Positions 1-37,886 of a stretch of 37,886 bases of DNA are shown in pieces. A model generated the notes under the pieces. It made no database searches. It was not told the origin of the DNA and worked only from the letters and a program-made list of their open reading frames with translations. Source of the DNA: Gammaproteobacteria bacterium (GTDB taxonomy: Bacteria; Pseudomonadota; Gammaproteobacteria; Xanthomonadales; Wenzhouxiangellaceae). The position numbers and the translations under genes were made by a program. The DNA is taken from the NCBI GenBank assembly GCA_009908385.1, contig JAAAPE010000093.1, positions 1 to 37,886 of the forward strand, in the 5' to 3' direction. Positions within the stretch are counted from its first letter, which is position 1, and every line of letters starts with the position of its first letter.

Positions 1-1668
1 GGGCAGCTCGTCCTGCTCGCGCTCATCGACGCCTTCATCGTCGTCCGGGCGACCGAACACCTGGGCCGTACCGGTCTTGCCGGCCATGATCACGTCCAGT
101 CGGGGCTCGATGGCGCGCGCCGTGCCGCTCGCCCCGTGGATCACGCCCACGAGTCCCTCGTGGACCGCCTGCCAGTAGGCGTCGTCGTGGTCGATCATGC
201 GAACCGTCTGCCGTTCGCCCATCAGGGCCGGCGGCGCGGTCCGGCCGCGGCCGGCCAGGGCGGCGGTCGCGTGCGCGAGCTGGACCGGCGTGACTACGGT
301 GAAGCCCTGCCCGATGCCGGTGATCACCGTCTCGCCCGGAAACCAGGGCTGGTCGAAGGTCGCGCGCTTCCAGGAGCGCGTCGGCAGCACGCCGGTGATT
401 TCGCCGGGCAGGTCGAGGCCGGTCTTGCGCCCGAACCCGAACAGCGCCAGTTCGCGCGCGATCCGGTCGATGCCGAGCTCGACGGCCAGGCGATAGAAGT
501 AGACATTGACCGACTCGGCCAGCGCCAGGGACAGGTCGACCTCGCCGTGGCCGCCGTCCTTCCAGTCCCGGTAACGCCGGCTGTGCCCGGGCAGCTGGTA
601 GGTTCCGCTGGAAAACACCCGCGTGTCGGGCGTGATCGCTCCGGCCTGCAGCCCGGCCAGCGCGATGAAGGGCTTGACCGTCGAGCCCGGTTCGTACCCG
701 CCGGACAGCACGCGATTGAACAGCGGGCGCTGCCGGTGGGCCAGCAGCGCGTCGTAGTCGGCATGGCTGATCCCGTGGACGAAGAGATTGGGATCGAAGC
801 CCGGCTTGCTGACCAGGGCCAGCACCTGCCCGCTGGCGACGTCGAGGACGACGACTGCGCCGGCGAAATCACCCAGGGCCTCGTAGGCGGCGCGCTGCAC
901 GTCGAGGTCGACGTTGAGGCGAAGGTCCTCGCCGGGCGCCGGGTCGGTATGCTCGAGCACCCGCAGCACCCGACCCTGCGCGTTCGTCTCTACGCGCTCG
1001 AAGCCGGGGTGCCCGTGCAGGCGCGCTTCGTACTCGTACTCGATGCCGGTCTTGCCGACGTGCGTGGTGGCACGGTAGCGGTCGCCGTCGAGGCGCTGCC
1101 GATCGCGATCGTCGATGCGGCCGACGTACCCGACCAGGTGGGCGAACAGCTCGCCGTGCGGATAGTGGCGCGTCAGGTAGGGTTCGATGTCCACGCCCGG
1201 CAGGCGATGGCGGTGAATGGCCAGGCGCGCGACCTCTTCCTCGACCAGGTTGCTCTTGAGCGTGATCGCCTCGAAGCGACGGGAGCGCGCGCTCTGCCGG
1301 TCGAAGCGTTCCCGCTCGTCGTCGCTGATCGGCACCAGATCCGCCAGGCGGGTGATGGTCGCGTCGAGGTCATCGGTTCGCTCCGGCACCACGACCAGCC
1401 GGTAGGCCGGCAGGTTCTCGGCCAGCACGCGGCCGCGGCGGTCCAGGATCAGTCCCCGGTTGGGGGCGAGGGCGCGCAGGCCGATGCGGTTCTCGTCGGC
1501 GCGCGCCGCGTACTGTTCGTGATCGCCCAGCTGCAGCAGTGCCAGCCGCAGCAGGAGCAGGCCGATGACGAGCAGCATGACGACGATGAGGAAGCGGAAA
1601 CGGCCGCGCAGCAGCGCCCTGACTGCGCGCGAATCGCCGATGCTCGACTCGCGCGTACCCGAAATCAC
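1..1668 (-). CDS. mrdA: Penicillin-binding protein 2 (peptidoglycan transpeptidase), 3' end cut by window
   Basis: Class B PBP that cross-links lateral-wall peptidoglycan in the elongasome; inner membrane with a periplasmic catalytic domain. Read on the minus strand, the first 556 residues are in the window. A short cytoplasmic stretch is followed by one membrane anchor (about residues 24-45), then the PBP dimerisation domain and the transpeptidase domain. All three penicilloyl-transferase motifs are visible: STVK with nucleophile Ser329 (E. coli PBP2 uses Ser330), SVN near base 490, and KTGTAQ near base 85. The sequence around them matches PBP2 rather than FtsI. The start is GTG at 1668; its GTGA overlaps the mreD stop, implying translational coupling. 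Only the last 60-80 residues are missing. rodA would be expected next, outside the window. Confidence 0.96.
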   Translation of the reverse strand, partial: MISGTRESSIGDSRAVRALLRGRFRFLIVVMLLVIGLLLLRLALLQLGDHEQYAARADENRIGLRALAPNRGLILDRRGRVLAENLPAYRLVVVPERTDDLDATITRLADLVPISDDERERFDRQSARSRRFEAITLKSNLVEEEVARLAIHRHRLPGVDIEPYLTRHYPHGELFAHLVGYVGRIDDRDRQRLDGDRYRATTHVGKTGIEYEYEARLHGHPGFERVETNAQGRVLRVLEHTDPAPGEDLRLNVDLDVQRAAYEALGDFAGAVVVLDVASGQVLALVSKPGFDPNLFVHGISHADYDALLAHRQRPLFNRVLSGGYEPGSTVKPFIALAGLQAGAITPDTRVFSSGTYQLPGHSRRYRDWKDGGHGEVDLSLALAESVNVYFYRLAVELGIDRIARELALFGFGRKTGLDLPGEITGVLPTRSWKRATFDQPWFPGETVITGIGQGFTVVTPVQLAHATAALAGRGRTAPPALMGERQTVRMIDHDDAYWQAVHEGLVGVIHGASGTARAIEPRLDVIMAGKTGTAQVFGRPDDDEGVDEREQDELP

Positions 1669-2156
1669 GTCCGCACCCGCCGCTCACGCTGCCGGAGCGC
1701 ATCGAGCAGCAGAAAGAGCCAGGGCCAGATCAGCATGCCCACCAGCGGCGCGAGCCACCACTGCCAGGTCGGCCAGCGATCGCCGACCAGTCCGATGATC
1801 CACAGCTGGACGATGCGGTCGTTGAAAAGCAGCAGCAGGACCACCGCGGCCTGCTGCCAGGGCGGGAAGAAGCGAATCCGGAAGCGGAATCGTTCCACGA
1901 GGTAGCTGATGATGACCAGGCTCAGGGCGTGCTGCCCCAGCAGCGAACCGGTGAGCAGGTCGATCACCAGCCCGCCGGCGAAGGCCTGGCCCATGTGGCG
2001 CAGCCGCCCGCCTTCGAGGTTCCAGTAGATCATCACCAGGGCGGCCCAGTAAGGGCGGGCATCCTCGATCGCCGCCGGCAGCGGCATCAGGGTCAGCAGG
2101 ATCACCACGAGCAGGGACAGGGCCAGCGTCCAGTTGGCGCTGTCGCGGACGCTCAC
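1665..2156 (-). CDS. mreD: Rod-shape-determining protein MreD
   Basis: Small integral membrane protein of the elongasome that bridges MreC with the PBP2/RodA synthase. The 163 residues are mostly hydrophobic, with about five predicted membrane helices, and the MreD-like stretch 'LVIDLLTGSLLGQHALSL' near the middle. Length matches the family (about 160). It overlaps mreC upstream by 4 bases (ATGA) and mrdA downstream by 4 bases (GTGA), so mreC-mreD-mrdA are probably translationally coupled. MreD diverges fast, so the call rests on position as much as on sequence. Confidence 0.93.
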   Translation of the reverse strand: MSVRDSANWTLALSLLVVILLTLMPLPAAIEDARPYWAALVMIYWNLEGGRLRHMGQAFAGGLVIDLLTGSLLGQHALSLVIISYLVERFRFRIRFFPPWQQAAVVLLLLFNDRIVQLWIIGLVGDRWPTWQWWLAPLVGMLIWPWLFLLLDALRQRERRVRT

Positions 2157-3115
2157 GAGCGCACCTCCCCGCCGCTGTCATCCCCGTCGGGCTCCGCAGC
2201 GGTCGCTTCCGTCGCGGACTCCCCGGCGGGCGCTTCCTCCGCGTCCGGTTCCGGCGCGGCCTCGACGTCCGGTTCGGGCGTGTCGACCACGAGCACGTGC
2301 CGCGCCCGGTCGAGACGCCCGAGCGGTCGCGCCTGCGCCCGGGCGAAGGCCTCGCCGGCGGGCCGCAGGACCGATTCGACCTCGGCGACGGGCAGACCGG
2401 GCGGAAAGGCACCGCCCAGGCCGGACGTCACCAGTCGATCGCCCGGCGCCAGGTCGACGTTCATCGGCAGGTCGGTCAGTCGCAGTCGGTTGATCCGGCC
2501 GGAGCCGTAGGCGACGGTGCGCAGGCCCGTGCGCTGAACGCGCACCGGCAGGGCATGGTCCGGGTCGGAAATCAGGATGACCTGGGCGGTGCGCAGGCCC
2601 AGTTCGTCGACCTGGCCGATCACCCCGAGGCTGTCCATCACGGGCTGGCCGGTCGACAGGCCGTCGCTGCTGCCGCGGTTGATTACCACGCGGTGCGACC
2701 AGGGATTGAGATCGATCTTCATCAGCTCGGCCGAGCGATAGGTCGTTTCCAGGCGGCGCGAGGCCTCGAGCAGGGCGCGCAGTTCGCGGTTGTCGTTCCG
2801 GAGTTCCTGGAGCAGCGCCAGCTCAGCGCTCTGCTGGCGACGCTGGCGTTCCAGCGCGGCGATGTCGTTCATCAGTTCGTGGCGCGTGCGCATTTCCTCG
2901 CCGAGGCGCCGACCGAGCGCGAACGGCGCTTCGACCGCCAGCACCACCGGCTCGACGGCACGCCAGCCGAGGGCACGGATCTTCTCGACGTAGCGCCCGC
3001 GGTAATCGAGCGTCATCAGGATGATGGCCAGCAGCGCGTAGAACATGAGCCGCGCAATGCGAGCGGCCGCATCGCCGTCGATCGCCGCCGGCCATGAGCT
3101 GCCGCCCGGAGTCAC
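2153..3115 (-). CDS. mreC: Rod-shape-determining protein MreC
   Basis: Periplasmic scaffold of the elongasome that activates PBP2. 320 residues: a short cytoplasmic N-terminus, one membrane helix (about 20-38), a coiled coil (about 75-120, rich in Glu/Arg/Leu), then the two beta-barrel MreC domain with the typical 'NPWSHRVVINRGSSDGL' start and 'VITSGLGG..PPGLPV'-like element (here LVTSGLGGAFPPGLPVAEV). The final ~45 residues are a low-complexity acidic Ala/Glu/Pro/Asp tail, absent from E. coli MreC and probably disordered. It starts 33 bases after mreB, in the same operon. Confidence 0.95.
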   Translation of the reverse strand: MTPGGSSWPAAIDGDAAARIARLMFYALLAIILMTLDYRGRYVEKIRALGWRAVEPVVLAVEAPFALGRRLGEEMRTRHELMNDIAALERQRRQQSAELALLQELRNDNRELRALLEASRRLETTYRSAELMKIDLNPWSHRVVINRGSSDGLSTGQPVMDSLGVIGQVDELGLRTAQVILISDPDHALPVRVQRTGLRTVAYGSGRINRLRLTDLPMNVDLAPGDRLVTSGLGGAFPPGLPVAEVESVLRPAGEAFARAQARPLGRLDRARHVLVVDTPEPDVEAAPEPDAEEAPAGESATEATAAEPDGDDSGGEVRS

Positions 3116-3148
3116 TGCCCGATCCGGCCCCCGTGTGCCGCCACGGCG

Positions 3149-4237
<1,089 letters not shown>

Positions 4238-4239
4238 CT

Positions 4240-4268
4240 AATGTAGCAATGCCAGCGCAAACCGGCAA
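4240..4268 (-). promoter_or_regulatory. Sigma-70-type promoter of the mreBCD-mrdA operon
   Basis: On the minus strand, -35 TTGCCG (4263-4268) and -10 TACATT (4240-4245) are separated by exactly 17 bases. The -10 ends 44 bases before the mreB ATG and sits in the only AT-richer stretch upstream of the operon. Seen directly; promoter activity is inferred. Confidence 0.6.
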
Positions 4269-4279
4269 GCTGCAATGGA

Positions 4280-4309
4280 GGGTTCAGGTTTCAGGGTTCA
4301 GGTTTCAGG
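4280..4309. repeat. Heptamer tandem array, left arm (4 copies)
   Basis: Four tandem 7-base units, alternating GGGTTCA and GGTTTCA (4280-4307), followed by GG. On the opposite strand the units read TGAACCC/TGAAACC, the same family as the array at 4411-4470, so the two arrays are inverted relative to each other across about 100 bases. The array lies immediately upstream of the mreB -35 box. Confidence 0.85.
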
Positions 4310-4338
4310 CGGCAGCGGCCGGGTTCTGGCGGGCGGAC

Positions 4339-4402
4339 AAGCCGCGACATGCAGGTGCCGGGCCTTGACGTGGTTGTTCGTGGAACCATCGTGGCGCGGC
4401 TT
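4339..4402. repeat. Imperfect inverted repeat inside the heptamer-flanked core
   Basis: AAGCCGCGACATG (4339-4351) and the reverse complement of 4390-4402 (AAGCCGCGCCACG) match at 11 of 13 positions. The pair is nested symmetrically inside the two heptamer arrays. GC-rich arms containing GCCGCG resemble REP-type extragenic palindromes, but no family is assigned. Confidence 0.5.
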
Positions 4403-4410
4403 CCTCCAAT

Positions 4411-4470
4411 CCCTGAAACCTAAACCCTAAACCCTAAACCCTGAAACCTGAAACCTGAAACATGAAACCT
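4411..4470. repeat. Heptamer tandem array, right arm (about 8.5 copies)
   Basis: Consecutive 7-base units: CCCTGAA, ACCTAAA, CCCTAAA, CCCTAAA, CCCTGAA, ACCTGAA, ACCTGAA, ACATGAA, then ACCT. The consensus is (A/C)CCT(A/G)AA. The array ends 14 bases short of the RND stop codon at 4485. AT content is well above the surroundings. It can pair with the left array (4287-4309 against part of 4440-4462 with one internal mismatch). Confidence 0.9.
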
Positions 4471-4484
4471 CGAACCGGCCGCCG

Positions 4485-7400
4485 TCAGGCGGCCTGTTCG
4501 TCGTGGCCGTGGTCGCGGGCCAGGTAGAGGTACATCGCCGGCACCACGAACAGCGTGAAGGCCGTCCCGATCGTCATGCCGGTGGCGATCACCAGGCCCA
4601 TCGAGAAACGCGAGGCCGCGCCAGCGCCGGTGGCGATGAGCAGCGGCACCATCGCCAGCACCAGGGCCGCGGTGGTCATCAGGATCGGGCGCAGGCGGAT
4701 CGATGTCGCCTCCTCGATGGCCTTGCGCTTGCTCATGCCCTCTTCCTGAAGCTTGTTGGCGAATTCCACGATCAGGATGCCGTGCTTGGAGATCACGCCG
4801 ATGAGCGTGACCAGGCCGACCTGGGTATAGATGTTGAGCGTGGTCAGGCCCAGCGCGACGAAGATCATCGCGCCGCAGATCGACATCGGCACGGTCACGA
4901 GCATGATCAGCGGGTCGCGGAAGGATTCGAACTGCGCCGCAAGCACCAGAAAGATGACCGTCAGCGCGAAAGCGAAGGTGAGCAGCAGCGCGGAACCTTC
5001 GGTCTTGAGCTGGCGCGACTGGCCCGCGTAGTCGACGTTGTAGCCCGGCGGCAGCACCTGCGCGGCGGCGGCGTCGAGTACCGCCAGGGCGTCGCCCAGC
5101 GGCACGCCCGGCCGCGGAACCCCCGAGATGGTGACCGCGTTGAGCTGCTGGAAACGCTTGAGCTGGCGCGGCTCGACCGTTTCCTCGAGGCTCACCAGCG
5201 TGGCCAGCGGAATCAGCTCGCCGCTTCTCGAGCGCGTGTAGTAGTCCTCGAGCTGATCCGGATTGAGGCGGCGCTCGCGCTCGACCTGTGGAATCACGCG
5301 GTAACTGCGGTTGTCGAGCGAGAAGCGATTGACGTAGCCGCCGGCGAGCATCGCCGAGAGGTCGTTACCCAGGGTGGCCATGTCCACGCCCAGCAGCGCC
5401 GCCTTGTCCCGGTTGACCCGGACGCGCACGCGCGGCTTGTCGATGTTGAGGTCGGAGTTGACGAAGATGAACTTGCCGCTCTCCCGCGCCGCCTGCAGCA
5501 CCTGATCGGCCAGCTGCTGGATATTGCTCAGCGGCTCGGTCGAGCCGATGACGAATTCCACCGGAAAGCCGGAACCGCCGCTGGGCAGCGAGGGAGGCAT
5601 GAACGTCGCCACCTCCAGTCCGGCCACGTTCTGCGCCGCCGGCTGAATGGCCTCGTCCATCACCGCCCGTGTCCCTCGCTCGCGCTCGTTCCAGGGCTTG
5701 AGCACGAAGCCGGTAATCGCCGAGTTGGTCGACTCGGTCATACCGCCCCCGCCGCCGCTGGCGCCGTTGATGATGAACACGTTCTCAAGCTCGGGGATCT
5801 CGTCGATCAGGTCGACGAAGGTGCGTGTGTAGCGCGACAGGTATTCGATGGTGGAGTACGGGTCGCTGGTGGACTGGGCGACCACGAAGCCCTGGTCTTC
5901 CTCGGGCGCCAGCTCGGAACTGGCAGACATGAACAGAAAGCCGCAGGAAACGAGCACGATCAGGCCGAAGACGGCGATGACCGAGCGGGTCTCGAGCGCC
6001 CCGTGGAGCTTGCGGCGATAGGCGCGGCGCAGGTTGTCGAACTTCTCGTCGAGCCAGCGCGCCAGTCGGCTGTCGCCGTTGTCGCCGTCGCTGGCCTTGA
6101 GCAGCTTGGCGCACATCATCGGCGAGAGCGTCAGCGCGACCACCCCCGACAGCAGCACGGCGCCGGCCAGCGTGAAGGCGAACTCGACGAACAGCGTGCC
6201 CGTCAGCCCGCCGATGAAGCCGATCGGGATGTAGACGGCCACCAGGGTCGTGGTCATGGCCACGACCGGCCAGGCCAGCTCACGCGCGCCCTTGATCGCC
6301 GCGTCCCGGGGTGTCATGCCCTCCTCGATGTGCCGGTGGATGTTCTCGAGCACGATGATGGCGTCGTCGACGACGATGCCGATGGCCAGCACCATCGCGA
6401 GCAGCGTGAGCAGGTTGATCGAAAAGCCCATCAGCAGCATCAGGAACAGGGCGCCGACGAGCGACAAGGGCACGGCGACGGCCGGGATGATGACCGTCCG
6501 GAGCGAGCCGAGGAACAGGAATATGACGATCACGACGATGATCAGCGCCTCGATGATCGTGGTGATCACCTCGTCGATGGCGTTGTTGATGTACTCGGTG
6601 CTGTCGTAGGGGATATCGGCTTCCAGCCCGGTCGGCAGTTCCGGCAGGATCTCGCGGTCCCACACCTCGCGCACGTCGGCGATCACGTCGAGCGAGTTGG
6701 CGTCGGGCGAGACCTCCACACCGATGAAGGTCGCCTCCTCGCCGTTGAAGCTCACCGACGAGTTGTAGCTCTCCGAACCCAGCTCCACGCGCGCGACGTC
6801 TTCCAGGCGTACGAGGGTGTCGCTGGTCGAGGCGACGACGAGGTCGCGGAACTGCTCGGGCGTCTGCAGGTCGGTCTCGGCGGTCAGGCCGATCGAGATC
6901 ATCTGGCCCTTGGTCGATCCCACCGCCGAGAGCACGTTGTTGCGCGCGAGGGCGGCGTAGACGTCGCTGGAGGTTACCTCGAGCGCGGTCATGCGGTCGG
7001 GCTCGAGCCAGATGCGCATGGCGAAGGTCTCCGCACCCAGGATCTGCGCCCGCTGCACGCCCGGGATCGTGGACAGCTTCGGCTCGACCACGCGCACCAG
7101 GTAGTCGGTGATCTGGTTGTTGTCGAGCAGCTCGCTGTAGAAGCTGAGGTACATGGCCGCGGTCGACTGGCCTTCGGCCAGGTCGACGACCGGGTCCTCG
7201 GCGGCGTCCGGCAGTTCGCCGCGCAGCTTGTTGACCTTGGCCGCCACCTGCGTGAGCGCCTCGTTGGGGTCGGTCTCGATGTCCAGGTAGGCCTGGATGT
7301 TCGACGCGCCGGGCACGGTCGTGGAGACGATGTAGTCGATGCCCTCGGCGGTCGCGACCTCGCGCTCCATCGGCGTGGTGATGAAGCCCTGGACGAGGTC

Positions 7401-7568
7401 GGCGTCGGCCCCGATGTAGGCGGTCGACACGCTGATCACCGCGTTCTGCAGCTCGGGATACTGGCGCACGTTCAGGTCGGTGGCGGCGCGCAGGCCCAGC
7501 AGCAGGATGAACAGGCTGACCACGCTGGCCAGCACCGGCTTGTTGATGAAGATGTCGGTGAATTTCAT
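4485..7568 (-). CDS. RND (HAE1-family) multidrug efflux permease
   Basis: Inner-membrane proton/drug antiporter subunit of a tripartite efflux pump. 1027 residues, the normal RND length, with two internally homologous halves each holding a large periplasmic loop and six membrane helices. The proton-relay aspartates are seen as D401-D402 in the TM4 motif GIVVDDAIIVLENIHRH. The first helix (MKFTDIFINKPVLA...) and the 'GISVTPMERE'-type porter element (here GFITTPMEREV) are typical. It starts 4 bases after the stop of the membrane-fusion gene. A 7-bp GC stem (4477-4494) spans the stop codon without a T-run. No outer-membrane channel gene is in the window, so the pump presumably borrows a TolC-like protein. 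The substrate cannot be read from sequence. Confidence 0.95.
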   Translation of the reverse strand: MKFTDIFINKPVLASVVSLFILLLGLRAATDLNVRQYPELQNAVISVSTAYIGADADLVQGFITTPMEREVATAEGIDYIVSTTVPGASNIQAYLDIETDPNEALTQVAAKVNKLRGELPDAAEDPVVDLAEGQSTAAMYLSFYSELLDNNQITDYLVRVVEPKLSTIPGVQRAQILGAETFAMRIWLEPDRMTALEVTSSDVYAALARNNVLSAVGSTKGQMISIGLTAETDLQTPEQFRDLVVASTSDTLVRLEDVARVELGSESYNSSVSFNGEEATFIGVEVSPDANSLDVIADVREVWDREILPELPTGLEADIPYDSTEYINNAIDEVITTIIEALIIVVIVIFLFLGSLRTVIIPAVAVPLSLVGALFLMLLMGFSINLLTLLAMVLAIGIVVDDAIIVLENIHRHIEEGMTPRDAAIKGARELAWPVVAMTTTLVAVYIPIGFIGGLTGTLFVEFAFTLAGAVLLSGVVALTLSPMMCAKLLKASDGDNGDSRLARWLDEKFDNLRRAYRRKLHGALETRSVIAVFGLIVLVSCGFLFMSASSELAPEEDQGFVVAQSTSDPYSTIEYLSRYTRTFVDLIDEIPELENVFIINGASGGGGGMTESTNSAITGFVLKPWNERERGTRAVMDEAIQPAAQNVAGLEVATFMPPSLPSGGSGFPVEFVIGSTEPLSNIQQLADQVLQAARESGKFIFVNSDLNIDKPRVRVRVNRDKAALLGVDMATLGNDLSAMLAGGYVNRFSLDNRSYRVIPQVERERRLNPDQLEDYYTRSRSGELIPLATLVSLEETVEPRQLKRFQQLNAVTISGVPRPGVPLGDALAVLDAAAAQVLPPGYNVDYAGQSRQLKTEGSALLLTFAFALTVIFLVLAAQFESFRDPLIMLVTVPMSICGAMIFVALGLTTLNIYTQVGLVTLIGVISKHGILIVEFANKLQEEGMSKRKAIEEATSIRLRPILMTTAALVLAMVPLLIATGAGAASRFSMGLVIATGMTIGTAFTLFVVPAMYLYLARDHGHDEQAA

Positions 7569-7572
7569 GCGT

Positions 7573-8739
7573 TCAGCCGCTCGCCGGTTGCGGGTTCAGG
7601 TCGGACTCCGGCCGGACGTCGTTGTTGATCTTCACGCTCGCGCCGTTGCGCAGCTTGAGCAGCCCGCTGGTGGCCACGCGGTCCCCGGCTTCGAGCCCGT
7701 CGGTGATGGCGATCATGTCGCCGCGGCGAACGCCGGTCTGGACCAGCCGTCTTTCAACGGTCAGCTCGGAGTCGTCGCCCTCGCCGTCGCCCTGGATGAC
7801 GTAGACGGAGTTGCCGTAGGGGTTGAAGCTGACCGCCGTCTGCGGAACCATCAGCACCTCCCGCGGCTCGCCCCAGCGCAGGATGACGCTGGCGAACATG
7901 CCCGGCCGGAGCGCCATGTCGGCGTTCTCGAAGGTGGCCTGCACCAGGAAGCTGCGCGTGCGTTCGTCGATCGAGCCCTCGACCGAGGTCACTTCGCCGC
8001 GGAAGCTGCGGCCCGGATAGGCATCGGTTTCCACGCTGACTTCCGCGCCCACCGACACCTCCGGGAGATTCCTTTCGGGCAGCGTGAAGTTGAGGAAGAT
8101 CGGTGAAATCGCACGCAGCGGCACGATGGTCGTGCCGGGCGATACGTACTGCCCGAGGTCCACCCGCCGGATGCCGAGATAGCCGTCGAAGGGTGCTCGC
8201 AGGATCTTCTGCTCGATGCGCGCCTGCTGCGCATCCATGTCGGCGACCGCCTGGCGGTAGCGCGACTCGGCCTGGTCGAGCTCGGACTCGGACACGCTGT
8301 TCTGCGCTCGCAACCGGCGCAGTCGGTCGCGCTCGGATTCGGCCAGGTCGCGCGCGGCGCGCAGTGCCGCCAGCTCGGCCTGGTCGGTGTCGACATCCAG
8401 CCTCGCCAGGACGTCGCCGACCTCGACGTAGGCGCCGTTTTCGAATTCGATCGAGCGAACGATGCCCCCGAGTTCGGTCGTCAGGTTGACGCCGTTGGTC
8501 GCCTTGAACGTGCCGACGGCCCGGATTTCGCGCGGCCAGCGATCCTCGACCGCCTCGGTGGTGGTCACGGTCGCCGGCGGCGCGGGCATGTTGTCGAAGA
8601 ACTGGTTCATCATCTTGCCCGAAAACCAGATCCAGCCGAACACGCCGCCGAACACCACGCCGACGATCAGCAGCATGATGATCATCCGCTTGGTCACCGA
8701 AGGTTGCTTGCGCTGTGCGCCCTGATGCTGATTGGCCAT
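7573..8739 (-). CDS. RND periplasmic adaptor (membrane-fusion protein)
   Basis: Periplasmic adaptor linking the RND permease to an outer-membrane channel. 388 residues: cytoplasmic basic N-terminus, one membrane helix (about 19-41) and no lipobox, so it is anchored by a helix rather than a lipid. Then come the barrel-sandwich lipoyl half, an alpha-hairpin with coiled-coil heptads (about 115-175), the second lipoyl half ('LRAPFDGYLGIRRVDLGQYVSPG'-type signature), and beta-barrel and membrane-proximal domains. It follows tetR by 3 bases and precedes the permease by 4, forming one operon. Confidence 0.94.
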   Translation of the reverse strand: MANQHQGAQRKQPSVTKRMIIMLLIVGVVFGGVFGWIWFSGKMMNQFFDNMPAPPATVTTTEAVEDRWPREIRAVGTFKATNGVNLTTELGGIVRSIEFENGAYVEVGDVLARLDVDTDQAELAALRAARDLAESERDRLRRLRAQNSVSESELDQAESRYRQAVADMDAQQARIEQKILRAPFDGYLGIRRVDLGQYVSPGTTIVPLRAISPIFLNFTLPERNLPEVSVGAEVSVETDAYPGRSFRGEVTSVEGSIDERTRSFLVQATFENADMALRPGMFASVILRWGEPREVLMVPQTAVSFNPYGNSVYVIQGDGEGDDSELTVERRLVQTGVRRGDMIAITDGLEAGDRVATSGLLKLRNGASVKINNDVRPESDLNPQPASG

Positions 8740-8742
8740 AGG

Positions 8743-9531
8743 TCAGTCTCGATTCGTTCGGTTGGTGGAGTTCGTATCCAGGTCGGAAAGCAGGACGTGC
8801 AGCCCCTCGCGATCGCACACGCCGTGGAAGACCCCGCGCCAGAGTCGTTCCACCTTGTCGGCCACGTGTGACGCGCTGATGTCGTCGACCAGGGGCTTCC
8901 AGCCCAGGCCGTTGAGCAGGAACTCGATATGCTGCAGCAGCAGTCCGTAGGGGCGATTGACGTCGTAGAAGGACAGCAGCCCGTCGGCATGGACCAGGGT
9001 GTGCATGCCCAGGCACAGCGTCCACGGCCCGACACCCAGGTCGAGATTGCGCAGGCCCCGGTCGGGCAGGTCGCCTTCGTCGACGGCCTGCCGCACGATC
9101 GAGCGGACCTCTTCGCACATCGGCTGGCTTCGCTCCAGCGCCTGGGTCCGGCGCGCCTCGCTGGTCGCCGACCAGACCGCCTCGGTGAACACGTACTGGG
9201 CCAGGCGGAAATGTTCCGGGCACTGGCTGGCGAAGAGCACGTCGGCGACCGACAGCGCGAACATCCGGTCGCGCGTCGTGCCGTCGAAGCCGGCGGCCCG
9301 GCAGAACAGCTCGACCCGATCGCCGGACATTAGCGTCGACAGCGCCAGCAGCAGGTCTTCCTTGGACGAGAAATGCTGGTAGAGGGTACCCGTGGCGTAG
9401 TCGCAGGCGGCGGCCACCCGGGCCATGGTCAGGCTGAGCAGGCCGTCGCCGAGAATCAGCCGGCGTGCGGTGTCCAGGAACAGGTCTTCGCGGGCCGCGA
9501 ATTCCCGGGCCTTGCGTTCTTGAGTACCCAT
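8743..9531 (-). CDS. TetR-family repressor of the efflux operon
   Basis: One-component regulator; 262 residues from the ATG at 9531. An in-frame extension up to 9708 exists but crosses the promoter and has no conserved character, so it is rejected. The N-terminal helix-turn-helix is clear: LTMARVAAACDYATGTLYQHFSSKEDLL, the standard TetR recognition region. The C-terminal ligand domain is divergent and contains an unusual number of Cys/Trp residues. First gene of tetR-MFP-RND, all on the minus strand with 3-4 base gaps, so repressor and pump are co-transcribed. Autorepression is likely because a perfect palindrome overlaps the promoter. Confidence 0.93.
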   Translation of the reverse strand: MGTQERKAREFAAREDLFLDTARRLILGDGLLSLTMARVAAACDYATGTLYQHFSSKEDLLLALSTLMSGDRVELFCRAAGFDGTTRDRMFALSVADVLFASQCPEHFRLAQYVFTEAVWSATSEARRTQALERSQPMCEEVRSIVRQAVDEGDLPDRGLRNLDLGVGPWTLCLGMHTLVHADGLLSFYDVNRPYGLLLQHIEFLLNGLGWKPLVDDISASHVADKVERLWRGVFHGVCDREGLHVLLSDLDTNSTNRTNRD

Positions 9532-9559
9532 GGGGCGGAGACTAGCTCGGCGGGCGTGA

Positions 9560-9588
9560 ATTAAACGCGTATTTTGAACGGCGTTCAA
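9560..9588 (-). promoter_or_regulatory. tetR-efflux operon promoter with overlapping palindromic operator
   Basis: Minus strand: -35 TTGAAC (9583-9588), 17-base spacer, -10 TTTAAT (9560-9565). A perfect 7+1+7 palindrome TTGAACGGCGTTCAA lies at 9574-9588 and covers the whole -35 box. This is the classic arrangement for TetR self-repression. Palindrome and spacing are seen directly; binding is inferred. Confidence 0.75.
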
Positions 9589-9694
9589 TAAATGATCAAG
9601 CCCCGGAAATTCCGGCGATCCGGCGTCGGCACGGCCCGGCGGGTTCATTACAATGGACGGCCGTTTCGCCCACGCAATCGCTGAGGAACCCCCA

Positions 9695-10639
9695 ATGTCC
9701 GTGCTCATCTGCGGCTCGATGGCCTACGACAACATCATGGTCTTCCCGGAGCGCTTCAAGGATCACATCCTTCCCGACAAGACCCACATGATCAACGTGG
9801 CCTTCCTGGTGCCCGAGCTGCACCGGAATTTCGGCGGAACCGCCGGCAACATCGCCTACAACCTGCGCAAGCTGGGCGGCGACCCCCTGCCGATGGCCAC
9901 GGTCGGGCCCGACTTCGACGACTACGCGCGCCACCTGGAACGGCTCGACATCAACCAGGATTTCGTGCGCACCCTGGGAGATCACTGGACCGCCCAGGCC
10001 TACATCACCACCGACCTCGACGACAACCAGATCACGGCCTTCCACCCCGGGGCGATGAACGAGGCGCACTGCCAGCCGGTCCCCGAAGACCGCGACATCG
10101 GCTTCGGAATCGTCTCGCCCGACGGCAAGCAGGCCATGCTCGACCATTCCGAACAGTTCAGGGCGGCCGGGATTCCCCACGTCTTCGATCCCGGCCAGGG
10201 CCTGCCGCTGTTCAGCGGCGAGGAACTGCAGCACATGATCACCAACGCCGACTGGCTGGCCGTCAATTCCTACGAGTGGGAGATGCTCAAGCACAAGACC
10301 GGCTGGGAACACGGCGACATCACCTCGCGCCTGGCCGGGGGCCTGGTGATCACCCATGGCGGAGAGGGCTCGGAACTGTGGACCGGCGACGGTCTGACCC
10401 GCATCCCGGCCGTCTCACCCGAGAAGATCACCGACCCCACCGGCTGCGGCGACGCCTATCGGGCGGGCCTGCTCTACGGCCTGGAGAGGGGCTGGGATTC
10501 CGCCGACGCCTGCCGGCTCGGATCGATCCTCGGCGCGCTCAAGATCGCCGAAGCCGGCCCGCAGCACCACGACTTCACGCCCGCGCAGATCGCCGAACGC
10601 TTCGAGCGCGAATTCGGCCACCCGATGCCGGCCGGCTAG
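9695..10639 (+). CDS. PfkB-family carbohydrate/adenosine kinase
   Basis: Cytosolic ribokinase-fold kinase that phosphorylates a sugar or nucleoside hydroxyl with ATP. 314 residues. Motifs: N-terminal GSMAYDN, the glycine pair region 'FGGTAGNIAYNLRKLGG' (45-62) and the C-terminal PfkB signature DPTGCGDAYRAG with catalytic base Asp253. The sequence resembles the bacterial 'adenosine kinase/carbohydrate kinase' branch more than 2-keto-3-deoxygluconate or fructose kinases, but the substrate is not certain. The start at 9695 is chosen because GAGGAAC sits 8-10 bases upstream and the conserved fold begins at once; an in-frame ATG at 9653 adds 14 non-conserved residues. A possible -10 TACAAT lies at 9649-9654. 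Confidence 0.9.
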   Translation: MSVLICGSMAYDNIMVFPERFKDHILPDKTHMINVAFLVPELHRNFGGTAGNIAYNLRKLGGDPLPMATVGPDFDDYARHLERLDINQDFVRTLGDHWTAQAYITTDLDDNQITAFHPGAMNEAHCQPVPEDRDIGFGIVSPDGKQAMLDHSEQFRAAGIPHVFDPGQGLPLFSGEELQHMITNADWLAVNSYEWEMLKHKTGWEHGDITSRLAGGLVITHGGEGSELWTGDGLTRIPAVSPEKITDPTGCGDAYRAGLLYGLERGWDSADACRLGSILGALKIAEAGPQHHDFTPAQIAERFEREFGHPMPAG

Positions 10640-10660
10640 GGCGCGCGCGGCAGAAGCTTC

Positions 10661-10689
10661 TTGACTTCAGGAAGGAAAATGGAAAGAAT
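10661..10689 (+). promoter_or_regulatory. Promoter of tRNA-Met
   Basis: -35 TTGACT (10661-10666, 5 of 6), 17 bases, -10 AAGAAT (10684-10689, 4 of 6), followed by a GC-rich discriminator (CCGGC) typical of stable-RNA promoters, about 15 bases before the mature tRNA 5' end. Confidence 0.55.
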
Positions 10690-10704
10690 ATCCGGCTCGC
10701 TTAT

Positions 10705-10781
10705 GGCTACGTAGCTCAGCCGGTTAGAGCACAGCACTCATAATGCTGGGGTCGGTGGTTCGAGTCCACCCGTAGCCACCA
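10705..10781 (+). tRNA. tRNA-Met (CAT), elongator type
   Basis: A complete 77-base cloverleaf with encoded CCA. Acceptor GGCTACG pairs with CGTAGCC, D stem GCTC/GAGC, anticodon stem CAGCA/TGCTG enclosing loop CTCATAA (anticodon CAT), variable loop GGGTC, T stem GGTGG/CCACC with TTCGAGT loop, discriminator A then CCA. Perfect acceptor pairing at position 1-72 excludes initiator tRNA-fMet. The body closely matches E. coli elongator tRNA-Met rather than tRNA-Ile2(CAT). Confidence 0.97.
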
Positions 10782-10869
10782 CTTTTCCCTTCGGTTTCAG
10801 GCTTCCAGGCAGCACTCTCTTCCGGGGCGCCCGCGGCGTGGTGTACCCATGGGGCGTCCGCGCGGCGGC

Positions 10870-11727
10870 TTACAAGCGTGTGGCCGAAAAGGTGTCGCAG
10901 CGCTCGAAGCGACCGGTCTCGAAACCCGTGCGGAACCAGCGCACGCGCTGTTCGGAGCTGCCGTGGGTGAACGAGTCGGGCACGACGGTGCCGCGGGCCT
11001 GGCGCTGCAGGTTGTCGTCGCCGATGGCCGAGGCGGTGTCGAGCGCCTCTTCGATGTCGCCCGGCTCGAGCCAGTCGTGGCGCCGCTGGGCGTGGTGCGC
11101 CCACACGCCCGAGTAACAGTCGGCCTGGAGTTCCTGTCGCACCAGCAAGCCGTCGGCGCCTTCGATGTTGCGGCCCTGGCGGCGGGCGTCGTTGACCCGG
11201 GCGCTCACGCCGGTCAGGGTCTGGATATGGTGGCCGACCTCGTGGGCGATGACGTAGGCTTCGGCAAAGTCTCCGCCGCCGCCGAGACGGGTTTCCATTT
11301 GCCGGAAGAATCCCAGGTCGATATAGATCTGGCGGTCACCCGGACAGTAGAACGGTCCGACCGCCGAGCTGGCCGTGCCGCAGGCCGACCGGACCCGGTC
11401 GGTGAACAAGACCAGGCGCGCCGGCTCGTAGCGCCGGCCCATTTCCCGGAACAGCCCGGCCCAAACGTCTTCGGTCTCTCCCAGTATGGCGGCGACGAAG
11501 CGCGAGGCTTCGTCATCGGTCGGCGCGGCCGGGGACGAGGTCTGCGGCGCACCATCGGTGAACTGTCCGACCAGGCCCAGCACTTCCATCGGATTCTTGC
11601 CCAGCACCAGGCTGATGACGACGACGATCGCGATACCGCCCAGGCCCAGGCCGCCGCCGGCGGCGACGGCCCGACGCCCGCGGCGGTCCTCGACGTTGCT
11701 GCTCTTGCGCGCCCGCTGCCACTTCAT
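10870..11727 (-). CDS. ypfJ: YpfJ-type neutral zinc metallopeptidase
   Basis: Predicted membrane-anchored zinc peptidase of the Zn_peptidase_2 family; the physiological substrate is unknown. 285 residues: basic cytoplasmic N-terminus (1-20), one membrane helix with a glycine-rich start (about 22-43), a low-complexity linker, then the peptidase domain. The zinc site is HEVGHH (His162, Glu163, His166), with the downstream 'QELQADCYSG' helix (199-206) expected to give the third ligand. Cysteines at 116 and 128 flank 'AVGPFYCPGD', a family feature. The start is supported by AGAGGGA about 7 bases upstream. Monocistronic, divergent from the queD-like gene. Confidence 0.92.
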   Translation of the reverse strand: MKWQRARKSSNVEDRRGRRAVAAGGGLGLGGIAIVVVISLVLGKNPMEVLGLVGQFTDGAPQTSSPAAPTDDEASRFVAAILGETEDVWAGLFREMGRRYEPARLVLFTDRVRSACGTASSAVGPFYCPGDRQIYIDLGFFRQMETRLGGGGDFAEAYVIAHEVGHHIQTLTGVSARVNDARRQGRNIEGADGLLVRQELQADCYSGVWAHHAQRRHDWLEPGDIEEALDTASAIGDDNLQRQARGTVVPDSFTHGSSEQRVRWFRTGFETGRFERCDTFSATRL

Positions 11728-11867
11728 GGCCGTCCCTCTGTCCCATTCGTTGCGTCAAGCATAACCGCTGCCGTAGGGCGCGTCGCTCCCCGGCCGGCCA
11801 CGCTGGTAGACTGGTGCCTTGCCATCCGCAAGCTGCCGGATCCCGCCCGGCGCGACCACCGACACGA

Positions 11868-12935
11868 ATGACTTCCCTTTACTTCTCCGCAGCGCGCAGC
11901 TTCGAAGCGGCCCGGCGGACCGATTCCGGATGCCACGGTCACGGCTTTCTGGCACGACTCGTGGCCGACTCGAAGGCCGTCGACGGCGACTTTCCCGGCG
12001 ACGAATGCAATGCGCTGGAAAAACGCCTGGGACAAGCCGTCGCGCCGCTCGACTACGCCCTGGTCAATGACCACCTGCCGCGTATCGAAGACGATGGGAT
12101 GGCCGCCTGGCTGCTCGACCGACTCGGGCTGTCGGCGGCGGCTGCCCTTTCTTTACGCAGCGCGCCCGACCGGGGCGCCATCGTCAAGCACGGCGGTGAG
12201 CGCCTGGCCTGGCGAAACTTTCGCTTCGAGTCAGCCCACCAACTGCCCAACGTTCCCGCGGGGCACAAGTGCGGGCGCATGCACGGGCACGGTTTCCAGG
12301 CCACGATCTTCTCGCTCGCGGGTGGCAACGACAAGGCGAGCGTCGTGCAGGCGGCCATCGCCCGGGCCTGGCAACCACTGCACGAGCGTCTGCACCTGGC
12401 CTGCCTCAACGACCTGCCCGGGCTGGAGAACCCGACCAGCGAAGTGCTGGCGCGGTGGATATGGCACCGGCTCGAAAGCGCCTTGCCCGGCCGGGCCGGC
12501 GTGTCGGTGATGGAAACCGCCTCGGCCGGCTGTCACTTCGACGGCTCGCGCTTCCGGATCTGGAAGTCGGCCTGCTTCGACAGCGCGGTGCGCCTGGCGC
12601 AAGCGCCGCCGGCGGATCCCAGGCGACTCGTGCACGGCCACACGTTCAACGCACGGTTGCACTTGAGCGGTGAGCTCGACCGGCTGTTGGGCTGGGTTCA
12701 CGACTACGGCGACGTCAAGCGCCTGTTCGATCCACTGTTCCGGGAGCTCGACCACCAGCCTCTGCACGAACACACCGGGCTGGATGACAACGATGCGCCC
12801 TCGCTCGCGCGCTACATCGTTGCGCGCATGTCGACGCGGCTGCCGGGCCTGTCTCGCGTCGACATCGAGTCCACGCCCGGCTGCGGCGCCACCGTGCTCT
12901 GCGGAGACGAGCCACGGGGCCTGCTCGTACCATGA
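11868..12935 (+). CDS. Triple-module 6-pyruvoyltetrahydropterin synthase/QueD-like protein
   Basis: Probable 6-carboxytetrahydropterin synthase (queuosine precursor pathway), cytosolic. 355 residues, about three times E. coli QueD (about 120), made of three T-fold modules (roughly 1-109, 110-228, 229-355). Module 2 has the zinc His set (H124, H139, H141), the nucleophile Cys135 in GHKCGRMHGHGF, 'PGLENPTSE' and Glu216, but the catalytic Asp-His pair is replaced by His176-Leu177. Module 3 keeps HGH (256-258), Asp295-His296 and Glu334 but lacks the Cys and the first zinc His (Val241). Module 1 keeps HGH (23-25) and Asp62 but has Arg for the first His. So no single module is complete. The start at 11868 is the first Met that opens a T-fold strand; no strong SD is seen. 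It overlaps queE by 4 bases (ATGA). Confidence 0.88.
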   Translation: MTSLYFSAARSFEAARRTDSGCHGHGFLARLVADSKAVDGDFPGDECNALEKRLGQAVAPLDYALVNDHLPRIEDDGMAAWLLDRLGLSAAAALSLRSAPDRGAIVKHGGERLAWRNFRFESAHQLPNVPAGHKCGRMHGHGFQATIFSLAGGNDKASVVQAAIARAWQPLHERLHLACLNDLPGLENPTSEVLARWIWHRLESALPGRAGVSVMETASAGCHFDGSRFRIWKSACFDSAVRLAQAPPADPRRLVHGHTFNARLHLSGELDRLLGWVHDYGDVKRLFDPLFRELDHQPLHEHTGLDDNDAPSLARYIVARMSTRLPGLSRVDIESTPGCGATVLCGDEPRGLLVP

Positions 12936-13567
12936 CCTACACGGTGCGCGAGATCTTTCACACCCTGCAGGGCGAAGGCCTCAACGCCGGGCGGCCTTCG
13001 GTGTTCCTGCGCTTCGCCGGTTGCAACCTCTGGTCGGGTCGCGAACAGCACCGCCACCTGGCCATCTGCCGGTTCTGCGACACCGAGTTCGTGGGCACCG
13101 GCGGGCCCGGCGGCGGCAAGTTCCCGGACGCCGGATCGCTCGCCGCCGCCGTGGCCCGGCGCTGGCCTCACGATGCGAGCGGCCCCAGGCTGGTCGTTTG
13201 CACCGGAGGGGAGCCGCTGCTCCAGCTCGACGAGACCGCCATCGAAGCGCTGCACCAGGAAGGCTTCGAGGTGGCCGTGGAGACCAACGGCACCGTGCCG
13301 GCGCCGCCGGGCATCGACTGGCTCTGCGTCAGTCCCAAGGCGAGCGCCCCGCTGGTTCAGTCGGAAGGTGACGAGCTCAAGCTGGTCTTTCCGCAGGCGG
13401 GCATCGACCCCGCCGATCTCGAACATCTCCGCTTCCGCCATTTTCTCCTGCAGCCCATGGACGGCCCCGAACTGGCCGACAACACGCGCCGGGCGATCGA
13501 CTACTGCATGCGTCACCCCAGGTGGCGGCTGAGCGTCCAGACCCACAAGCTGCTCGGGCTGCCGTGA
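12932..13567 (+). CDS. queE: 7-carboxy-7-deazaguanine synthase QueE (radical SAM)
   Basis: Converts 6-carboxy-tetrahydropterin (the QueD product) to 7-carboxy-7-deazaguanine using SAM and a [4Fe-4S] cluster. 211 residues. The cluster cysteines are C31, C46 and C49, in the CX14CX2C spacing used by one known QueE class rather than the standard radical-SAM CX3CX2C. Other landmarks: FHTLQGEG at 9-16 (substrate/SAM region), 'VCTGGEPLLQLD' (the GGEP SAM motif), 'VAVETNGT' and 'CVSPKAS'. Translationally coupled to the queD-like gene by a 4-base overlap. queC and queF are not in the window. Confidence 0.96.
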   Translation: MTYTVREIFHTLQGEGLNAGRPSVFLRFAGCNLWSGREQHRHLAICRFCDTEFVGTGGPGGGKFPDAGSLAAAVARRWPHDASGPRLVVCTGGEPLLQLDETAIEALHQEGFEVAVETNGTVPAPPGIDWLCVSPKASAPLVQSEGDELKLVFPQAGIDPADLEHLRFRHFLLQPMDGPELADNTRRAIDYCMRHPRWRLSVQTHKLLGLP

Positions 13568-13741
13568 AAGCCCCGAAACAGGCCCCTCGACTGCCTGCCG
13601 GGTCGTGACGTCGGGAGGCACTGCAGCGCGCCGTTTTCCCAAGCACCCGAAGCGATCGAGGCGGTCTCGACACGGCCGTGAGCGCCGGGCGCATATGCTA
13701 AAGTTCTCAAGTCGCCAACGACGTACTTTCCCGGGGGTTTC

Positions 13742-14470
13742 ATGCCTGTCGACAATCCGGCCTTCGACCTGGATCAGGTCCGTCGGCATTGCGCGCGCTG
13801 CGACCTTCGCGATCTGTGCCTGCCGGCCGGACTCGACGCCGCTGACGTCGAACGCGTCGACGATATCGTGGCCGACCGCACCAGCCTGGCCACCGGCAGC
13901 ACGCTCTACCATGCCGGATCGCCATTCCGCGCCCTGTACGTCATCAAGACCGGTTCGCTCAAGACCCAGGCCGTTTCCGAGGGCGGCGAGCTGCAGATTC
14001 TCGGCTTTCACCTGCCCGGCGAAATCATGGGCTTCGACGCCCTGGCCGGGGAACGCCACCAGTGCAGCGCGGAGGCGCTGGAAGCTTCCAGTGTCTGCCG
14101 CCTGCCCTATGCGGAACTCGAGCGCATCTGCGCCGCCGTTCCGGGGCTGCAGCGGCAGTTCATGCGCCTGGTGAGCCGGGAAATGGGTGACGATCACGAC
14201 CACATGGCCATGATGGGACGCAACCAGGCGATCGCCCGCCTGGCGCTTTTCCTGCACAGCATGAGCAAACGCCAGACCCGCCTGGGCCGGAGCGCCGACC
14301 AACTCACCCTCACCATGTCGCGCGCCGACCTGGCCAACTACCTCGGGCTCGTGCTGGAAACGGTCAGCCGCCTGTTCGGCCGGCTGCAGGAAATGGGCCT
14401 GATCGAGGTTCGGCGACGGGAGATCAAGATTCTCGACCGGGAAGGCCTGAAATCCGTCGGCGAATGCTGA
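13742..14470 (+). CDS. fnr: Oxygen-sensing transcription regulator Fnr/Anr
   Basis: Crp/Fnr-family activator of anaerobic metabolism; an O2-labile [4Fe-4S] cluster controls dimerisation and DNA binding. 242 residues. All four cluster ligands are present: C17, C20, C26 (CX2CX5C) and C119 in 'ASSVCRLPY', matching E. coli C20, C23, C29 and C122. A cyclic-nucleotide-fold domain (about 45-125), dimerisation helix and C-terminal HTH follow; the recognition helix 'ETVSRLFGRLQ' carries the Glu-Ser-Arg triad that reads TTGAT half-sites. Possible -10 TATGCT at 13694-13699. Monocistronic; the downstream porin carries a matching FNR site. Confidence 0.95.
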   Translation: MPVDNPAFDLDQVRRHCARCDLRDLCLPAGLDAADVERVDDIVADRTSLATGSTLYHAGSPFRALYVIKTGSLKTQAVSEGGELQILGFHLPGEIMGFDALAGERHQCSAEALEASSVCRLPYAELERICAAVPGLQRQFMRLVSREMGDDHDHMAMMGRNQAIARLALFLHSMSKRQTRLGRSADQLTLTMSRADLANYLGLVLETVSRLFGRLQEMGLIEVRRREIKILDREGLKSVGEC

Positions 14471-14480
14471 CCCTCCCGCT

Positions 14481-14522
14481 TTGATGCGGGTCAAATGGCC
14501 GCCGTGCTCGCCCTGACATACT
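14481..14522 (+). promoter_or_regulatory. Class-II FNR-dependent promoter of the porin gene
   Basis: FNR box TTGATGCGGGTCAA (14481-14494) matches TTGAT-N4-ATCAA at 9 of 10 positions. A -10-like CATACT lies at 14517-14522. If transcription starts at about 14529, the box is centred at -41.5, exactly the class-II activator position. A small CCCGC/GCGGG stem (14475-14490) overlaps the box; no T-run follows, so it is not taken as an fnr terminator. Confidence 0.7.
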
Positions 14523-14554
14523 GACACCACGATTGATGCATCCTGGAGTCACTT

Positions 14555-15733
14555 ATGTCCACCCTCATCCGCCACGCTCTCATCCTGGCCCTCGCCCTCT
14601 CGACGTCGGCCATCGCCAGCAACGGCGAGGGATGGCAGCCGACGCTCGACCTTCGCTACCGCCTCGAACGGGTCGATGACGATCGCTTCGCAGAAGACGC
14701 TACGGCCTCGACCCTGCGCGCTCGCGTCGGTTTGACCAGCCCCGACTGGTCGGGCTGGCGGTTCGGGCTGACCGCCCACGCCAACCGGCACATCGGCAGC
14801 CAAGACTTCAATTCCACGGCCAACGGCCGCAGCCGTTTCCCCGTGGTGGCCGACCCCGACGACGAAAACATCTCGGAAGCCTGGATTGCCTACTCGCGTC
14901 CCGACGCCTTTCAGCTGCGCGCCGGCCGACAGCGCCTGGCCGAAGACAACATGCGCTACATCGGCCACGTGGGCTTTCGCCAGCTCGAACAGACCTTCGA
15001 CGCCGTTGCGCTCGACCTGGACGCGCTCGGCGACTGGCAGTTCGGACTGAAGTGGCTCGACCGGGCCAACCGGATCTTCGGACCCTCCAATCCCAACGAC
15101 CTGCTGGCCGAAGCCGAGTTGAACGCCTGGATGGGCACCCTGTCCCGACCGGTCGGCGGGAGCGTCCTGGCGCTCTACGCCCATCGGATCGCCTACGACG
15201 ACCGCCCGGCCTCGCACCGCAACCTGGGCCTGCGGCTGACCGGCGCGCTACCACGCACCGAACGCTTCAGCTACCGTCTCGAGTTCGCCCGGCAGGACGG
15301 CATTCGCGAGCTCGACGCCGTCGACGATCAGATCTACTTCCACGGCCGTATCGCGCAGAAGCTCGAAGCCTGGCACTGGTTCGCCGGCCATGAGCGGCTC
15401 GGCGGCGACGGCGGCTACGCTTTTCAAACACCACTGGCCACGCTGCACGCCTTCAACGGCTGGACCGACCAGTTCCTGGCCACGCCGGCCGACGGGCTGG
15501 TCGACACCTATGCCGCGGCGGGCACGAAGATCGGCGAGTGGATCGGCCTGCTCAAGCTGCACGACTTTCGCAGCGATCGCGGCTCGACCGACTACGGCCG
15601 CGAGTACGGTGTCATGCTCAAGCGCCCCCTCGGCGCCGGACTCGCCTTCGAGTTCAAGGGCGCCCTGTTCGACGGCACCCACGGCCGCCCCGACGTCAGC
15701 AAGCTGTGGTTCACGCTGAGCGGTCACTGGTAA
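14555..15733 (+). CDS. Outer-membrane beta-barrel porin, alginate-export-like
   Basis: Predicted outer-membrane channel of 392 residues. A signal peptide (about 1-22, cleavage after AIAS) is followed by alternating amphipathic strands ending in the C-terminal aromatic 'FTLSGHW', the BAM-recognition style. 'LRYRLERVDDD' at the start and 'AWIAYSRPDAFQLRAGRQRLAEDNMRY' near 110 resemble the alginate-export (AlgE-like) porin family, as does the length. No alginate genes are nearby, so the substrate is open. GGAG lies 7-8 bases before the ATG. An FNR box in its promoter suggests induction when oxygen is low. Confidence 0.72.
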   Translation: MSTLIRHALILALALSTSAIASNGEGWQPTLDLRYRLERVDDDRFAEDATASTLRARVGLTSPDWSGWRFGLTAHANRHIGSQDFNSTANGRSRFPVVADPDDENISEAWIAYSRPDAFQLRAGRQRLAEDNMRYIGHVGFRQLEQTFDAVALDLDALGDWQFGLKWLDRANRIFGPSNPNDLLAEAELNAWMGTLSRPVGGSVLALYAHRIAYDDRPASHRNLGLRLTGALPRTERFSYRLEFARQDGIRELDAVDDQIYFHGRIAQKLEAWHWFAGHERLGGDGGYAFQTPLATLHAFNGWTDQFLATPADGLVDTYAAAGTKIGEWIGLLKLHDFRSDRGSTDYGREYGVMLKRPLGAGLAFEFKGALFDGTHGRPDVSKLWFTLSGHW

Positions 15734-15848
15734 GCGGCTCGACCCAACCCAGGCACCGACAGGTTGCGGGGTCTGTCACCTGAACAGGTGGTCGACCCGT
15801 CTCGTTTGGAACATTGCAGTTTCGGACATTCGGATTTGTTTGTAATTT

Positions 15849-15879
15849 GGTGCTCGGGATTTCGAATTTCCCGAGCACC
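15849..15879. repeat. Perfect 11-bp inverted repeat in an AT-rich intergenic island
   Basis: GGTGCTCGGGA (15849-15859) and TCCCGAGCACC (15869-15879) flank a 9-base loop that itself contains TTCGAA. The surrounding 15803-15870 is markedly AT-rich and built of degenerate 'ATTCG/TTTCG/ATTTG' words, unlike the flanking genes. It lies between two convergent genes. No T-run follows on either strand, so intrinsic termination is doubtful. Confidence 0.7.
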
Positions 15880-15922
15880 GTGGATGTTCAAGCGGCAGGG
15901 CTCGTGAACGGCCCGGGAAGCT

Positions 15923-16645
15923 CTAGAGCCACCACGCCGAGACCCGGTCGTCCGGACTGCCGTGATACGCCACCTGCGCCTGGAACAGCTCGGCGGTGGC
16001 CAGGGCGTCGGTGAAGGCGTGGTGCGGTGAATACTCGGGCAGGCCATAGCGCCCCCGGGCGGCGGCCAGCCGCAAGGACACGCGACGCTGACGGAACCAG
16101 GTCAGCGGGTTGATCGTGCGGCGCTCGCTGACCTGCTTTTCGATGTGCAGGGTGTCGATGAGCGGAAACAGAATTCCCTCGCCGAAGCGCCGCAGGAACG
16201 CGTGATACAGGAAGCGGCGCTCGATGGCGTGATAGTGCACCACCGCCACCCGGCCGGACAGCGCCTCGAGCACCTCGTCGACGATCTCCTCGAGGTCGGG
16301 TGCGCCCTCGACCTCGACATGCGTGATGCGGTGAATCCGGATGGAGTGCTCGTCGATTTCGCGCCGCGGCCTGACCACGCGGTAGTAGCCGTCGGCCGGC
16401 CGGATTCGCTCGAGAGAGAACGGCACGACGCCGATGCTGACGATGCCGTGCCGCTTCGGATCCATACCGGTGGTCTCCAGGTCGAGCGCCGCCAGCGGCG
16501 TCTCGGACAGCTTGCCGTCGCCGGCCGGGCTGCCGCACTGGTAGAAGTCTCGGATCGGCGCGACGCGGGATTCGGCCGCGAGTTCGGCGAAGCGTTCGCG
16601 CCAGTCGACGGTCGCTTTCGATTCGTATCGAGGCGGCGAGGCCAT
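15923..16645 (-). CDS. DnaQ-type 3'-5' exonuclease
   Basis: RNase T/DNA polymerase III epsilon-fold exonuclease, 240 residues from the ATG at 16645 (a TTG one codon earlier is possible). DEDDh motifs: ExoI LDLETTG with Asp55 and Glu57; ExoII 'VVHYHAIERRFL', where the usual Asp is Glu142; ExoIII with His208 and Asp213 in 'HHAFTDALATAELF'. Too short and too divergent to be the replicative proofreader, with about 50 residues before the domain. It starts 3 bases after the stop of the cNMP/CBS/nucleotidyltransferase gene, so the two are one transcription unit. Probably acts on nucleic acid or a nucleotide product; the substrate is unknown. Confidence 0.88.
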   Translation of the reverse strand: MASPPRYESKATVDWRERFAELAAESRVAPIRDFYQCGSPAGDGKLSETPLAALDLETTGMDPKRHGIVSIGVVPFSLERIRPADGYYRVVRPRREIDEHSIRIHRITHVEVEGAPDLEEIVDEVLEALSGRVAVVHYHAIERRFLYHAFLRRFGEGILFPLIDTLHIEKQVSERRTINPLTWFRQRRVSLRLAAARGRYGLPEYSPHHAFTDALATAELFQAQVAYHGSPDDRVSAWWL

Positions 16646-16648
16646 CAA

Positions 16649-18532
16649 CTAGGGTCGCCGGACCGGTCGATAGCGGAAACGGATGAACTTCTGGGCATTG
16701 GCCAGCACCTTGAACGCGTCCTTGAGGCTTCGCCGTTCGAAGGCCGACAGCGTCTCGGGATCGATGTTGTTGTTCGCGTCGCCGCCGCGCTCGGCGTCCC
16801 GGGCCTGGTGCCTGGCGCGCACCATCGAGATGAACTCCAGCGCGTCGCGCAGGTCGGCGGCCATGCTGGCGGTCAGGAAGCCGGCGGCCACCGTGTCCTC
16901 CAGCCGGCGGAACGAATTCTGCGACTGCGAACCGGCCGCCAGCGCGTGCACGCGGATCACGTCGACCAGCGGCGCGGTACCCCGGCGTTTGAGATTGATC
17001 GAGTTCTCGTGGCGCCCGCCTTGCTCGAGCACGAAGTCGCGGAAAAAGCCCAGCGGCGGCGTGCGGTTGTTGGCGTTGATCGCCAGGCAGCCGAGGAAGG
17101 CCTGCTGGCCGCTGGCCTCGCGGGCGATCAGGGACTTGAGCTCGTCGGCCATGCTGGTGACCCCGGCCACGCCGTCGAGATCGAAGAAGATCGAGCTGTG
17201 CAACAGGCGCCGCGCGTTGGGCTCGCGGATCCACTCGGTGAACTGGCGCTTCCAGGCCGAGAGGGGCTGGCGCCATTGCTTGTTGGTCGCCATGATGTCG
17301 CCTGAACAGTAGACGTAGCCCGCGCGGTGCAGGCCGTCGCTGACGAACTGCGCAAGCTCCCGGAAATACTCGTCGTGCGCCTTCCGGTCGAAGGCGTCGT
17401 CGAGGATCATGGCGTTGTCCTGGTCGGTGTAGACGAACTGCTCGTCGCGCGCCATCGACCCCAGCGCCAGGAAGCAGTAGGGCACGGGTGGCGGTCCGAG
17501 CTTCTCCTCGCCCAGCTCGAGCAGGCGCTGCTTGAAACTCCGGCCGATGGTGGCCATGGCCGACCCGATCATGTGCGAATTCGCGTCTTCATTGACCATG
17601 CGGATAAAGCTCGCGGCGACCGAGGGCTTGAGCGCTTCGAGCTCTTCCTGGGAATTACAGTGGAAGATGTTGCGCACCACGAACAGGCTGTTCTGCGTCT
17701 CGTGGTGGATGATGTCGGCCATGTCGAGCACGCCGACCGGCCGCCGATGCTCGAGCACCGGCAAGTGGTGGACGTTCTGGCGCAGCATCACCAGCAGGGC
17801 CTCGAACAGGAACTGATCGCGCTGCACGCTTGCGACGTTGCCCGACATGACCTCGCCGACCGGCGTCGAGGGCGGCAGCCCCTCGGCCACGATCCTGCGC
17901 CTGAGATCGCTGTCGGTCAGGATCCCGGCCAGCGTGGCCGGTGCGGGCTCGCTGCCCGCGTCCTCGTCTTCGAGTACCAGCACCGAGGTCACGCGCTCGC
18001 CGGTCATCAGGCGGGCGGCGTCCTCGACCGGGGTCGACACCGTGACCGTCACCGGCGGGTGTCGGACCAGCTTGCCCGTGCGCAGGGTCAGGAGCGGGTT
18101 GTCGCCGGAATGCTGCTTCGCCGCCTGCCGGAGCCGGGTGCGGTCCTCGACCTCGACGTAATCGGCGAAGGCGACGTTGCTGTCGAACAACTGCTTGAAG
18201 AGCTCGCCCGGAATGAAATAGATCAGGGTGTCCTCGAGCGCACGGGCGGGGAAGCGCGCGGGCCGCCCGCTGAGCAAACCCAGTTGGCCGAACACATCGC
18301 CCTCTCCCAACCGGTTGTAGAGTTCGCCCCTGCGGCGGAACAGCTCCACCGAACCACTGCGTATGTAGTGCAGGTCGCGAATCTCGTCGCCCAGACGGAC
18401 GATGTCGGTGCCGGCGCGGAAGTAGTTCACCGCCACCGCACGCGCCACCTCTTCCACTTCCTCGTCGGTGAGAAAGCTGAACGGCTCGTGGTCGCGCAGA
18501 TGCTCGCGGATCTCGATCTGCTCGATTTCCAT
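16649..18532 (-). CDS. cNMP-binding / CBS pair / DUF294 nucleotidyltransferase-like protein
   Basis: 627-residue cytosolic multidomain protein. Order: cyclic-nucleotide-binding fold (about 15-130), two CBS domains (about 150-280), DUF294 nucleotidyltransferase-like domain (about 300-470) with the GS...DxD metal motif G358-S359...D370-D372, and a helical DUF294 C-terminal substrate-binding-like domain (about 475-620). The family is a presumed uridylyl/adenylyl-transferase relative sensing small nucleotides through cNMP and CBS modules; the target is not known. CGGAG lies 7 bases before the ATG. First gene of a two-gene unit with the exonuclease. The cNMP fold lacks an obvious complete phosphate-binding RxA consensus, having 'GRPARFPARALED', so the ligand is uncertain. 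Confidence 0.9.
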   Translation of the reverse strand: MEIEQIEIREHLRDHEPFSFLTDEEVEEVARAVAVNYFRAGTDIVRLGDEIRDLHYIRSGSVELFRRRGELYNRLGEGDVFGQLGLLSGRPARFPARALEDTLIYFIPGELFKQLFDSNVAFADYVEVEDRTRLRQAAKQHSGDNPLLTLRTGKLVRHPPVTVTVSTPVEDAARLMTGERVTSVLVLEDEDAGSEPAPATLAGILTDSDLRRRIVAEGLPPSTPVGEVMSGNVASVQRDQFLFEALLVMLRQNVHHLPVLEHRRPVGVLDMADIIHHETQNSLFVVRNIFHCNSQEELEALKPSVAASFIRMVNEDANSHMIGSAMATIGRSFKQRLLELGEEKLGPPPVPYCFLALGSMARDEQFVYTDQDNAMILDDAFDRKAHDEYFRELAQFVSDGLHRAGYVYCSGDIMATNKQWRQPLSAWKRQFTEWIREPNARRLLHSSIFFDLDGVAGVTSMADELKSLIAREASGQQAFLGCLAINANNRTPPLGFFRDFVLEQGGRHENSINLKRRGTAPLVDVIRVHALAAGSQSQNSFRRLEDTVAAGFLTASMAADLRDALEFISMVRARHQARDAERGGDANNNIDPETLSAFERRSLKDAFKVLANAQKFIRFRYRPVRRP

Positions 18533-18574
18533 CCCGAACTCCGTGGCGAATGACGCTCATGGTACCGCGCCGTG

Positions 18575-18603
18575 TTGAGCCCCCGGCTTCACGCGACAAT
18601 AAT
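18575..18603 (+). promoter_or_regulatory. Promoter positioned for a leaderless SDR mRNA
   Basis: -35 TTGAGC (18575-18580), 17-base spacer, -10 AATAAT (18598-18603, 5 of 6). The predicted +1, 6-7 bases past the -10, falls on or next to the A of the SDR ATG at 18610, and no Shine-Dalgarno precedes that ATG. Confidence 0.6.
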
Positions 18604-18609
18604 GGCGAC

Positions 18610-19380
18610 ATGAGCGATTCCCTCGACGATCTCTGGTCCCTGGCGGGACGTCGCGCCCTGGTTACCGGCGCCAGCCGGGGCATCGGGCTGGCCATCACGC
18701 GAGCGCTGTGCGAACGCGGCGCCGAGGTCCGGATGGTCGCGCGCGGCCGCGAGCGCCTGGCCGCGGCAGCCGCCGAACTGGCGTCGGCTGGCTTCGAGGT
18801 GCAGCCCTGGGCGGCCGACATCACCGATCCGGATTCGCGAAGCGCGATGCTCGAAGCCTTCGACGGCCCCCTCGACATCCTGGTCAACAACGCCGGCCAC
18901 AACATCCGCAAGCCGGCGCTGGACTACAGCGAATCGGAACTGCGCGGCATTCTCGAGACGAATCTCGTGGCCGGATTCGAGCTGGCCCGCGCCGCGCATC
19001 CGGCCCTGAAGGCGTCGGGATCGGCCAGCCTGGTCAACGTGTCCTCGGTCGCCGGCCTGACCCATCTCCGCACGGGCGCCCCCTACGCCATGAGCAAGGC
19101 CGCCATGAACCAGATGACGCGCAACCTCGCCGCGGAGTGGGCCGCCGACGGCATCCGCGTCAACGCGGTCGCCCCCTGGTACATCGATACCCCGCTGGCC
19201 CGACAGGTGCTCGACGACGCCGACTTCCTGGCCGAGGTGCTCGCCCGCACGCCGCTCAGGCGCATCGGCCGGCCGGAAGAAGCAGCCGCCGCCGTGACCT
19301 TCCTGTGCCTGCCGGGGGCGGGCTACATCACCGGCCAGACGCTGGCGGTGGACGGCGGCTTCAGCACCTTCGGCTTCTGA
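18610..19380 (+). CDS. Short-chain dehydrogenase/reductase
   Basis: NAD(P)-dependent oxidoreductase, classical SDR, 256 residues. Rossmann cofactor motif TGASRGIG near residue 20, 'NNAG' near 90, catalytic Ser in 'NVSSVAG', and YxxxK as 'YAMSK' near 158. The 'NNAGHNIRKPALDYSE' and 'VAPWYIDTPLA' stretches are closest to the tropinone-reductase-like subgroup; an Arg (R46-type region 'VARGRERL') after the second strand favours NADPH. The substrate cannot be named. The start at 18610 is chosen over an upstream in-frame ATG (18550) because the upstream residues are non-conserved and overlap the promoter. Confidence 0.92.
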   Translation: MSDSLDDLWSLAGRRALVTGASRGIGLAITRALCERGAEVRMVARGRERLAAAAAELASAGFEVQPWAADITDPDSRSAMLEAFDGPLDILVNNAGHNIRKPALDYSESELRGILETNLVAGFELARAAHPALKASGSASLVNVSSVAGLTHLRTGAPYAMSKAAMNQMTRNLAAEWAADGIRVNAVAPWYIDTPLARQVLDDADFLAEVLARTPLRRIGRPEEAAAAVTFLCLPGAGYITGQTLAVDGGFSTFGF

Positions 19381-19411
19381 ACCCGGTCCGGCCCGTCACC
19401 GCATCCCGGCG

Positions 19412-19438
19412 TTGCCTGCACCCTTAGTCCGCTACAAT
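19412..19438 (+). promoter_or_regulatory. Possible promoter for the CNNM-phosphatase pair
   Basis: -10 TACAAT (19433-19438, 5 of 6) with a TTGCCT (19412-19417) 15 bases upstream, a short spacer. It lies 27 bases before the CNNM ATG. The -10 is good; the -35 is only tentative. Confidence 0.4.
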
Positions 19439-19465
19439 GCCCCCAGTCTTCAAAAATGACACGGC

Positions 19466-20560
19466 ATGGCCTTACTGGCGTTCTACCTGTTCCTCGCCAT
19501 CGGCGTTTCCTTCCTTTGTTCGATACTCGAAGCTGCTCTGCTGAGCCTCACGCCTGCCCACATCGCCGTGCTCAACGAGCGGGGGAGCAAGACCGGCAAG
19601 CGGCTGCGGCGACTCAAGCGCGATATCGATCAGCCGCTTTCGGCGATCCTCAGTCTCAACACCATCGCCCACACCTTCGGCGCGGCCGGGGTAGGCGCAC
19701 AGGCGCAGGTGGTTTTCGGCCAGGCCTGGCTGACGCTCGCCTCGGCCATCGTGACCCTGCTCATCCTCGTGTTCTCCGAAATCATTCCCAAGACCCTGGG
19801 CGCCACCCACGCCAAGAGCCTGGCGGGCTTCACCGCCGGAGCGTGCGTCGTCCTCATCTACCTGACCTGGCCGCTGGTGCAGCTGTCGAAGCAGATCACG
19901 CGCTGGCTGGCCCGCGACAAGTCGGCCCCGACGGTCAGCCGCGAGGAATTCCGGGTACTCGCGCAGACCGGCACGCGCGAAGGCGTGTTCGAGGAGGAAG
20001 AATCGAATATCTTTCTCAACCTGATCCGGTTCAGCGCCATCCGTGTCGAGGACATCATGACGCCGCGGGTGGCCGTGGTGATGATGCGCTGCGACCAGAC
20101 GGTCGGCGAGATCATGGCGTGGAAACGCGGCTTGAGCTTCTCGCGGTTCCCGGTCTACGGCGAGTCCGACGAGGATATTCGCGGCTATGTCCTGAAGGCC
20201 GACATCATGCTGGCACAGGCCCAGGGGCGTGGCGAAACGAAACTCGAGGACCTCAAGCGCGAAGTCCTCTTCGTGCCCGAGTTCGTCTCCCTGCAGGCGC
20301 TGTTCAGCCAGCTCCTCGCGCGTCAGGAGCATTTCGCGGTCGTGGTCGACGAATACGGCGGCCTGGCCGGTGTCGTGACGATGGAGGACGTGCTCGAGAC
20401 CCTGTTGGGCATGGAGATCGTCGACGAGAGCGACACCGTCGAGGACCTGCGGCATGCCGCCCGCGAGCGCTGGAAGGTCCGTGCCCGCAAGCTCGGCATG
20501 GACTGGCTAGAATCCGAAGAAGCCCAGCAGGAAAAGACACCCGACGAGACGAGGCAGTGA
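19466..20560 (+). CDS. CNNM/CorC-HlyC-type transporter with CBS pair
   Basis: Membrane protein of the CNNM family, linked to Mg2+/Na+ homeostasis. 364 residues: CNNM (DUF21) domain with about four membrane helices (1-145), including 'SLNTIAHTFGAAGVG' and 'FSEIIPKTLGATHA', both family signatures. A cytosolic linker with 'EEESNIFLNLIRFSAIRVEDIMTPR' leads into two CBS domains (about 195-310) ending 'DEYGGLAGVVTMEDVLETLLG'. The C-terminal CorC_HlyC domain is absent; the protein ends in a charged tail. It is followed after 4 bases by the lipoprotein phosphatase, implying co-transcription. Confidence 0.92.
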   Translation: MALLAFYLFLAIGVSFLCSILEAALLSLTPAHIAVLNERGSKTGKRLRRLKRDIDQPLSAILSLNTIAHTFGAAGVGAQAQVVFGQAWLTLASAIVTLLILVFSEIIPKTLGATHAKSLAGFTAGACVVLIYLTWPLVQLSKQITRWLARDKSAPTVSREEFRVLAQTGTREGVFEEEESNIFLNLIRFSAIRVEDIMTPRVAVVMMRCDQTVGEIMAWKRGLSFSRFPVYGESDEDIRGYVLKADIMLAQAQGRGETKLEDLKREVLFVPEFVSLQALFSQLLARQEHFAVVVDEYGGLAGVVTMEDVLETLLGMEIVDESDTVEDLRHAARERWKVRARKLGMDWLESEEAQQEKTPDETRQ

Positions 20561-20564
20561 CACC

Positions 20565-21083
20565 ATGAAACCAGCCAGCAAGTTCCTCCTCCCGATCCTG
20601 GCGCTCCTGCTGAGCGCCTGCGCCACCACCCCGGAAAGCCCGCGCTGGCCCGATCTCCAGGGCGCCAGCAATCCGCAGCACAATCGCCTGGTCTCCGGCC
20701 AGCCCACACCCGCCGAGCTGGTCGAGCTCGAGCGGGCCGGCGTACGCCACGTCGTCAACGCGCGCGGCATCGGCGAATTCGAGGCCTGGGACGAAGAGAC
20801 CCTGGTCGAAAGCCTTGGCCTGCAGTATCACCGCGTACCCATCGCCACCCCCAACGATCTCGACCTCGAAGCGGTCACCGCCTTCGACCGGGTACTCGAG
20901 CGCATCGGCGAGGACCCGGCGTTCCTGCACTGCGCTTCGGGCAACCGTATCGGCGCCCTCTACGCGCTGCGCGCCGGCTGGATCCAGGGCGAAAGCCCGG
21001 AACGCGCCATCGCCATCGGCCGGGCGCACGGACTGACCAGCCTGGAAGCCACCGTGCGCGAGAAGCTGGAATCCGACGGCTGA
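20565..21083 (+). CDS. Lipoprotein with cysteine-phosphatase (BLH/DSP-like) domain
   Basis: 172 residues. Type II signal peptide with lipobox LLSAC (Cys19), so the protein is predicted to be lipid-anchored in the envelope. The body is a compact phosphatase domain like the beta-lactamase-hydrolase-associated/dual-specificity group, with the P-loop HCASGNR (Cys123 nucleophile, Arg128). Candidate general acids are in 'TPNDLDLE'. A periplasmic or outer-membrane phosphatase of this type would act on an exported phospho-ester; the substrate is unknown. It sits 4 bases after the CNNM transporter, and GAGGCAG precedes the ATG. Confidence 0.85.
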   Translation: MKPASKFLLPILALLLSACATTPESPRWPDLQGASNPQHNRLVSGQPTPAELVELERAGVRHVVNARGIGEFEAWDEETLVESLGLQYHRVPIATPNDLDLEAVTAFDRVLERIGEDPAFLHCASGNRIGALYALRAGWIQGESPERAIAIGRAHGLTSLEATVREKLESDG

Positions 21084-21142
21084 GCCGTCCCACCGGCCGC
21101 CGATCGCGGCCACCGACAACGACCCCCGGAGGGTATTGATCA

Positions 21143-21577
21143 ATGGATATTCAACAACTGCTTCGTCTCGGCGCGCAGGCTTTCCAGTCGCAGCTCGGCG
21201 CGCAACTGGCCGACTCGATCTCCCTGGAGGGCATCATGGGCGGGTTGGCGGAGCTCCTCCCCGGCGACGGCGACAACGTCGATCTCGGGAAGCTGGTCGG
21301 ACGCATGCAGGGCGGCGGCCTGTCGGCCCTGGCGGAATCCTGGCTGGGCGACGGCGGCAACGAGGGCCTGGGCGCCGACCAGGTGCGCGAGCTGCTCGGC
21401 CCGGACGCCATCGAGCGCTTCGCCGGCAAGCTAGACCTGGACGAGGGCCAGGCGGTCGAAGGGCTCAAGGGCGCCCTGCCCGAAATGATCGACAAGGCCT
21501 CGAGCGGCGGCAGCCTGGATATCCTCGGCGGCGCCTCGGGCCTGCTCGGAGCCGCGTCGGGACTGTTCGGCCGCTAG
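21143..21577 (+). CDS. DUF937/YidB-like protein
   Basis: 144-residue small acidic protein of the YidB/DUF937 type; function unknown. It has Gly/Leu-rich amphipathic helices, 'LGADQVRELLGPDAIERFAGKLDLDEGQAVEGLKGALPEMID' being the recognisable core, and a hydrophobic Gly/Ala/Leu-rich end. GGAGG lies 11 bases before the ATG, slightly long. Its stop overlaps the end of the convergent aminotransferase gene by 4 bases. Confidence 0.78.
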   Translation: MDIQQLLRLGAQAFQSQLGAQLADSISLEGIMGGLAELLPGDGDNVDLGKLVGRMQGGGLSALAESWLGDGGNEGLGADQVRELLGPDAIERFAGKLDLDEGQAVEGLKGALPEMIDKASSGGSLDILGGASGLLGAASGLFGR

Positions 21578-22767
21578 GGCCCGCCGCGCTCGACGATCGA
21601 ATCGATCGCGGAAAGCACCCGAGGGGGCTCGTCGAGCGCATTGGGCCAGTGCGGCGAGAAGCGGATCCAGCCGTCCGGGCTGGCGCAGGCCACGCCCTGG
21701 CCGGCCAGCGCCTGAACCCAGGCCGGGGAAAGCGACGTATCCCGCGGGCGAACGCTGAGAATGCCCGAGCGGCCCGCCGCCCCTTCCATGCGGGCGCTCT
21801 CGAAGCCGCGCTCGACCAGCCCCGGTTCGAGGGCATCGTGCCAGGCCTGGACGTGTTCGAGGATGGCGCCCACGCCCATGTCGTCGATCAGGGCGGTGCT
21901 CGCCGCCAGGCCGGCCGCCCCGATCGTGTTGGGCGTTCCGGCTTCGGCCATCAGCGCGCCGCGGCGGAAGGGGCGGTCGTAGCGCAACTCACCTGGTGCG
22001 CGGGTGAGAAAAGCGAAGGCGTCTTCGTGACTCAACCAGGCTGCCATATTCGGCACCAGGCGGTCGGCGCGTTCGGGCGAAACGTAGAGAAAGCCGATTC
22101 CCTCCGGTGCCATCAGCCACTTGTGGCTGCCGCAGACGAGGTAGTCGATGCCCAGGGCCTCGACGTCCAGCGGCACGATCCCGACGGCCTGGATGGCGTC
22201 GACGAACAACTCCGCGCCGTGGGCGCGGCACAGCTCGCCCATTTCGGCCAACGGCATGCGCTGGCCGGTCGTGAACTGCACGGCGCTGACCGCGACCAGG
22301 CGGATGCCGCGTTCCAGCTCCGCCGCCAGCCGCGCCAGCGCCGCTTCGCGGTCGGTCCGGAAATCGTCGGCCGCCATCCATTCCAGCTCGAGCCCGTGGC
22401 GCCGGGCCGCCTGCTGCCAGGGCGTGACGTTGGTGGGGAATTCGCCGTCGAACAGCAGGATCCGATCGCCGCGCCGCCAGCGCAGGCCCAGGGCGACGTC
22501 GAGCACACCGGCCGAGGTGTTGGCCACCAGGCCGACGCTGTCCTCGCGCGCACCGATAAGACGCTCTAGCCGGCGGCGCAGGCGCGCTCGCCGCTCGACT
22601 TCCTCCGCGTACCAGGCCATGCCGGCCCGCGCATAGCCGTCGAGTACGGACGTCACGGCGTCCCTGACCGGGCGGGAAGGGGGCGAAAGCGAGGCATGAT
22701 TGGCGTAGACCGCCGTCTCGAGCGCGTCGAATAGCGCCCGGCTGCCCAGTTCTGCTCTCTGCCTCAT
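21574..22767 (-). CDS. Class V aminotransferase-family PLP enzyme
   Basis: Cytosolic fold-type I PLP enzyme of 397 residues, in the cysteine desulfurase/isopenicillin-epimerase-like branch. PLP Lys216 is in 'CGSHKWLMAPEGIG'; Asp190 in 'LFVDAIQAVG' contacts the pyridine nitrogen; 'NTSAGVLDVAL' near 83 binds the phosphate. No conserved catalytic Cys loop of IscS/SufS is seen, so sulfur transfer to IscU-like scaffolds is not supported. The reaction (transamination, epimerisation or desulfuration) is open. CCGGAG lies 9 bases before the ATG. Confidence 0.88.
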   Translation of the reverse strand: MRQRAELGSRALFDALETAVYANHASLSPPSRPVRDAVTSVLDGYARAGMAWYAEEVERRARLRRRLERLIGAREDSVGLVANTSAGVLDVALGLRWRRGDRILLFDGEFPTNVTPWQQAARRHGLELEWMAADDFRTDREAALARLAAELERGIRLVAVSAVQFTTGQRMPLAEMGELCRAHGAELFVDAIQAVGIVPLDVEALGIDYLVCGSHKWLMAPEGIGFLYVSPERADRLVPNMAAWLSHEDAFAFLTRAPGELRYDRPFRRGALMAEAGTPNTIGAAGLAASTALIDDMGVGAILEHVQAWHDALEPGLVERGFESARMEGAAGRSGILSVRPRDTSLSPAWVQALAGQGVACASPDGWIRFSPHWPNALDEPPRVLSAIDSIVERGGP

Positions 22768-22902
22768 CGATCGATCTCCGGTTCCTTGTCGAATGCCTCC
22801 CTGCCGGGGGCGAATGTCCTGCTCGGAGCTTAGCGCAGATCAAGGCGCCGCCCGGCCCGTTCGCGCTAAGCTCATGGAAGAAACCCAGGAGAACCCGCAG
22901 CC

Positions 22903-24003
22903 GTGACGCCCCGATTCCTCGAGAAGCTGAGACGGCAGACGGCGCCGGCTTCCCGCGACGAACATGCCGCGCTGGCCGGCGCGCTCGCCGCCACCGGTTC
23001 GGTCATCGTGCTGCTGCTCGTACCGTCCTACCACCTGATGGACACCTTCCTCGACCGCACGCCGTCGGAGCTGCTCCGGACCCACGCGCTCTGGCGCCTG
23101 CCGCCGGTGCTGGTCGCGATCGCGGCACTGGCTGCCTACCGGCAGAGCCGAAGCCCCGCGGTACACCGAGCATTCCTCAGGGCGCTGGCCTTCGCCGTCA
23201 TGGCGATGGCCCTGGGCATGTTCTCGGCGGACCTGGTGCACCCGGCCGGCAACCCCCCGCTCATGGTGCGGGGCACCATCATCTGCACCTTCGCAGTCTC
23301 GCTCGTGTCGCTCAGCGGCGCAAGGGAGCTGATGATCATCTTCGGCCTGCCGTTCCTCACCGCGCTGGCCTGGATCGTTTACCAGTCGATCGACCTCGCG
23401 CCGCTGACCAACCAGTTGATCGACGTCCTGATGGCGCTGATCATCGCCCTGATCATCTCCGAGGTCTTCTTCAGGATCCGCAAGCAACAGTTCGAACTGC
23501 TTGGGGAACTCGAACGGCAGGCCACGACGGACGCGCTGACGGGCCTGCCGAACCGGCGCATTCTCGATGACCGCCTCGGCCGGGAGATCGCCCGGAGCCG
23601 GCGGCACGGGGATCCGCTTTCGGTCGTCATCGGCGACCTCGATCACTTCAAGCGCGTCAACGACGAATTCGGTCACGCGGCGGGCGACGAAGTGCTCCAC
23701 GCCGTGGGCGAGACGATGCAGCAGCACCTGCGCGCGGAGGATCTCGCCGTTCGCTGGGGCGGCGAGGAGTTCCTCCTGCTCCTGCCCAGCACGTCACTCG
23801 ATCAGGCCGTCCAGGTGGCCGACAAGGTTCGTCGGGCAATCGCCGCAGTCCCGATCGACTGCCAGGACCGGGCCGTGCCGGTGACCATCAGCCTCGGGGC
23901 GGCCCAGCTGGCCGCCGGGGAAGAGGTCGCCGACCTGGTTCGCCGGGCCGACGACGCCATGTACCGGGCCAAGAAAGCGGGACGCAACCGGGTCAGCACC
24001 TGA
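22903..24003 (+). CDS. Membrane diguanylate cyclase (GGDEF)
   Basis: Makes cyclic di-GMP from two GTP. 366 residues from a GTG start. An N-terminal membrane region with about five to six helices (about 25-190) acts as the probable sensor, with a short cytoplasmic linker helix (191-208) ahead of the GGDEF domain (about 209-366). The active motif is GGEEF (286-290), with 'DLDHFKRVNDEFGH' for metal and guanine binding, and an allosteric I-site R277-x-x-D280 five residues upstream, so product feedback is expected. No EAL domain. AGGAGA lies about 11 bases upstream of the GTG. Divergent from the aminotransferase. Confidence 0.95.
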   Translation: MTPRFLEKLRRQTAPASRDEHAALAGALAATGSVIVLLLVPSYHLMDTFLDRTPSELLRTHALWRLPPVLVAIAALAAYRQSRSPAVHRAFLRALAFAVMAMALGMFSADLVHPAGNPPLMVRGTIICTFAVSLVSLSGARELMIIFGLPFLTALAWIVYQSIDLAPLTNQLIDVLMALIIALIISEVFFRIRKQQFELLGELERQATTDALTGLPNRRILDDRLGREIARSRRHGDPLSVVIGDLDHFKRVNDEFGHAAGDEVLHAVGETMQQHLRAEDLAVRWGGEEFLLLLPSTSLDQAVQVADKVRRAIAAVPIDCQDRAVPVTISLGAAQLAAGEEVADLVRRADDAMYRAKKAGRNRVST

Positions 24004-24067
24004 GCCCCGCGATCGCCCAATCCCTCGAAGCGCGGGCCGCGGGTCGTCCCGGGCCCGCGCCGGGGCC

Positions 24068-27000
24068 TCAGGGCTGCTGGCGGAAGCGGTCGCTGAAGAT
24101 CCGGTTGATGTTGAGGATCGTCCGCGACATGTAGACGTGCGTGATCTCGTTGACCGCTTCGGAACTGGTCGTGACCTCGAGATTGATGTCGGCCTGGCCG
24201 TCCTCGACGATGGTCGGGTCGGTCGCGAGATGCAGGGTGATCGCGCGTTCCTCGCCGACGTCGAAGTCGCCGAGCTCGCAGTCGATGCTCAAGCCGTCCG
24301 CGGCGATCTCGCAACCGGCCTCCGAACTGCCGGTGAAGATCACACCCGGGCTGTCGATGGTGCCGTGCATGGCGATCGCCTGCGCCGCCAGGCCGGGCAC
24401 GCCCTCCGGCTGGAGGTTGCCGACCACGACCTGGACCGAGAATGCGTCCCCGGCCGGAACGGGCGGCGGCGGGTCTTCGCCGTGCTCTTGCGGAAGCTCC
24501 ACGAGCAGGTTGACCAGCGGCTCGGGCGTCACCTCGCTGGTGAGGCACTCTCCGCGGCTGTCCTGGTCGAGAATGCAGAAGCGGACGGTCTTCGGCCCGG
24601 GCGTGGTGAACACGTGCTGGGCGACTCCGTAACCCGTGCCGCGGCCCCCGATCGGTTCGACCAGGAGAACACCCTCGATTCGCGGATTGTCCGGATCGTC
24701 GTCGTTGACGCCGCCTTCCACGATGGTGATCTCCCCGTTCCAGACCACGGAGGGCTGGAAGTCCTGCGCGCCGTCGTCGGCGAATCGCCCGCGCAGGACG
24801 AAGGGGAAGCCCAGGCCGATTCGCGGCGGCAGCTCGTTGTCCTCGACCACCGGCGGATCGTCGACGTAGGCGACATCGATGACCACCTCGGCCGGCAGCG
24901 AGTCGTCGACCCCGTCGTTGGCGATGAAGGTGAAGCGATCCTCGCCGGAGAAGTCCGGGTCGGGCGTGTAGGCGAGCGTGATCGTGGCGTTGTCGGACGC
25001 CACCGGCAGGAGCTGGCCGTGGCCGGGGCTTTCGACGACCTCGTAGGAGAGGATGTCGAGGCCGTTGAAATCGACACCGACGATGCCGTCGGGATCGTCG
25101 GCCGACAGGACGATGTCGACGGGCTCGTCCTCGATCGTGTCGACGACCTGGTCCGCTGCCACCGGGGCGCGGAAATTCCGGGACACCTCGATGGTCGCCA
25201 CGCCGGTATTGCTGTCGGCGAGCCCGTCGCTGGCAACGAACTCGAAGCTGTCGGCGTCGCTGTGGAAGTCGGTGTTCGAGACGTAGGTGACCGTGACCGA
25301 ATCGTCGGTGATGTCCTTCAGCGGCGAGGTCTCGAACACGTGCACGAAGCCCTCTTCCCGGTCGACGACGTAGAACTGCGTCGAATTGACCGACACCGAG
25401 CGCGGCCGGCCCATGTTGCCGAGCACGAAGCCGGGCTGCTCGCCCTGGTTGACCCCGCTGCCGGTCGACAGGGCCTGGCCCGCGAAGCTGCCGTCGGCAG
25501 CGAAGCGCTGGACCCGGTAGTTGTCCCATTCGGCCACGTAGAGCACGTCGTTGGGATCGAGCGCGATGTAGAGCGGCGTATCGAGCTGCCCGGGCTCCTC
25601 GCCGGCGTCGCTGTCCCGGGTGCAGGTGGCGTCGGTGCAGGCAAAGCCGCGGCTGATCTGCTTGGCCTCGTCGCAGGCGTTGTTGGTGCTCGACTGGCAT
25701 CGCCCCAGCCAGCCGACGTACTCGCCCGGCTGGAACTGTCCCTGGGCATCGAATCGGGAAGCCGCGAACTTGTCGATCCGGTGGTTGGCACAACCGGTCA
25801 CGTACAGGTTGCCGGCGCGGTCGACCTCCATGGCATAACCGAGCGAACTGCTGCCGGCACAGGACGGGCTGGGCGTGGGGAACGGCGCGCCGGCGTTGAG
25901 GGTCGCCAGGTAGACGGGATCGGGCGGATCGTTGCGGATGTCGAAGGCGAACACGCGCGCCTTGTCGGTAACGTAGAGCAGGCCGCGATCGCTGTCGACC
26001 CGGGCGTAGGCCACGCTGTTGGCCTGTAGATCGGGCGCCGAATCGTTGTCGACGCTGCCCAGGGACTCGCAGTAGTCGGGACGGTGCGCCTTGCCCTCGA
26101 AGTCCGCGCCGCAGCGGTTGACGATGATTTCCCGGCTCGAACCCGAGCCCACCGTCTTGATCTCGTAGATGAACCCGTCGCGGTCGAGCACGAAGGCGTT
26201 GTTGAAGCCCTCGTAGTCGATCTGTCCGATGAAGCCGCCGTCCTCGTCCCAGGTCGATATCCGCGGGTAGTTCTGGGCGCTGCTCGCGCTGCACTGCCAG
26301 TAGCTGTCGACCATGTACACCTTGCCGGCGTCGTCGACGTGTACGAACTCCGGCTCGTAGACCCAGTCGACCTCGATCTTTTCGTCGTTGGGTCCCGGCA
26401 GGACCTGGCAGACGTTGGCGTAGAGCCAGGCCGCCCGGTTGCCGCTGAGGTAGAAGTCCTGGCCGTAGGGGCCGCCTGGGCTGGTGCGGTAGTCCTCGAT
26501 GAAGAAGGGGTACAGCGGCGCGACGAACTCGCCGTGGTCGGGTCGCCGCGTGATCCGGAACGACAGGGGGTCGAAGCGCCCGTCGAGAAAATCGGCGTCC
26601 TCGCCGGCGAGCACCAGGTCGACCGGCTCGGACGTGAGGGTCGAGGCAGACACGTCGTCGACCGTCGGGGCCGTGTTGCTGCCGCTGGCCTTGACCGTGA
26701 TGAGCTGGTCGGCGCTCGTGCTGTTGCCCGACGCGTCGGTGGCCGTCCAGGTCACCGGCGACCGGCTGTCGATCGGGTAGAAGATCGGGCCATCGTTGTC
26801 CACCTGCGGATCGGGATCGGCCAGGTCCACGACGCGCGCCGCCCCCAGGTCGATCGACGTCGCACCGATGCCGGACTGCGCCGCGGGAATCTCGATCACG
26901 CGGCCGGACGGCGGCACCATGATCGGGGCCTGCGTGTCCTCGACGATGACCTGCTGGACGATCGAGTCGCTGTTGCCGCCACCGCCGGGCAGCGGCCCGC

Positions 27001-27988
27001 TGTCGGACACCGTCCAGGTGATCGGCGTCGTGCCCACCGCCAGCAGCGCAGGCGCGTCGTTGCCCAGGGTGAAGGGCCGGTCGCAGGGGTCGTAGGCCTG
27101 GATGGTCTGGCGCAGGGCCTGCGCCACGCGCTGGTAGAGCACCCCGCCGAAATCGCTCGCCTCCAGGGTCAGCACGGGCGTGCTGGTGCCGACCACCGGC
27201 GGCACCTGCTTGTAGACGGTGATGAACTGTTCGCGCTCGTGGGTCACCGAGGTGCGCGTCTCGAACAACTGAGAGGCGGTCACCAGGCCGATGTTGATCG
27301 CGATGTTCTTGAGCGTCTCCCGGGCGGCATTCTGCATGGCCGCCTGCCGGGCCGCGGAGGCTCCCTGGTTGGCCACGGCCGCGCCGTACTTGATCGAGTT
27401 GTAGGTCAGCAGGGCGCCGGGAATGATGATGTCGAAGGCATCCGAAATCTGGGTGTCGGCCCGCCACAGGAAGCGGTGAACCCCGGAAGGCAGGGACACC
27501 GCCTGCTCCTCGAGGGGATCCCCCGTCAGGTACGCATTGAGCAGGCTGACCTCGACGCCGGTATTGGCGTGGTCGACGAGCACGCCGGACTCGCGGGTGA
27601 GCTCGCCCCAGTCGGCCGGCACGTCGTCGAGCTTGATGAAGCCGAGCAGGTCGTTGTGCACCCCCGCGGCCTGGGGCAGGTCGAAGTCGAAGCTGCAGTC
27701 GTCCGCCGAGTTGGGCCAGTCCTGCCAGTCATCGGGCGTGAAGAAGATGGCCTGCGTGTCCTTGAGGCCCAGGTTCGTTCCGAAGGTGACCGCGCTGGCG
27801 GGCAGGCCGATCAGCGGGTCGGGCACGAAGGACAGCGGCAGGGCCAGGTTGTGGGCGGCCAGCAGGGCGGCGATCCGGATCTCGAGGTCGTCGTTGTCCT
27901 GGGCCCGCGTCGGGGCGATCGCCGTCATCGCCAGGGCGGCGGCGAGGAGCAGGCTCAGTGAGGCGCGTTTCAGGGTGCGAATGGGCAT
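24068..27988 (-). CDS. Giant secreted protein: HYR-like, NHL beta-propeller and cadherin/Ig-like domains
   Basis: 1306 residues; function unknown. Signal peptide (1-29, cut after PTRA), then a unique N-terminal region (30-300) with a hydrophobic patch at 185-235. Two HYR-type Ig domains follow (about 310-350 and 360-435, with 'ITWTVSDS' and 'VTWTATDASGNST'). A cadherin-like Ig domain begins at 440 ('APTVDDVSASTLTSEPVDLVLAGEDAD'), is interrupted at about 489 by an NHL/six-bladed-propeller-like region (to about 893, with 'LYVTGCANHRIDKFA' and 'LYVAEWDNYRVQRFA' blades), and resumes at 894-936. A second uninterrupted copy spans 941-1042. Two more beta domains (about 1050-1306) end in 'IFSDRFRQQP'. 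Many paired Cys fit an extracytoplasmic location. No SD precedes the ATG. Divergent from an ECF sigma gene 78 bases away. Confidence 0.85.
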   Translation of the reverse strand: MPIRTLKRASLSLLLAAALAMTAIAPTRAQDNDDLEIRIAALLAAHNLALPLSFVPDPLIGLPASAVTFGTNLGLKDTQAIFFTPDDWQDWPNSADDCSFDFDLPQAAGVHNDLLGFIKLDDVPADWGELTRESGVLVDHANTGVEVSLLNAYLTGDPLEEQAVSLPSGVHRFLWRADTQISDAFDIIIPGALLTYNSIKYGAAVANQGASAARQAAMQNAARETLKNIAINIGLVTASQLFETRTSVTHEREQFITVYKQVPPVVGTSTPVLTLEASDFGGVLYQRVAQALRQTIQAYDPCDRPFTLGNDAPALLAVGTTPITWTVSDSGPLPGGGGNSDSIVQQVIVEDTQAPIMVPPSGRVIEIPAAQSGIGATSIDLGAARVVDLADPDPQVDNDGPIFYPIDSRSPVTWTATDASGNSTSADQLITVKASGSNTAPTVDDVSASTLTSEPVDLVLAGEDADFLDGRFDPLSFRITRRPDHGEFVAPLYPFFIEDYRTSPGGPYGQDFYLSGNRAAWLYANVCQVLPGPNDEKIEVDWVYEPEFVHVDDAGKVYMVDSYWQCSASSAQNYPRISTWDEDGGFIGQIDYEGFNNAFVLDRDGFIYEIKTVGSGSSREIIVNRCGADFEGKAHRPDYCESLGSVDNDSAPDLQANSVAYARVDSDRGLLYVTDKARVFAFDIRNDPPDPVYLATLNAGAPFPTPSPSCAGSSSLGYAMEVDRAGNLYVTGCANHRIDKFAASRFDAQGQFQPGEYVGWLGRCQSSTNNACDEAKQISRGFACTDATCTRDSDAGEEPGQLDTPLYIALDPNDVLYVAEWDNYRVQRFAADGSFAGQALSTGSGVNQGEQPGFVLGNMGRPRSVSVNSTQFYVVDREEGFVHVFETSPLKDITDDSVTVTYVSNTDFHSDADSFEFVASDGLADSNTGVATIEVSRNFRAPVAADQVVDTIEDEPVDIVLSADDPDGIVGVDFNGLDILSYEVVESPGHGQLLPVASDNATITLAYTPDPDFSGEDRFTFIANDGVDDSLPAEVVIDVAYVDDPPVVEDNELPPRIGLGFPFVLRGRFADDGAQDFQPSVVWNGEITIVEGGVNDDDPDNPRIEGVLLVEPIGGRGTGYGVAQHVFTTPGPKTVRFCILDQDSRGECLTSEVTPEPLVNLLVELPQEHGEDPPPPVPAGDAFSVQVVVGNLQPEGVPGLAAQAIAMHGTIDSPGVIFTGSSEAGCEIAADGLSIDCELGDFDVGEERAITLHLATDPTIVEDGQADINLEVTTSSEAVNEITHVYMSRTILNINRIFSDRFRQQP

Positions 27989-28037
27989 GGCGTCGATTCG
28001 GTCGTGGTCGTGTACTGGTCTTATGCGCCCCCTGGGC

Positions 28038-28043
28038 TAGAAT
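28038..28043 (+). promoter_or_regulatory. -10 element of the sigma/kinase operon
   Basis: TAGAAT (5 of 6), 23 bases before the sigma-factor ATG. The expected -35 position is weak, so the promoter may rely on an activator or on the ECF sigma itself. GAGGGA (28055-28060) gives a good ribosome site 6 bases before the ATG. Confidence 0.4.
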
Positions 28044-28066
28044 CGGATCATTCCGAGGGACGCGCC

Positions 28067-28623
28067 ATGCCGACCGAGATCGATCATCCCCTGACCGAGT
28101 TGTTGCAACGATCGGCCGCCGGCGACGAAACGGCCCGGGAAGCGCTGTGGGACCAGCTCCACGACCGTCTCAGGGGGCTCGCCCGGCATCGCCTGGCCCG
28201 GGAGGGCGCCGCGGACTGCGATCCCACCGAACTGGTCCACGAAGCCTTCATCAAGCTCGAAGGGCTGCGCGTGGCACCGCGCGACCGGCTGCATTTCCTC
28301 GGCCTGGCCGCGCGCGCCATGCGCCAGGTACTGGTCGACCAGGCCCGGCGCCGGCGGCGCGACAAGCGCGGCGGCGGCACCCCGGACCTGACCCTGCCCT
28401 CCCAGTGGATCGACGCCGATCAGCGCGGACCGATCGACACGCTCGATCTCGAACGCGCGCTCGACGCCCTGTTCCGACTCGACGAACGCAAGGCGCGCGC
28501 GGTAGAGCTGAGCTACTTCGGCGGACTCACCGACGATGAGGTCGCCGAGGTGCTCGGCGTATCGGTCGCCACGGTCAAGCGCGACCTGCGCACCGCCCGG
28601 GCCTGGCTGGCCACGGAACTGCC

Positions 28624-28627
<4 letters not shown>
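28067..28627 (+). CDS. ECF-type RNA polymerase sigma factor of the kinase-linked (TIGR02999/ECF43-like) type
   Basis: 186 residues. Sigma region 2 (about 15-100) and region 4 (about 120-180, HTH 'LTDDEVAEVLGVSVATVKRDLRTARAWL'). Region 2.2 reads D52-P-T-E-L-V-H-E where most ECF sigmas have an Asp-Ala-Glu-Asp-type acidic motif; T54 sits in the gap. In the Vibrio EcfP/PknT pair a sigma of this kind is activated by Thr phosphorylation in region 2.2. No anti-sigma gene is present. It overlaps the kinase gene by 4 bases (GTGA). The ATG at 28067 is preferred over upstream in-frame starts because of the SD and fold. Confidence 0.92.
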
Positions 28628-30900
<2,273 letters not shown>

Positions 30901-30930
30901 GCTCGCCGCCGACCTCGGCCGCAGTCCGGC

Positions 30931-32190
30931 CTATCGCGCCGGATCGTAGGGCTCGGGCGCGACCGCGGGCGCCCGGCCCGTCATGCGGTCGACCACCAGG
31001 CAGGCCGAACCGCAGGCCATGGTCCAGCCCATGGGTCCGTGGCCGGCATTGAGGTGCAGGCCCTCGATCGAGGTCGGCCCGAGCAGCGGCCGGCCATCGG
31101 GCGTGACCGGGCGCAACCCGGCCCAGAGCCGGCCGGCCGCCGGTGTCAGCCGCTCGGCCAGGGCGGGCAGCAGGCGTCGCGCTCCGGCCAGCAGCACGTC
31201 CATGCGCGCCGGCGGAATGGCCCGCCGGTGGCCCGCGAAATCGGCCAGGCCGGCAACGCGCAGTTGGCGCTCGCCGAGCCTGAGCGTGACGAAGCGATGC
31301 GCCGTGTCGAGCAACGGCAGGGTGGGCAGCGCCGAGAAATCGTCGAATTCGAAGCTCGCCGAGTAGCCGCGCACCGGCCTGATCGGCACGCGCAGGCCGA
31401 GCGGCCCGAGCAACCGCGCGGTCTCGGGGCCGGCGGCGACCACGCAGGCGTCGGCCGGAATCGTCTCCTGCCCGATTTCGACCGCCCGCACGCGGCCGCC
31501 GTCGCAGACGATCCGGCGCACGGCCTGTCCCAGGCGCAGCCGGGCACCGAGCCGCCCGGCCTGTTCGGCCGCGCAACGGGCGAAGCCGGCCGCGTCACCC
31601 GATTCATGCTCCGGGTAGAACAGCCCGCCGGCCAGCCGATCGGCCACCGGGGCCAGGGCGGGCTCACGGTCGACGACCCCCCGCGCATCGAGCATTTCGA
31701 CCTCGCCACGGTCCCCGATCAGCGCCCGGCGCAGGCTCAGGGCCCGTTCCAGCGCTTCGCGCCGGCCGTAGAGCTGCATCGAGCCGCTGGTCGTGCGCGC
31801 GTAGTCGAACGCGTACCGACTGCGCCACTCGCGCAGGCGTTCGAGCGAGTAGAGGCCCAGGCGGATGTTGGCGCGCGCGTTCGCCGTGAAGCGGCTGCGA
31901 CGGGCGTTGGCGAGAAAGCGCAGCCCCCACGGACCGAGTTCCGGCAGCGCGCGCAGGGGCAGATGCCAGGGCGCGTCGTCGCGGCCGAAGAACCCCGCCA
32001 GGCTGCGGGCGAGGTCCGGGCTGTTCCAGGGCTCGGCATGCAGCGGCGTCACGCCGCCGCCGTTGGCGTGGCTGGTGTCCTCGGCGATGCCCTGGCGCCC
32101 CTCGATCAGGATCACTTCGATATCCCGTTCGGCCAGCGCCAGGGCCGTGGTGGCGCCCACCACGCCGCCGCCGATCACGATCACCCGCAC
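30931..32190 (-). CDS. FAD-dependent D-amino-acid dehydrogenase-like oxidoreductase (DadA/DAO family)
   Basis: 419 residues from a GTG at 32190, placed by GGAGG (32199-32203) 8 bases upstream and by the immediate FAD dinucleotide motif VIVIGGGVVGATTALALAE. A longer in-frame reading to 32496 is non-conserved and lies inside the upstream gene. The C-terminal 'LWAGLRPVTPDGRPLLGPT...LHLNAGHGPMGWTMACGSA' is the DadA signature, with the active region near 370-395. Probably oxidises D-amino acids (or hydroxyproline/glycine-type amines) to 2-oxo acids, passing electrons to the membrane quinone pool. It overlaps the upstream FAD-oxidase gene by 10 bases. Confidence 0.9.
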   Translation of the reverse strand: MRVIVIGGGVVGATTALALAERDIEVILIEGRQGIAEDTSHANGGGVTPLHAEPWNSPDLARSLAGFFGRDDAPWHLPLRALPELGPWGLRFLANARRSRFTANARANIRLGLYSLERLREWRSRYAFDYARTTSGSMQLYGRREALERALSLRRALIGDRGEVEMLDARGVVDREPALAPVADRLAGGLFYPEHESGDAAGFARCAAEQAGRLGARLRLGQAVRRIVCDGGRVRAVEIGQETIPADACVVAAGPETARLLGPLGLRVPIRPVRGYSASFEFDDFSALPTLPLLDTAHRFVTLRLGERQLRVAGLADFAGHRRAIPPARMDVLLAGARRLLPALAERLTPAAGRLWAGLRPVTPDGRPLLGPTSIEGLHLNAGHGPMGWTMACGSACLVVDRMTGRAPAVAPEPYDPAR

Positions 32191-33635
32191 GCCCCGTCCT
32201 CCGTATCGGCTTCGGCCAGGATCTTGCCGGGATTGAACAGGCCCTCGGGGTCGAGCGCCGACTTCAGCCGGCGCATCAACTCGAGGCGGACGGCATCGGT
32301 CCGGCCGGCGAGCTCCGCGGCCCGCAGCTGGCCGATGCCGTGCTCGGCGGCGATCGACCCGCGGTAGCGCTGGACCGCGTCGAACACGATCCGGTTGCAG
32401 TCGGGCTCGAGCGCCCGGAAGTCGTCGGCCGCCATGCCCTCGGGCTGGCTGAGATTGAAGTGCAGGTTGCCGTCGCCGACGTGACCGAACACGCACGGGC
32501 GGATGCCGGGCACGCGCCGCTCGAGCGCCGAACAGGTCTCCGCGACGAAGCCGGGGATGGCCGCCACGGGGACGGAAATATCGTGCTTCAGGCTCACGCC
32601 GCCGCGCTTCTGGGCCGGCGGAATCGACTCGCGCAGGCGCCAGAGACTCTGCGCCTGCGTGTCGTTGCCGGCCACCACCGCATCGGCGGCCACGCCCTCT
32701 TCGCCGGCCGATTCGATCGCCCGGGCGCAGGCGCCGCGAAGCCAGTCGCCGGCCACCGCCGTGTCGGCCTGGAGCAGCAAATACCAGGGATGGGGCCGCA
32801 CGAGCGGGTCATGGGCATCGGGCAGCTCCTCCAGCACGAAGTCGAGGGCCAGCCGCGGCATCAGTTCGAGCGCCGAAACCGTCTCACCGAGCTGCCGCCG
32901 GATCAGGCGCAGCAGCGTCAGCGTCGCCGCCAGGTCGCGCACGCCGATGAAGGCGGTCATGCTCTGGCGCGGAGAGGACACCAGGTCCAGGGAAGCGGCC
33001 GTGACGATGCCCAGGGTGCCTTCCGACCCGATGAAGAGCTGGTTGAGGTCGTAACCGCTGTTGTCCTTGCGCAGGGCGGTCAGGCCGTCGAGCACCCGCC
33101 CGTCGGCGAGCACCACTTCGAGCCCCAGCACCTGGCGCCGCATGTTGCCGTAGCGAACGGTCAGGTGGCCGCCGGCATTGGTGGCGATGATCCCGCCGAC
33201 GGTCGCCGTGCCCTCCGAGGCGAGACTCATGGGAAGCAGCAGGCCCGCGCTCTCCGCCGCGAACTGGGCGGTCGCCAGCGGGCAGCCCGCCTCGACCACC
33301 ATGCTCGCGCCCTCGGCGTCGAGGCTGCGGACCTCGCGCATGCGCTCGAGGCTGAGCACGACTTCCCGCCCCGGCCGGCGAACGCTCTGCCCCCCGACCA
33401 GGCCGGTGTTTCCACCCTGCGGCACGATCGGCACGCCGTGCTCGCGACAGAGCATCACCACCGCGGCGACTTCCTGCGTGCTGGCGGGGCGCAGCACCGC
33501 CAGCGGCAGCTCGCGGTAGCGCCCTCGGGGCTCGCCGGCATAGCGCTGCAGGTCCTCACGGTCGACCACGAGACCCGGTCGTCCGATCAGGCGCCCGAGC
33601 CGGTCGATCAGTCCTGCGGTGTCGGCGGTCCTCAT
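32181..33635 (-). CDS. FAD-linked 2-hydroxyacid dehydrogenase (GlcD/D2HGDH-like)
   Basis: 484 residues. FAD-binding type 4 (PCMH) domain at about 35-220 with 'PQGGNTGLVGG' (72-82) and 'IIATNAGGHLTVRYGNMR', then the oxidase C-terminal domain with 'SLKHDISVPVAAIPGF', 'FGHVGDGNLHFNLSQPEG' (metal/substrate His) and 'AEHGIGQLR'. The sequence is closest to D-2-hydroxyglutarate/D-lactate dehydrogenases. Operonic with the DadA-like enzyme: one enzyme may supply 2-oxo acids and the other handle the matching D-2-hydroxy acids; the exact substrate is unknown. The ATG at 33635 has no SD and lies 8 bases after a -10, so the mRNA may be leaderless. Confidence 0.93.
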   Translation of the reverse strand: MRTADTAGLIDRLGRLIGRPGLVVDREDLQRYAGEPRGRYRELPLAVLRPASTQEVAAVVMLCREHGVPIVPQGGNTGLVGGQSVRRPGREVVLSLERMREVRSLDAEGASMVVEAGCPLATAQFAAESAGLLLPMSLASEGTATVGGIIATNAGGHLTVRYGNMRRQVLGLEVVLADGRVLDGLTALRKDNSGYDLNQLFIGSEGTLGIVTAASLDLVSSPRQSMTAFIGVRDLAATLTLLRLIRRQLGETVSALELMPRLALDFVLEELPDAHDPLVRPHPWYLLLQADTAVAGDWLRGACARAIESAGEEGVAADAVVAGNDTQAQSLWRLRESIPPAQKRGGVSLKHDISVPVAAIPGFVAETCSALERRVPGIRPCVFGHVGDGNLHFNLSQPEGMAADDFRALEPDCNRIVFDAVQRYRGSIAAEHGIGQLRAAELAGRTDAVRLELMRRLKSALDPEGLFNPGKILAEADTEDGACG

Positions 33636-33643
33636 ATGGGGAC

Positions 33644-33652
33644 ATTATCCCA
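33644..33652 (-). promoter_or_regulatory. Extended -10 promoter of the FAD-oxidoreductase operon
   Basis: On the minus strand TGGGATAAT: an extended TG motif plus GATAAT (5 of 6). No -35 is evident. The predicted start is 6-8 bases downstream, within two bases of the ATG of the oxidase gene. Confidence 0.5.
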
Positions 33653-33772
33653 GTCTTCGATCGACTCCGGTTGGATGCGGGGACAAACCCGCCCGGCCCG
33701 GTCGCGAAGCGCGACCACGGCGGCCGTGCCGCGCTAACATGGCGATCGACGATGCCACGGCGTAGAACCGAC

Positions 33773-35080
33773 ATGCGACGACCGATCCTGATAGCGCTCG
33801 CCATGCTGGCCCCGGCCTGCACCTTCGACCTCCGCCCGGGCGATGGCGACCGCCAGGTCGGCACCACGGCCGCCGAGCCGGAACCGATCACCGCCGTCGC
33901 CGGCCGACTGTTCTATCCCGAGCGCGTAGCGCTGCCTTCCGGCGCGGTGCTGGAATTGCAGGTCGAGCGATTCCATGCGGACGGCCGACGGACCCTGGCG
34001 AATTTTCGCCGCTCGCTCGACGGCGATCAGGTTCCCTTGCCCGTCGCGCTGTCCTTCGAACGCTCTGCCGAAGCCGGCGCGCTCGATGAGCTTCGCGGTC
34101 GAATACGCCACGAGGGCGCCCTGATTCGCGACACCGGCCCCGTCCTGCTCGACCCGGGCAGCGACCGCATCGATCTCGGCCGCGTGCAACTCCACCCGGT
34201 GGATTCCGGCGATCTCGGCGTGAGCTGGCAGTGCGGAGAGCGCGTGCTGCGCTTCGTCTCGCAGGGGGCCGGTGCGTCGCTGCTGGCGGGGGATAGGCGC
34301 ATCGAGCTCGAACAGGTGCCCGCCGCGTCGGGCGTTCGCTACGAGGCGCCCGGCGACGCTGCCGTGTGGGTGCACGAGAAGGGCGGCGACTTCCTGTTTT
34401 CGCTCGACGGCGAAGCGCTTCGGGACTGCCGCCCCCTGGCCGACGCCGTGCTGCCGCTGGAGGCGCGCGGCAACGAGCCCGGCTGGCTCCTTCGGCTGGG
34501 CAGCAACTCGGCCGCGCTCGACTACGACTACGGCGAGGCCTCGATGACGCTGCCGCTGATCGACACCGAGTCGCGCGGACGCCATCTCCACTTCCGGGCG
34601 GCCGGTGGCCGGCAGGCCCTTGTCGCCGTGCTGACCGCGGAAATCTGCAACGACGACGCCACGGGGATGCCGCATCCCTGGCGGGTCGGCGTGCAGGTCC
34701 CGGGCCGGCGATTCGACGGCTGCGGCGGGCGCCCGCGAGACCTGCTCACCGGCGCCGAATGGGTCGTCGAGCGCCTCGGCGAGGCTGCGCTCGATCGGCT
34801 CGGCCACGAGATCACGCTGCAGTTCGACCCGGATGGGCGGCTCGGCGGCCGGTCGGCCTGCAACCGCTTCACGGCCGGATACCGGCTGAGCGGCGAAGGC
34901 CTGAGCATCGAGCGCCCGGCCGCCACCAAGATGGCCTGCCCCGACGCGGTCATGGCCCTGGAGCGTCGCTTCTTCGACCTCCTGGCCGGCACCCGCCGCT
35001 TCGAGATCGGGGCTGGGGGCGAACTGGTACTGGTCGCCGGCGACGAACGGCTCGTGGCCCGCCGCGCGGCCCCGGACTGA
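33773..35080 (+). CDS. Four-domain envelope lipoprotein: YbaY + MliC + COG3650 + META (HslJ)
   Basis: 435 residues from the ATG at 33773 (33752 also possible). Lipobox-type signal ends at Cys16 (LAPAC). Domain 1 (about 40-125) is YbaY-like ('RLFYPERVALPSGAVLELQVE'). Domain 2 (about 147-220) resembles MliC, a C-type lysozyme inhibitor, with a Cys pair C154/C219. Domain 3 (about 225-318) carries the COG3650 marks 'ARGNEPGWLLRL' and C292...C317. Domain 4 (about 323-430) is META/HslJ ('EWVVERLGEAAL...GRSACNRFTAGY...PAATKMACPDAVMALERRFFDLLA'). It is predicted to be an outer-membrane or periplasmic stress/lysozyme-protection lipoprotein. Each domain usually occurs alone or in pairs; four in one chain is worth noting. 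Confidence 0.88.
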   Translation: MRRPILIALAMLAPACTFDLRPGDGDRQVGTTAAEPEPITAVAGRLFYPERVALPSGAVLELQVERFHADGRRTLANFRRSLDGDQVPLPVALSFERSAEAGALDELRGRIRHEGALIRDTGPVLLDPGSDRIDLGRVQLHPVDSGDLGVSWQCGERVLRFVSQGAGASLLAGDRRIELEQVPAASGVRYEAPGDAAVWVHEKGGDFLFSLDGEALRDCRPLADAVLPLEARGNEPGWLLRLGSNSAALDYDYGEASMTLPLIDTESRGRHLHFRAAGGRQALVAVLTAEICNDDATGMPHPWRVGVQVPGRRFDGCGGRPRDLLTGAEWVVERLGEAALDRLGHEITLQFDPDGRLGGRSACNRFTAGYRLSGEGLSIERPAATKMACPDAVMALERRFFDLLAGTRRFEIGAGGELVLVAGDERLVARRAAPD

Positions 35081-35171
35081 CATCGATCGCCGGGCGGCCG
35101 CTCACCCGTCGCGTGATAGGCTTTCGGCTTTCCAGAGCCGACCCGGACCCGCGCATGCCGAGTCCCGCCCC

Positions 35172-36914
35172 GTGAACCCCTGGCGCGTTTCGCTCATCCT
35201 GGCCGCCGCCTGTCTCGCCCCGACGACCGCGGCAATCGTCGGCCTCGATCATTTCGCGAGCGCCGAGTTCCGGATCAACACGCAGGTCTACGGCGACCAG
35301 CGCGTTCCCCTGCTCGCCAGCCAGCCGGACGGCGAAGTGCTCGTGGTCTGGCAAACACCCGGGCCGCCCGGCAAGAGCTGGGACGTCGTCGCCCGCCGCA
35401 TCGACGCCGACGGCGTGCTGCAGGCGCCGGAGCTCCAGGTCAACGGCTACGGCGTCGGACGGCAGGACGGCCAGCACGCCGCCGCGCTGGCCACGGGCGG
35501 TTGGGTCGTCGTCTGGAGCGGCGAGTCGCGCGGCAGCGGCGTCCCCGGCATCCAGGCGCGCCGCCTCGATGCGGCGTCCGATCCGATCGGTTCCGACCTC
35601 GAGGTCGGCGGTCAGTTCGGCGAGCTGAATCTCCTGCCGCGCGTGGTCCCGGCCGCGGACGGCGGCTTCCTGGTGGCCTGGGAAGGACGCGGCATCTTCG
35701 ACGACACCATGAGCATCCACGGCCAGGCCTTCGACGCCAGCGGCAACCTGGACGGCCCGCTGCTGCGCGTCAGCCGTCTCGAGAACACCCAGCAGCGCCG
35801 GGTCGACCTCGCCCGAAGCGGGTCGGGTCGCACCTTCTTCGCCTGGCAGAGCAGCGAACGCGACGGCGACGGCTGGGGTATCTACGGCCGCTGTCTGGGC
35901 GAAGACGGCAGCGACAGCGGCGATTTCGGGATCAACCAGTCGACGACCGGTTCCCAGACCCAACCGCGCGTGGCCGCGCTCGCCGACGGCGGTTTCGCCG
36001 TGGTCTGGCAGGACGACCGCGGCCGCAGCACCTTCGAGTACCGGCGCGTCATGCTGCGGCACTTCGATGCCCAGTGTCAGCCCGCAGGGGACGAGACGCA
36101 GGTCAACCAGTTCGACCAGGGCATCCAGGACCTGCCCGCCATTTCGGCCGGGCCCGACGGCGTCCAGGTCGTGGTCTGGCAGAGCCTGCCGGACGATTTC
36201 GACCAGCAGGGGATTTTCGCGCGCCGCATCGGCGGCGACGGCAATTTCCACGGCGACGAACGGCGCCTCAGCATCGAACGGGAGGCTTACCAGGACTTTC
36301 CCGACGTCGAAATGCGGCCCGGCGGCGGCTTTCTGGCGGTGTGGGAATCGGCCGGCCAGGAGCTGTCCGGTTTCGGCATCTTCGGGCGCCTTTTCGACGG
36401 ACCCTCGGCCGCCGTCCTGGAAACCGTCTCGGGCGACAGCCAGTCCGCTTCCCTCGGCGAGGCCTTCGCCGAACGCCTGGTCGTTCGCCTGCGCGACCAA
36501 TGGGGGGTCGCCCTGGCCGGCCAGCCGGTGCGCTTCGACTCGTCGCCGTCCGGTCCGGGAATCGTGTTCGCCGACGGCGCGTCGTCGCGCATGGTCACCA
36601 CCGACGGACAGGGCCTGGCCGCCGTCGACGCCTTCGCCAACGACCAGGCCGGCGCGCACGAAGTCGGGGTCGAGGTGCCGGGCCGGCCGGTCCGGACCAT
36701 CCTGCGGCTGAGCAACCTCGGCGATCCACCCGTCGAGCCGCCCGTCGAGCCGCCCGTCGAGCCGCCCGTCGAGCCGCCGGCCACACCCCGGCCGGTGCCG
36801 CTGGGCGACCGGCTCGGCTGGCTGCTGATGGCCGCTGGCCTGCTGCTGTTGGGAAGGCGCACGCTGCGCGGTCGGCCGAGGCGCGGCGTCGCCGGTCGGC
36901 GTCAGGGGCTGTAG
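35172..36914 (+). CDS. Secreted propeller-like protein with PVEP repeats and IPTL-like C-terminal sorting tail
   Basis: 580 residues, GTG start. Signal peptide (1-21). Residues 30-410 hold about seven ~55-residue repeats of the type '...LADGGFAVVWQ...IYGRCLGEDG', suggesting a beta-propeller. An Ig-like domain (about 425-510, 'QSASLGEAFAERLVVRLRDQWGVALAGQPVRF', invasin/Big_1-like) follows, then PVEPx4 (520-535), a 'PVPLGDRLGWLLMAAGLLLLG' helix (about 540-560) and a basic Arg-rich end. The helix and Arg cluster look like the IPTL-CTERM/exosortase-type sorting signal. Function unknown; presumably surface-displayed. It ends 13 bases inside the convergent antiporter gene. Confidence 0.8.
   Translation: MNPWRVSLILAAACLAPTTAAIVGLDHFASAEFRINTQVYGDQRVPLLASQPDGEVLVVWQTPGPPGKSWDVVARRIDADGVLQAPELQVNGYGVGRQDGQHAAALATGGWVVVWSGESRGSGVPGIQARRLDAASDPIGSDLEVGGQFGELNLLPRVVPAADGGFLVAWEGRGIFDDTMSIHGQAFDASGNLDGPLLRVSRLENTQQRRVDLARSGSGRTFFAWQSSERDGDGWGIYGRCLGEDGSDSGDFGINQSTTGSQTQPRVAALADGGFAVVWQDDRGRSTFEYRRVMLRHFDAQCQPAGDETQVNQFDQGIQDLPAISAGPDGVQVVVWQSLPDDFDQQGIFARRIGGDGNFHGDERRLSIEREAYQDFPDVEMRPGGGFLAVWESAGQELSGFGIFGRLFDGPSAAVLETVSGDSQSASLGEAFAERLVVRLRDQWGVALAGQPVRFDSSPSGPGIVFADGASSRMVTTDGQGLAAVDAFANDQAGAHEVGVEVPGRPVRTILRLSNLGDPPVEPPVEPPVEPPVEPPATPRPVPLGDRLGWLLMAAGLLLLGRRTLRGRPRRGVAGRRQGL
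36729..36776 (+). repeat. Four perfect copies of a 12-bp in-frame repeat
   Basis: CCCGTCGAGCCG is repeated at 36729, 36741, 36753 and 36765 without any mismatch, each encoding Pro-Val-Glu-Pro. It separates the Ig-like domain from the membrane-anchor tail. Perfect DNA identity suggests recent copy-number change by slippage; the length can vary without breaking the frame. Confidence 0.95.
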
Positions 36915-37886
36915 GGCGTTTCGTCGTCTCCATCAGGACGCGCCCGGCCCGCCTCCCCCGAACGCCGGAGGGCCAGCCGGGTGCAGGGCGGCCCGAAGAT
37001 CTCGAAGACCACGGTCGCGGCGATGATGATCGACAACAGGTAGCCGTCGATGTCGGGAAATCGCTGTTCGATGATCAGGGCCAGGCCCAGCGCGATGCCC
37101 GCCTGCGGCAGAAGCGCCGGCCCGAGCCAGCGGCGGAGCGTGGCGTCGCCGCCGGCCAGGGCCACCCCCAGCACGCCCCCGGCGATCTTGCCGACCACGC
37201 GCAGCAGCACGTAGGCCACGCCCAGCGCACCCACCCCCAGCAGCACGTCGACGTGCAGCGACGCGCCGGCCAGGACGAAGAACAGCAGCAGGAACGGCCA
37301 CTCGATGTGCTCGATCTCGTGAAAGGCCCGCTCGTGGTGGCGCGCGACGTTGGTCATCACCGCACCGAGGGTGATGGCGGCGAGGATGAAGCTGAGATTC
37401 CACAGTGTTGCCAGTCCAGCGGTGAGCAGCACGATGCCGAGCGCCTCGAGCAGGGTCGGCTCCCCGGGGCGGATGCGCTGCGTCAACCATCCGGCCACCA
37501 GGCCGAGGACGCCGCCGAGCAACACGGCCCCGCCCACCTCGCGCAGGGCGTGGAACAGGAAGCCGTTGCCCTCCCCCATGCCGGTCATCACCGCCACGGC
37601 GGCCGCCGCAAGACTGAAGATCAGCAGCGCCCAGGCGTCGTCGAAGGCCACGACGCCCAGCAGGGTGTCGGTCAGCGGGCCGGCCGCTCGTTCCTCGCGC
37701 ACGACGTCGAAGGTGGCCGCCGGCGCCGTGGCACAAGCGACGCCACCCAGGAGCAGGGCGACCGCCGGCTCGATGCCCAGCAGGACCAGCCCCAGGGTGG
37801 TCACCGCGGCGGTCAGGATCGCCTGGACCAGCGAGGTGATCAGGGCCACGCGGCCCCAGGCGCGCATCCGTTCGGGCGAGAACTTC
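36902..37886 (-). CDS. Cation:proton antiporter (CPA/NhaP-Kef-like), 5' end cut by window
   Basis: Integral inner-membrane Na+ or K+/H+ antiporter; the C-terminal 328 residues are in the window and the first ~90-110 residues lie to the right. About nine to ten hydrophobic segments are seen. 'GGVACATAPAATFDVVRE' and 'LLGVVAFDDAWALLIFSLA' are the signature discontinuous-helix and Asp-Asp ion-binding motifs, and 'RLLPQAGIALGLAL'-type (here LLPQAGIALGLALIIEQRF) the late helix motif. No C-terminal TrkA-N/RCK domain; the protein ends in a short acidic tail. Ion specificity is not certain. Convergent with, and overlapping by 13 bases, the secreted-protein gene. Confidence 0.9.
   Translation of the reverse strand, partial: KFSPERMRAWGRVALITSLVQAILTAAVTTLGLVLLGIEPAVALLLGGVACATAPAATFDVVREERAAGPLTDTLLGVVAFDDAWALLIFSLAAAAVAVMTGMGEGNGFLFHALREVGGAVLLGGVLGLVAGWLTQRIRPGEPTLLEALGIVLLTAGLATLWNLSFILAAITLGAVMTNVARHHERAFHEIEHIEWPFLLLFFVLAGASLHVDVLLGVGALGVAYVLLRVVGKIAGGVLGVALAGGDATLRRWLGPALLPQAGIALGLALIIEQRFPDIDGYLLSIIIAATVVFEIFGPPCTRLALRRSGEAGRARPDGDDETPYSP

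Follow-up and report, generated by a model that had tools for sequence, protein, structure and literature searches.

Inward-facing heptamer arrays between mreB and an RND pump gene in a Wenzhouxiangellaceae genome, and their counterparts in related genomes

Described heptamer repeats and the element beside mreB

Dispersed intergenic palindromes, short, imperfect, GC-rich and often in inverse pairs, are familiar from bacteria in the form of the REP/BIME elements with RAYT. Heptamer arrays are also common in bacteria and have so far gone without an explanation. In the portion of their account drawn on here, Rehm et al. 2015 (PMC4692102) report 70 and 75 convergent pairs among the GGGAATC heptamer arrays of Xanthomonas; these arrays are mostly intergenic, lie near stop codons, have a mode of four units, and occupy sites of which 83% are common to two species, with changed length; the focus of that account is the quadruplex capacity of the arrays. 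According to the sections used of MacGregor 2015 (PMC4679880), the TAACTGA heptamers of Beggiatoaceae, cyanobacteria and Bacteroidetes are mostly direct repeats placed just before start codons, with one inverted case in the genome treated there.

The window analyzed here is a stretch of 37,886 nucleotides from a Wenzhouxiangellaceae draft genome (2,939,376 bases in 155 contigs, 85% complete). Between mreB (3149-4195, minus strand; PF06723) and a gene for an AcrB-type RND pump (4485-7568, minus strand; PF00873), we observed an element at 4279-4470 built from a heptamer with the in-phase consensus MCCTRAA. The left array (4279-4309, minus strand) reads TTYAGGK on the plus strand and is recovered by TRF as a period of 14 in 2.2 copies with 100% matches and a score of 62, which equals 4.4 heptamer copies. 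It is separated by a core of 102 bases (4310-4411) from the right array (4412-4470, plus strand; 8.4 copies, TRF score 69), which reads MCCTRAA on the plus strand with some units spelled CCCTAAA. The resulting inverted arms (4278-4309/4440-4471) span 32 nt and are 91% complementary. These TRF counts and the complementarity of the arms confirm a sequence-only reading of the locus, which had described two inverted arrays of one word, four copies to the left and eight to the right, facing each other around a core. That reading had also taken the telomere-like CCCTAAA units for a coincidence, rightly in our view, since CCCTAAA is one of four spellings of MCCTRAA (five such units occur in arrays of at least three units in this genome); a telomere kinship of the right array is thus not supported.

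As minus-strand RNA, the segment 4275-4475 folds into one long stem-loop (z -5.58, with 0 of 200 shuffles as good). The core alone (4320-4404) folds no better than shuffled sequence (z -0.25, 79 of 200 shuffles as good; on the other strand z +0.82, 160 of 200), so the inner inverted repeat at 4339-4351/4390-4402, to which the sequence-only reading had drawn attention, carries no significance on its own, and a core hairpin as the active part of the element is not supported. Neither is a known RNA family, since an Rfam 15 scan of four sources at the gathering score returned tRNA only; the tRNA gene in the window lies at 10705-10778 on the plus strand (RF00005). Elsewhere in the window, TRF reports a perfect 12-base tandem repeat, CCCGTCGAGCCG, in 4.2 copies at 36729-36778.

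On the pump side, the stop codon (4485) lies 14 bases from the right array. On the mreB side, 10 bases separate the edge of the left array (4279) and a -35-like TTGCCG (4263-4268, minus strand), which is followed after 17 bases by TACATT (4240-4245); together these form a promoter-like block of mreB (4240-4268, minus strand) read from the sequence, at which a generic promoter scan calls no site by its own rule.

The array family within the genome and across relatives

An exact three-unit pattern has 99 overlapping matches in this genome and the reversed-pattern control has 0; a BLAST search with the element returns 132 pieces at E <=10, mostly array matches. From 48 stretches picked for holding arrays we obtained 59 array clusters, in which neighboring arrays on opposite strands face inward in 32 cases and outward in 0 under a looser array rule, and inward in 18 and outward in 0 under a stricter one, the counts being rule-dependent; inward here means the G-rich arm first and the C-rich arm second, on either strand. 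Genes were called with a small codon-usage caller trained on seven window genes, and start codons are therefore approximate; distance counts set aside 10 clusters at contig ends and two inside ORFs. Of 47 adjoining gene 3' ends, 38 are no more than 25 nt away from the array edge (median 8 nt); for adjoining 5' ends the median is 61 nt. In 30 of 35 codirectional cases the distance to the stop codon is at most 25 nt, whereas placing arrays uniformly within these gaps yields 16.6, and none of 5000 draws reached the observed number. Divergent genes flank 6 of 47 clusters; of 105 array-free gene pairs from these stretches, 17 are divergent. The arrays also end in a fixed phase: after the last full unit comes MCCT, with C in 87%, C in 82% and T in 77% of 78 ends at the last three positions. 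Four units is the commonest length, both in this genome (39 of 93 arrays by the looser rule; 29 of 94 by the stricter, with 27 of three units) and in the congener G003, the genome with the most arrays (26 of 86 and 20 of 51 for its two words).

The cores are variable. A comparison of 33 two-armed elements, that of the window among them, places 16 cores in one BLAST component and leaves 17 without a relative among the others at E < 0.001; in seven elements just 18-26 nt separate the arrays. Eleven cores, hand-picked from the 16-core component, can be aligned on a pair of oppositely oriented REP-like hairpins, and to these cores the window core bears a weak likeness (nhmmer 9.7 bits, E 0.0073; best of 200 shuffles 1.1 bits). 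A second dispersed GC-rich palindrome, about GCCCCGGATCAAGTCCGGGGC, recurs both within and near heptamer elements on contig C94 of this genome (L083) and on C22 of G003 (L265).

We found the three-unit pattern in 27 of the 61 genomes searched, this one included: in 24 of 29 other congeners and in 2 of the 7 genomes from the rest of the family; none of the 24 genomes representing other families of the order has it. The sequence-only reading had reserved slippage as sole explanation for a core unique in the genome and arrays absent from all relatives, a situation with which their presence in 24 congeners is at odds. Records bearing the MCCTRAA word include Wenzhouxiangella sediminis and other Wenzhouxiangella. 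The reversed control gave 18 matches to the MCCTRAA pattern in G049 (same order, other family) and 2 to the GGGAATC pattern in G070, which points to other heptamer-like arrays there. Across all bacteria and archaea, at least nine close facing pairs of at least two units point inward and 0 outward among the 117 stretches listed; 2 of the inward pairs among the matches listed are from Wenzhouxiangella and 7 from elsewhere. Same-word facing pairs, all inward, stand in Pirellula, Blastocatellia, Desulfobacterales, Acidobacteria and Flavobacterium records among the matches listed (L130, L145, L151, L177, L187, L210, L213).

At some orthologous sites other words (CCSGAAM, GACCACN) occupy the place with the same inward polarity, sometimes in layers, and at sites shared among close relatives the core, the array length and the word can differ. 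At C8:20845 this genome and G003 carry mainly MCCTRAA arrays (the left arm of G003 being mixed). In G010 both sides are occupied by CCSGAA arrays, the core begins in a similar way, and a run of MCCTRAA stands further out; G021 shows no array. At a C94 junction, G011 shows facing GTGGTCT/AGACCAC arrays where this genome and G003 have MCCTRAA, G024 retains a remnant, G027 has none, and only one side of the G018 stretch can be aligned; at the adjacent junction G011 again has the GTGGTCT word. At C8:25310, one single-armed array is identical in three species. Matches to MCCTRAA, CCSGAA and GACCAC number 99/1/40 in this genome, 268/96/0 in G003, 90/70/3 in G010, 16/11/26 in G011, 19/60/1 in G012, 7/58/0 in G013, 55/30/35 in G014 and 57/30/79 in G025, and 0/0/0 in each of G004, G007, G020 and G023. 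In 43 stretches of G003, chosen mostly for CCSGAA arrays (one, L305, gave none), opposite-strand neighbors face inward in 33 cases and outward in 0, with words mixed. Where both words stand on one side, MCCTRAA is the outer one in 27 of 33 cases and the inner one in 6, counts that are no random sample because of how the stretches were picked. The innermost facing arms had been expected to share a word and do so in only 13 of 33 cases, differing in 20. A composite junction (a CCSGAA array, a short linker and a MCCTRAA array) occurs once in the stretches of this genome and four times in those of G003, and its recurrence was not borne out.

The sequence-only reading had raised a possible effect of array copy number or cruciform formation on mreB. 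At 21 of 24 genus loci, the stretch of up to 600 nt before mreB holds no array of the three words; the form of the promoter-like block is present at 16 of the 24, this genome included, and is retained at loci in which we detected no array. TetR, membrane-fusion and RND genes (window 4485-9708) stand here between mreB and a PfkB-type kinase gene (9653-10639), and as the kinase start lies within 900 nt of mreB at 19 of the 24 loci, this operon seems to have been inserted in the lineage of this genome and G003. In the latter the succession TetR, membrane-fusion protein, RND pump, element, mreB is preserved (gene names by likeness to the window proteins). Read by eye, its element consists of an outer CCSGAA array pair, whose inner flanks look inverted, with a MCCTRAA element inside. 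G010 has a short CCSGAA inverted array at the same site, on a contig that stops 205 bases before mreB.

The closest known kind is that of the convergent GGGAATC arrays of Xanthomonas, and the arrays described here are of the same kind and, by their word, a different family. On the part of PMC4692102 used, both are heptamers, mostly intergenic, close to stop codons, with a four-unit mode, convergent pairs and sites kept with changed length, and by GTDB grouping their hosts belong to the same order. They differ in the word and in that most arrays here lack four GGG runs (4 of 72 in this genome have them). The replacement of words at orthologous sites and their layering, seen here, have no counterpart in the consulted portion of that description. 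Among 121 genomes of the order, 13 have GGGAATC arrays, with 0 matches in the 11 genomes of this genus searched (this one and 10 congeners). Six GGGAATC stretches hold no facing pair with at least two perfect units, and one close plus-then-minus pair stands at G047:C5:125594-125691. With the TAACTGA repeats, as far as the used sections of PMC4679880 go, the present arrays share a dispersed intergenic character across unrelated lineages; unlike those repeats, which mostly precede start codons, they form facing pairs behind stop codons. A literature search on heptamer, tandem and intergenic repeats, covering few subscription journals, yielded no paper that we recognized as treating these arrays in Wenzhouxiangella.

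Candidate origins and roles

Based on the occurrence of the same arrangement at many sites in the genome, and of other words at the same sites in relatives, we propose with moderate confidence that the window element is one copy of a widespread, dispersed, hairpin-forming repeat that has been ectopically copied and is tolerated mostly behind stop codons. The architecture of the family would be two inward-facing heptamer arrays around a variable core; its copies may spread and stay alike through ectopic copying between elements, via gene conversion or replication template switching at the hairpins, with slippage perhaps shifting the array length. Such copies would survive where the harm is small, mostly behind stop codons, and the stem-loop might in addition act as a transcript 3'-end hairpin. 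We infer ectopic copying among elements plus slippage as the favored mechanism, no copying event having been seen. Consistent with it are the 99 matches against none for the reversed pattern, the inward polarity, the stop-codon proximity, the fixed end phase, the different words at one site in relatives, and a stem far beyond shuffles. The match between arms is 0.881 within one element and 0.881 between elements, and thus does not point to selection acting on individual base pairs, so that pair-by-pair covariation of the arms is not supported; it fits a genome-wide uniform word rather than recent arm-to-arm copying. Against the proposal also stand the low share of G003 cases whose innermost arms have one word in common, and the weakness of T-runs outside the arrays (at least four T in 7 of 78, and 5 of 77 on the inner side). 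More tentatively, we suggest as a possibility that a lineage-wide copying process needs the inverted architecture and the seven-base step and not a given word, so that word dialects replace one another or stack, always with the G-rich arm first. If true, it would be the architecture, not the sequence, that is inherited or selected. With words changing at fixed sites, the constant features (inward polarity, seven-base period, stop-codon proximity) can be told apart from the variable ones (word, quadruplex capacity, core), a contrast that makes ideas of quadruplexes, slippage, transposons and transcript-end hairpins testable.

It appears unlikely that the element is instead a non-autonomous mobile element of REP/BIME or MITE type, served by a transposase in trans, with the arrays as its ends and REP hairpins in its core. 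Dispersed copies, the fixed end phase of the arrays, the 11 sister cores with opposed REP-like hairpins, and the G003 element at mreB, where a CCSGAA element holds a MCCTRAA element within its core in the manner of a nested insertion, all agree with such an origin. The flanks of the 33 pairs, however, show no target duplication, with equal 4-mers in 1 of 33 (0.1 expected) and 2- and 3-mers matching as by chance; apart from that one 4-mer there is no excess, and a MITE is not supported. Over half of the cores (17 of 33) also lack a relative among the others at E < 0.001, and a search for the Y1 transposase family PF01797, the one family covered, found no match in this 85%-complete draft or in G003; 9 of 30 congeners have one. 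Without target duplication or a Y1 transposase in these two genomes, RAYT-driven mobility is unsupported. The likeness to REP/BIME lies in the dispersed intergenic palindromes and in the opposed hairpins of sister cores, clear in 11 and weak in the window core, and the difference from REP/BIME with RAYT in the flanking heptamer arrays and the transposase search. The sequence-only reading had favored a small mobile or REP-like element over simple slippage: its dispersed, REP-like part is upheld by copies, polarity, end phase and the 11 cores, whereas its mobile part is not.

We also regard as doubtful the idea of a selected transcript-end hairpin, a bidirectional terminator or 3'-end stabilizer whose copies are kept by selection. 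The closeness to stop codons and the strong stem-loop would suit it, as would the finding, in the consulted part of PMC4692102, that starts and stops of transcripts in Xanthomonas are more frequent at repeats able to form quadruplexes than at control repeats. It sits poorly with the weak T-runs, the arms lacking pair-wise covariation, the two copies within coding sequence and the 21 of 24 mreB loci without arrays. A simple scan finds no terminator-like site at 4100-4600, and with T-runs this weak a canonical intrinsic terminator (GC stem plus T-run) is not supported.

Independent replication slippage at each site, and nothing further, is very improbable: it would account for array lengths that differ between orthologous sites and for a heptamer period common in bacterial repeats (PMC4692102 and PMC4679880, in the parts used), but yields neither inward-only pairs, nor one genome-wide word, nor a fixed end phase. 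We give hardly any credence to a G-quadruplex element in which the four-unit mode supplies four G-tracts, because despite the prevalence of four units in this genome and G003, at least four GGG runs occur in only 4 of 72 MCCTRAA arrays here and 2 of 69 in G003, and the GTGGTCN word has GG runs only; among CCSGAA-word arrays 18 of 38 have at least four GGG runs, and two-tetrad structures may form in arrays.

Arrays at contig ends and in lipoyl-enzyme linkers

Several draft-assembly contigs end at or near such arrays. Contigs with an array at an end, or no further than about 200 bases away, are C25, C45, C62, C143 and C149 in this genome and C8, C9, C11, C15, C34 and C53 in G003; assemblies may therefore break there, and copy numbers are perhaps too low.

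Heptamer arrays can also enter protein linkers. On C44 of this genome two arrays run in frame inside the linkers of lipoyl enzymes, namely a 2-oxoacid dehydrogenase acyltransferase and a lipoyl-pyridine nucleotide oxidoreductase fusion (L064:1654-3072 and L064:3752-5596), between the lipoyl domain and the rest. The right arm in the acyltransferase avoids the in-frame TGA of the word because one unit is ACCCGAA. Linkers could be read at 13 of 19 loci, two each for this genome and G003, and in several congeners this linker holds arrays of other words. G-rich units come first and C-rich units second in this genome, G002, G003 and G027, the G027 array being of the CCSGAA word and one of the two G003 linkers having a single left unit. 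Mainly right-hand C-rich units are found in G011, G014, G016, G021, G024 and G025, and little or nothing array-like in G017, G018 and G019. In the acyltransferase linker of G025 (L337) and G014 (L341), a further G-rich heptamer-like run, GGGAGAC, takes the left position opposite CCGGAAA units.
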